Below, piece after piece: positions 1 to 46,057 of a stretch of DNA of 46,057 bases. The notes under the pieces are model-generated. The model saw only the letters and a program-made list of their open reading frames with translations, was not told where the DNA came from and searched no databases. The translations under genes were made by a program, and so were the position numbers. This DNA comes from Oscillospiraceae bacterium (GTDB taxonomy: Bacteria; Bacillota; Clostridia; Oscillospirales; CAG-272), in contig SVTO01000019.1 of the NCBI GenBank assembly GCA_015063745.1, forward strand, positions 1 to 46,057. Direction: 5' to 3'. Within the stretch, counting starts at the first letter, position 1, and each line of letters begins with the position of its first letter.

Positions 1-58
1 AGACTTGTCTTTCCTATTGTACCACCTTAGGAGTTTTTTTGGTATAACCTTTTGTTGC

Positions 59-116
59 CCACCCGCATAGCGGGTGGTTGTCTGTTTCGCACTTCGTGCT
101 CAACTGCCTAAAGGCA
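59..116. repeat. Cluster of three small hairpins
   Basis: Three consecutive short inverted repeats: a 7-bp stem with arms at 59-65 and 71-77, a small hairpin at about 90-100 (GCAC/GTGC), and another at about 107-116 (GCC/GGC). No ORF with recognisable homology covers them. They lie downstream of the minus-strand gene that ends at 205. Such packed mini-hairpins resemble an intergenic repeat or a transposon end, but the window edge prevents a decision. Confidence 0.4.
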
Positions 117-122
117 TTAATA

Positions 123-164
123 CAAAAATACGGCATACCTCTTTCGGGATATGCCGTATTTTTG
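123..164. terminator. Bidirectional intrinsic terminator
   Basis: Near-perfect inverted repeat with arms around AATACGGCATA/TATGCCGTATT, flanked by A5 on one side and T5 on the other, so it can terminate on either strand. It sits about 40 bp past the stop codon of the minus-strand gene at 205-2094 and probably ends that operon. Confidence 0.85.
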
Positions 165-204
165 ATGATTTGTTTTTTCGTACCGTTCAAAACCGGACGT
201 TTTC

Positions 205-2094
205 TTATCCTTCCTGCGCAGCAGTTCTGAGTAAGAAACCTTCACCGGCTTCATACAGGATGCACAGATTGCCGTTTTCATTTCTGGCTGCTATGCCATC
301 GGCTTCTGCGTTCTTCCATTCGCCGGACAGGGGCTCGAAGTATTCCAGACCATCCTTTATATCGATAAATTCAAGTATGTTCTCCCCATTGGGTCCTTCG
401 TTGTATTTCGTATTGGTGATCATAAAGCTGCAGTCGTCAAAGAAGCCTATTAAGAAATCGTCTCCGTTTACAGCACCCAGATCCCCATACCCGGTATACA
501 TCCGGCAGTTCTTTTCAAGTTCACTTTTCGATCTCTGCAGATGGAATACCGCTGTAGAGTTCTTTTCGAACAGTTCCTGTCCCAGGGGCAGCAGCCATCC
601 GTTGATCTTCTGTACATCATAGTAATGGGGATAGAGTTCACCCTGATCACTGATAATCGCATTGAACATGCTTTCCGTCTGATAATAATGAATCATCAAA
701 GTGAAATAGGAAACACGCTTCATACCGTATGTCAGGGAGGTATTTACTTCCCACATCAGCTGGCTGTAGGTAAGGTCATCGAATTTCAGATGCTTGGACA
801 ACAGTACGATGAGCATGGGATCCAACCCACTCTCCAGAGCTTTGTCACGAATCAGTTCCATGTTCGTGAAATACCCCTCGTTTGCCCGTCCGCCTAACTT
901 GAAATGATAATGATCGTAACTGATATAGTGGGGATCTACCTGGTCTACAAATGCATCCAGATATTCCTTGTATGTCTTTGTACCCAGCTGTTCTGCGGAT
1001 GCATAAGTGGGGAACAGGTTGATGAATGTGGTTTTATAGGGGGAATGCTTGCGGAATGCAGAGACGATCTTGCCAAGGATCGCAAATCTCGTCTCGCAGG
1101 GTTCATCCTGTATCCACCATCCCTCGATTATGTCATCATACTCCGCATAGTCGGCAACAACCGCCGCGATAATACTGTCTACCTCCTCCTGAGATACATC
1201 GGGAGACAGAAGCGGGTCTGCACCCATGATCTCCTGGATGCGGGAATCCCACAGCGCCGAACAGGTCAGACCGTATTTTCTCAACACTTCCAGTGCGGCT
1301 TTGTTCTGTTCCAGAGAACTGTATTCCAGAGGAATACTGGTAAACCCGCAATCTTTGATTTTTCCTATGATATCTTCATTACTCATAGTTTCATAGTGGG
1401 GTCCCCAGAAGTAAGTGATCTCAAACTGTTTCATACCGTTTGTCTCTCTGACATCCGTTTCCGCAAAAGTATAACGGTACTGTACAGTCACGGTAACAGG
1501 ATAGAATTCTCCGTTATAGGGGAAATAGGCAGTTACATCCAGAGAACGCACGGAGGTACCGGCAGAAACTGGCAGGGCAACGGTACCCAACAACACTCCA
1601 CAAAGCAACAGACAGGCGACCGTTCTTTTTTTCTTCCCGGAAAGGACCGCTATCACGATCACAAGTATCACAACGGCGAAAACAATACCGCCGATCAAAA
1701 CCCAGGTACCGCAGGAAATGCCCGCGACATCCGTATGACGGATCTGCGCGGTAATTTCTGCCGTTTCGCCTTCAGCAATCACAGGGGCATATTCCGTCTC
1801 ACCTTTTACAAGCACAAGGGATTCCGGCAATACAATGGAAACAGCAATATCAGATACATAACCGCCGCTTTCATTGGTAAGGGAGAAATGTATATTCCCC
1901 ATGCCGGCTTTTTCAGCATTTTCCGTAACGTCCAAAACAGCCACCAGTCCATCTTTGGCTTTTGTGACATTGGATTCGTACTCGGTTTCTTCCTGAGCCG
2001 ACACGGCCTGACAACAGAAAATGCATACAAGCATCGTCGTCAAAAGCAATGAAAGCGCTCGGCGCAAACCGGCTTTGGGGTGTTTTACATACAT
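205..2094 (-). CDS. Membrane-anchored TIM-barrel glycosidase-like protein
   Basis: A 629-residue exported protein, last gene of the minus-strand operon. The ATG at 2094 follows a GAGGAG ribosome site. Residues 1-33 form a signal peptide ending near VSA. Residues about 35-125 look like a beta-sandwich ectodomain. Residues about 128-150 form a strong membrane helix ending in GKKKR. A second hydrophobic stretch at about 155-178 looks like another signal sequence (ends PVSAG). From about residue 215 the sequence resembles a (beta/alpha)8 glycoside-hydrolase-like barrel, with recurring beta strands, a WWIQDEP motif carrying candidate catalytic acids, and YISYDHYHF. The two hydrophobic segments would place the barrel outside the cell. 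I do not recognise a specific GH family, and the substrate is unknown. Operon partners (SGNH esterases, sugar oxidoreductase) favour glycan breakdown. The exported glycosidase-like nature is fairly sure; the activity is not. Confidence 0.7.
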   Translation of the reverse strand: MYVKHPKAGLRRALSLLLTTMLVCIFCCQAVSAQEETEYESNVTKAKDGLVAVLDVTENAEKAGMGNIHFSLTNESGGYVSDIAVSIVLPESLVLVKGETEYAPVIAEGETAEITAQIRHTDVAGISCGTWVLIGGIVFAVVILVIVIAVLSGKKKRTVACLLLCGVLLGTVALPVSAGTSVRSLDVTAYFPYNGEFYPVTVTVQYRYTFAETDVRETNGMKQFEITYFWGPHYETMSNEDIIGKIKDCGFTSIPLEYSSLEQNKAALEVLRKYGLTCSALWDSRIQEIMGADPLLSPDVSQEEVDSIIAAVVADYAEYDDIIEGWWIQDEPCETRFAILGKIVSAFRKHSPYKTTFINLFPTYASAEQLGTKTYKEYLDAFVDQVDPHYISYDHYHFKLGGRANEGYFTNMELIRDKALESGLDPMLIVLLSKHLKFDDLTYSQLMWEVNTSLTYGMKRVSYFTLMIHYYQTESMFNAIISDQGELYPHYYDVQKINGWLLPLGQELFEKNSTAVFHLQRSKSELEKNCRMYTGYGDLGAVNGDDFLIGFFDDCSFMITNTKYNEGPNGENILEFIDIKDGLEYFEPLSGEWKNAEADGIAARNENGNLCILYEAGEGFLLRTAAQEG

Positions 2095-2114
2095 TTTATT
2101 TTTCTCCTCAGTTC

Positions 2115-3161
2115 TTACAGTTTTACTTCCTCATGGGTTTCCGCGCTCTTGTAGATACCGTCCAGCATTCTCTGGATGGTAATAGCGTCTTCCATAGGAG
2201 AAATCGGTGTCTTCCCTTCGTTGACACATTCCGCGAAATGCTTGATTTCTTCCACAAAGAAGTTGTTGCCAACCACTTCCGGCTGATAGTCGCACAGGTA
2301 ACCTTCTTCGTCTTCACCGTAAATGGTCAGGGGGCCGAAGGTACAGCCTGCTTTGTCACCGAAAATCTGGGTGGTGTTTACTTCGGGACCGTTGATGGCC
2401 CAGGATACTTCTGCCATCATGGTCTTGCCGCCTTCGAAACGGAAGAAGATGGTTGCGGAGTCTTCGGTATCAAATACACCGTTGCCCATGCCAAAAGGCA
2501 TCCATCTGTCAATACCCTTGGTCTTGAAATCACCGATGCGGTAGGATACTTCCGCAGATACGGATACCGGCTTGGGTCTGTCCATCAGGTACCAGGTACG
2601 GTCAATGGCGTGTACGCCGATGTCCAGAACGGGACCGCCGCCTGCCAGTGCCTTTTCGGTGAACCAGCCGCCCGGGGTTCCTCTGCGGCGTACGTACTGG
2701 GTCTTTGCAGCATAGATTTCGCCGAATACGCCCTGTTCGTACAACTCGCGCATTTTGATCTGTTCGCCGCCGTAACGGGTTACAACTGCCAGCATGAACT
2801 GTACGCCGGCTTCCTTTACGGCCGCTTCCATTGCCAGGCCCTGTTCCAGGGTAGCGGCCAGGGGCTTTTCGCACAGGATATGCTTGCCGGCCTTGGCTGC
2901 GGCGATACATACGGGTGCATGAGCGGCGGTCCAGGTGCAGATATCGATGTAGTCCACCTCCACATTGGTCAGCAGCTCTTCCACGGATGCAAAGTAGTGG
3001 GGGATACCGAACTTTTCCGCAGCAGCCTGTGCTCTTTCGGGAACGATGTCCGCGATGGCAACCACTTCCACGATGTCCTTCAGTTCTTCATACGCGGGCA
3101 GGTGTGCCGTTGTACCGATACCGCCGGCGCCGACGATACCTACTCTCAGTTTCTTAGCCAT
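2115..3161 (-). CDS. Gfo/Idh/MocA family oxidoreductase
   Basis: A 348-residue cytoplasmic NAD(P)-dependent sugar/inositol oxidoreductase. The N-terminal Rossmann fold has GIVGAGGIGTTAHLPAY at residues about 8-24. The family signature EKPLA lies near residue 98, supplying the Lys used in catalysis. The C-terminal alpha/beta domain carries GGGPVLDIGVHAIDR, with a conserved Asp/His pair expected at the active site. Length is typical. The start follows an AAGG site. It lies 20 bp upstream of the glycosidase-like gene and 51 bp downstream of a membrane-protein gene, so co-transcription is likely. An 18-bp perfect palindrome sits just upstream. The substrate cannot be read from sequence; a sugar or sugar acid released by the neighbouring hydrolases is inferred. 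Confidence 0.9.
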   Translation of the reverse strand: MAKKLRVGIVGAGGIGTTAHLPAYEELKDIVEVVAIADIVPERAQAAAEKFGIPHYFASVEELLTNVEVDYIDICTWTAAHAPVCIAAAKAGKHILCEKPLAATLEQGLAMEAAVKEAGVQFMLAVVTRYGGEQIKMRELYEQGVFGEIYAAKTQYVRRRGTPGGWFTEKALAGGGPVLDIGVHAIDRTWYLMDRPKPVSVSAEVSYRIGDFKTKGIDRWMPFGMGNGVFDTEDSATIFFRFEGGKTMMAEVSWAINGPEVNTTQIFGDKAGCTFGPLTIYGEDEEGYLCDYQPEVVGNNFFVEEIKHFAECVNEGKTPISPMEDAITIQRMLDGIYKSAETHEEVKL

Positions 3162-3174
3162 AATAGTTTACCTT

Positions 3175-3192
3175 TTATCGAATATTCGATAA
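3175..3192. promoter_or_regulatory. Perfect 18-bp palindrome (possible operator)
   Basis: TTATCGAATATTCGATAA reads identically on both strands. It lies in the 51-bp gap between the membrane-protein gene and the Gfo/Idh/MocA gene, 14 bp from the latter's start codon. There is no T-run after it, so a terminator is unlikely. A dimeric regulator site is the simplest reading. Confidence 0.45.
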
Positions 3193-3212
3193 TTCCTTTC
3201 CGGATAAAATTT

Positions 3213-3752
3213 TCAGTCTTTTTTGGTCAGTGCGAAGGAGACACAAAGCAGTGCCGCCATGATGCACAGCACCGAAATCTCCGGCAGCCATTCCACGAAG
3301 GGCACCGGGGGATCGGCGAAGAAATAATACTGCGTGTCCTCCACCACAATGTGATAGAACAGGGGCAGTGCAAACAGGGGATACAGAAGCTTTTTTGTGG
3401 GGATCACGCCAAAGAGGGTCAATGCGTATGTACTGAGCACCGTCAGATACAGAATCACGCACAAAAATGTGTGGATCAGGGTATCAAAGGTATTGGCCTT
3501 CAGGATAAAGAACACCACGCCCAGAAATACGGATATGCAGGTGAGCCGCACTTCCCGGCCGATGAAGCAGACCACGGCGATAAAGGCCACCGCCGCCGCC
3601 ACCGGGAACAGGTAATGGATCACCCATTCCAGTCCGTGCACGGGATGCAGAGCGAAATACACGGTACGGATCACCGCCGCCGCGATCATGAACAGAACGG
3701 ACAGGATCACGCCGGGATGGGTCGGTTTTACATAGTAAGGGGAATGCTGCAT
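3213..3752 (-). CDS. Small polytopic membrane protein
   Basis: A 179-residue hypothetical protein. I chose the ATG at 3752 (MQHSPYY) because an AAAGGAG site lies 8 bp before it; the longer frame to 3845 overlaps the upstream gene and lacks such a site. Five or six hydrophobic helices are visible (near residues 17-35, 43-60, 66-90, 95-115, 120-135, 150-170). There are no signal peptide, motifs or catalytic residues that I recognise. It lies between an SGNH hydrolase and a sugar oxidoreductase in the same operon. A transport-accessory or envelope role is possible but unsupported. Confidence 0.75.
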   Translation of the reverse strand: MQHSPYYVKPTHPGVILSVLFMIAAAVIRTVYFALHPVHGLEWVIHYLFPVAAAVAFIAVVCFIGREVRLTCISVFLGVVFFILKANTFDTLIHTFLCVILYLTVLSTYALTLFGVIPTKKLLYPLFALPLFYHIVVEDTQYYFFADPPVPFVEWLPEISVLCIMAALLCVSFALTKKD

Positions 3753-3786
3753 GGGCAATACTCCTTTCTGTCCCGTTTCTCCCGGA

Positions 3787-4593
3787 TTACCACTTGGCGT
3801 GGATATTGTGTACGCCGCCCTTGCCGATGAAGCCGACCTGGGCAAAATCTTCGGGATGATTGCGGATGATGTAGTCGATGTAGGTCATGGTCATCTGCGC
3901 GGTGAACAGGTATCCGGCTGCGTTCATGTGTCCGGCGAGGTAGAAGTTCTTTTTGAACACATCGTCGTACACCGGTGCGTACTTGAACAGGTCCAGCACA
4001 TAAGTAAATTCGAACAGACCTGCGATCTGGTGGATCAGTTCTGCGAATTTTTCCACTTTTGCCGTCCATTCTGCCGTATCGCCGCCCGCGCGGGGAATGG
4101 TCATTAAAAAGAAGCGGCACTTGGGGGAGATTTCCCTGTATTTCTGGATGATCTTTCCGTAGTATCCGGCGAAAGTGGGTTTATTGTTTTCAGGGTTGGT
4201 CAGGTCGATATCGTCGATGGTACCGACTTCGATACTGGTATTGCAGATATCGTTGAGGCCCAGCGCCATGATATATGCCTGGCAGGCCAGATCCGGGTTC
4301 CAGAAATCGTTATTGTCTGCGAAAGAGTCACAGTATTCCTTCGCCGTCATACCGCCGCGGGAGAAGTTATACACCTTTGCGCCGATGGCTCTGGCGATAT
4401 ACTGGCCCCAGGAATATTCGTAGTAGTCATTATAACCGACCTTTCCCTCTTCGTCGCAGGATTCGTGCTCACCGGAGGACAGGCTGTCGCCGATGCAGCC
4501 GATGGTACGGAAAATCGCTGTCAGACCGCCGTGAGGTTTGATTTCGTCCAGCGGATTTTCGCCTTCAATCGCATAATATTTTGAAATATCCAT
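3787..4593 (-). CDS. SGNH/GDSL hydrolase, copy 2
   Basis: A 268-residue putative carbohydrate esterase of the SGNH fold. Block I is GCIGDSLSSGE (nucleophile Ser) near residue 35, the oxyanion Gly is in SRGGMTA, the Asn is in ALGLND, and the His is in AGHMNAAGY near the C-terminus. There is no signal peptide, so it is cytoplasmic as read. The start at 4593 was chosen by alignment with the neighbouring paralogue (both begin MDI.KYYAIE) and a GGAG site; the reading frame continues to 4626 without support. It is a tandem duplicate of 4620-5432, with a 26-bp gap. The family removes acyl groups, often acetyl, from glycans; that activity is inferred. Confidence 0.85.
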   Translation of the reverse strand: MDISKYYAIEGENPLDEIKPHGGLTAIFRTIGCIGDSLSSGEHESCDEEGKVGYNDYYEYSWGQYIARAIGAKVYNFSRGGMTAKEYCDSFADNNDFWNPDLACQAYIMALGLNDICNTSIEVGTIDDIDLTNPENNKPTFAGYYGKIIQKYREISPKCRFFLMTIPRAGGDTAEWTAKVEKFAELIHQIAGLFEFTYVLDLFKYAPVYDDVFKKNFYLAGHMNAAGYLFTAQMTMTYIDYIIRNHPEDFAQVGFIGKGGVHNIHAKW

Positions 4594-4619
4594 TTTTTCT
4601 CCGATCCTTACAGTTTTGT

Positions 4620-5432
4620 TTACCACTTGGCGTGGATATTGTGTACGCCGCCCTTGCCGATGAAGCCGGTCTGGGTGAAATCTTCGGGGTGATTACGGAT
4701 GATATAGTCGATATAGGTCATGGTCATCTGTGCGGTAAGCCAGTAGCCGGATGCGTTCATATGGCCGCCGAGGTAGAAGGTATCCTTGAACTTTTCGTCG
4801 TACACGGGAGCGTACTTATGGAAGTCGATGACATAGGTAAAGGGGAACAGCCCGGCCATCTGATGGAGCAGAGCGGCATAGGCTTCCTTGAGTTCTGCGC
4901 AGTTTGCGGGGTCGGAGGTTTCCTTCGGCATGGTCATGAGGAAGAAGCGTGCTTTCGGGGAGATCTTCTGACACTGCTGGATGATTCTGCCGTACCAGCC
5001 GGCGAGGGTACCTTTATTATTCTCGGGATTTTCGAGGTCGATATCCTCGATCTTACCGAGGTAACTCATGCTCTGGCCGAACATAACTTCATTGAAGCCC
5101 ATAGCGATGATATAAGCCTGGCAGGCATTTTCTTCTCTGTAGCATCCGCAGGTTTCCGCGAAGCTTCTGTGGAAGGCATCTGCGGTCATACCACCGCGGG
5201 AGAAATTATAGACCTTTGCGCCGGTAGTTCTGGCGATATGCTGGCCCCAGGAATACTCGTACATATCATGGTATCCCTTTTCGCCATCGTCGTTGGTGGA
5301 TTCGAACTCACCGGAGGACAGGCTATCGCCGATACATCCGATGGTACGGAAAATCGCGGTAAGGCCTCCGTCGGGTTTCATGGTATCAAGGGGGTTTTCT
5401 TCTTCTATGGCGTAGTATTTTTTGATGTCCAT
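4620..5432 (-). CDS. SGNH/GDSL hydrolase, copy 1
   Basis: A 270-residue SGNH hydrolase and first gene of the minus-strand operon. It has GCIGDSLSSGE, SRGGMTA, the block-III Asn in AMGFNE (Asp of the partner copy replaced by Glu), and the catalytic His in GGHMNASGY. The ATG follows AAAGGAG with 7 bp spacing. Its clear similarity to 3787-4593 over the full length shows tandem duplication. It is driven by a TTGACA promoter about 55 bp upstream. No export signal is seen, so it may deacylate sugars after uptake. Confidence 0.85.
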   Translation of the reverse strand: MDIKKYYAIEEENPLDTMKPDGGLTAIFRTIGCIGDSLSSGEFESTNDDGEKGYHDMYEYSWGQHIARTTGAKVYNFSRGGMTADAFHRSFAETCGCYREENACQAYIIAMGFNEVMFGQSMSYLGKIEDIDLENPENNKGTLAGWYGRIIQQCQKISPKARFFLMTMPKETSDPANCAELKEAYAALLHQMAGLFPFTYVIDFHKYAPVYDEKFKDTFYLGGHMNASGYWLTAQMTMTYIDYIIRNHPEDFTQTGFIGKGGVHNIHAKW

Positions 5433-5480
5433 GGTTTTTCTCCTTTATTTTTGGGGTATGTTTTATTCGGGTTCTTTTAT

Positions 5481-5509
5481 ATGGTATCACAAATATGGGG
5501 GGTTGTCAA
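5481..5509 (-). promoter_or_regulatory. Sigma-A promoter of the SGNH operon
   Basis: On the minus strand a consensus -35 TTGACA (5509-5504) is followed after exactly 17 bp by TACCAT (5486-5481). The distance to the ATG at 5432 suits a short leader. The -35 abuts the outer end of the large inverted repeat. Confidence 0.65.
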
Positions 5510-5522
5510 TGATATCTTTTTT

Positions 5523-6572
5523 GTATTTTTCTTTTTTTCTCTCTACGGTTGGTGTTTCTAAAATCATTTGTTTTTTGTCCTGTACGGACGGGTATTTTTT
5601 TACCACTCTTTGTGTCGTGCTATCGTTCATTTTTTGGTGTCCTGTGCGGACGGGCAGCTATTTACTACTCTTTGTGTCGTGCAAATCGTTTATTTTTGGT
5701 GTCCTGTGCGGACGGCACTTAGAGAGGCCTGCAGGCGCGAGGCCCCTCTAAGAACTCCCCCGCTTTGGTGAAAGGGTGGTGGTTTTTGGGTCGGGCGGTT
5801 CTTTGGGTTTGGCAATCTCGTTTTTCAATTATGGCTAACCGCCGGAGGGGTGCGGGGGTGGAGAGATACCGTTGACGGGTGGTTTTGTGGAAAAGTGGGT
5901 TTGTGCACAGAAGAATGTGCCGTGCAGGAAGAATTACGCTGCCGCTTGGTGAGTTGGGAGAGGTTGTTGGTTTGGGATTTGGTTGGTTTCAGTAGTTGAG
6001 TTTCTTTTTAATTAGGCTGCCGCGGGATGAATAGGGGAGTTAGTCTGCTAACGGTTTCTACAGATTAAGGGTGGTTCGCCTACAGTACAAGGTTGGGTGC
6101 ATTATAAATTTGGGCTGACCGCCATGTCTTAGGACTGCCATTCAGTCTTCGCGCGGTTAGCACGGATGAGACCGCACCCAATCCACATCACTGTACACTA
6201 CTAAACTACACCTAATCTCAACAGTATGCCACCACTCTCGCACCCCTCCCGCGGTCAGCGCTGATTTGCATCCTCCACTACTTTGACAACACTAACAGCC
6301 AATACCGGACCAACAATGCTCTTAATAAAGCGGGGGAGTTCTTAGAGGGGCCTCGCTTTGGCAGGTCCCTCTAAGTGCCGTCCGCACAGGACACCAAAAA
6401 TAAACGATAGCACGACTCATCGAGTAGTAAATAGCTGCCCGTCCGCCAAGGACAAAAAAGAATAAGCGATTTAGCCAAACAAAGAGTAGTAAAAGAATGC
6501 CCGTCCGCAAAGGACAAAAAAGAAAAAAGCGATTTAGTCCCCCAAAACCGTAGAGAGAAAAAAGAAAAATAA
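5523..6572. repeat. 1.05-kb imperfect inverted-repeat element
   Basis: A non-coding block between two divergent genes. The left arm holds three GTCC-n5-GGAC units at 5577, 5639 and 5701 (62-bp period). The right arm holds the reverse-complement units at 6380, 6441 and 6503. Outer ends match (a TTTTTCTTTTT run then CTCTCTACGGTT at 5530-5550; reverse complement at 6547-6570). Inside, a roughly 60-bp block (CACTTAGAG...CTCTAAGAACTCCCCCGCTTT) at 5715-5767 is repeated inverted at 6326-6378, and GGAGGGGTGCG near 5845 matches inverted at about 6240-6251. The left half is G/T-rich and the right half A/C-rich. No conserved protein is visible; short ORFs in it are repeat-derived. It resembles a MITE or a composite of dispersed intergenic repeats. 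Confidence 0.75.
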
Positions 6573-6585
6573 GAAAAGAAAAACC

Positions 6586-6614
6586 TTGAAATCCAAAGAA
6601 AAATCTGCTATAGT
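6586..6614 (+). promoter_or_regulatory. pyk promoter
   Basis: TTGAAA (6586-6591), 17-bp spacer, TATAGT (6609-6614), with an overlapping TATAAT at 6616-6621. It lies immediately right of the inverted-repeat element and 40 bp before the pyk start codon. Confidence 0.65.
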
Positions 6615-6653
6615 ATATAATAGGATGAAATTTGTCCCCCCGGAGGAAAAAAC

Positions 6654-8084
6654 ATGCTGAAAACAAAAATAGTGTGCACTCTTGGACCAGCGTCCAATAG
6701 TGAAGATATGATAGAAAAACTGATCCGCGCGGGAATGAACGTCGCGAGACTCAACTTCTCCCATGGTACACATGAGGAACACGCCGAGGTCATCGACCGG
6801 ATTAAAAGAGCAAGAGCAAAACTGCAGGTGCCCGTCGCTATTATGCTCGATACAAAAGGACCCGAAATCCGCCTGCGGAAGTTTGCCGGAAATGAAGTTA
6901 CGATCCAGACCGGCGCTTCCTTTACCCTTACTACAGAAGATATCGTCGGTAATGCGGAAATCGCCTCCATTACTTACCCCAATCTCCCCAAAGAACTCAA
7001 ACCGGGGGACGCCGTCCTGCTGGATGACGGTAATATCTCCCTGTCCGTTGCCGAATGTACCGATACCGAAATCCGCTGTACCGTTACATACGGCGGGGTC
7101 ATCAAAAGCGGTAAGGGCGTCAATATTCCCAATATCCACCTCGATATGGTCCACCTCAGCGATAAGGATAAGGCAGACCTGATCTTCGGTATCGAACATG
7201 ACGTGGATTTCATCGCCGCCAGCTTTATGCGCAATAAAATGGACGTTATCGGTATGCGTAAATTCCTCGACTATAACGGCGGTCACTCCATCAAGATCAT
7301 CTCCAAAATCGAAAACCTCGAGGGCGTGGACAACTTTGACGAGATTCTCAATGAATCCGACGGTATTATGGTCGCCAGAGGGGATATGGGCGTGGAAGTC
7401 AACTTTGAAAGACTCCCCGGTATCCAGAAACGCTTCATCAAAGCCTGCTACCAGAGCGGCAAGATGGTCATCACCGCTACCCAGATGCTGGAATCCATGA
7501 TCGAACATTCCAACCCCACCAGAGCCGAAATTTCCGACGTTGCCAATGCCGTATTCGACGGTACCAGTGCCGTTATGCTCTCCGGGGAAACCGCTGTGGG
7601 CAAATACCCCCTCCGTGCCGTGGCCGCTATGGCGAAAATCGCCGAACAGGCCGAACAGGATGCGGTACTGCTCAATGCCTATGACAACATGAGCTACAAG
7701 ATGGATTACGATGACATCACCAACGCCATCTGCGACGCAGCCTGCACCACCGCAAAGGACAGCCGCGCCAGAGCCATCATCACCATGACCGCTTCCGGAA
7801 GAAGTGCGCGCCGTATGTCCAAGTTCCGTCCCACCCAGCCCATCGTGGCCGCAACACCCGTTGAAAAGACCTACCATCAGCTGGCTCTGTCCTGGGGTGT
7901 GTATCCCGTGCTGGCCAGACTGCAGGAAAGTCAGGAAGGTCTGATCCGTCACGCCATTGACTGCGCGAAGCAGATCGACATCGTGGCCGAAGGAGACCGC
8001 GTGGTCGTCTGTGCCGGTGTGCCCGTAGGTGTGCCCGGTACCACCAATCTGCTGAAGGTGGAAGTCATCGGCGGTCGGGAATAA
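6654..8084 (+). CDS. pyk: Pyruvate kinase
   Basis: A 476-residue cytoplasmic enzyme converting phosphoenolpyruvate and ADP to pyruvate and ATP, the last step of glycolysis. The N-terminal barrel begins with KTKIVCTLGPAS. The substrate/metal motif MLDTKGPEIR is at residues about 64-73. The active-site block ISKIENLEGV and the Mg-binding MVARGDMGVE follow, then ATQMLESM. The last 120 residues form the alpha/beta C-terminal domain. Length matches the standard single-module type; there is no extra PEP-utiliser domain as in some Bacillus enzymes. The ATG at 6654 follows GGAGG. It is transcribed alone, with a promoter 40 bp upstream and a strong terminator downstream. Confidence 0.97.
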   Translation: MLKTKIVCTLGPASNSEDMIEKLIRAGMNVARLNFSHGTHEEHAEVIDRIKRARAKLQVPVAIMLDTKGPEIRLRKFAGNEVTIQTGASFTLTTEDIVGNAEIASITYPNLPKELKPGDAVLLDDGNISLSVAECTDTEIRCTVTYGGVIKSGKGVNIPNIHLDMVHLSDKDKADLIFGIEHDVDFIAASFMRNKMDVIGMRKFLDYNGGHSIKIISKIENLEGVDNFDEILNESDGIMVARGDMGVEVNFERLPGIQKRFIKACYQSGKMVITATQMLESMIEHSNPTRAEISDVANAVFDGTSAVMLSGETAVGKYPLRAVAAMAKIAEQAEQDAVLLNAYDNMSYKMDYDDITNAICDAACTTAKDSRARAIITMTASGRSARRMSKFRPTQPIVAATPVEKTYHQLALSWGVYPVLARLQESQEGLIRHAIDCAKQIDIVAEGDRVVVCAGVPVGVPGTTNLLKVEVIGGRE

Positions 8085-8107
8085 TAAGCTTACAATATTT
8101 ATATAAC

Positions 8108-8160
8108 AAAAAACTGCGGAATACCCAGACATTGTGTCCGGATATTTCCGCAGTTTTTTT
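8108..8160. terminator. Bidirectional intrinsic terminator
   Basis: A long hairpin (ACTGCGGAA...TTCCGCAGT, with further pairing inside) flanked by A6 and T7. It lies between the convergent pyk and the Gfo/Idh/MocA gene and can serve both strands. Confidence 0.9.
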
Positions 8161-8167
8161 ATGTATT

Positions 8168-9235
8168 TCAGTCTTCGAAATAGATTTCCCTGCCGGTTTC
8201 GCTGGAATCGTAGATGCCCTGCATCAGGCGGGAGGTCAGGATATTGCGGTCGATATGGGAAGGCAGCTTTTCGCCGGTCTGTACACAGGATACAAAAGCG
8301 TTGATCTCCTTCTGGAACATATCTTCCGGGGTATATTCGGTGGAATAATCGTACAGCTTGCCGTCCTTTGTGGTGTATACGCGGAAGTCGCCGCCGTACT
8401 GAAGCCGGATACCGGATTTGGTACCCAGAAAATCAATGAAGGTATCCTTCTGACCGATGTTCTGTGCCCATGCGCCGTTCAGAGAAATGGTGGGACCTTC
8501 CGTGCGGACAAAAGCGGTTACGCAGTCATCCACGTCATAGGTACCGTTCAGATCCTTGGTGTTTTCCGCCCACATACCTTCGTAGACGTAGTTCTCCATG
8601 TCCACGCCCAGTCGGCTGAAGGCTTTGCCGGATACGGTCAGAGGCTTGGGGTCGCCGGTACAGTACATAACGATGTCCAGATAATGCACGCCCCAGTCAA
8701 TCAGCACACCGCCGCCTGCGATTTCCTTGGTGGTGAATGCGCCGCCCAGTCCCGGAATGGAACGGTGGTCGCGGAAGGATACGTATACATGATAGATCTC
8801 CCCCAGCTCTCCGGCGTCGATCAGCTTCTTGATCTCGTTTACCGCGGTATTGAAGCGGTTTACCACACCGATATTCAGAGTCAAGCCGGTTTCGTGCTGG
8901 GCGTCCTGCATGGCCTTTGCTTCCGCGTAGGTGCGGGCGGCGGGCTTTTCGCAGAGGACGTGCTTGCCGGCGTGAAGGGCGTCGATGGAGATAACGGTAT
9001 GCATTTTGTTGGGTGTGCATACGGAAATGGCCGTAACTTCCGGGTCTGCCAGAACGTCGTGGTAGTCCGTTACCGCAATACCGCAGCCGTACCGTGCCAC
9101 AGCCGCTTCGGCTCTTTCCGGGATGATGTCACAGAAATACCTGATCTCCGCATCCTCACAGCGCAGGTAGGAGGGAATATGACAGGAATTGGCGATGGTG
9201 CCGCATCCGATTATACCGATAATTACTTTGGACAT
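8168..9235 (-). CDS. Gfo/Idh/MocA family oxidoreductase
   Basis: A 355-residue NAD(P)-dependent oxidoreductase, last gene of the six-gene minus-strand run. The Rossmann motif GIIGCGTIANSCHIPSY is at the N-terminus, the family signature EKPAA near residue 96, and GGGVLIDWGVHYLD in the C-terminal domain carries the conserved Asp and His. The ATG at 9235 was chosen for the TAGGAG site 8 bp upstream; the frame extends to 9262 and would overlap the previous gene region. It is related in layout but not close in sequence to 2115-3161. Substrate unknown; a galactose- or uronate-type sugar is a guess from the distant galK. Confidence 0.9.
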   Translation of the reverse strand: MSKVIIGIIGCGTIANSCHIPSYLRCEDAEIRYFCDIIPERAEAAVARYGCGIAVTDYHDVLADPEVTAISVCTPNKMHTVISIDALHAGKHVLCEKPAARTYAEAKAMQDAQHETGLTLNIGVVNRFNTAVNEIKKLIDAGELGEIYHVYVSFRDHRSIPGLGGAFTTKEIAGGGVLIDWGVHYLDIVMYCTGDPKPLTVSGKAFSRLGVDMENYVYEGMWAENTKDLNGTYDVDDCVTAFVRTEGPTISLNGAWAQNIGQKDTFIDFLGTKSGIRLQYGGDFRVYTTKDGKLYDYSTEYTPEDMFQKEINAFVSCVQTGEKLPSHIDRNILTSRLMQGIYDSSETGREIYFED

Positions 9236-9254
9236 ATGCTTTCTCCTATTTGAA

Positions 9255-9785
9255 TCAGACATTGGCTGCGGGATTGTTCTGCTGGGGCGGCTGACCGGGC
9301 ATCATGCCGATGATCACCGGAGGATTGCCGCTTGCGGAGGTGATCTCACCTACCAGCAGAGAAATACGGGAGGAAATATTGGCAACCAGAGGCATGCAGT
9401 TCTTGCGGAATTCTGCCGCCATGTCCACGGTCTTCCAGTCCACCTCGTCCCTTGTGCCGGGGTTGAACACCAGCATTACCGCAAAGGATACGGACAGAAC
9501 GAAGGGTCCTTCGGGTTCAAACTTCAGGGTGCGGTTATAGGTGATCTTTACACCGGTATTGCCCAGAACCTGTGCCACAACGGTGTCCTTGCCGGTCAGC
9601 TTGTAGCCCTGAGCGCCCGCTTCCGGCTTTGTGGTTTCGTAGCTTATGTTTTCCAGAAATACCCGTCTGTCTGCCAGAAAATACCGGTTGAAGTCAAAGC
9701 CGGCGGTTTTGTTCTGCTCCGGCGCTTGGGCCGGTGTGTTCTGTTCTTCGGGGATTTCGTTGTTTTTCTTTCCAAACAGTGCCAT
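9255..9785 (-). CDS. SecB-like/hypothetical protein
   Basis: A 176-residue protein with no signal peptide or membrane helix. After a Lys/Gln/Pro-rich N-terminus (about 30 residues) come beta strands (SYETTKPE, YNRTLKFEPEGPFVLSVSF) and a C-terminal helical part, NCMPLVANISSRISLLVGE, then GNPPVIIG. That order (antiparallel sheet, then a helix ending in a Pro-Pro strand) resembles the SecB export chaperone fold found in divergent form in some Firmicutes. I give this as a weak structural analogy; the function could be different. The gene is 20 bp upstream of the Gfo/Idh/MocA gene and 29 bp downstream of the WG-repeat gene. Confidence 0.6.
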   Translation of the reverse strand: MALFGKKNNEIPEEQNTPAQAPEQNKTAGFDFNRYFLADRRVFLENISYETTKPEAGAQGYKLTGKDTVVAQVLGNTGVKITYNRTLKFEPEGPFVLSVSFAVMLVFNPGTRDEVDWKTVDMAAEFRKNCMPLVANISSRISLLVGEITSASGNPPVIIGMMPGQPPQQNNPAANV

Positions 9786-9814
9786 GTCGATGTTTCCTTT
9801 ACTGTTATACTGAT

Positions 9815-11554
9815 TTATTTTTCCATGATCTGAAAAGCCTGCCAGCCAAGCTCTTTGTCATACGCTGTGACCAGTCCGGAGGATGCCTGGGAGATATGCT
9901 CGTAGGCAAAGGGCAGGATGATGTTGCCCTTGGTATCGATCATGCCGACCCGTCCGTCAGCGGTGGTCAGAGCGGACAGCCCGTCCACAAAAGGTGCGGC
10001 GGATGCGTAAATCGGCTCGGCAATCCAGTTGCCCGTATAGTCCATAACGCCCACTTTGCCGTTCTTTTCCAGCACGATCATACCGTCGCTGTAGGAGAGC
10101 AGCTTATAACCGGCGGGCAGGGGGAACTCGTTGCCGTACCGGTCAATGAGCACATCCTCATCAATGATCACGCGGATCACGTTGTACACCACCAGGCCGG
10201 AATAGTCGATGATCTGCTTCCGCACACGGATCAGGCCGTGGTCCATGTAGAAGGAACCGATGGATTCGATACCGTTTGTCAGGGGCATACGGTAGCAGGT
10301 GATTACGTGCCGTTCGTAGGAGGCCATATAGTGGGACTTCACTTCGCCCAGCACTCTGTTTCCGTTTTCGTTGATGAAATACAGAGCACCGCGGTCGGTG
10401 TTTTCCATGACCGCAGACAGACCGGAACGGAATGCATAGGCTTCCATGTACTTATAACCGGTCAGGTCGGTGCCGTTTTTGTAGTAGGCGATCAGGGGCT
10501 TTTCTGCCAGAGGCGCGTTGATGGCGGCGGCTTTTTCCTCTTTCTGCCGTTCGTAGTACACCGTGTTCCGCTTTTCTTCGTTCACAAGGGTGTCATACCA
10601 TTCCTGCCATTCCTTGTCCGCTTCCCATTCGCTTTCCGCTTCTTCCTCGATACGGGTCTGGAAAGCTTCTTCCTCTTCCCACACCTTCTCCAGCGCCGGA
10701 TTATCACTCACGCCGTAGGATACGGGATAGTCGAAGTACAGGCCTCTGTTGTCCCTCTCGTCATCGTAATTGGCAAATTCAAAGGCCGAGCCGTCGTAGG
10801 ACAGCTTGTACCAGGCCTTCACCATACCCTGTGCCGCATCCCATTTCCAGCGGTAGAACAGGGGGGTGCCGTATTTGTCACGGGTATTGCCGGGGATGAT
10901 CTGGGTTTCGTCAAAGCGCATCAGCACCTTGCCGTTTTTGTACAGCAGCTGGGTGTATTCCCCGTCGTCGTACAGCATATATCCCATGTACAGGGACAGA
11001 ACGGGACGCGGGGTTTCTTCGGTCACAACGGTTGTGGTGATCTCACCGATGTCGTCCGGATAGTGGTATACGATATTTTCCTTCGTCATGGAGGAAACGG
11101 AATAGGTATTCGGCAGGGGCATGGGCAGGGTGATTTTCCCCAGCCGCATGGTATCGCTGTTCCATACTCCGGTGGAATCCCCATAGCCTTCGGCAGCCAG
11201 CTCCTCCTTGGCGGGAATTTCCCTGTGTTCCCCGGAAATCTGCAGGGTGTCGATGATGTTGATTACATTCTTATCTTCCGGTACCGCTTCGGACAGGGCT
11301 GTTTCGGCTGTTTCGGCTGTTTCCGGATTTTCCGTTTCACCGACGTTTTCCGTATCTCTGTCGGGTGCAGCCGTTTCCGCCGTACCCGTTTCGGGAAGCA
11401 TCAGCTGGCTGTTTGTCTCGGTTCTGTCCGCTGACGGCTTTTCTCCGTATTTTTCGATCACTTTCGGGAACAGAGCAAAAGCGACACCGAACACAATTAC
11501 AGCCGCGGCGATACGGGCTATGTATTTCTTATATTTCGCTATATTATAATTCAT
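9815..11554 (-). CDS. Membrane-anchored WG-repeat protein
   Basis: A 579-residue protein. A basic N-terminus and one hydrophobic helix (residues about 12-30) form an uncleaved anchor. A Thr/Glu/Ala-rich linker (about 35-100) is rich in TAETA-like repeats. A middle region includes an acidic helical stretch (EEEEAFQTRIEEEAE, about residue 290) that may be coiled coil. The C-terminal third carries WG (KWG-like) beta-hairpin repeats of the type GKVGVMDYTGNWIAEPIY and GRVGMIDTKGNIILPFAY. WG repeats are protein- or glycan-interaction modules without known catalysis. It probably faces outside the membrane. It is co-directional with rlmH (15 bp gap). Confidence 0.85.
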   Translation of the reverse strand: MNYNIAKYKKYIARIAAAVIVFGVAFALFPKVIEKYGEKPSADRTETNSQLMLPETGTAETAAPDRDTENVGETENPETAETAETALSEAVPEDKNVINIIDTLQISGEHREIPAKEELAAEGYGDSTGVWNSDTMRLGKITLPMPLPNTYSVSSMTKENIVYHYPDDIGEITTTVVTEETPRPVLSLYMGYMLYDDGEYTQLLYKNGKVLMRFDETQIIPGNTRDKYGTPLFYRWKWDAAQGMVKAWYKLSYDGSAFEFANYDDERDNRGLYFDYPVSYGVSDNPALEKVWEEEEAFQTRIEEEAESEWEADKEWQEWYDTLVNEEKRNTVYYERQKEEKAAAINAPLAEKPLIAYYKNGTDLTGYKYMEAYAFRSGLSAVMENTDRGALYFINENGNRVLGEVKSHYMASYERHVITCYRMPLTNGIESIGSFYMDHGLIRVRKQIIDYSGLVVYNVIRVIIDEDVLIDRYGNEFPLPAGYKLLSYSDGMIVLEKNGKVGVMDYTGNWIAEPIYASAAPFVDGLSALTTADGRVGMIDTKGNIILPFAYEHISQASSGLVTAYDKELGWQAFQIMEK

Positions 11555-11569
11555 TTCACCGTGGATCCT

Positions 11570-12046
11570 TTACTTATGGTAACGGGAACCTTTGTTGATT
11601 TCGAATGCCCGGTAGATGGCTTCGCTGAGCACCAGTCTGGCCAGCTTATGGGGCAGGGTCAGGCGGGAGAGGGACATACGGTAATCCGCTGCCTTCTTTA
11701 CCCGGTCCGACAGGCCGTAGGAAGAGCCGATGATGAATGCCGCACCGCTTTTGCCGGACAGGGCTGCATTCTCCAGCATTTCCGCCAGTTCCTCGGAGGA
11801 AGGCTGCTTCCCTTCCACGCACATGGCGAACACATAATACTGTCTGGGGATCTCGGCCAGTATACGGTCGGCCTCTTTTTCCAGGGCATTTTTGATCTCG
11901 GTCTGGGAGGGGTCTGCGGAGAGGGGTTCGGGTTTCAGATCCCGGATCTCCACCGTTCCGTTTCCCAGCCGTTTGTAATACTCGGTGCACAGGGCTTCGT
12001 AACCCTTTTCCGTGGTGCCGCCGAGGGAGATGATCTTGATTTTCAT
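11570..12046 (-). CDS. rlmH: 23S rRNA (pseudouridine1915-N3)-methyltransferase RlmH
   Basis: A 158-residue SPOUT-class methyltransferase that uses S-adenosylmethionine to methylate pseudouridine 1915 in helix 69 of 23S rRNA. It has the N-terminal MKIKIISLGG strand, the SAM-knot motif FIIGSSYGLS, LPHKLARLVLSEAIYRAF, and the diagnostic C-terminal end SRYHK (family ends YHR/YHK). The start at 12046 overlaps the upstream stop as ATGA, suggesting translational coupling. The longer frame (to 12058) would extend into the upstream gene and is not needed. Confidence 0.96.
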   Translation of the reverse strand: MKIKIISLGGTTEKGYEALCTEYYKRLGNGTVEIRDLKPEPLSADPSQTEIKNALEKEADRILAEIPRQYYVFAMCVEGKQPSSEELAEMLENAALSGKSGAAFIIGSSYGLSDRVKKAADYRMSLSRLTLPHKLARLVLSEAIYRAFEINKGSRYHK

Positions 12047-12435
12047 GAGAACAGCCACAGCTCAATATAGCTGATCGCCACGGTAACTACCATGGGCAGC
12101 AGCACATAAAGAAGCTTCTTTCCTTTTTCTCTGCCGGCAGCGAGCTTTTCCAGATACTCCGTTTTCTGCCCGGTCGTCCAGTCCGCGGGAAGATCTTCTG
12201 CCGTGACCTTCCGGCTGTCGAAGCTGTATCCGTTGAGTATGTAGAAAGCAATGATCAGTCCCGCCAGCGCCGCCATGTACAGGCCGGTGCCGATATAGTA
12301 AATGATGGGCAGCTGTAGTTTTTCGCCCAGGGCAATGATGATCCGGAATCCGCCGTAGAGCAGGACGAAATTCAGAAACAGAAAGCCGAGCTTGCGGAAA
12401 ACCGCTTTTACATCCACATTGTTACTCGGTTTCAT
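12043..12435 (-). CDS. Small membrane protein, three helices
   Basis: A 130-residue hypothetical protein. Hydrophobic helices lie near residues 15-35, 42-65 and 108-126. A cytoplasmic-looking basic loop (GREKGKKLL) precedes the last helix. No motif is recognised. It is embedded in an operon, starting 3 bp after the galK stop and sharing a 4-bp ATGA overlap with rlmH, so it is likely translated in concert. Confidence 0.75.
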   Translation of the reverse strand: MKPSNNVDVKAVFRKLGFLFLNFVLLYGGFRIIIALGEKLQLPIIYYIGTGLYMAALAGLIIAFYILNGYSFDSRKVTAEDLPADWTTGQKTEYLEKLAAGREKGKKLLYVLLPMVVTVAISYIELWLFS

Positions 12436-12438
12436 GAC

Positions 12439-13731
12439 TTATTTCACCACCTGAACCGCACCGGAACGGCGTACCTGCAGAATGTGGCAGGAACCTGCGC
12501 CGAACACGCTGTCCATGTATTCCCGGTAGGCTTTGGTATGGGTCACGGGAACAAATACCTGGATGGTACCCGCAAATCCGCCGCCGTGTACTCTGCATAC
12601 GGCACCGGTTCCGGCAAGGAAGTTTTCCGTCAGGCACAGCGCCAGGGACAGACCCTGTTCCCCTACGTTCTTGGTGGTATAAACGTTCTGGAGATACTTG
12701 AAGCTGGAGCTGCCGCTGCCGACAACGCCTTCCTTGAAGCGGTCCATGTCGCCTTCCATCAGCCCGGCAACCTGCATATCCACTCTCTTGTTTTCCGCAA
12801 AGAAGTGCATGGCACGCATTACGGCTCTGTCACCGCATACCTGACGGATACGCACGATATCCGCAAGCAGTGCTTCTTCGTTTGTTTCTCTGAGTACGGA
12901 CACGCCCAGTTCTCTTGCAACCATCTTCATTTCCGCCGGTACGGAAGCGTAGTCTTCGTTCAGATCCGCATGGTTGCCGCCGGTGTTGACGATGCACAGG
13001 GCATAACCCAGTTCGTTCATGTCAAAGCCGATTTTCCGAATGATCGGATTCTTCGGATCGGCGAAGTCGATGGTGATGAAGCCGCCCACGGCGCAGGCAG
13101 TCTGATCCATCAGGCCGCAGGGCTTGCCGAAGTATTCGTTTTCCGCATACTGTGCCATTTTGGCGATCTCCACGTTGGAAACCTTGCCGTCGTTGTACAG
13201 GTGGTTGAGAATATTGCCCACCATAACCTCGAAAGCGGCGGAAGAGCTGATACCGGAGCCTTTCAGCACGTTGGAGGTGGTATATGCGTCAAATCCGCCC
13301 ACCTTGTAGCCGGCGTTCAGGAAAGCCTTTTCCATACCGGCGATGATGGAAGCGGAGGTGAAGAATTTCGCAGGATCGGGTGCGTCGATGGCGGCAGGTT
13401 CCACAATGTCTTCCGGGAATCCGGCGGACTGGATGCGGATCACGCCGTTGTCGGCAGGCTTGGCAAAGGCTAAGATGTCCAGATTTACGCTGGCAGCGAT
13501 TACCTTGCCGTGGTTATGGTCGGTGTGGTTGCCGGAGATCTCGCTGCGGCCGCCTACGGAATAAAGGGATACGTCCCCGTCTTCGCCGTATTTGGCACCG
13601 AAAGCATCACAGGCTTCGGCGTAGCGGATTCTCTGGGCGGCAATATCATCCGCCGTAACGGACAGATCCTCGGACAGCACTTTGTCGATGCCGCCGGAGA
13701 GGATATATTCTTTCAGTTCGTTTCTTTTCAT
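12439..13731 (-). CDS. galK: Galactokinase (GHMP kinase)
   Basis: A 430-residue GHMP-superfamily kinase that phosphorylates galactose at C1 using ATP (Leloir pathway). Motif 1 is GRSEISGNHTDHNHGK near residue 70 (family GRVNLIGEHTDYNGG), motif 2 is GSGISSSAAFEV near residue 155 for phosphate binding, and motif 3 is RVHGGGFAGTIQ near residue 385. The variant motif 1 (SEISGNHTDHN) is typical of clostridial galactokinase-like proteins, so a related sugar is possible. The ATG at 13731 follows AAAGGGG; the frame to 13785 lacks a site. It is the first gene of the minus operon, with a promoter about 60 bp upstream. Confidence 0.88.
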   Translation of the reverse strand: MKRNELKEYILSGGIDKVLSEDLSVTADDIAAQRIRYAEACDAFGAKYGEDGDVSLYSVGGRSEISGNHTDHNHGKVIAASVNLDILAFAKPADNGVIRIQSAGFPEDIVEPAAIDAPDPAKFFTSASIIAGMEKAFLNAGYKVGGFDAYTTSNVLKGSGISSSAAFEVMVGNILNHLYNDGKVSNVEIAKMAQYAENEYFGKPCGLMDQTACAVGGFITIDFADPKNPIIRKIGFDMNELGYALCIVNTGGNHADLNEDYASVPAEMKMVARELGVSVLRETNEEALLADIVRIRQVCGDRAVMRAMHFFAENKRVDMQVAGLMEGDMDRFKEGVVGSGSSSFKYLQNVYTTKNVGEQGLSLALCLTENFLAGTGAVCRVHGGGFAGTIQVFVPVTHTKAYREYMDSVFGAGSCHILQVRRSGAVQVVK

Positions 13732-13787
13732 ATGCAAACCCCTTTCGTTTCCGGGAAAATTCTGTTTTCGGAAATTTATGTACATAT

Positions 13788-13815
13788 ATTATACCATAAA
13801 AACCAAATTAGACAA
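13788..13815 (-). promoter_or_regulatory. galK operon promoter
   Basis: On the minus strand TTGTCT (13815-13810), 16-bp spacer, TATAAT (13793-13788), placing the start site about 50 bp before galK. It is divergent from the TerB-operon promoter about 100 bp away. Confidence 0.6.
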
Positions 13816-13908
13816 TAGAGAATTTATGAATTCTTATCCGGACTTGTATGGAATTTCTTTCCCGTGTGAAAAATCCGGAAAAGAATACAGAAAATCATCT
13901 TCGCCCCA

Positions 13909-13937
13909 TTGCAAAATATGCACTGCTGTGGTATAAT
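13909..13937 (+). promoter_or_regulatory. TerB/ATPase/helicase operon promoter
   Basis: TTGCAA (13909-13914), exact 17-bp spacer, TATAAT (13932-13937). The 50-bp leader ends in AAAAAGGAGGAG before the ATG at 13987. This looks like a constitutive sigma-A promoter; no operator-like palindrome is seen. Confidence 0.75.
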
Positions 13938-13986
13938 AAAGGAATACGAACGAATGTTTGATTTTCCCGAAAAAGGAGGAGCTGTT

Positions 13987-15867
13987 ATGTGGGACGACAA
14001 AAAAGAAGCGCCCGAAAACACGGCGGATGAAGGGGACAATTTCTGGTCCCTGCCCGTGACACACACGAAAAGCTACCGTCAGCCTTCCTTTGAGGGACGT
14101 ACCATGGATACGGTGCCGATCGGGTCGGATGAGGACGAAAAAGCATCCCACGGCGAAAAGATCCCGCCCAGAGAAAAGGATGCGCCCGTGAGCCGTCCTG
14201 TACGGTCTGCGGATCGTGTGCCCTCCTACCGGACCTCCGTATATGCCGGGGATGGGTACAAGGCCTACGGCAGGGATGCCCGAGGATGGCCGGAGAAAAA
14301 GACGGAGGATGTGGATTTCAACGATCTGCCCGTCCGTCCGAAGCAGAAGCACGCCGCCGGGGAGACGCTTTCGGAAAGAACGGGCAGCGGCTGGCTCATC
14401 CGACAGATCACCGTACGCCGCTGGATCAACGATTTCTCCTTCTACGGCCGGTTCGCCCATGATGCGGAGATCAGCCACAACCGATGCGGAAAGCCCGAAG
14501 ACGGCGGGGAGGCGGTTCCCTTTTTCGCCTATGTGCCCCAGTACGCCCAGATGAACAGCCGGCAGCTCGGTTATTATCTCTGGTTCCGGGACCAGACAAA
14601 GGCCGGTGTATATCCCCAGGCGGATATGGCGTATATTGTACTGTATGTATTCGAAATTCTGAATCTGCCCCATCTGATCCCGCCGGCGGAAGGGATTGAG
14701 ATCCTGTGCCGTCTGTGGGTGCATTACAGGCAGATCTATCCCAGACTGGACAGCTATCTCGGCGAGTGGGTACCAGATTATTCCATGATCCACGATGTAC
14801 CCCTGCCCTCTCTGGTGTTCGCCATTCTGCCGGAAATCGTCCGCAAGGCACAGTTCAAGGAATTCTATCTGGATTTCATCCGAGAAGCGGACAGGCGGGA
14901 TATGGAAACGCTGGCGGACATTCTCATCGAGGCCTATTCGGATTACGACTACCGCAAGAGCCGGTATTACAACACCAACAAGGAACTGTTCGACCGGGAG
15001 ATCCGCGGGGCTTTGTGTGCGGTGCTCACCGATGCGTGGCAGAAGAAGCGGGATATTTTTGTTCTCGACCGTACCTATCGGCTGACAAGGGACGCCTACT
15101 GCGGTGCCATTGCCCAGACGGATGTGAAGCGGCGGATCGATATTTCCTTCCATTCCTGCATCCGTCCGCCGGAAACACGGAAATTTGTGACGGATATTGT
15201 AAAGTATGCGGAAAACCGACTGCGTCTGCAGCTGCGGATCAAATCCAAGCTGGGAGATGCGGGGATTTCGCCGGAAGACCGGAAGTTGGTGGACGAATAC
15301 TTCGGCGGCGAGCCTGTTCCCTCCGGTACACGCAGGAAGGAAGCGGCAGAACCGGAATATCTGAAGTTGTACGAAGCAGAGTCCTCCGGGTTTGATTTTT
15401 CCTCCGCGGGTGCCATTGAAGCGGCGTCCTGGAGCAACACGGAAAAACTGACGGAAGAGGAGATCTTTGCCGTTCCCGTATCCGCGTGTGACAGCGGGGA
15501 GGATGAATCCGAGGATCTGTTTTCCGTCGGTCTGTCCACCGATACGGCAGAGGAGATTCTCTCCGGACCGGCTATGGCGGACACGGAAGAGGATTCTGCG
15601 GCGGAAAGTTCTCAGGCAGCGGATTTTGTCAGGGAAGATACAGCGGAATATGTTTTGGAAAAAGCGGCGGTTCGTGCGCTGCTTACGGGCAATTTTTCGG
15701 AATTCTGCAGGGAACGGGGACTTTTCCCGGGGCAGATGACGGATGCCGTAAACGAAATTTTCCTGGACCTGATCGGGGATATCCTCATCGAGGACAACGG
15801 TACGGGGAAGGATTTTCACATATTGGATGATTACAGGGAGGAAGCGGAAACGTGGAGCAGAACCTGA
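13987..15867 (+). CDS. TerB_N/TerB_C domain protein
   Basis: A 626-residue protein. The ATG at 13987 (MWDDKK) has a perfect GGAGG site, so the longer frame from 13909, which covers the promoter, is rejected. Residues 1-130 are polar and probably disordered. Residues about 140-330 match the TerB_N pattern (FFAYVPQYAQM...YYLWFRDQ...ADMAYIVLYVFEILNL). A charged middle region (about 330-480) includes RKSRYYNTNKELFDREIRG. Residues about 480-570 are acidic linker. The C-terminus (NEIFLDLIGDILIE...LDDYREE) fits TerB_C. TerB_N/TerB_C proteins are known from comparative genomics to occur with P-loop ATPases and SF2 helicases; none has a proven activity known to me. It overlaps the next gene by 16 bp. 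A scaffold or sensor role is inferred. Confidence 0.75.
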   Translation: MWDDKKEAPENTADEGDNFWSLPVTHTKSYRQPSFEGRTMDTVPIGSDEDEKASHGEKIPPREKDAPVSRPVRSADRVPSYRTSVYAGDGYKAYGRDARGWPEKKTEDVDFNDLPVRPKQKHAAGETLSERTGSGWLIRQITVRRWINDFSFYGRFAHDAEISHNRCGKPEDGGEAVPFFAYVPQYAQMNSRQLGYYLWFRDQTKAGVYPQADMAYIVLYVFEILNLPHLIPPAEGIEILCRLWVHYRQIYPRLDSYLGEWVPDYSMIHDVPLPSLVFAILPEIVRKAQFKEFYLDFIREADRRDMETLADILIEAYSDYDYRKSRYYNTNKELFDREIRGALCAVLTDAWQKKRDIFVLDRTYRLTRDAYCGAIAQTDVKRRIDISFHSCIRPPETRKFVTDIVKYAENRLRLQLRIKSKLGDAGISPEDRKLVDEYFGGEPVPSGTRRKEAAEPEYLKLYEAESSGFDFSSAGAIEAASWSNTEKLTEEEIFAVPVSACDSGEDESEDLFSVGLSTDTAEEILSGPAMADTEEDSAAESSQAADFVREDTAEYVLEKAAVRALLTGNFSEFCRERGLFPGQMTDAVNEIFLDLIGDILIEDNGTGKDFHILDDYREEAETWSRT

Positions 15868-17222
15868 ATGTAAAAAAAGTACCGAAGCGGATTCTGGGGA
15901 CCTTGCTGTCCGCTGTATCCGCCGGGGTTGTGCCCAGAGTGGGTGCGCCCTATATTGCCATCGGCCGGCTGGATGAGATCGAAGCCCTGACGACTTCCCT
16001 GACCAGAGTGGCCGACGGAGAAGGAAGCTGTAAATTCATCATCGGCCGGTACGGTTCCGGTAAGAGCTTTCTCATACAGCTCTCCAGAGGCTATGCGCTG
16101 GACAAGGGATTTCTGACGGCGGACTGCGATCTGTCCCCCGAAAGAAAGCTGTCCGGTTCCGGCGGTGCGGGGCTTTCCACCTACAGAGAACTGATGAAAA
16201 ATCTCGCCTGCAAGACCCAGCCCGACGGCGGTGCGCTTCCGGTGATCATCAGCCGCTGGTTCAGTCAGATCCGGGCTTCCCTGGCGGAAGAGGGGATGGA
16301 CACGGAATCCGCCGCCTTTGATGAAGCCTTCGGCAAGCGGATCCTGCAGACGGTACGGGAACTGGAAAGCGATGTGGGCGGATTCGATTTCGCCATCGTT
16401 ATGCGGGAGTACTACAATGCCTACCGGACGGAGGATGATCTGAAGATGTCCGCCTGTCTCCGCTGGTTCCGCGGGGAATACAACACCCGTACGGAAGCCA
16501 GACAGGCCCTGGGTATCCGTTCCGTCTCCGTCATCAACGACGACAACTGGTACGATCACTTAAAGCTCATCACGGCCTTCGCCAGACTGGTGGGCTATGC
16601 GGGGCTGTGCATTTTCATTGACGAATGTGTGAATCTGTTCAAGATCTCCAACCGTCTGTCCCGCGAGAACAATTACGAAAAAATCCTCGCTATGTTCAAC
16701 GACACCATGCAGGGCAGAGCGCCGGGTATGATGATCGTTTTCGGCGGCACACCCCAGTTTCTGGAGGACAGCCGGCGCGGTCTGTTCAGCTATGAAGCTC
16801 TGAGAAGCCGGCTTGCCGACGGTCGTTTCGGCGGGGAAGGACTGCGGAGCATCATGTCCCCCGTTCTGCGGCTGAAGCGGCTTTCCGACAGTGAACTGCT
16901 GGCGCTGGTTATGCGTCTCACCGCCCTGCACGGCGAATACCACGGCTATACACCGACGGTTACGGGAGATCAGATGGTATTGTTCCTGACCGATTCCCTG
17001 TCCCGGACCGGTGCCGACACCATGGTAACACCCAGAGAAATTATCAGAGATTATGTCACTTTACTGGATCTTCTGCTGACCAATCCCGACCGGAAGTTCG
17101 AGGAGATCTTCGGCGGCATGGCCCGTACGTCGGCCGATCCCGAAGAAGCCGGGGATGTTCCTGCGGAGAAGCCTTCTCCCTCTCCCGGCGGCGGCATCAC
17201 CATGGAGGATCTGGAATTTTAA
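15852..17222 (+). CDS. BrxC/BrxD-family P-loop ATPase
   Basis: A 456-residue ATPase of the DUF2791 (BREX-type ATP-binding) family. GTG start with GGGAGG about 10 bp upstream, inside the 3' end of the TerB gene, so translational coupling is likely. Walker A is GRYGSGKS (residues 65-72, Lys71), Walker B is LCIFIDEC near residue 252-260, and a sensor-like FGGTPQFLED follows near residue 300. The N-terminal KRILGTLLSAVSAGVVPRVGAPYIAIGR matches the family's lead-in to the nucleotide site. BrxD works beside the BrxHI helicase in type 2 BREX; here it also directly precedes a similar helicase. The C-terminal 40 residues are Pro/Ser/Gly-rich and disordered. Confidence 0.8.
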   Translation: MEQNLNVKKVPKRILGTLLSAVSAGVVPRVGAPYIAIGRLDEIEALTTSLTRVADGEGSCKFIIGRYGSGKSFLIQLSRGYALDKGFLTADCDLSPERKLSGSGGAGLSTYRELMKNLACKTQPDGGALPVIISRWFSQIRASLAEEGMDTESAAFDEAFGKRILQTVRELESDVGGFDFAIVMREYYNAYRTEDDLKMSACLRWFRGEYNTRTEARQALGIRSVSVINDDNWYDHLKLITAFARLVGYAGLCIFIDECVNLFKISNRLSRENNYEKILAMFNDTMQGRAPGMMIVFGGTPQFLEDSRRGLFSYEALRSRLADGRFGGEGLRSIMSPVLRLKRLSDSELLALVMRLTALHGEYHGYTPTVTGDQMVLFLTDSLSRTGADTMVTPREIIRDYVTLLDLLLTNPDRKFEEIFGGMARTSADPEEAGDVPAEKPSPSPGGGITMEDLEF

Positions 17223-17245
17223 AATATATTGCACAGGAGGTTATT

Positions 17246-19519
17246 ATGTCTGTATTTGATTCCTATTCCCCTTTCATCCGCGAATTCATCTATGCGCGTG
17301 GCTGGGATCAGCTCAGTGAAATTCAGGTTTCCGCAGCGGATATTCTGTTTCATACGGATCACAACCTCCTGCTCCCTTCCCAGACGGCATCGGGAAAGAC
17401 CGAAGCGGCCTTTTTCCCCATTCTGTCGGAATTCTATGAGGATATGCCCCGATCCGTTGGGGTAATCTACATTGCGCCGCTGAAATCCCTGATCAACGAC
17501 CAGTTCGTACGGATCACGGAGCTGTGCAACGAAACGGGAATTCCCGTATATCACTGGCACGGGGATGTGGCGGCTTCTCACAAAAACAAGGTTATGAAGG
17601 ACCCCAAGGGGATTCTGCAGATCACGCCGGAATCCCTTGAGGGTATGCTCATTCACCGCAACAGCGATCTGCTCCGTCTCTTCGGTGATCTGCGGTACAT
17701 CATCATCGACGAGATCCACACCCTGACCGGCACCGACCGCGGCAATCAGATCCTCTGTCAGCTGGCCAGACTGCGGGAACGCACCGGTGTCTCTCCCAGA
17801 CGCATCGGTCTGTCGGCCACCATCGGGGATATGGACCGGGCGGCGGCATGGCTGGGTGCGGCAAGCGGACGGGAAACGGTTGTTCCCGAGATCACCCCGG
17901 CGAAAATCCGCTGGCGGCTCGGTATGGAGCATTTCTACATCAAGGAAAAGGATGTGGCGGAAATTCCCTCAGCGGAAAACGCCGGGAATGATGCCATTTC
18001 GCTGGATTTGGGATATGAATATATTTACGACTGTACCCGGGACAGAAAAGCGATCGTGTTTTCCAATTCCCGTGAAGAAACCGAATATGTGACCGCCACG
18101 CTCAGACAGATTGCGGAACGCCGGGGAGAACCGGATGTATTTCTCATCCACCACGGTTTTCTCTCCGCCTCCATCAGAGAAGAAGCGGAAATGCGGATGA
18201 AGGATGACGATCTGCGGCACGTGGTCTGCGCTACGGTCACCATGGAGCTGGGTATCGACATCGGCAGGCTGGAAAGAGTCATCCAGTCCGGTGCGCCCAA
18301 TACCGTTTCCTCCTTTCTGCAGAGACTGGGCCGAAGCGGCAGACGGGGCGATCCGCCGGAAATGATGATGGTATTCAGAGAAGAAAATCCCCTGCCCAAC
18401 ACGCCCCTGCCCCAGCTGATCCCGTGGGAACTGCTGAAAGCCATTGCGGTGGTGCAGCTCTACATTGAGGAACGCTTTATCGAACCGCCGAACATCCGCA
18501 AACAGCCCTACAGTCTCATGTTCCAGCAGACTCTGTCCGTTCTGGCTGCTGCCGGTGCGCTGACTCCTGCGGCTCTGGCGGAAAGAGTTATGGCGCTGCC
18601 GCCTTTTCAATATGTGACCAAAGAGGATTACAAGACCCTGATGCTGTCCATGATCCAGAACGACTGGCTGGAAATGACGGAAGAGAGAGAACTGATCCTC
18701 GGCCTGCGGGGCGAGAGACTGGTGAACTCCTTCAAGTTCTATGCGGTGTTCAAGGATACGGACGATTATACGGTACGCTGTGAATCCGACGAGATCGGGA
18801 TTCTCAACAGTCCTCCGCCGGTGGGAGACCGGTTCGCGCTGGCCGGACGGGTTTGGGAAGTGGAGGATCTGGATCTGCCCAGACATCTGATTTATGTAAA
18901 ACCCGTGAAGGGCAAAATGGAGGTGGCCTGGCCGGGTGATTACGGTGAGGTACACACCAGAATCCTGGAACGGATGCGGCAGGTGCTAAGAGAAGATACC
19001 GAATATCCCTACCTGAAGGAAGGGGCGCTGAAGCGTCTGCGGGTGGCAAGAGCCCTTGCACGCAGTACGGGACTGTGCGATCACTCCATTCTGCGGCTGG
19101 GCGGCTATACCTGGGCCCTGTTCCCCTGGCTGGGTACCCGTTCCTTCCGCACGCTGAGACGGTATCTGGTGCGCAATGCCGGTGCTTTCCGTCTGTCCGG
19201 GCTGGAATTTGAGGGATGCCACTACATGACCTTCAAGCTGGAAGGCGGAAACGGTGACGATCTGATCCGGATGCTTGCCGAAAAGACGGCGGCGGAAGGG
19301 GTGGATCTGGAATCCTTAATCGGCGAAACGGAAGCGCCTGTTTTTGAAAAGTATGACGAATTCATTCCCTCAGCCCTTCTGCGCAAGGCGTACCGGGACG
19401 ACAAGCTCCGCAGTGACGAGATGATCCCCCGTCTGGCCCAGATCGCATCCGAAGGCCGTGCCCCCCGTGCGGCAGACCCGGCGGATATGGAAGAGGTTAT
19501 GGAAACTTTTGAACATTAA
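17246..19519 (+). CDS. Lhr/BrxHI-like superfamily 2 helicase
   Basis: A 757-residue DExH helicase. Motif I is PSQTASGKTEA (about residues 45-55), Ia YIAPLKSLIND, II DEIH (155-158), III GLSATIGD, IV IVFSNSREETEY, V CATVTMELGIDIG, and VI QRLGRSGRRGD (about 358-368). The C-terminal 300 residues contain a winged-helix region and an extra domain as in Lhr-type enzymes, which are about twice this length in their long form. ATG at 17246 with AGGAGG. The gap from the ATPase gene is 23 bp. The likely role is ATP-driven DNA or RNA strand separation within the same complex. Confidence 0.9.
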   Translation: MSVFDSYSPFIREFIYARGWDQLSEIQVSAADILFHTDHNLLLPSQTASGKTEAAFFPILSEFYEDMPRSVGVIYIAPLKSLINDQFVRITELCNETGIPVYHWHGDVAASHKNKVMKDPKGILQITPESLEGMLIHRNSDLLRLFGDLRYIIIDEIHTLTGTDRGNQILCQLARLRERTGVSPRRIGLSATIGDMDRAAAWLGAASGRETVVPEITPAKIRWRLGMEHFYIKEKDVAEIPSAENAGNDAISLDLGYEYIYDCTRDRKAIVFSNSREETEYVTATLRQIAERRGEPDVFLIHHGFLSASIREEAEMRMKDDDLRHVVCATVTMELGIDIGRLERVIQSGAPNTVSSFLQRLGRSGRRGDPPEMMMVFREENPLPNTPLPQLIPWELLKAIAVVQLYIEERFIEPPNIRKQPYSLMFQQTLSVLAAAGALTPAALAERVMALPPFQYVTKEDYKTLMLSMIQNDWLEMTEERELILGLRGERLVNSFKFYAVFKDTDDYTVRCESDEIGILNSPPPVGDRFALAGRVWEVEDLDLPRHLIYVKPVKGKMEVAWPGDYGEVHTRILERMRQVLREDTEYPYLKEGALKRLRVARALARSTGLCDHSILRLGGYTWALFPWLGTRSFRTLRRYLVRNAGAFRLSGLEFEGCHYMTFKLEGGNGDDLIRMLAEKTAAEGVDLESLIGETEAPVFEKYDEFIPSALLRKAYRDDKLRSDEMIPRLAQIASEGRAPRAADPADMEEVMETFEH

Positions 19520-19530
19520 AGGAATATTGT

Positions 19531-22359
19531 ATGCCTGAAAATATTGTGATTCGCGGTGCGCGGATGAATAACTTAAAAAATGTGGATGTGACCATTCCCA
19601 GGGACAAGTTGGTGGTTATGACCGGTCTGTCCGGCTCGGGAAAGTCCTCCCTTGCCTTCGACACCCTGTATGCCGAGGGCCACAGACGCTTTGTGGAATC
19701 CCTGTCCTCCTATGCCCGCATGTTCCTCGGACAGCTGGACAAGCCGGATATCGATTCCATCGAAGGGCTCTCCCCCGCCATTTCCATTGACCAGAAAACC
19801 ACCTCCAAAAACCCCCGCTCCACTGTGGGAACCGTTACGGAAATCTACGACTATCTCCGTCTGCTGTATGCCCGTCTGGGTGTGCCCCATTGTCCCGTAT
19901 GCGGCAAGGAGATCCGCCAGACCACCACGGAAACCATCATTGACAAGATCATGGAAATGCCCGAGGGGGAACGGCTGATGATCCTTGCGCCGGTTGTACG
20001 CGGCAAAAAGGGCCGGCATGAGAAGGTTTTTGCGGATGCGAGAAAGAACGGTTATGTCCGTGTCCGTGCGGATGGAATTTTATATGATCTGAACGAAGAA
20101 GTGGAGCTGGACAAGAACAAGAAGCACTCCATTGAGCTGGTCATTGACCGTATTGTCATCAAGCCCGACATCCGTACCCGTGTATCCGACTCCGTGGAAT
20201 GTGCCCTGCGGGAAGCCGACGGGTTTGTATTGTGCGTGACCATGCCCAGAGAAGGTACGGGAACGGAAATTGAGTTTTCCACCAATTACGCCTGTGTGGA
20301 TCATGGGATCAGCTTCGGGGAACTGGAACCGAGAATGTTCTCCTTCAATAATCCCTTCGGTGCCTGTCCCCGCTGCGCCGGACTTGGCGTTATGCGCTCT
20401 GCCACAGCGGATAAGATCCTGCCCGACACTTCCCTTTCCCTGGATGACGGTGCTATCTGTGTCAACGGCTTCAAAACCCTGACGGAGGACAGCTGGAACG
20501 GTCCCGTCATCGCTGCGGTGATCGAGCCTCTGGGGGCAAATCTCCATATGCCCATCCGGGATTTCCCGCCGGCGGCACTGGATGCCCTCATGAACGGCTG
20601 GCCCACGCCCGTTACCGCTACCCGGTATTTCGGCAACCGTTCCCAGACCCAGACCTTATATTTCTCCGGTCTGATCAAGATGATCGAGGAACGTGCCCAG
20701 CCGGGTGCTTTCAATGCGGAATACTACGAACAGTTCCTCACCGATACCGCCTGTCCCGAATGTCACGGAGCCAGACTGAACAAGGAAGCGATTTCCGTTA
20801 CGGTGGGCGGCTTGAATATTGCACAGTTCTGCGCACTTTCCATTACGGAAGCCCTCGATTTTGTGAATTCCCTTACCTTTACCGATACGGAAATGACCAT
20901 CGCCAGAGAGATCCTCAAGGAACTGCGCAGCCGTCTCGGATTTCTGGCCAGCGTGGGACTGGAATACCTTACCCTGTCCCGCAGCTCCGGTACACTTTCC
21001 GGCGGCGAAGCACAGCGTATCCGGCTGGCCACACAGATCGGTTCCAGTCTGGCGGGGGTTCTGTATATTCTGGACGAGCCTTCCATCGGTCTGCATCAGA
21101 GGGACAACACCAAGCTGATCGCCACCCTGAAAAAACTCCGTGATCAGGGCAACAGCGTGATTGTGGTGGAACATGACGAAGAAACTATGGCTGCGGCGGA
21201 CTATCTGGTAGATATCGGTCCCGGTGCGGGTATACACGGCGGTCAGATCATTGCCTGCGGTACCCCGGAAGAGGTTGCCGCCAACACCGATTCCCTGACC
21301 GGGGATTATCTCTCGGGTCGCAAGAAGATTGCCGTACCCAAGGTACGCCGTGCCGGAAACGGAAACTGGCTGAAAATCGTCGGGGCACGTGAGAACAATC
21401 TGAAAAACATCGACGTTTCCATTCCCCTTGGGATGTTTGTCTGTGTCACCGGTGTTTCCGGTTCCGGGAAATCGTCCCTGATCAACAGTATTCTCTACCG
21501 TGTTCTCGCCCATGATCTGAACCGTGCCATCACCTATCCCGGTGCACACACACGGATCGAGGGGGAAGAGCATCTGGACAAGATCATCGCCATCGACCAG
21601 AGTCCCATCGGACGTACGCCCCGTTCCAATCCGGCAACCTATACGGGATTGTTCAACGATATCCGCAATCTCTTCGCCTCCACGCCTTCCGCCAAGCTCC
21701 GCGGCTACAATGCGGGACGGTTTTCCTTCAACACCAAAGGGGGCCGGTGCGAAGCCTGTGAAGGGGACGGCGTGAAGCGGATCGAAATGCATTTTCTCTC
21801 CGACGTTTATGTGACCTGCGATGTGTGCAAGGGCAAACGGTACAACAGAGAGACGCTGGAAGTAAAGTATAAGGAAAAGACCATTGCGGATGTACTGGAT
21901 ATGACAGCGGAAGAGGGAGCGGCGTTCTTCTCGGAAATTCCGAAAATCGCCTCCCGTCTGCGGCTTCTGTGCGATGTGGGACTGGGATATGTGAAGATCG
22001 GTCAGTCCTCCACCACCCTGTCTGGCGGGGAAGCCCAGAGAGTGAAGCTGGCGACGGAACTGTCCAAACGGCAGACCGGCCGGACCATCTACATTCTGGA
22101 CGAACCCACCACGGGTCTGCACACGGCGGATGTGGAGAAGCTGATCTCTGTACTGAACCGGCTGGTGGAACAGGGCAATTCGGTTGTGGTGATCGAGCAC
22201 AATCTGGATATGATCAAGACTGCGGATTATATCATCGACATGGGTCCCGAGGGCGGGGACAAGGGCGGTACGGTACTCGCCTGCGGTACGCCTGAGGAGA
22301 TCTGTGACGTACCGGGTTCCTGGACGGGTGTCTATCTGAAGGACAAGCTTGGAATATGA
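19531..22359 (+). CDS. uvrA: Excinuclease ABC subunit A (UvrA)
   Basis: A 942-residue DNA-damage recognition ATPase of nucleotide excision repair; with UvrB it scans DNA and loads the repair complex. Two ABC modules are present: Walker [10 protein letters not shown] (about residue 31) and GVSGSGKSS (about residue 640), with signatures LSGGEAQRI and LSGGEAQRV. Zn-finger cysteine pairs are in CPVCGKE, CPRCAG/CPECHG and [15 protein letters not shown]. Length matches the family. It starts 11 bp after the helicase stop with AAAGGA, with no promoter between, so it is part of the TerB/ATPase/helicase transcript. uvrA usually pairs with uvrB; this context is unusual. Confidence 0.97.
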
Positions 22360-22368
22360 TTTTTTGCG

Positions 22369-22397
22369 GCGGGCGGCTTTCGGGCTGTCCGCTGTTT
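22369..22397 (+). terminator. Intrinsic terminator after uvrA
   Basis: GCGGGCGGCT (22369-22378), a TTCG loop, and GGCTGTCCGC (22383-22392) form a 10-bp stem with three G-U pairs, followed by a short T-run. Confidence 0.65.
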
Positions 22398-22485
22398 TAC
22401 CGTTTCCTGCGGCTTGGGATATTTTATCGTTACTGTGCATAAAAATACAAAACACACATCGGATAAAAAATTATAAGATTCCCAC

Positions 22486-22514
22486 TTGACACCGGAAGCA
22501 GATTGTGGTATACT
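22486..22514 (+). promoter_or_regulatory. Promoter of the T-box transcript
   Basis: Consensus TTGACA (22486-22491), 17-bp spacer, TATACT (22509-22514). Transcription would begin near 22521, just before the T-box Stem I. Confidence 0.8.
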
Positions 22515-22538
22515 ATGTACCATGATACAGAAATGCAA

Positions 22539-22838
22539 TGACTGGGGAAAACCCATCGGATGAAAGTCTTCAGAGAGTTGTCGTTTGGTGCAAGACAGCG
22601 GCTGGTTTCGATGATCTCACCCCACAGCAGTCATCCGAACACTCATTCCCCCCGTATTCTTTGTGGGTTGATGGGTCAGTAGACATGAACGGCATCCTAC
22701 CGTTATCCGGGAAAGGCATCGTGTTGTGCCTGTTTAAGTGGGTATTTCATTTACCAAACAGAGTGGTACCACGGAAGTTTTGTTCGCTTTCGTCTCTGTC
22801 AGAATCTTGTCTGGCGGGATGGAGCGTTTTTTGTTTTT
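22539..22838 (+). promoter_or_regulatory. T-box leader, probably leucine-specific
   Basis: A tRNA-sensing transcriptional attenuator. Stem I begins with TGACTG (22539-22544), pairing perfectly with CAGTCA (22628-22633), then GGG with CCC. It contains AGAGAG (22572-22577) and the distal loop TTTGGTGCAA. The canonical T-box AGAGTGGTACCACG is at 22760-22773 (12 of 14 match the consensus AGGGTGGNACCGCG). CAGAG and CTCTG (about 22759 and 22794) form the antiterminator helix; CGTCTCTG can instead pair with GGATGGAG before T6-G-T5. The specifier loop (22614-22619, ATCTCA) flanked by CGATG/CATCG and CCCC suggests specifier CTC then A, i.e. Leu. UGGU pairs with a discriminator A, consistent with tRNA-Leu. 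The specifier call is by eye. Confidence 0.85.
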
Positions 22839-22880
22839 CTGTATTTTCATACATTTTTATTCTGAAAGGACACAAACCGT

Positions 22881-25415
22881 ATGAAACTCTCTTTCTCCAC
22901 ATTGGGTTGTCCCGATTTCGCCTGGACGGATATTTATACGCTGGCCAAGGACTTCGGCTTCCACGGCATTGAGGTACGCGGACTGGGTAACGATATTTTC
23001 TCCGTTCACGCTTCCCCCTTCCTCCCCGAAAACATCGAAAACACCAAAGCGACCCTGAAGCAGCTGAAGCTGGAAATCTGCTGTCTCTCTTCCGGATGTG
23101 CGCTCCGTTTCGCCGAAAAGCATGAGGAATCCATTGCGGAATTGAAAGAATACATCGCCCTGGCTGCAGCACTCGGTACGCCCTACATCCGTGTTCTGGG
23201 CGACCTGACCTCCGGTATCACCACCGATTTTCCCGACGAAAATGTCATCGAACCCATGAAAATTCTCGCCCCCATTGCCGAAGAAGCGGGCGTTATCCTC
23301 CTGATCGAAACCAACGGCGTATACTCCGACTCCGCCCGTCTGGCCGATGTTCTGGCACAGATCGGCAGCGACAGCGTGGGTGCGCTCTGGGACTGGAACC
23401 ATCCCTACCGCTTCAACGGCGAAATGCCCGAAACCACCATCAACAATCTGGGCGCCTATATCAAGCACTGCCACATCAAGGACTCCGTTATGAAGGACGG
23501 CAAGGTGGAATACCGTCTCGTAGGTGAAGGCGATCTGCCTCCCATGGCGGAATACATGAAGGCGCTCCGTTCTCTGAATTACGAAGGCTACATCTCCCTC
23601 GAATGGCTCAAGCAGTACGACCCCGAGCTGTCCGATGCGGGTATCGTATTCCCCCATTATGCGCACTTTATGTCCCAGTACCTCGGGCTGGATGACGGTA
23701 CCAAGAGACTGCAGAAGAACAAGCGGGGCGACGGTTACTTCGTATGGGAAAAGGACCAGTTGATCGACATGACTTTCCCCCAGGTGCTGGACCGTATGTG
23801 CGAAGAATTCCCGGATCAGTACGCTTTCCGGTTTACCGAATTTGACTATAACAGAACCTATCCCGAATTCCGGGAGGATGTGGATACCTTCGCCCGTGCG
23901 TTGATCTCCATGGGCGTGAAGCAGGGGGACCATGTGGCAATCTGGGCGACCAATGTACCCGCGTGGTTCATCACCTTCTGGGCAAGCGTAAAGATCGGTG
24001 CGGTTCTCGTTACCGTAAACACCGCCTACAAGATCCACGAGGCCGAATACCTGCTCCGTCAGTCCGACACCCATACGCTGGTTATGGTGGACGGTTACAA
24101 GGATTCCGACTATGTGTCCATCATCAAGGAACTGGTGCCCGAGCTGGAAGACAATGAAGAAGTTAAGCCCATCCACAGCCGCAAGCTTCCCTTCCTGCGC
24201 AACATCATCACCGTGGATTCCAAGCAGAAGGGCTGCTGGACATGGGATGAAGCTATGGCACAGGCCGAAAAGACCCCCATCGAAGCCGTTTACCGCCGTG
24301 CTGCGCTGATCAACAAGCATGATGTATGCAATATGCAGTACACCTCCGGCACCACCGGTTTCCCCAAGGGTGTTATGCTGACCCATTACAACATCGTCAA
24401 CGACGGTAAGGCCATCGGCGACCGTATGGATCTGTCCACTGCGGACCGTATGATGATTCAGGTACCCATGTTCCACTGTTTCGGCATGGTACTGGCGATG
24501 ACCGCTTCCATGACCCACGGCGTGACCATGTCCCCCATCTCCGCCTTCTCTCCCAGAAAGGGTCTGCACTGCATCAACAAGGAAAAGATCACCTGCTTCC
24601 ACGGCGTACCCACCATGTTTATCGCCATGCTGGGGCACGAGGACTTCCCCAAGACCGACTTCTCACATATGCGTACCGGTATCATGGCCGGCTCTCCCTG
24701 CCCCGTCAAGGTTATGGAGGAAGTGGTGGAAAAGATGCATATGAGCGAGATCACCATCGTGTACGGTCAGACCGAGGCTTCCCCCGGATGCACCCAGAGT
24801 TCCACCGACGACTCCATCGAAACCCGTGTCAATACGGTAGGCCGTGCTTTCTACGGTGTGGAATGTAAGATCGTGGATCCCGAAACCGGACTGGACTGCC
24901 CCGATAATGTGGACGGCGAATTCGTGGCCAGAGGCTACAACATCATGAAGGGCTACTACAAAATGCCCGCCGCCACAGCTGCCGCCATCGACAAGGACGG
25001 CTGGCTCCACACCGGAGACCTGGCAAGACGTCTGCCCGACGGCAACTACAAGATCACCGGCCGTATCAAGGACATGATCATCCGCGGCGGCGAAAACATT
25101 TACCCCAAGGAAATCGAAGACTTTATCTACACCCATCCCAAGGTATCCGACGTACAGGTTATCGGCGTGCCCGACAAGCAGTACGGTGAAGAAATCATGG
25201 CGTGCGTAATCCTGAAGCCCGATGTGGAATGTACCGCCGAGGAAATCAAGCAGTACGTTCTGGATCACATGGCCAAGCACAAGACCCCCCGGTATGTTGT
25301 ATTCGTGGACAGCTTCCCCATGAACGCTGCCGGCAAGATTCTGAAATACAAGATGCGCGAGGATGCAAAGAAGCTGCCCGAATTCAAAGAAGCTGCCAAT
25401 ATTGTTACTGCATAA
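22881..25415 (+). CDS. Sugar isomerase/epimerase fused to AMP-forming acyl-CoA synthetase
   Basis: An 844-residue fusion. Residues 1 to about 270 form an AP-endonuclease-2/xylose-isomerase-type TIM barrel with the usual metal ligands (VILLIETNG, DWNHP, HCHIKD, ISLEW), so it looks catalytic. Residues about 290-844 form an adenylate-forming ligase: P-loop YTSGTTGFPKG (487-497), YGQTEASPG, WLHTGDLARR, GRIKDMIIRGGENIYP, and the C-terminal GKILKYKMRE with the catalytic Lys. It is continuous with no stop or frameshift at the joint. ATG at 22881 follows GAAAGGA. The ligase would activate a carboxylic acid as an acyl-AMP and then acyl-CoA. A T-box controls it, which is unusual for this family and hints at a branched-chain acid substrate. 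The isomerase substrate is unknown. Confidence 0.9.
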   Translation: MKLSFSTLGCPDFAWTDIYTLAKDFGFHGIEVRGLGNDIFSVHASPFLPENIENTKATLKQLKLEICCLSSGCALRFAEKHEESIAELKEYIALAAALGTPYIRVLGDLTSGITTDFPDENVIEPMKILAPIAEEAGVILLIETNGVYSDSARLADVLAQIGSDSVGALWDWNHPYRFNGEMPETTINNLGAYIKHCHIKDSVMKDGKVEYRLVGEGDLPPMAEYMKALRSLNYEGYISLEWLKQYDPELSDAGIVFPHYAHFMSQYLGLDDGTKRLQKNKRGDGYFVWEKDQLIDMTFPQVLDRMCEEFPDQYAFRFTEFDYNRTYPEFREDVDTFARALISMGVKQGDHVAIWATNVPAWFITFWASVKIGAVLVTVNTAYKIHEAEYLLRQSDTHTLVMVDGYKDSDYVSIIKELVPELEDNEEVKPIHSRKLPFLRNIITVDSKQKGCWTWDEAMAQAEKTPIEAVYRRAALINKHDVCNMQYTSGTTGFPKGVMLTHYNIVNDGKAIGDRMDLSTADRMMIQVPMFHCFGMVLAMTASMTHGVTMSPISAFSPRKGLHCINKEKITCFHGVPTMFIAMLGHEDFPKTDFSHMRTGIMAGSPCPVKVMEEVVEKMHMSEITIVYGQTEASPGCTQSSTDDSIETRVNTVGRAFYGVECKIVDPETGLDCPDNVDGEFVARGYNIMKGYYKMPAATAAAIDKDGWLHTGDLARRLPDGNYKITGRIKDMIIRGGENIYPKEIEDFIYTHPKVSDVQVIGVPDKQYGEEIMACVILKPDVECTAEEIKQYVLDHMAKHKTPRYVVFVDSFPMNAAGKILKYKMREDAKKLPEFKEAANIVTA

Positions 25416-25440
25416 ATACTACAACAAAATACCACAGATA

Positions 25441-25473
25441 AAACGGAGATTACATACACATCTCCGTTTTTTT
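25441..25473 (+). terminator. Intrinsic terminator after the fusion gene
   Basis: AAACGGAGAT...ATCTCCGTTTTTTT forms an 8-9 bp stem with a T7 tail, 25 bp after the stop codon. Confidence 0.85.
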
Positions 25474-25622
25474 GTAAAAATAAGGTTTTTAACAAAAAAG
25501 GTCAAAAAAGTCATATAAAAACCGCATAAAACGCATTTATTTGTATTATTATATACAATTCTTTTTGGTTCATTTATAGTATACTATATATTGGGATAAA
25601 ACAATCAGATGAGGAGGACTAT

Positions 25623-28385
25623 ATGAAAAAACTGATTTGTCAATTTTCACTTATATTATTGATTGTTCCGTTTCTCCTTGCAGGGTGCAGCAGTACCACT
25701 GTTTCGGAGCCACCCGAAACCGGTGGAGAAACTGTTTTTCAGGAAACTGCTGAAGCAGAAACCGAACAGCCGGCACCTGTTCTTATTCCCTCCAATTATG
25801 AAATTTCCTCTACCGATGCCCAGAATATTCTCACACAAGTCGAGTTAGCTCTGGGTAATGCACGTGTCAATCCTTCCACTGTCATCCATGGCGGACAGCA
25901 AATGCGTGTATGCCGTACCGACAGAGGTATATACACTGCTTTCATGAAATTCTTCGATGACACCGCTGGTGGGGATAGCGAATTCTATGTAGCGAAGATC
26001 GACAATAACAACAACGTTTCATTACTGTATTGCGGTAAGTACTATGGAGATGCATCCACAGTTCTTTTGAACATCGGTCAGGATTCCAACGGAGATATTG
26101 TAGTTACTACGGCTACCATGCAGGATCTGAATGCTTACATAATTGATGCAGAAACCGATGCAGTTTCGGAATATTCCGCTCTTGCTACATTCACATCCGG
26201 ATACCAACCTTCTTACTCACAGGTTATGTTTGATTTTACCAACCGGAAGATCTATGCGTTCTATGCCGGTTGTATGGGTACCAACTTGCAGGTAGATGAT
26301 GACTATCTTCTGGAATGGTTCAGCTTTGATCTGGATGCCCGGCAGTGGAATGCGCAGAGCACTTACTATGTAGGTGAAGATCTTGGCAGACATTCTTATC
26401 TGTTCCCCTTCCCGGATGGCAACGGGGGAGCGTATATTATCGGGGAAAGAGATGTGCATATCGACACTATTTCCGAACAGTTATTTACCACTTCGACCTC
26501 CTACAAATATGTATTTGACACCTTGCGTATGTTCCACATTCCGGACTTATCCACAGCAGAAAATGTAACCAATACCGTTATTCATGCGCCCTATACTGAA
26601 AAAGGGTTGGAAGGTATCTGGTCCGTGGCTACCAACAACCAGTACGGCGGTGTATTCATGGACAAGGATGGCTATATGCATATCACCTATCAATATTATA
26701 TATATGATTTGGATGGTGATACGCCCGACTTGGATCAGGATATTCAATACCGTCATGCAGTATACAACGGTATGGAATGTGTTTTCAATGAAAAACTCAC
26801 TCTGCCAGAGGAAGACAATCTCAACTACAAGCCGATGATCACACAGAGTAGTGATGGTACGCTGTACATGATCGTATGCGAACAGTACGCCAACCCCAGC
26901 GTAATTACTGTTTACAAAGCGGAAGATACGCTCGGTACGTCCTGGGCTCTCGCAAAAAGCTACACCTTGGACGGTATCGGTGCTCGTTCCTTCTCCATCA
27001 GTGAAGCACGTTCCGGTTCTTTGACGGATGATGTGGTTACCTGTTTCTTCTACGGCGATACGCAATCCGTACACACCTTCACCCTCTCTCTGAAGGATCT
27101 GAGCGTTACTCCTGTTCTGGATATTCTGGAAGATTTTGATATTGTCATTGATGAAGTTGTATATTATAAAGCTTACAACACTGCCCATCCATCCAAAATC
27201 GTTCATACTGAAAACGGTGCGTATGCTGCTTTCGTGTACAAGTATGAATTCAACAAGTACAGTGTTTATAACTGTACTGAACTGTTCTGCATAGTAAAAA
27301 TCGCTCCTGACAATACAGTTTCTCTGCTTTACACCGGCTCTTATCAATCTGCGCAAGACAGATATCTGAATATTCAGCAATTATCCGACGGTAAGATCTA
27401 TGTATTCCAGCCTCACGGAGAATATTTGTACATTATTGACCCGGCAGACGATTCGGTAACAGAACAGGAAGTTACCCTCAAACCCGGAACCGATTTTGCA
27501 CCGCAGCAGGTCATCGTTATACATGACACCGCTAAGGAAAAAGATTATGCGCTGACCGTCAGCGGTCCCGGTTATACCTGGTATCCGGATTTCATCCGTG
27601 TCGACAGTAAATCTATGAATCTGGAAGATGTATCCTTCGCTAAAAGAGCGAAAATGCTTATGTCCCACAATGGGGTTGGATATTACACCGACTATTATTT
27701 CTTCCCGGATGGTGCTGACGGTGCTTATGCAGTTGCATCCAAACAAGTAGATCCTCACAATGTGGAAAGCCTGACGTTTGTAGGACGTACCGACAGCCTA
27801 AACGATACGATTTCTCTGCTGCATTTTTCAGATCTGAATAAAAACAGTAACATTGAAATTGTGGATATCCAAGCACCCTATACAGCGGAAGCAGCCAACG
27901 GAATCTGGTCCGTTGTGAACATGGCGGATTACGGTGATGCTTATATGGATTCCGATGGAAAGCTCCATATATTTTACAGCTACCATCATATTGATCTGGA
28001 TGATATGGACAGCCGCGGTAATGCTGCACTAAAGACAAATACACTCAAATATTATCATGCGATTTACAACGGTATGGAACTTGTTTCCTGTGAAGAACTT
28101 ATCCTTGACGGACTGAGCGAAAATGCTGCCGTACGCATGGCGGAAATGGCAGACGGTACCGATTATCTCTTAGTATGTGGCCTTGGTGAAGAAAACACCA
28201 CGATCCGTGTATACTTCCAGGCAGAATCCGGCTGGGCACTGACAGCTGTGGAAGAAGTCGGTTCATATACAGCGGAATCCTTCAGTATCTCCTCTCCCAG
28301 AAACGGTTCTGCACGGGATGGACTGATCGACTGTCTGATCTACGGTACAGACGACGTATATTACACTTGTATTTCTTTTGAATAA
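25623..28385 (+). CDS. Large lipoprotein with internal duplication
   Basis: A 920-residue secreted lipoprotein. A signal peptide (residues 1-22) ends in the lipobox LLAGC, so Cys21 or nearby is lipidated. A Glu/Thr-rich linker (about 25-60) follows. Two homologous halves (about 70-490 and 500-920) share blocks such as APYTEKGLEGIWSV / APYTAEAANGIWSV, HAVYNGMEC / HAIYNGMEL and SFSISEARSGS / SFSISSPRNGS. The repeated strand-turn pattern with DG motifs looks like a beta-propeller, as in BNR-type exo-proteins; catalytic residues are not identifiable. ATG at 25623 has GGAGGA. Base composition is visibly more A/T-rich than the flanking metabolic genes. Likely surface-exposed glycan binding or processing; not proven. 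Confidence 0.85.
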   Translation: MKKLICQFSLILLIVPFLLAGCSSTTVSEPPETGGETVFQETAEAETEQPAPVLIPSNYEISSTDAQNILTQVELALGNARVNPSTVIHGGQQMRVCRTDRGIYTAFMKFFDDTAGGDSEFYVAKIDNNNNVSLLYCGKYYGDASTVLLNIGQDSNGDIVVTTATMQDLNAYIIDAETDAVSEYSALATFTSGYQPSYSQVMFDFTNRKIYAFYAGCMGTNLQVDDDYLLEWFSFDLDARQWNAQSTYYVGEDLGRHSYLFPFPDGNGGAYIIGERDVHIDTISEQLFTTSTSYKYVFDTLRMFHIPDLSTAENVTNTVIHAPYTEKGLEGIWSVATNNQYGGVFMDKDGYMHITYQYYIYDLDGDTPDLDQDIQYRHAVYNGMECVFNEKLTLPEEDNLNYKPMITQSSDGTLYMIVCEQYANPSVITVYKAEDTLGTSWALAKSYTLDGIGARSFSISEARSGSLTDDVVTCFFYGDTQSVHTFTLSLKDLSVTPVLDILEDFDIVIDEVVYYKAYNTAHPSKIVHTENGAYAAFVYKYEFNKYSVYNCTELFCIVKIAPDNTVSLLYTGSYQSAQDRYLNIQQLSDGKIYVFQPHGEYLYIIDPADDSVTEQEVTLKPGTDFAPQQVIVIHDTAKEKDYALTVSGPGYTWYPDFIRVDSKSMNLEDVSFAKRAKMLMSHNGVGYYTDYYFFPDGADGAYAVASKQVDPHNVESLTFVGRTDSLNDTISLLHFSDLNKNSNIEIVDIQAPYTAEAANGIWSVVNMADYGDAYMDSDGKLHIFYSYHHIDLDDMDSRGNAALKTNTLKYYHAIYNGMELVSCEELILDGLSENAAVRMAEMADGTDYLLVCGLGEENTTIRVYFQAESGWALTAVEEVGSYTAESFSISSPRNGSARDGLIDCLIYGTDDVYYTCISFE

Positions 28386-28412
28386 TCTCACATATTAAAA
28401 ATCTTTACAATT

Positions 28413-28811
28413 GTGGAGGATATTACGAAAAAAGCAACACAAATTCTTGCTGCGATCCTGGCACTTCTATGTGTTACATCCTGTGGCTCAACCAGTGTTC
28501 CCACTGATGAAACTGAGTCCCCTGTATCTGACACCACCGTTGTGGAAACCGAACCGGAAACAGAAGCGGAAACAGAACCGGTTCTTACGCCGTCCAACCA
28601 TGAAATCACTGCAGCCGATGTGGAATGTACAGCGGAAGAAATCAAGCAGTACGTTCTGGATCACATGGCCAAGCACAAGCCCCCCCGCTACGTTGTTTTC
28701 GTGGACAGCTTCCCCATGAACGCTGCCGGCAAGATTCTGAAATACAAGATGCGCGAGGATGCAAAGAAGCTGCCCGAATTCAAAGAAGCGGCAAACATTG
28801 TAACCGCGTAA
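28413..28811 (+). pseudogene. Chimeric remnant: lipoprotein leader joined to ligase C-terminus
   Basis: Up to about residue 68 the frame encodes a second lipoprotein leader (VTSCGS lipobox, Glu/Thr linker, PVLTPSNHEIT) homologous to the start of 25623-28385. From DVECTAEE the remainder is the last 64 codons of the acyl-CoA synthetase (25221-25415), with one amino-acid change and 12 other differences, all at third positions. The expected start, by comparison with the paralogue (GGAGGA-n4-ATG-AAA-AAA), is ACG at 28425, so the ATG is lost; a GTG at 28413 lies before the ribosome site. It is probably a deletion-fusion leftover rather than a working gene. Confidence 0.75.
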
Positions 28812-28836
28812 TCCCGATCGCTTTCATACAAAAAAT

Positions 28837-28881
28837 GAGCTGTTGCACCGCTTCTGTTCTGCGGTACGGCAGCTCTTTTTG
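28837..28881. terminator. Bidirectional intrinsic terminator
   Basis: GAGCTG...CACCGC and GCGGTACGGCAGCTC pair over about 15 bp with one mismatch and two G-U pairs, followed by T5. It separates the chimeric remnant from the convergent AraC gene. Confidence 0.8.
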
Positions 28882-28916
28882 TTATCCGGTATAGAAAATC
28901 CCCTGTTTAACGCCGT

Positions 28917-29690
28917 TCATCCTCTGAAGCTTCTGCGGTATTCCGCCGGCGGGGTTCCCATTTGTTCCTTGAAATTGCGGTTCATACTGCGCAGGGAATT
29001 GAAGCCGCATTCGTTTGAGATTTCGAGGACGGTCATTTCGCTGTTCTGGAGGAGGTAGCAGGCCTGACTGATGCGGTACTGGTTTACGTAATCGTTGAAG
29101 GATATGCCCACCGTTTTCTTGAAGTATTTGGACAGGTAGGCGTAGTCGTAGCCGGTGTATTTCACCAGGTCGGACAGGGTACAGTTGCCGTCGTAATGCA
29201 ATTCGATAAACCGGAATATATTACTGATCAGCGTGAGGGTGGAGGAGGAGGCTTCTCTGTATTCCGCATCGGTATCAAAGGCGGCGCAGAAATCGTACAG
29301 CAGTCCCTTGATCTCCAGTATCCCCGGCTGGCGGTACAGCATTTCTTCCAGTTTATCCAGATAAAAGGAGGCCGGTGAAAAATGATTGTCCGTGGGACAC
29401 TTCGCGGCGATTTTCCGGGTATAGGCGCTGACCAGCTTCGGGGAAAAGAGGATCAGTACGTGCCGGCTGTGCTCCTGACACTGCAGGGAGTGGATCTGGT
29501 TCGGGAATATCATCAGCGTATCCCCCGCCTTCAGCGCATATTGCCGGTCGTCCACATCCACGTTCATCTCCCCTTCCCTGACGGTTAGAAGCTCAAAGCA
29601 GTGGTGCATATGGGACGGAAATACCATATCGTTTGCCGTCTCCACACGGAAATAATCCGCAGCAAGGGAATGCTTCAGTTCGTAAAACAC
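28917..29690 (-). CDS. AraC-family regulator of the xylose locus
   Basis: A 257-residue transcription factor. The N-terminal cupin (SHMHHCFELLTVREGEMNV, about residues 26-45) senses a sugar. The C-terminal 100 residues carry two helix-turn-helix motifs (GYDYAYLSKYFKKTVG and CGFNSLRSMNRNFKE), typical of AraC proteins that bind direct half-sites as dimers. It is divergent from xylA (145 bp between start codons), with a palindrome over its own start site, so activation of xylA and self-control are likely. The ligand is presumably xylose, inferred from neighbours. Confidence 0.9.
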   Translation of the reverse strand: MFYELKHSLAADYFRVETANDMVFPSHMHHCFELLTVREGEMNVDVDDRQYALKAGDTLMIFPNQIHSLQCQEHSRHVLILFSPKLVSAYTRKIAAKCPTDNHFSPASFYLDKLEEMLYRQPGILEIKGLLYDFCAAFDTDAEYREASSSTLTLISNIFRFIELHYDGNCTLSDLVKYTGYDYAYLSKYFKKTVGISFNDYVNQYRISQACYLLQNSEMTVLEISNECGFNSLRSMNRNFKEQMGTPPAEYRRSFRG

Positions 29691-29706
29691 AGATATGCCT
29701 CCAAAA

Positions 29707-29721
29707 AGACAAATTTTGTCT
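29707..29721. promoter_or_regulatory. 15-bp palindrome near the AraC start
   Basis: AGACAAATTTTGTCT is a perfect palindrome about 5 bp downstream of the minus-strand -10 box (TATAAT, 29731-29726; -35 TTGATT, 29754-29749; 17-bp spacer). The position suits autorepression of the AraC gene. Confidence 0.5.
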
Positions 29722-29753
29722 ATAAATTATACTGTAAATGACGAGAAAAATCA

Positions 29754-29797
29754 ATGACTATATTGTAAAATGTAGATAGTATCCAAGTAAATTGGAT
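29754..29797 (+). promoter_or_regulatory. xylA promoter and operator
   Basis: A weak promoter, ATGACT (29754-29759), 17-bp spacer, TAGTAT (29777-29782), fits an activator-dependent -35. The inverted repeat ATCCAA-n5-TTGGAT (29781-29797) overlaps the start site region. Confidence 0.5.
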
Positions 29798-29834
29798 GAG
29801 TATTGCCATTTTTATTCTACGGAGGAAAAAATAC

Positions 29835-31145
29835 ATGAAAGAATTCTTCAAAGACATCCCCTACGTGAAGTACGAGGGCGCAAACAGCACCAATCCCATG
29901 GCATTCCATTTCTACAATCCCGACGAAGTGATCGCCGGTAAATCCATGCGTGACCACATGAAGTTCGCTATGTCCTACTGGCACACCATGTGCGCAGAAG
30001 GCTCCGATATGTTCGGCGTTGGCACCATCGACAAGAGCTACGGCGCTTCCGATCCCATGGAACTGGCCAAGGACAAGGCATATGCCGCTTTCGAATTCAT
30101 GAACAAGCTGTCCATCGACTACTTCTGCTTCCACGACCGTGACATCGCTCCCGAAGGCGCTACTCTGGCCGAAAGCAATGCCCGTCTGGATGAAATCTCC
30201 GACCTGCTGGCCGAACTGATGAAGAAGTACGACAAGAAGCTCCTGTGGGGTACCGCAAACTGCTTCAACAACCCCCGTTATATGCACGGCGCAGGTACTT
30301 CTCCCAACGCGGACGTATTCGCATTTGCCGCTGCTCAGATCAAGAAGGCTATGGAAATCACCGTAAAGCTGGGCGGTAACGGTTACGTTTACTGGGGCGG
30401 CAGAGAAGGCTACGAAACCCTGCTCAACACCGATATGGGTCTGGAACTGGACAACCTGGGCTACCTGCTGCAGCTGACCTCTTCCTATGCACGCTCCATC
30501 GGCTTCAAGGGTGACTTCTACATCGAACCCAAGCCGAAGGAACCCACCAAGCATCAGTACGACTTTGACGCAGCTACCGTTTGCGGCTTCCTGCGCAAGT
30601 ACGGTCTGGACAAGGATTTCCGTCTGAACATCGAAGCAAACCACGCTACTCTGGCAGGGCACACCTTCCAGCACGAACTGGCTACCGCAAGAGTAAACGG
30701 TGCATTCGGTTCCATCGACGCCAACCAGGGCGATATGCTCCTCGGCTGGGATACCGACCAGTTCCCCACCAATGTATACGATACCACCTTCTGCATGCTG
30801 GAAGTACTCAAGGCAGGCGGCTTCACCAACGGTGGTCTGAACTTCGACGCCAAGGCACGCCGCGGTTCCAACACATGGGAAGACATCGCTTACTCCTACA
30901 TCGCAGGTATGGACGCATTTGCTCTGGGTCTGCGCAAGGCTGCTGCCATCATCGAAGACGGCACCATCGACAAGTTCGTAGCTGACCGCTATGCAAGCTA
31001 CAAGGACGGCATCGGCAAGAAGATCGCCGACAAGACCACTTCCATCGAAGAACTGGAAGCTCATGCTCTGGCTATGGGTGATGTATCCGTTTCCAGCGGC
31101 AGACAGGAATATCTGGAAAACGTTATGAACCGTCTGATGTTCTGA
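29835..31145 (+). CDS. xylA: Xylose isomerase
   Basis: A 436-residue metal-dependent enzyme converting D-xylose to D-xylulose. It is the class II type with an N-terminal extension: catalytic His in [34 protein letters not shown] (metal Glu), [13 protein letters not shown] (bridging Glu and Lys), and [13 protein letters not shown] and [16 protein letters not shown] (metal Asp/His). ATG at 29835 follows GGAGG 9 bp upstream; the frame extends to 29796 but lacks a site there. First gene of a three-gene xyl operon regulated by the divergent AraC protein. Confidence 0.97.
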
Positions 31146-31164
31146 ACATACGAGGCCTCTTGTT

Positions 31165-33267
31165 ATGAATAAAGAATTCGCAAGGGCACGTGCCAAAGCC
31201 CTCGTCAGCCGGATGACCATTGAAGAAAAGCTTTCCCAGCTTCTTTACAATTCTCCGGCCATCGAGAGACTTGGCATACATGAGCACAACTGGTGGAACG
31301 AAGCATCCCACGGTCTGGCGAGAAGCGGTATGGCTACGGTTTTCCCCCATGCCATTGCCCTTGCCTCCACCTTCGATCCCATGCTGATCGGCAAGATCGG
31401 AGATGTGGTATCCACGGAGGCTCGCGCCAAATACAACAACAGTGTCAAGGAAGGCGACTTCGACATTTACAAGAATCTGACCTTCTGGGCACCCAATATC
31501 AATATTTTTCGTGACCCCAGATGGGGCAGAGGTCAGGAAACCTTCGGGGAAGACCCGTACCTGACTGCCGTACTCGGTGTTTCCTATATCGAAGGCCTGC
31601 AGGGGAAAGGAGAATTCCTGAAATCCGCCGCCTGTGCCAAGCATTTCGCTGTACATTCCGGCCCGGAACCCCTGCGTCATACCTTTAATGCGGTTGTCAG
31701 CGACCACGATCTGTGGGAAACCTATCTGCCTGCCTTTGAATGGGCTGTGAAATCCGGTGTTGTCGGTGTCATGGGTGCCTACAACCGGACGGACGGCGAA
31801 CCCTGCTGTGCTTCCCAGAAGCTGATGGTGGATATTCTTCGCGGTCAGTGGAAGTTTGACGGATACTATGTATCCGACTGCGGCGCTATCCATGACATCA
31901 GCGAAAGTCATCATTTCACCGATACCCTCCCCGAAGCGGCAGCTCTTGCCCTGAAAACCGGATATAATCTCAACTGCGGCGAAGCATATGTCCATCTGAT
32001 GGAAGCGTACGAGCAGGATCTGATCACTGAAGAAGACATCGACAGAGCGGCGGAAAAGCTCTTTGAAATCCGGCATCTGCTGGGTGAATTCGAGGAAGTA
32101 CGTCCCTACTCCGACATTCCCTTCGACAAGTTAGACTGCAAGGAACACCGGGATCTAAATCTGGATGCGGCGGAACAGTGTATGGTTCTGCTCAAGAACG
32201 ACAATTTCCTCCCCCTGGATGAAAACGGGGATTATAGCATCGCCGTGATCGGTCCCAACGCTATGTCCACTGTGGCTCTGGAAGGTAACTACAACGGTAT
32301 GGCTTCCGAATACATCACTGTTGCGGACGGTATGCGCAGGGTATTTCTCAATGCCAACATCCGTGCAGCTATGGGCTGTCATATCTGGAAGGATCACCGT
32401 AATGACTGTGGTGGGTTCACCAACATGACCAGCGAAGCGGTTGGTTATGCAAAAAATGCGGACATTACCATATTGGTTCTCGGTTTGGACTGCACTATTG
32501 AGGGCGAAGAGAACGGTATTCAGAACGATTTCTTTGCCGGCGGTGACAAGAAGCAGCTGATGCTCCCCACCGTGCAGCAGGAAATGGCAGAGAGAATCTG
32601 TGCGGTTTGCGAAAACGTGATCGTGATCACCTTAGCCGGCAGTGCGGTGGATCTGGGTGAAAAACTCACTTCCCACGCCAAAGCAATCATCCACGGATGG
32701 TATCCCGGTGCGGTGGGCGGTCTTGCAGCAGCCCGTCTGCTGGCAGGTAAGTATTCTCCGAGCGGCAAGCTTCCTCTGACTTTCTACAAGAACGATACTG
32801 TTCTGCCCGAAATCACCGAATATGCTATGGAGGGACGCACCTACCGTTATTTCACCGGCAAGTCGCTGTATCCCTTCGGTTACGGTCTGTCCTACACTTC
32901 CTTCGCGTATGACGAAGTGAAGCTGGTGGAAGAAACCGATGAAGCTTATGAAATTTCCCTCAAGGTGACCAACACCGGTTCTATGGAAGGCATCGCAAAG
33001 GTACAGGTATACGCTTCCTATACGGATTCCCGTACTCCCACACCGCTGTATCAGCTATGCGGACTTGCTTCGGTAAAGTTAGGTGCCGGTGAAAGTGCTT
33101 ATGCTTCGGTAAAGGTGGACAAATACTGGGTCAAGGCAGTGCTTGCGGATGGCAGCAGAGTCACGCCAGACGGAGAAATCGTTCTCCATATCGGCGGACA
33201 TCAGCCCGATGAAGTAAGCTGTGCGCTCCTCGGCAACGAACCTGCAAAACTGACGATTCAAAAATAA
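31165..33267 (+). CDS. GH3 beta-xylosidase/beta-glucosidase
   Basis: A 700-residue glycoside hydrolase family 3 enzyme. The N-terminal barrel (to about 330) holds the nucleophile Asp238 in YYVSDCGA. The alpha/beta sandwich follows (to about 590), with LGLDCTIEGEENG carrying a possible acid/base Glu. The Fn3-like domain occupies about 610-700. There is no signal peptide, so it acts on imported oligosaccharides. It lies between xylA and xylB (gaps of 19 bp and 18 bp), which favours a beta-xylosidase releasing xylose from xylo-oligomers; glucosidase or arabinosidase activity cannot be excluded. Confidence 0.92.
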   Translation: MNKEFARARAKALVSRMTIEEKLSQLLYNSPAIERLGIHEHNWWNEASHGLARSGMATVFPHAIALASTFDPMLIGKIGDVVSTEARAKYNNSVKEGDFDIYKNLTFWAPNINIFRDPRWGRGQETFGEDPYLTAVLGVSYIEGLQGKGEFLKSAACAKHFAVHSGPEPLRHTFNAVVSDHDLWETYLPAFEWAVKSGVVGVMGAYNRTDGEPCCASQKLMVDILRGQWKFDGYYVSDCGAIHDISESHHFTDTLPEAAALALKTGYNLNCGEAYVHLMEAYEQDLITEEDIDRAAEKLFEIRHLLGEFEEVRPYSDIPFDKLDCKEHRDLNLDAAEQCMVLLKNDNFLPLDENGDYSIAVIGPNAMSTVALEGNYNGMASEYITVADGMRRVFLNANIRAAMGCHIWKDHRNDCGGFTNMTSEAVGYAKNADITILVLGLDCTIEGEENGIQNDFFAGGDKKQLMLPTVQQEMAERICAVCENVIVITLAGSAVDLGEKLTSHAKAIIHGWYPGAVGGLAAARLLAGKYSPSGKLPLTFYKNDTVLPEITEYAMEGRTYRYFTGKSLYPFGYGLSYTSFAYDEVKLVEETDEAYEISLKVTNTGSMEGIAKVQVYASYTDSRTPTPLYQLCGLASVKLGAGESAYASVKVDKYWVKAVLADGSRVTPDGEIVLHIGGHQPDEVSCALLGNEPAKLTIQK

Positions 33268-33285
33268 TTTTTGCTGGAGATAGAT

Positions 33286-34809
33286 ATGAAATATACATTA
33301 GGTATTGATGTCGGCACGTCCGGCACAAAAACCGTACTGTTTGATACAACCGGTGTGAAGATCACCTCTTCCACCATCGAATATCCACTGTACCAGCCCA
33401 AGAACGGCTGGGCGGAACAGGATCCCGCAGACTGGTGGAATGCGGTTAAGGGTACTGTGGCCGATGTCATGAAGGACAGCGGTGTAGCTAAGGAAGATGT
33501 TGTGGGTATCGGTATTTCCGGCCAGATGCACGGTCTGGTTATGCTGGATAAGGACAACAACATCCTCCGTCCCTCCATCATCTGGTGCGACCAGAGAACC
33601 GCGGAAGAATGTGCGGATATCGAAGCGCTGGTAGGCCGTGAACGTCTCATCGCCATTACCGCCAACCCTGCGCTGACCGGTTTTACCGCCTCCAAGATCA
33701 TGTGGGTCAAGAAGAACGAGCCGGAAGTGTACGCCAAGTGCGCGCATATTCTCCTGCCCAAGGACTATATCCGTCTTATGCTCACCGGTGAATATGCTAC
33801 CGAAGTTTCCGATGCCAGCGGTATGCAGCTTCTGGATGTTCCCGGCCGCTGCTGGTCTGATGAGGTACTGGATAAGCTGGGCATCGACAAGGCTCTGCTG
33901 GGCAAAGTGTACGAATCACCCGACATTACCGGCTATGTAACCGAAGATGTTGCGGCACAGTGCGGTTTGGCTGCGGGTACTCCCGTGGTCGGCGGTGCGG
34001 GTGACAATGCGGCTGCGGCTGTGGGTATGGGTGTTGTGGCGGACGGTCGTGCGTTTACCACCATCGGTACCAGCGGCGTAGTATTCGCGCACACGGACAA
34101 TATCACCATCGACCCCGCCGGAAGAGTACACACTTTCTGCTGTGCCGTTCCCGGTGCATGGCATGTAATGGGTGTTACCCAGGCGGCCGGTCTGTCCCTG
34201 CGCTGGCTGAGAGACACCGTCTGCACCCCCGAAATCGCACAGGCGGAAGGGGAAGACACCGATCCTTACGTGATCATGGACAAGCAAGCAGAGCTTTCTC
34301 CCATCGGTGCCAACCGTCTTCTGTATCTGCCCTATCTGATGGGTGAAAGAACTCCCCATCTGGATCCGGACTGCCGTGGATGCTTCGTTGGCCTGTCCGC
34401 AATGCACGGCAGAGGCGACATGATCCGTTCTGTTATGGAAGGCGTATGCTACTCCCTGAATGACTGTCTGGGTGTTCTGGACGGCATGGGTGCGGCTCCG
34501 ACGGAAATGCGTGTCTGCGGCGGCGGCGGTAAGAGCAAGCTGTGGCGGAAGATGTTAGCCGATGTATTCGGTATGCCCGCCGTAACCGTTACCTCCGACG
34601 AAGGCCCTGCTCTGGGTGTTGCCATTCTGGCCATGGTCGGTGCAGGTATCTATGCTTCCGTTCCCGAAGCCTGCGATGCCATCGTTTCCATCCGTACAAA
34701 AACCGAAAGCGAAGCGGAAAATACTGCCCGCTACGGTGCTTTCTACAACATTTACAAGGGTCTGTACAGCCATCTGAAGGACGACTTCAAGATGCTTGCC
34801 AAGCTGTAA
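33286..34809 (+). CDS. xylB: Xylulokinase
   Basis: A 507-residue FGGY-family kinase that phosphorylates D-xylulose to xylulose-5-phosphate, feeding the pentose phosphate pathway. It has LGIDVGTSGTKTVLF (phosphate loop) at residues 4-18, the catalytic Asp in IIWCDQRT near 100, the MHGL block with Met and His for xylulose, and the ATPase-fold GTSGVVFA. ATG at 33286 follows GGAG. Last gene of the xyl operon, then a strong hairpin. Confidence 0.95.
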   Translation: MKYTLGIDVGTSGTKTVLFDTTGVKITSSTIEYPLYQPKNGWAEQDPADWWNAVKGTVADVMKDSGVAKEDVVGIGISGQMHGLVMLDKDNNILRPSIIWCDQRTAEECADIEALVGRERLIAITANPALTGFTASKIMWVKKNEPEVYAKCAHILLPKDYIRLMLTGEYATEVSDASGMQLLDVPGRCWSDEVLDKLGIDKALLGKVYESPDITGYVTEDVAAQCGLAAGTPVVGGAGDNAAAAVGMGVVADGRAFTTIGTSGVVFAHTDNITIDPAGRVHTFCCAVPGAWHVMGVTQAAGLSLRWLRDTVCTPEIAQAEGEDTDPYVIMDKQAELSPIGANRLLYLPYLMGERTPHLDPDCRGCFVGLSAMHGRGDMIRSVMEGVCYSLNDCLGVLDGMGAAPTEMRVCGGGGKSKLWRKMLADVFGMPAVTVTSDEGPALGVAILAMVGAGIYASVPEACDAIVSIRTKTESEAENTARYGAFYNIYKGLYSHLKDDFKMLAKL

Positions 34810-34819
34810 TTCCCCAAAC

Positions 34820-34860
34820 AACAAGGGAGAAAAGCTTTTGGAAAGCTTTTCTCCCTTGTT
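34820..34860. terminator. Long bidirectional terminator hairpin
   Basis: A 19-bp perfect stem (AACAAGGGAGAAAAGCTTT and its complement) with a very short loop between the convergent xylB and GH172 genes. The downstream sequence GGCGGGAGTTCCCCCGAACCC resembles dispersed clostridial intergenic repeats. Confidence 0.85.
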
Positions 34861-34907
34861 CATTTTCAAGTTTTTGGAAAAGATGGGGGTTCGGGGGAAC
34901 TCCCGCC

Positions 34908-35966
34908 TTAAATTTCCAACTCATCCTTGCTCGGGAAAGTCGGATAAACATCATCAAGATTATCGGAATACCAATATGCCACGGAAGATATATCATCCTG
35001 CAAAGGTCTGTATCTTCCATCGTCCCGCCAGCCAAGGGCCTGGATAGTCACTTTCAGGTCTTTCTTAAAATAGATCGGATCCGGCAAATGCCAGCGGTAC
35101 AAATCGAAATAAAGCTGGGAATGGTTCAGCTGGTCCTGGGTACTTACTTTGGGCATACCGGAATAGGGTGTTGTGAATTCCACGTAGGTATCGCCCGGGT
35201 ATGTGCAGAAGGCGTGGGAACCGAGGAAGTAGTCTTCCGTACCTGTGCCGCAGATGGAAGGGAATTCGCTGTCACCGTCGATATAGAACTTGATTTCGCC
35301 CTCGCCCCACCAGCCTCTGGACTTGGCACCCCAATGCATGAAGGTCCCCACATACTGGCCGTAACCCTTGATATTGTCAAGGATCACATACGGCTCCTGA
35401 TACGGCAGAGGATTGGTACGGCGGAACTGGGCATGGAAATACAGGCTGTCGGGATCAATCTCCTTTTCTTCGCAGTCGATCTGGTAATACACCCATGTGT
35501 TCTTCTTGGAAATGTTTTCCACTTCTACACGGAAACCCGTAAAATAGGGCATTTCAAAGAAGCAGTTCATAGCACGCAGGGGATTCACGCACATGGCAAG
35601 GCTGCTCAGCTGACGGTAATCGTAGGGATCGGTGTTGCAGAAGAAATCGGTCAGCGGAGCTTCCACAGCAGGATTTTCCTTGCCGTCGAAGTAGATACGG
35701 AGAATCAGTCCTCTGGGAATATCTTCCACGCAGGCTACCCAGATATGTTTGATGGCACCCTGTCCTTTGATATCGGCCAGATTCATTTTTGTACCGGCAT
35801 TTACGATGAAATAAGGACTGACCTTCCATCCCTGTCCGAGATCACGTGCACTTCCTGCACCGGTACCGGTTGTGGCCATGCCTCCCTTTCCCTTTTCACC
35901 GGTCAGATTCTCTGCCGAGATGGAAAACGTACGGATATTCTTTTTGGTGGTTACATTATGCAGCAT
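34908..35966 (-). CDS. GH172 (DUF2961) family glycosidase, copy 2
   Basis: A 352-residue DUF2961 protein, now classed as GH172, whose known members cleave alpha-fructofuranosides or alpha-D-arabinofuranosides or form difructose dianhydride. Motifs GWWGEGEIKFYIDGD and CGTGTEDYFLG supply the candidate catalytic acids. No export signal. The ATG at 35966 (MLHNVTT) follows AGGGGG; the frame extends to 36014 without support. It is a close tandem paralogue of 36024-37079 (gap 57 bp). Substrate not deducible. Confidence 0.85.
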   Translation of the reverse strand: MLHNVTTKKNIRTFSISAENLTGEKGKGGMATTGTGAGSARDLGQGWKVSPYFIVNAGTKMNLADIKGQGAIKHIWVACVEDIPRGLILRIYFDGKENPAVEAPLTDFFCNTDPYDYRQLSSLAMCVNPLRAMNCFFEMPYFTGFRVEVENISKKNTWVYYQIDCEEKEIDPDSLYFHAQFRRTNPLPYQEPYVILDNIKGYGQYVGTFMHWGAKSRGWWGEGEIKFYIDGDSEFPSICGTGTEDYFLGSHAFCTYPGDTYVEFTTPYSGMPKVSTQDQLNHSQLYFDLYRWHLPDPIYFKKDLKVTIQALGWRDDGRYRPLQDDISSVAYWYSDNLDDVYPTFPSKDELEI

Positions 35967-36023
35967 TGCTTTTCCCCCTATAAATATTCTCTTTATGGAA
36001 TTCTTTTTTTGCAAATTGCTCTG

Positions 36024-37079
36024 TCAGATCAGTTCGAGTTCTTCCATGGACGGTAAGGCCGGGTATACGTCGTCAAGGGTATTGGAGTACCAGTACGCAA
36101 CGGAGGAAATATCATCCTGCAGAGGACGGTATTTTCTGCCATTTCTCCAACCCAGCGCCTGAATGGTCACTTTCAGATCTTCCTTGAAGTATACCGGATC
36201 CGTTACGTGCCAGCGGTACAGGTCGAAATACCGCTGGCAGTTGTAGGTCTCGTCGATGGTATTCACCTTGGGCATACCTGCATAGGGCGTACAGTATTCC
36301 GTATACTTTCCGTTGACATCAAAATTGAATGCGCCGCCGAAATAGTCCTCCGTACCCGTACCGCAGATGGTGGGAAATTCTCTGTCGCCATCAATATAGA
36401 ATTTGATCTCGCCTTCACCCCACCAGCCGTTGGATTTTACGCCCCAGTGCATAAAGGTACCCACATAATGGCCACGTCCCTTGATGTTGTCCAGAATCAC
36501 ATAGGGTTCCTTATACGGCAGCGGATTGACGCGGCGGAACTGTGCGTGGAAATACAGGCTGTTTGCGGGAATTTTCTTCTCTTCGCAATCGATCTGGTAG
36601 TAGACCCAGCTGGTTTCCGTGCTGCGGTTTTCCAGTTCCACACGGAAGGACTTGAAGTAAGGCATTTCGAAATAGCAATTGTTGCCGTTTTTGGGATTCA
36701 CGCAGATGGCAAGGCTGGTAATCTGCCGGAAATCGTTGGGGTTTGTGTTGCAGAAGAAATCGTTCAAAGGTGCTTCCACAGCCGGATTTGCATGGCCGTC
36801 GAAATATATGCGCAGGATCAGTTCTCTGGGGCCGTCAAAGGCACTGGTGATCCAGATATGCTTGATGGCACCCTGTCCTTTGATATCGGCCAGTACTGCG
36901 GTTGTGCCGGATGCTATCTTCAGAAAGGGATTGACCTTCCATCCCTGACCCAGATCGGCGGCGGAATCGGAAGCACTTCCTTCAATGGCCATGCCGCCCT
37001 TCCCTTTTTCACCGGTCAGATTTTCCGCTGAAACGGAAAAAGTACGGATATCCTTTTCGGTCGTCAGATTGTTGAGCAT
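36024..37079 (-). CDS. GH172 (DUF2961) family glycosidase, copy 1
   Basis: A 351-residue GH172 paralogue. Glu222 and Glu224 in GEGEIKFY and Glu244 in GTGTEDYF are the likely catalytic or ligand carboxylates. The N-terminus TTEKDIRTFSVSAENLTGEKGKGG is shared with copy 2. It lacks a signal peptide. It is 28 bp downstream of the ymdB-type gene, so co-transcription is likely. Full-length similarity to copy 2 shows a recent tandem duplication with divergence near residues 245-265, perhaps altering specificity. Confidence 0.85.
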   Translation of the reverse strand: MLNNLTTEKDIRTFSVSAENLTGEKGKGGMAIEGSASDSAADLGQGWKVNPFLKIASGTTAVLADIKGQGAIKHIWITSAFDGPRELILRIYFDGHANPAVEAPLNDFFCNTNPNDFRQITSLAICVNPKNGNNCYFEMPYFKSFRVELENRSTETSWVYYQIDCEEKKIPANSLYFHAQFRRVNPLPYKEPYVILDNIKGRGHYVGTFMHWGVKSNGWWGEGEIKFYIDGDREFPTICGTGTEDYFGGAFNFDVNGKYTEYCTPYAGMPKVNTIDETYNCQRYFDLYRWHVTDPVYFKEDLKVTIQALGWRNGRKYRPLQDDISSVAYWYSNTLDDVYPALPSMEELELI

Positions 37080-37107
37080 GAATAATCCTCCATTATTTTC
37101 CTGTTGT

Positions 37108-37884
37108 TCAGCCGCTTACTCTTTCGGCCTTGATACATTTTCTGGTAGTCGTATCAATCTCAAAATACGCGCCGTTCACCACGGGAGAGCCTTCCGCCGG
37201 TTCGAAAACCACGGGAGTCTTTACCCGGAATTTATGGAGAATACACTCCGTCTTTACCCCGAGTACACCCGCATCGGAGCCGCACATACCCAAATCCGTA
37301 ATGTATCCCGTACCGCCCGGCAGAATCCGGATGTCTGCGGTGGGAATGTGGGTATGGGTTCCCCACAGGGCGGATAAGCGTCCGTCGGCGTGGCGTGCCA
37401 GTGCCAGTTTTTCGCTGGTGGCTTCCGCGTGAAAATCGCATACCGCTATATCGTACCGTCCGCTTTCCTTGTTCAGAATACGGTCCATGGTTTCAAAGGG
37501 AGAGGCCAGCGGTTCCATATACACGCATCCCAGCAGGTTCATCACCAGTACCGTATAGCCGGCGGCTTCCACCAGAGTATAGCCCATGCCCGGTGCTTCC
37601 GCGGGGTAGTTGGCCGGCCGGATCAGGTATTCCCCGTCGTCCAGCATACGGTACAGATCCCGTCTCTTCCATGTGTGGTTGCCGCCCGTGATGACATCCG
37701 CACCGCAGTCGTACAGCCGTTCTGCCGCTTCCTTGGACAGGCCGTTGCTCTTCGCGGCGTTTTCTCCGTTGACAATCACGATATCCGGCTTATATTTCCG
37801 GTGCAGCTCCCGCAGGACGCCGCTTTCCAGATATTCCAGTCCGCATTTGCCCACAACATCGCCGAGGCACAATAATTTGATCAT
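37108..37884 (-). CDS. ymdB: YmdB-type metallophosphoesterase (TIGR00282)
   Basis: A 258-residue calcineurin-like phosphodiesterase. Metal-site motifs: LGDVVGKCG (Asp), VNGENAA (Asn/Glu), GGNHTW (Asn/His) and DFHAEATSEK and WGTHTHIPTAD (His). Homologues hydrolyse 2',3'-cAMP and affect biofilm and motility in Bacillus. Start at 37884 (MIKLL) with GGAG; the frame to 37929 runs back toward a terminator hairpin. The gene follows mgsA by 93 bp, with a terminator between. Confidence 0.9.
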   Translation of the reverse strand: MIKLLCLGDVVGKCGLEYLESGVLRELHRKYKPDIVIVNGENAAKSNGLSKEAAERLYDCGADVITGGNHTWKRRDLYRMLDDGEYLIRPANYPAEAPGMGYTLVEAAGYTVLVMNLLGCVYMEPLASPFETMDRILNKESGRYDIAVCDFHAEATSEKLALARHADGRLSALWGTHTHIPTADIRILPGGTGYITDLGMCGSDAGVLGVKTECILHKFRVKTPVVFEPAEGSPVVNGAYFEIDTTTRKCIKAERVSG

Positions 37885-37910
37885 TTTTCTTCTCCGTTCT
37901 GCAATGTAAG

Positions 37911-37962
37911 AAAAAAGCTTTCCGGACATCCGACCGACGGGGATCAGGCGGATGCGGAAAGC
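37911..37962 (-). terminator. Intrinsic terminator/attenuator after mgsA
   Basis: On the minus strand GCTTTCCGCATCCG pairs with CGGATGTCCGGAAAGC, then T6. It lies only about 26 bp before the ymdB ATG, so ymdB either needs read-through or a start site inside the hairpin. Read-through control is inferred. Confidence 0.75.
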
Positions 37963-37977
37963 CGTAATTCGTGTTTT

Positions 37978-38415
37978 TCAATAAGACAATCCCCGTCTGC
38001 GGCGGTTGTAGTCGGATTTCGGATTGACGATTTCACGCCAGTCCAGATCTCCGTGATCCAGCGCGCAGATGAGCACTTCCGCTGTGGCAATATTGGTAGC
38101 TACAGGAACATTGTGCACATCACACATACGCAGAAGATTGTGTTCACTTTCGTCGTAAACCTGCTTCGGTGTGGTGGAGCGGAAATACAGAAGTACGTCG
38201 ATCTCGTTGTAGGAGATGCGGGACGTGATCTGCTGTTCCCCGCCATGAGAGCCGGACAGAAGCTTCTCGATCTCAAGACCGGTGGCTTCCTGCACATACT
38301 TGCCGGTCGTACTGGTCGCACAGATGTGATGCTTGGAAAGTATTCCGCAATAAGCAATACAAAACTGTGTCATCAGCTCCTTCTTGGTGTCATCGGCGAT
38401 CAATGCAATGTCCAT
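37978..38415 (-). CDS. mgsA: Methylglyoxal synthase
   Basis: A 145-residue enzyme turning dihydroxyacetone phosphate into methylglyoxal and phosphate, a phosphate-starvation bypass of glycolysis. N-terminal MDIALIADDTKK (Asp, Lys), ATSTTGKYVQE (phosphate-binding loop), SGSHGGEQQI (GGDQQI family, catalytic region), and VATNIATAE. Length is typical. ATG at 38415 follows AAAGGA. Confidence 0.94.
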   Translation of the reverse strand: MDIALIADDTKKELMTQFCIAYCGILSKHHICATSTTGKYVQEATGLEIEKLLSGSHGGEQQITSRISYNEIDVLLYFRSTTPKQVYDESEHNLLRMCDVHNVPVATNIATAEVLICALDHGDLDWREIVNPKSDYNRRRRGLSY

Positions 38416-38480
38416 AATAAACCGTTCCTTTCTCAATACTGTATGTATCTTTATATACTATAAACGAATCATATACCGGA

Positions 38481-39278
38481 TCACAGTGCCCGGCTGCGCT
38501 TCATGCCGCGGATCCCCGCAAACAGAGGCACATCATATCCCGTCAGGCGGCGCACGATGTTCCCGTACGCAGTCATGGCGGCGGATTTCACGGAAGGAAC
38601 CTTCCCTTTTTCCTGGGCGGCAAGCAGTTTCCCATCCAGCGGAACGACACCCACGCATTTCAGTCCGCTTGTGTCGATCATGGAAAGCATGCCCGCTCTC
38701 TGTCCCTTCGATGCCGCCCGGATGTCGAAGCTGCAGATCACCAGTCTGGTCATCTGTACCTTTCCCATACCGTTCAGCTGGGAGGCTGTGTAGGATGCGG
38801 CGCGGATGGAAGCGGGACTCTGCTCCGTACATACCAGAACCGTATCCGCCATAGACGTCAGGGCTTCCGGAATGCTGTAACCGCTGCCGGTATCCAGAAT
38901 TACGATATCAAATCCTTCGGCGATTTTTCTGCAGCCCTCTGCGATTCCCTCTGCCATACTGCCGTACTTTGCGCAGATCTCTTCCTCCTGACGGCGCAGG
39001 GGAGAGGCACACAGGTACAGGGAGGGATACTTTTCGGGCAGGGGAGGATAAACAGCCGCATCCGGCAGACAACGCTCCAGAATCACATCTCCCAGATGGA
39101 AGAGCGGGGCGTTTTCCGCTTCGAAAAACATTTCCAGACTGCGGGATGCCGGGTCACAGTCCGCCAGCAGTACCTTTTTGCCCATTGCGGCATACTGCAG
39201 CGCAACACCGGCTGCTGTAGTGGATTTCCCGACACCGCCTTTGGCGGAAGCCGTCAGCAGAATCTTTGGAATGTGCAT
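38481..39278 (-). CDS. MinD/ParA-like P-loop ATPase
   Basis: A 265-residue deviant Walker A ATPase: SAKGGVGKSTT (residues about 10-20), switch DCDPASRS, Walker B IVILDTGSG. It lacks an obvious C-terminal amphipathic helix of true MinD, and there is no minC beside it. A chromosome/plasmid segregation, cell-division or flagellar-placement role is possible. The start at 39278 follows GGAGG with 10 bp spacing. First gene of the minus-strand run, with its own promoter. Confidence 0.85.
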   Translation of the reverse strand: MHIPKILLTASAKGGVGKSTTAAGVALQYAAMGKKVLLADCDPASRSLEMFFEAENAPLFHLGDVILERCLPDAAVYPPLPEKYPSLYLCASPLRRQEEEICAKYGSMAEGIAEGCRKIAEGFDIVILDTGSGYSIPEALTSMADTVLVCTEQSPASIRAASYTASQLNGMGKVQMTRLVICSFDIRAASKGQRAGMLSMIDTSGLKCVGVVPLDGKLLAAQEKGKVPSVKSAAMTAYGNIVRRLTGYDVPLFAGIRGMKRSRAL

Positions 39279-39345
39279 GAAAACCCACCCTCCGTGACAG
39301 AATACGCACGGTACAGGAATAAAATAGCGAAATCCGTGCATATAA

Positions 39346-39375
39346 ATTATACCACTTCACTATGCATATTGTCAA
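39346..39375 (-). promoter_or_regulatory. MinD-like gene promoter
   Basis: On the minus strand TTGACA (39375-39370), 18-bp spacer, TATAAT (39351-39346), a close consensus. Confidence 0.75.
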
Positions 39376-39647
39376 TAGCCACAGAAATATTTTTACTTTA
39401 ATTTACACAATCAATGCAATATTGCCACAGGTTCCCGTCTATTCCCCGTGTTTGCCGAAATTGTTTACAAAGTTGTCACGAATTATTCAAGGACACTTCA
39501 CAAACGGCAGGTTTCCCGGGAATGTCAAAATACAGGATATACGGTAATTTGCACATTTTCTCCCAAAAAGGCAAAGAAGTCCTGATGCCTATTGTAACAG
39601 CCGACCCCGAATTACGAAAAAATTAAAGAATTATCCTATTATTCGTA
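39376..39647. other. Non-coding divergent intergenic region
   Basis: About 270 bp, A/T-rich, between the divergent MinD-like and glyA promoters. I see no conserved ORF and no strong inverted repeat. Confidence 0.6.
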
Positions 39648-39676
39648 TTGCAATTTATTGGGTTTACTGATATAAT
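39648..39676 (+). promoter_or_regulatory. glyA promoter
   Basis: TTGCAA (39648-39653), 17-bp spacer, TATAAT (39671-39676). The leader to the ATG at 39738 is about 55 bp. Confidence 0.8.
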
Positions 39677-39737
39677 AATATACAGAAAAGTATGTACGCT
39701 GCCATCTGCAGAAAGTGGCAGAAAAATGGAGGTTAAT

Positions 39738-40982
39738 ATGAGTGTAGACAAGCAGATTGAAATGCTCTCCCAGGCGGATCCGGCCATCGGCGCCGTTGTG
39801 GCAGAAGAGCTCAAGAGACAGAGAGACGGTATTGAACTGATCGCATCCGAAAACGTAGTATCCGAAGCGGTTATGCTCGCTATGGGCAGTCCTCTTACCA
39901 ACAAGTATGCGGAAGGTTATTCCGGGAAGCGTTATTACGGCGGTTGTCAGGTTGTGGACAAGGCGGAAGATATCGCCATTGAACGTGCCAAGGAACTGTT
40001 CGGTGCGGAATTCGTAAACGTACAGCCGCACAGCGGTGCGCAGGCCAACACTGCCGTATACTTTGCGTTGCTGAAGCCAGGTGACACCGTTCTCGGTATG
40101 GACCTTGCCTGCGGCGGTCATCTGACTCACGGAAGCCCTGTTAACATCTCCGGTATGTATTACAATTTCATCCCCTACGGTGTAACCGACGACGGTATTC
40201 TGGATTACGAAGGACTGGAAAAGCTGGCGAGAGAACACAAGCCCAAGCTGATTGTTGCCGGTGCTTCCGCTTATCCCCGTATTATCGATTTCGAACGTAT
40301 TTCCAAGGTTGCCAAGGAAGTCGGCGCGTACTTCATGGTAGATATGGCCCACATCGCCGGTCTGGTTGCCGCAGGTGTGCATCCCTCTCCCGTTCCCTAT
40401 GCCGACATCGTGACCACCACCACCCACAAGACCCTCCGCGGTCCCAGAGGCGGTATGATCATGTGCAGAGAAGAACTGGGCAAGGCCATCAACAAGGCCA
40501 TCTTCCCCGGTACACAGGGCGGTCCTCTGATGCACGTTATTGCAGCCAAAGCTGTTTCCTTCGGTGAAGCCCTGCAGCCTGCCTTCAAGGCATATCAGCA
40601 GCAGATCGTGAAGAATGCACAGGCTCTGGCCGAAGGTCTGCTGGCGGAAGGCTTCAAGCTGGTTTCCGGCGGTACGGACAACCACCTGATGCTGTGTGAC
40701 CTGCGTCCCTTTGATCTGACCGGTAAGGAATTCGAACGCCGTCTGGACGAAGTGAACATCACCGTAAACAAGAACGCCATCCCCAATGATCCCCAGTCCC
40801 CCTTCGTGACCAGCGGTGTACGCATCGGTACCCCTGCCGTAACCAGCCGCGGTCTGGTGGAAGAGGACATGAAGACCCTCGCACGTCTGATCGGTATGGC
40901 AGCCAAGGATTTCGAAGGCAATGCAGATGCCATCCGCGCCGAAGTCAAGGCTCTGTGCGAAAAGTATCCCCTGTACAGATAA
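39738..40982 (+). CDS. glyA: Serine hydroxymethyltransferase
   Basis: A 414-residue PLP enzyme interconverting serine and glycine with tetrahydrofolate. It has [10 protein letters not shown] near 33, [45 protein letters not shown] with the PLP Lys, and FPGTQGGP. Length is typical. ATG at 39738 follows GGAGG; the upstream frame to 39648 is just promoter. A plus-strand run begins here. Confidence 0.97.
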
Positions 40983-41058
40983 ATCAGAAATCACCCATGC
41001 CCCGTCCGTGACGGATTTCCCGAACGATACGGATATCCCGGTGTAAAAGGAGTAAAAT

Positions 41059-41319
41059 ATGCAGAAAAATGATATGGAAAAAACGATCACTTTCTCCATT
41101 CATGAGGAGGATCGTGACAGAGAAAGACGACAGATGCTCCGCGCTGTCTATGATGCTCTGACGGAAAAAGGACATCAGCCCATCGACCAGCTGGTAGGAT
41201 ATATCCTGACGGAAGATCCCACCTACATCACCAACCACAAGAATGCCAGAGGGATGATCCGCCGTATTGACCGGTACGAACTGATCGCGGCTCTTCTGAA
41301 GGAGTATCTTGGTGTATAA
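41059..41319 (+). CDS. ireB: IreB-family regulatory protein (UPF0297)
   Basis: An 86-residue small protein, ME.TITFSI near the start, QPIDQLVGYILTEDPTYI and ARGMIRRIDRYEL. IreB is phosphorylated by the IreK Ser/Thr kinase in enterococci and affects cephalosporin tolerance and cell-wall stress. AAAGGAG precedes the ATG. It overlaps the next gene by 8 bp. Confidence 0.92.
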   Translation: MQKNDMEKTITFSIHEEDRDRERRQMLRAVYDALTEKGHQPIDQLVGYILTEDPTYITNHKNARGMIRRIDRYELIAALLKEYLGV

Positions 41320-42406
41320 AACGGAAAAACTTGATTTTGCTGCGGGGAGCGGAGTACCGGGAAAACGGATTCTGTCTCCCCGTATTCCGCCTGTAACCAG
41401 GCTTGCCGTGGGTTCCCTTACGGTGGGTCCTCTGCAGGCCAATCTGCCCGTGGAGCGTGCCGGCGAGATACTGGCCTATGCCTTTGACAGGGGCATCAAT
41501 TTTCTGGACACGGCGCAGTATTACCGGAATTATGCGCACATCAGAGAAGGTCTGAAACGCTGCCGTCGGCCGGAGGATGTGGTGATCTCCTCCAAAAGCT
41601 ATTGCTACGACAGGGCGGGGGCTGTCTCCGCTGTGGAAGAAGCCAGAAAAGCCCTGGACCGCGACCGGATCGAGATTTTCATGCTTCATGAGCAGGAAAG
41701 CATCCACACGCTCAGAGGACACAGAGAAGCGCTGGACTGTCTGTTCGAGCTGCGGGAAAAGGGTATCATCGGTGCTGTGGGCATTTCCACCCATCATGTG
41801 GCCGCGGTGGAAGGTGCGCTGATTTTACACGCAGAAGGAACGCCCCTGGACGTGATCCATCCCCTGTTCAACAAGGCGGGGATCGGAATTGCGGACGGTA
41901 CTGCGGCTGATATGGAAGAAGCGCTGGACAGACTCCATGGGGTCGGATGCGGCATATTCGGCATGAAGGCCCTGGGCGGCGGCCATCTGTACAAAACCGC
42001 CGGGGAAGCCTTCGATTTTGTGTTGTCCAAGCCTTTTATGGATTCCGTGGCCGTAGGTATGCAGTCCGAGGCGGAAGTGGATGCCAACATAGCCTACTTC
42101 TCCGCCGGCCGTTTCCCCGATGCAGCCGCAGAGCAGCTGAACAAGCAGAAACGGCAGCTGCGGATCGAGGAATACTGCGAGGCCTGCGGGAACTGTGTAA
42201 AACGGTGTCCCCAGAAGGCGCTGACCATTGAGGAGATCACGGAGGATACGGAAGAAAATCCTTACGATTTCTCCGGGGATTTCGCTGCTTTGGCGGATAT
42301 CCCGGCAAATACAAACAGAAAACGTGCGCAGGTGGATGCGGACAAATGTGTGCTGTGCGGCTACTGTACGGCGGTTTGTCCCCTGTTTGCGCTGAAGGTA
42401 TATTGA
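41312..42406 (+). CDS. Aldo/keto reductase with 2x[4Fe-4S] domain
   Basis: A 364-residue protein. AKR barrel residues about 25-290: GINFLDTAQYYRN (Asp/Tyr), FMLHEQES and GIFGMKALGGGHL. Then a ferredoxin-like C-terminus CEACGNCVKRC and CVLCGYCTAVC, two Cys4 sites. The coupling suggests ferredoxin- or other electron-carrier-linked reduction instead of NAD(P)H alone; the substrate is unknown. The GTG at 41312 is preferred because of the 7-bp spacing from GGAG; a TTG three bases earlier is the alternative. Confidence 0.9.
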   Translation: MYKTEKLDFAAGSGVPGKRILSPRIPPVTRLAVGSLTVGPLQANLPVERAGEILAYAFDRGINFLDTAQYYRNYAHIREGLKRCRRPEDVVISSKSYCYDRAGAVSAVEEARKALDRDRIEIFMLHEQESIHTLRGHREALDCLFELREKGIIGAVGISTHHVAAVEGALILHAEGTPLDVIHPLFNKAGIGIADGTAADMEEALDRLHGVGCGIFGMKALGGGHLYKTAGEAFDFVLSKPFMDSVAVGMQSEAEVDANIAYFSAGRFPDAAAEQLNKQKRQLRIEEYCEACGNCVKRCPQKALTIEEITEDTEENPYDFSGDFAALADIPANTNRKRAQVDADKCVLCGYCTAVCPLFALKVY

Positions 42407-42408
42407 TC

Positions 42409-43368
42409 ATGCAGATGATTTCGCTGAAAAACAGTACGGGAAAGATCCCCCACGGTGCTGTATGGGTACTGGGATTTTTCGACGGTGTCCATGCCGGGCA
42501 TCGGCTGTTATTGGAAAAGGCAGCTCTTACTGCCGGGAAGACCGGAGATTCTCCTTTGCCCGTGGCGGTATGGAGCTTTGCTTCCCTTCCCAAAGCGGAT
42601 ATTTTACTGACCACACGGGAAGAAAGTGCCGCGCTGCTTGGTGAATACGGAGCAGATTGGCTGGTTCTGGCGGATTTTGACGCGGTTTCCTATCTGGACG
42701 GAGAGACCTTCTTCCGTTCTCATTTACTGGAAGCTTTTGCGCCTGCTGCCATTGTATGCGGATTCAATTTCCGGTTCGGATGCGGCGGCAGATGGACGGC
42801 GGCGGATCTGGCGGAAATGGGTCGGGCAGCCGGTGTGCCTGTGGAAATTGCGGATGCCTTTACGGATGGGGACGGTGTACCCGTTTCATCCACCCGTATC
42901 CGTACGCTGATTCAGGATGGAGAAATGGAAAAAGCCACTTCTCTCTTAGGCAGACCCTACAGCATCACAGCCCCAGTGGAACACGGTAAAAAACTGGGAC
43001 GCACCATCGGTTTTCCCACCATCAATCAGCGGATGCCGGAGAAAAAAGCGGTACCGGCTCATGGGATCTATCTGTGCTGTGCATCCTTTACGGATGGAGA
43101 CGGTACGGTATACGATCTGCCCGGTGTGTGCAATATCGGATTCCGGCCCACGGTGAACAGTGACCGGTCGGATATTACGCTGGAAACCTTTATTCTCGGA
43201 TATCACGGGGATCTGTACGGCAGAGATGTACGGATTTCCCTGTACAAAAAACAACGGGACGAGCAGAAATTCCCCGATGTGGATGTGCTGTCCCGGCAGA
43301 TCGCCGACGATGCGGCTGCGGCTGAAGCGTATTTTGCGGCTGCGGAAGGAGGAAGAATATGTTTCTGA
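42409..43368 (+). CDS. ribF: Bifunctional riboflavin kinase/FAD synthetase
   Basis: A 319-residue enzyme making FMN and FAD from riboflavin. The N-terminal nucleotidyltransferase part has GFFDGVHAGHR near residue 20 and CGFNFRFGCGG; the C-terminal riboflavin kinase has RPYSITAPVEHGKKLGRTIGFPTIN, GVCNIGFRPTV and LETFIL. The start at 42409 follows the upstream TGA closely; MQMISL or the next Met is possible. It overlaps the next gene by 10 bp. Confidence 0.95.
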   Translation: MQMISLKNSTGKIPHGAVWVLGFFDGVHAGHRLLLEKAALTAGKTGDSPLPVAVWSFASLPKADILLTTREESAALLGEYGADWLVLADFDAVSYLDGETFFRSHLLEAFAPAAIVCGFNFRFGCGGRWTAADLAEMGRAAGVPVEIADAFTDGDGVPVSSTRIRTLIQDGEMEKATSLLGRPYSITAPVEHGKKLGRTIGFPTINQRMPEKKAVPAHGIYLCCASFTDGDGTVYDLPGVCNIGFRPTVNSDRSDITLETFILGYHGDLYGRDVRISLYKKQRDEQKFPDVDVLSRQIADDAAAAEAYFAAAEGGRICF

Positions 43369-44726
43369 ATAACGGATGCGGCATAAAAAAGGCTGTGCTT
43401 GCCCTTCTGCTGGCAGTTCTGGAGCTGATGCTTTGTCTGCTTCCCCTGTGCGCTGTCGAAGATGAGGGGACAGAAGAACCGGAGAAGGCGCCCGTGATCG
43501 AAAACTGTACAGGTGCATATCTGTATAATTTCGAAAACGATCAGGTACTCCTTGCCCAGGGTGAGACAGAGCGTATTTTCCCCACCGCCACGGCAAAGAT
43601 CATGACCGGTATTGTGGCCATTGAGAAGCTGGGGAACGATCTGTCCCGCAGTGTGCTGATCACCGAAGAAATGCTGAAGCAGTCCGGCGGGATCAAGATG
43701 GGGCTGATAGCCGGGGAAATCGTTACGGTGGAACAGCTGCTGTATGCTTCCCTTGTAAACAATGCCAACGATGCGGTGATCGCCCTTGCCTGCACCGCCG
43801 CAGGATCCGTGGAGGATTTTGTGGCCATGATGAATGAAAAAGCCGCATGGCTCGGTGCGTACGACACCCATTACACCAATCCCATGGGTCTGCACAGCGA
43901 TTCCATGGTGACTACCGTTGCGGATACGGCGCTGATTGCCCGTCATGCGTATTCCATCCCCCTGTTCATGGAAATCGTTTCCACTCCGAAATACGTTATG
44001 GAAGCCACCAACCAGAGCGATTACCGCAACCTGTACAACCGCAACAGTCTGATCTCCAAATTCTACAACAGCGGATATTATTACAGCAAGGCCATCGGCA
44101 TGAACGCCGGTTCCACCAGCCAGGGCGGATACTGCATCTGTGCTGTCGCGGAAGATCCGGCAAGCGGTCTGTCCTATCTGGCCATTGTCATGGGCGGCAA
44201 GGAAGTGGACGGCGAGATCTACAGCTACGCCAATGCCATCAGCCTCTTCGACTGGGCCTTTGCATCCTTTACATACATTGAAGTACTCCGCCAGGACAAG
44301 ATCGTATGTGAGCTGCCGGTGAATCTTTCCTCGACGCTGGATTATGTAACCTTAGTTCCCGAAACGGGCATTACGGTATATCTGCCCACCAGCACCATTG
44401 TGGAAAGCGATATCCGCTACAGCTACAACACCTACGAGGATTCCCTGAATGCGCCGATTTCTGCCGGACAGGTTGCCGGGACGATCACGGTGCTGATGGA
44501 CGATAGGATTCTGGGCAGTACCAATCTGATCACCACCTCCAGCGTGACCAGAAGTGAATTTCTGTATTTCCTCGCCCGTATCCGTGAGTTTTCCAAGGGA
44601 CGGTTCTTCAAGGCTACGCTGATCTCCATTATCATCTTCTCCGTTGCCTATGTGTTCATCAAAGCCGGATGGCGGGAACACCGGATGCGGAAAAGATCCC
44701 GGAACATCGGCGGCAGACAGTACTGA
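43359..44726 (+). CDS. DacF-like protein with degenerate active site
   Basis: A 455-residue relative of D-alanyl-D-alanine carboxypeptidases (penicillin-binding protein 5 type). Signal peptide residues 1-32, PBP domain about 45-290, PBP5 C-terminal domain to about 390, and a C-terminal membrane helix (about 417-435). Unlike active enzymes, the SxxK motif reads A77-T-A-K80 (nucleophile Ser missing), SxN reads N135-A-N, and KTG reads N249-A-G. So it is unlikely to be catalytic; a scaffold or ligand-binding role is inferred. ATG at 43359 follows GGAGG. Confidence 0.85.
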   Translation: MFLNNGCGIKKAVLALLLAVLELMLCLLPLCAVEDEGTEEPEKAPVIENCTGAYLYNFENDQVLLAQGETERIFPTATAKIMTGIVAIEKLGNDLSRSVLITEEMLKQSGGIKMGLIAGEIVTVEQLLYASLVNNANDAVIALACTAAGSVEDFVAMMNEKAAWLGAYDTHYTNPMGLHSDSMVTTVADTALIARHAYSIPLFMEIVSTPKYVMEATNQSDYRNLYNRNSLISKFYNSGYYYSKAIGMNAGSTSQGGYCICAVAEDPASGLSYLAIVMGGKEVDGEIYSYANAISLFDWAFASFTYIEVLRQDKIVCELPVNLSSTLDYVTLVPETGITVYLPTSTIVESDIRYSYNTYEDSLNAPISAGQVAGTITVLMDDRILGSTNLITTSSVTRSEFLYFLARIREFSKGRFFKATLISIIIFSVAYVFIKAGWREHRMRKRSRNIGGRQY

Positions 44727-44798
44727 GTTTTCGGTTTTCCCCGGATTGCCGGCGGGACAATTTCCTCTCGGTTTTATGTGAATTATCGAAAAAACCTA

Positions 44799-44827
44799 TT
44801 GCAATCCGTGAAAAATTATATTATAAT
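44799..44827 (+). promoter_or_regulatory. Rrf2 gene promoter
   Basis: TTGCAA (44799-44804), 17-bp spacer, TATAAT (44822-44827). It lies 33 bp before the start codon. Confidence 0.75.
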
Positions 44828-44859
44828 GGTATTAGAATCAGGAAGGATGGTACAGCTAT

Positions 44860-45288
44860 ATGATGATCTCTACCAAAGGCCGGTACGCTCTGCGGGTTAT
44901 GGCGGATATGGCACAGCACGCCACGGAAGGCTATCTTTCCCTGGGGGATGTTGCCAAGCGTGAAGATATTTCCATGAAGTATCTGGAAGCCATCGTTGCC
45001 TCCCTGTGTCACAGCGCTCTTCTGGACAGCAAGCGCGGCAAATCCGGCGGATACCGTTTGTGCAAGGCACCCGAAGAATACACCATCGGCGAAATTCTCA
45101 AGGCAGCCGAAGGAGGACTCACCCCCGTCGGATGTCCCGAATGCGACGGCGAAAGCTGCTCCCGGGCGGACGGATGCATTACGCTTCCCCTGTGGCGGAC
45201 GATGGATGACATGATCAACAACTATCTGGAAAGCGTCACCTTAGCCGATCTGATCAACGGAACGGTTGAGGCTCAGCCCATGAAATAA
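44860..45288 (+). CDS. Rrf2-family transcription regulator
   Basis: A 142-residue winged-helix repressor: STKGRYALRVMADMA helix and SMKYLEAIVASL (recognition helix). The cysteine cluster GCPECDGESC and ADGC near residues 88-103 resembles the Fe-S ligands of IscR, so it may sense iron-sulphur or cysteine status. Possible starts are 44860 or 44863 (MISTKG). It has its own promoter and terminator and is next to a decayed gene. Confidence 0.92.
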   Translation: MMISTKGRYALRVMADMAQHATEGYLSLGDVAKREDISMKYLEAIVASLCHSALLDSKRGKSGGYRLCKAPEEYTIGEILKAAEGGLTPVGCPECDGESCSRADGCITLPLWRTMDDMINNYLESVTLADLINGTVEAQPMK

Positions 45289-45296
45289 TAATAATA

Positions 45297-45329
45297 AAGA
45301 AACCGGAGTTTGCAAATTCCGGTTTCTTT
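45297..45329 (+). terminator. Intrinsic terminator after the Rrf2 gene
   Basis: AAAGAAACCGGA and TCCGGTTTCTTT form a 12-bp stem with a T-run at the end. Confidence 0.85.
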
Positions 45330-45365
45330 GTCATCATCTGATAAGAAAAAACGCTATACACGAAA

Positions 45366-45918
45366 GAACTGAAGGAATACGGTAGTTATGATGTACTTGT
45401 CTGCGACGGCGGATATACCGGTTTTGCGGCAGCTTATGCGGCGAAAGAAGACAGACAGGTTCTGCTGCTGGAAGGCGGAAGCTGTCTCGGCGGTGGATGT
45501 CCGAACTCTCAATTATTTCCTTCAGTCCCTCGGTTGGAGACCTTTTCTGGGTGCGGGAATGCCCTATGATGGCGAGGCCATGAAGGTTCTGCTGGAAACC
45601 ATGCTCAGAGAAGTGGGTGCGGAAATTTTATACTACACGGATATTGTGGATGTGATCAAGGAAGGCGACACGGTAAAAGGTGCGGTGATCCACAACAAGG
45701 ACGGACTGCAGGCTGTTTACGGTACCTGCGTGATCGACGCCACCGGTGACGGGGATGTTTGTACGGCTGCGGGCTGTGCGTATCAGCTGGGGGATGAAGA
45801 AGGCGGACTTGTCGCATCCATAGCTGCATAGGCACGGGGGGATTTCCGTCAGGTGGATGTGGCTGTACTGAAAAACAAGCTGGAAACTTACGGCGCAATC
45901 ACGGAGATTCCCGTCTGA
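45366..45918 (+). pseudogene. Broken FAD-dependent oxidoreductase
   Basis: From 45366 one frame encodes an FAD/NAD Rossmann start (YDVLVCDGGYTGFAAAYAAK...VLLLEGGSCLGG), with no upstream gene start. Around 45490-45510 the homology moves to another frame, which continues SLGWRPFLGAGMPYDGEAMK to VIDATGDGDVCTAAG, then hits a TAG at 45829. A short tail (DFRQVDVAVLKNKLETYG) follows to TGA at 45916. So there is a frameshift, a stop, and a shortened C-terminus: it is non-functional. Confidence 0.75.
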
Positions 45919-45932
45919 TACTAAGTAAAAAA

Positions 45933-46057
45933 GGCTCTATAATAAAAGTTGGGGTCAGATAAGATGCCCAGCAAAAAAAGGTTGAGCATATCTGAAAAAT
46001 CTGATAAAATGAAGTTACCACACTGCCACTTATCAGAGGAACAGATATGCTCAATAC
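45933..46057 (+). mobile_element. Left end of ISL3-like insertion sequence
   Basis: A terminal sequence GGCTCTATAATAAAAGTTGG at 45933 resembles ISL3-family ends. A transposase-like ATG (MLN..) at 46047 has an AGAGGA site. It extends past the window edge, so the transposase itself cannot be checked. Confidence 0.5.
45982..46054 (+). promoter_or_regulatory. Nested hairpin around the transposase start
   Basis: TTGAGCATATCTG (45982-45994) pairs with CAGATATGCTCAA (46042-46054), 13 bp perfect. Inside, TCTGATAA (46000-46007) pairs with TTATCAGA (46030-46037). The structure encloses the AGAGGA site and the ATG at 46047, so it could block translation of outside transcripts. Confidence 0.65.

Follow-up and report, generated by a model that had tools for sequence, protein, structure and literature searches.

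For a leucine T-box, the closest described case is the leader of Geobacter leuA, which is predicted to recognise a tRNA-Leu whose anticodon is GAG (PMC2700814, available part). Two related ligases have been characterized: MbcS of Staphylococcus aureus, which prefers 2-methylbutyrate and isobutyrate, uses isovalerate poorly, and serves fatty acid synthesis by feeding FabH (PMC10026030, available part); and Macs of Methanosarcina acetivorans, the enzyme of structure 3ETC, which prefers 2-methylbutyrate (PMC10455477, available part). Rumen bacteria, in turn, carboxylate isovalerate to leucine (Allison 1962 and 1966, cited in the available part of PMC7356843). In their available parts, the main text of PMC2494555 contains no word beginning with CoA, and PMC3766115 contains no mention of CoA ligase, CoA synthetase or ferredoxin. 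None of the literature matches listed dealt with acyl-CoA ligases under T-box control, which does not establish absence from print. To our knowledge, no named gene set or regulation has been described for the rumen route from branched acids to amino acids, and none was found among the matches listed.

Here we analyze a window of 46,057 nucleotides, from an Oscillospiraceae genome, in which a T-box precedes an acyl-CoA ligase gene. We conclude that this T-box very probably reads tRNA-Leu and controls an isovalerate-activating ligase, as one arm of an acid-capture regulon for reductive carboxylation to amino acids.

The leader and its fusion gene

The original prediction placed a T-box before the ligase gene, and this T-box is real. 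The RF00230 covariance model aligned over its whole length (1-219 of 219) to positions 22529-22800 of the forward strand, with 90.1 bits and E 2e-20; the leader thus begins ten bases earlier than the predicted start at 22539. The score is below the RF00230 gathering score of 93, and a scan at the gathering threshold reported no match for the window. This threshold is strict for this lineage, since, in the same genome, the leaders of classical target genes are below it too in six of seven cases; from 11 T-box matches in total, only the valS and C5 ligase leaders reach it.

The T-box sequence AGAGTGGTACCACG lies at 22760-22773, as read from the sequence and from the RF00230 alignment, and the UGGU at 22764-22767 of AGAGUGGUACCACG fits the 3' ACCA of tRNA-Leu. 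It falls within an antiterminator at 22758-22799 (-13.0 kcal/mol, equally stable in 22 of 500 shuffles), which has 22785-22799 in common with an intrinsic terminator at 22785-22826 (-21.3 kcal/mol, followed by TTTTTTGTTTTT, and as stable in 0 of 500 mononucleotide shuffles). The two structures are therefore mutually exclusive, and the competition between them that had been expected is confirmed. The terminator was not listed by a consensus terminator scanner, probably because its stem is interrupted. Folding of the whole leader gave only a modest gain over shuffled sequences (z -1.22, 10 of 100 as stable), so that the evidence for the leader comes from the covariance model and the homologues, not from folding energy. 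Upstream, on the same strand, a sigma-70-type promoter match (TTGACA-17-TATACT, 22486-22514) agrees with 11 of 12 consensus positions; four matches of this grade were found against 3.7 expected, and we regard it as a consensus match only.

The gene that follows (22881-25415, forward strand; P0001) encodes 844 residues. These comprise a xylose-isomerase-like TIM barrel (AP_endonuc_2, PF01261; 22941-23612), supported by the domain match, an AlphaFold2 model and Foldseek, an AMP-binding domain (PF00501; 23790-24959, E 2.8e-90) and an AMP-binding C-terminal domain (PF13193; 25110-25337). With PF00501 and PF13193 both over cut-off, the protein qualifies as an AMP-forming acyl-CoA synthetase of the ANL type. 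Since a strong terminator-like hairpin with a T run (25434-25475, forward strand, -15.9 kcal/mol, z -5.87) lies 3' of the gene, the fusion is probably the sole gene under the leader, in agreement with the earlier description of a single sugar-isomerase/acyl-CoA ligase gene after the T-box. The P-loop-like motif YTSGTTGFPKG (residues 487-497) is invariant in 22 aligned fusions, and so is E143, the only invariant one among the TIM-barrel residues that we take to be metal-site candidates. In plasmid records, relatives of the ligase part occur at about 49% identity, and 0 of 80 such records cover 80% of the fusion.

Specifier codons of homologous and sister leaders

The specifier codon is CUC, for leucine, at 22616-22618 of the forward strand, as supported by the homologous leaders and by the alignment with the closest relative (G008). 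After it come one A and then CCCC (22620-22623); this CCCC and the GGGG at 22544-22547 are the two strands of the helix below the specifier loop. An isoleucine reading, from the AUC inside gAUCUCa, was ruled out, as this helix begins after CUCA. In G008, a C replaces A22614 or its neighbour, giving CUCUCA in place of AUCUCA, so that AUC is lost and CUC is kept; in more distant leaders CUC is kept or changed to CUG. Overall, CUC or CUG was the specifier in 50 of 56 called leaders of homologous genes, from 59 examined, a set that includes contigs present in both collections (52 distinct leaders) and from which motif-less loci are absent. The calls were made with a rule that demands the base of Stem I, and that replaced a looser first script, rejected because its codons were scattered; on seven control T-boxes with known targets, the top call of the rule was right in four, wrong in two and missing in one, the serS control being a case where the top call was wrong and the second right. 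A tRNA-Leu with anticodon GAG, whose discriminator reads A in the tRNA sequence, is encoded in the same genome, and the leucine-type specifier that had been proposed is thereby borne out.

Synteny of T-box and ligase was also recovered among homologues, as had been anticipated. The motif precedes 27 of 30 Leu-ligase loci from relatives, and its strict form is present in 44 of 80 upstream blocks of fusion loci in the genome collection and missing from the other 36; the background was 6 in 1,382 control blocks, each 600 bases long, and 1 in 80 opposite strands. In the five named genomes with the ligase, the strict motif was found before the fusion in L092, L102 and L113, and in neither L096 nor L121.

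Four of the 11 T-boxes in the window's genome precede AMP-binding acyl-CoA ligases, with Leu, Val, Ile and Tyr specifiers; the remaining seven precede valS, serS, pheST, ileS, thrS, a trpB-like gene and cysE. Cupin domains are fused to both the Val and the Ile ligase, whose best NCBIfam model is MbcS (NF047394), at 404.5 and 447 bits against a cut-off of 850, so we do not class them as members; the best PDB match by sequence of the Ile-type ligase is 3ETC (660 bits). Among homologues, the motif was present in 30 of 30 Val-type loci (Val and Ile types together, with specifiers mostly GUA/GUC or AUC) and in 21 of 30 Tyr-type loci, where for both sets the search covered 1,800 bases and was thus wider than that of the 600-base blocks; in a separate Ile-type set it was present in 19 of 22. 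A pattern search recovered both GAA and UAC, in the order anticipated, in all 21 motif-bearing Tyr leaders. The UAC assignment rests on this search, as the specifier rule mostly called ACA there (13 of 21), one base off because the helix of these leaders is one pair longer. In G026, G062 and G070, the neighbourhoods of Tyr-type ligases contained no T-box motif, and IorAB was not recognised in the five neighbours tested. The window's genome has a member of the prephenate dehydrogenase family, and 50 of 59 genomes have one that scores over cut-off, from which it follows that the Tyr arm is not obligate.

Partner genes, leuB and the direction of the proposed pathway

The following scheme would account for these leaders. 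Uncharged tRNA-Leu would let transcription pass the terminating T-box and reach the AMP-forming ligase, which most likely converts isovalerate to isovaleryl-CoA; a ferredoxin-dependent oxidoreductase of the 2-ketoisovalerate type would then add CO2 to give 4-methyl-2-oxopentanoate, from which a branched-chain aminotransferase would yield leucine. The parallel arms would be Val for isobutyrate, Ile for 2-methylbutyrate and Tyr for an arylacetate, probably 4-hydroxyphenylacetate.

Gene neighbourhoods in some relatives fit this scheme. With specifiers read by eye, G034 and G080 have Leu, Ile and Val T-box ligases grouped with an aminotransferase and subunits of a 2-ketoisovalerate-type ferredoxin oxidoreductase, and Leu and Ile T-box ligases have the same partners in G073; ligase, oxidoreductase and aminotransferase thus occur together in each of these three relatives. 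G034 also carries, on one strand, a Tyr T-box, a ligase, a sodium:solute symporter, IorA and IorB. Of the 45 genomes that carry the Leu ligase, 38 have the oxidoreductase alpha subunit, versus 3 of the 14 that lack this ligase. In the window's own genome, which is 82% complete, no VorB-type alpha subunit was found at E<=1e-40; every one of the six genus members whose genomes are at least 90% complete has one.

The distribution of leuB is nearly exclusive with that of the ligase. In a table compiled by hand, in which the Leu ligase counts as present at 50% identity or more, fused or split, leuB passes its cut-off in 4 of the 45 genomes that have the ligase and in 13 of the 14 that lack it; with one genome per genus, the figures are 3 of 21 and 13 of 14 (p 4.6e-6). 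If two leuB matches below cut-off are counted (about 260 bits; G070 and G075), the figures with the ligase become 6 of 45 and, per genus, 5 of 21 (p 8.3e-5). For G060, G064 and G082 the entry is based on the ligase part, and for G011 on the TIM part only; leaving G011 out puts leuB in 4 of 44. The count of cupin ligases takes in four genomes at 43-48% identity. G082 has a separate TIM-barrel match besides the ligase part. For ilvC the exclusion is weaker, with 11 of the 45 ligase genomes over cut-off. In the five named genomes with the ligase leuB is over cut-off in four, and thus possession of the ligase does not entail that the classical pathway is lost. Together with the T-box ligases of Val, Ile and Tyr type and the clusters of some relatives, the near-exclusion of leuB supports the idea of reductive carboxylation advanced in the original prediction.

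The same aminotransferase, oxidoreductase and ligase could run oxidatively, fermenting branched-chain amino acids in a Stickland-type catabolism, as these enzyme families do in other anaerobes. We give this reading very little credence, since a terminating T-box that opens on uncharged tRNA has the wrong sign for catabolism, and since AMP-forming ligases are poor ATP-yielding steps. The scarcity of leuB does not by itself decide between catabolism and synthesis. The T-box may also be real and leucine-specific while the ligase uses a different acid, such as one that is longer or hydroxylated, with the TIM barrel setting the chemistry. The best NCBIfam model of the ligase domain, a fatty-acid ligase subfamily (680 of 832 bits), is compatible with this, as is the TIM barrel, whose matches suggest no specific function: it stays well short of the cut-off of every NCBIfam model, and the 50 Foldseek structure matches listed are xylose-isomerase-like proteins at no more than 22% identity. 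Yet isovalerate is the acid that best suits the Leu specifier, the matched sister ligases for Val and Ile, and the near-exclusive distribution of leuB, and poor use of isovalerate by MbcS (PMC10026030, available part) would lead one to expect a separate isovalerate enzyme, making another substrate unlikely.

A role in membrane supply is another alternative: when branched-chain amino acids are short, the ligases would make branched acyl-CoA primers for branched-chain fatty acids, with no carboxylation. T-box control would make sense there too, and MbcS, the best model of the Val and Ile ligases, feeds FabH (PMC10026030, available part). However, the clustering of ligases with oxidoreductase and aminotransferase points to amino acids, as do the presence of IorAB in the Tyr T-box arm of G034 and the distributions of leuB, nearly exclusive with the ligase, and of ilvC, less strongly so; hence we consider it quite unlikely that primers are the purpose, even if both functions may coexist.

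If isovalerate capture for leucine synthesis is correct, each enzyme's substrate can be predicted from the specifier codon in the leader before it. An old question then becomes open to direct testing, and the specifiers provide an annotation rule for ligases now named only fatty-acid ligase. A cross-feeding relationship is also predicted, in which protein-degrading bacteria that release isovalerate, isobutyrate and 2-methylbutyrate feed neighbours without the classical leucine pathway. On a broader scale, and with less assurance, we lean towards the view that in uncultured gut Clostridia the charging of tRNA-Leu, -Val, -Ile and -Tyr each sets its own acid-capturing ligase, that fermentation acids of the community, not sugars, are a main source of these amino acids, and that the classical leucine pathway has been largely replaced in the genus of the window.

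Comparison with known systems

The leader shares with T-boxes of RF00230 a Stem I with specifier, the T-box sequence, an antiterminator opposed to a terminator, and a tRNA with matching anticodon in the genome. It differs in scoring just under the gathering threshold, and its genome differs in that four of 11 T-boxes control acyl-CoA ligases, not only tRNA ligases, classical biosynthesis and transport genes. Like the leader of Geobacter leuA, as described in the available part of that report, it is a Leu T-box before a gene predicted to serve leucine synthesis, but the gene there is the classical 2-isopropylmalate synthase and here a ligase. MbcS, in the available part of its description, is likewise an AMP-forming ligase for short branched acids, whereas the Val and Ile ligases found here are below the curated cut-off, cupin-fused and under T-boxes. 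Macs is the closest solved structure by sequence to the Ile-type ligase, but it is archaeal, and the matched chain of 580 residues is without the cupin part. Finally, the carboxylation of isovalerate by rumen anaerobes, as far as the available part of the citing source describes it, has the same chemistry as that proposed here, from acid, CO2 and reductant to amino acid; what is known there is the biochemistry, whereas the present analysis names candidate genes, their clusters and a regulatory sensor.

The leucine-type leader and its gene

The leader at 22529-22800 (+) matches the RF00230 covariance model from end to end, with 90.1 bits, slightly below the Rfam gathering score of 93. This score is reached by two of the 11 T-box matches in the same genome, and six of the seven that precede classical targets (valS, serS, pheST, ileS, thrS, cysE and a trpB-like gene) also miss it. 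A near-consensus promoter match lies immediately 5' of the leader, which is followed by a single gene (22881-25415) and then by a terminator-like hairpin. The product, referred to here as the Leu ligase, is a single protein that joins a TIM barrel, assigned to the xylose-isomerase-like superfamily, to an AMP-forming acyl-CoA ligase. The original observation of a T-box before a ligase fusion was right. Elsewhere in the window, three neighbouring genes (13909-19519) match PADLOC SngA, SngB and SngC, a trio that we take to be a Shango-type anti-phage defence system.

The specifier loop is flanked by an upper helix and, towards the base of Stem I, by a GGGG/CCCC helix; its purine is preceded by the triplet CUC. 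The top call of our specifier rule was correct for four of seven control T-boxes with a known target, so the rule is a fair but imperfect guide. The script called 56 of 59 leaders of homologous genes, namely, 44 CUC, 6 CUG and 6 other. By eye, L104 among the latter is CUC, and L014, L015 and L064 (L015 and L064 being one and the same contig) have a longer helix and read CUG; L109 and L131 gave no settled reading. The three uncalled leaders read CUG (L069) and CUC (L089, L136). At the loci of relatives, the T-box motif was found in 27 of 30, with one base changed in G008; 23 of these were CUC by script, L014 and L015 were miscalled, and L017 and L038 were uncalled and CUC by eye. It was not found at L024 (269 bases examined), L039 and L041. 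The genome also encodes a tRNA-Leu with anticodon GAG, whose discriminator A, at the encoded 3' end, is compatible with the UGGU of the T-box. The proposed leucine specificity is supported by this tRNA, by CUC in the window and by CUC or CUG in most homologous leaders.

The predicted competition between terminator (-21.3 kcal/mol) and antiterminator (-13.0 kcal/mol) was also recovered, as both need 22785-22799 and are therefore mutually exclusive. Following standard T-box logic, we infer that in this organism the terminator would form by default, unless prevented by bound uncharged tRNA.

Sister leaders and probable ligase substrates

AMP-binding genes lie directly behind four of the 11 T-boxes of this genome. 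Besides the Leu ligase, they encode two fusions of cupin and ligase, C38 (Val type, specifier GUA), which also has a weak HTH match, and C40 (Ile type, AUC), and an unfused ligase, C5 (Tyr type, UAC). When relatives were queried with the C38 ligase, which pools Val and Ile types, the motif was present at 30 of 30 loci, called by script as GUA (12), GUC (2), GUU (2, both GUA by eye), AUC (10), other (2) or uncalled (2). Loci selected as Ile type, which share one gene with the former set (L210 here, L173 there), had the motif in 19 of 22 cases: 13 AUC by script, five further AUC by eye, and L211 without a settled reading. For the Tyr type the motif was found at 21 of 30 loci, with GAA then UAC in all 21; around this ligase in G026, G062 and G070 we found no T-box motif, and no IorAB among the five neighbours tested.

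The cupin domains of the Val and Ile ligases are N-terminal (L049:726-3203; L050:832-3186), with the weak HTH in the Val one. IorA and a PaaK-like ligase (387.7 bits, cut-off 646.3) lie together in the window's own genome (L293:1754-5497); the 8 kb retrieved there held no T-box motif. At L048:465-2133, a T-box precedes a TrpB-like gene, with specifier UGG by eye and another codon by script.

The best model for the Val and Ile ligases is MbcS (404.5 and 447 bits, cut-off 850), and the top sequence match of the Ile ligase is PDB 3ETC; the best model for the Leu ligase differs from MbcS. MbcS is described as selective for 2-methylbutyrate and isobutyrate and poor with isovalerate (PMC10026030), 2-methylbutyrate as the preferred substrate of the 3ETC enzyme (PMC10455477), and 2-methylbutyrate and isobutyrate as rumen precursors for Ile and Val (PMC7356843). 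Ligase kinship together with the specifier codon would assign the substrates, and the separate model of the Leu ligase is as expected if isovalerate requires its own enzyme. The task of the TIM barrel was not named by any solved-structure match or family model searched; in G041, G090 and G095 the TIM-barrel and ligase matches are adjacent, separate stretches, which suggests that both parts function jointly.

Candidate pathway genes in relatives

In G034, a single stretch combines a Leu T-box, a LeuA-like gene and the Leu ligase with Ile and Val T-boxes, each having its own ligase, and with a branched-chain aminotransferase and subunits of an oxidoreductase, of which the alpha subunit scores above the cut-off of a VorB model. 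The gene order is the same in G080, from a different family, and G073, from a third, has Leu and Ile T-box ligases with oxidoreductase and aminotransferase; the specifiers of all three clusters are by-eye readings. Also in G034, a Tyr T-box heads a ligase, a sodium:solute symporter, IorA and IorB, which share its strand (L295:806-6947), a candidate unit for arylacetate uptake and carboxylation, in which a 321-base gap 3' of the ligase could hold a further promoter. The LeuA-like protein encoded between Leu T-box and Leu ligase (L224:1034-2419; also L225, L227 and L228) has a good LeuA_dimer domain, yet reaches 212 bits against the leuA cut-off of 598.7, and what we take to be the catalytic motifs were not seen in it; it could be a leucine-sensing partner devoid of synthase activity.

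Gene presence was counted in 59 genomes, the window's own included and many of them incomplete, 45 with the Leu ligase and 14 without. Above cut-off, leuB was present in 4/45 genomes with the ligase versus 13/14 without. With a single genome per genus, which lessens shared ancestry and leaves some of it in these statistics, the figures were 3/21 versus 13/14 (p 4.6e-6); two weaker matches of around 260 bits in ligase genomes raise them to 6/45 and, by genus, 5/21 (p 8.3e-5). For ilvC above cut-off, the counts were 11/45 versus 11/14 (p 4.5e-4), and for the oxidoreductase alpha subunit 38/45 versus 3/14. The window's genus (n=25) has leuB in 1, ilvC in 6 and oxidoreductase in 20 genomes. In the window's own genome, which is 82% complete, none of the three was found at the thresholds used; its POR_N matches lie in a frame of 1,216 residues and in two of 587 and 624, the last being IorA above cut-off.

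Extent of the pattern and known biochemistry

Of 80 fusion loci from a genome collection, 36 had no strict motif. Five named genomes carry the fusion: Ruminiclostridium sufflavum, Anaerobacterium chartisolvens, Formimonas warabiya, Sporomusa acidovorans and Neglectibacter sp. All but Neglectibacter sp. have leuB above cut-off, and the motif precedes the fusion in R. sufflavum, F. warabiya and S. acidovorans; there the ligase would serve salvage alongside the classical route. Likewise, a member of the prephenate dehydrogenase family is present in the window's own genome and above cut-off in 50 of the 59, which makes the Tyr arm also look like an add-on.

Comparative sequence evidence from far outside the window supports the earlier interpretation, in which tRNA charging would control the capture of an acid for leucine. 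In the parts of the literature examined, no account was found of ligases of this route under T-box control, each amino acid having a leader of its own; the carboxylation route itself is already known biochemistry, from Allison's work as cited in PMC7356843.
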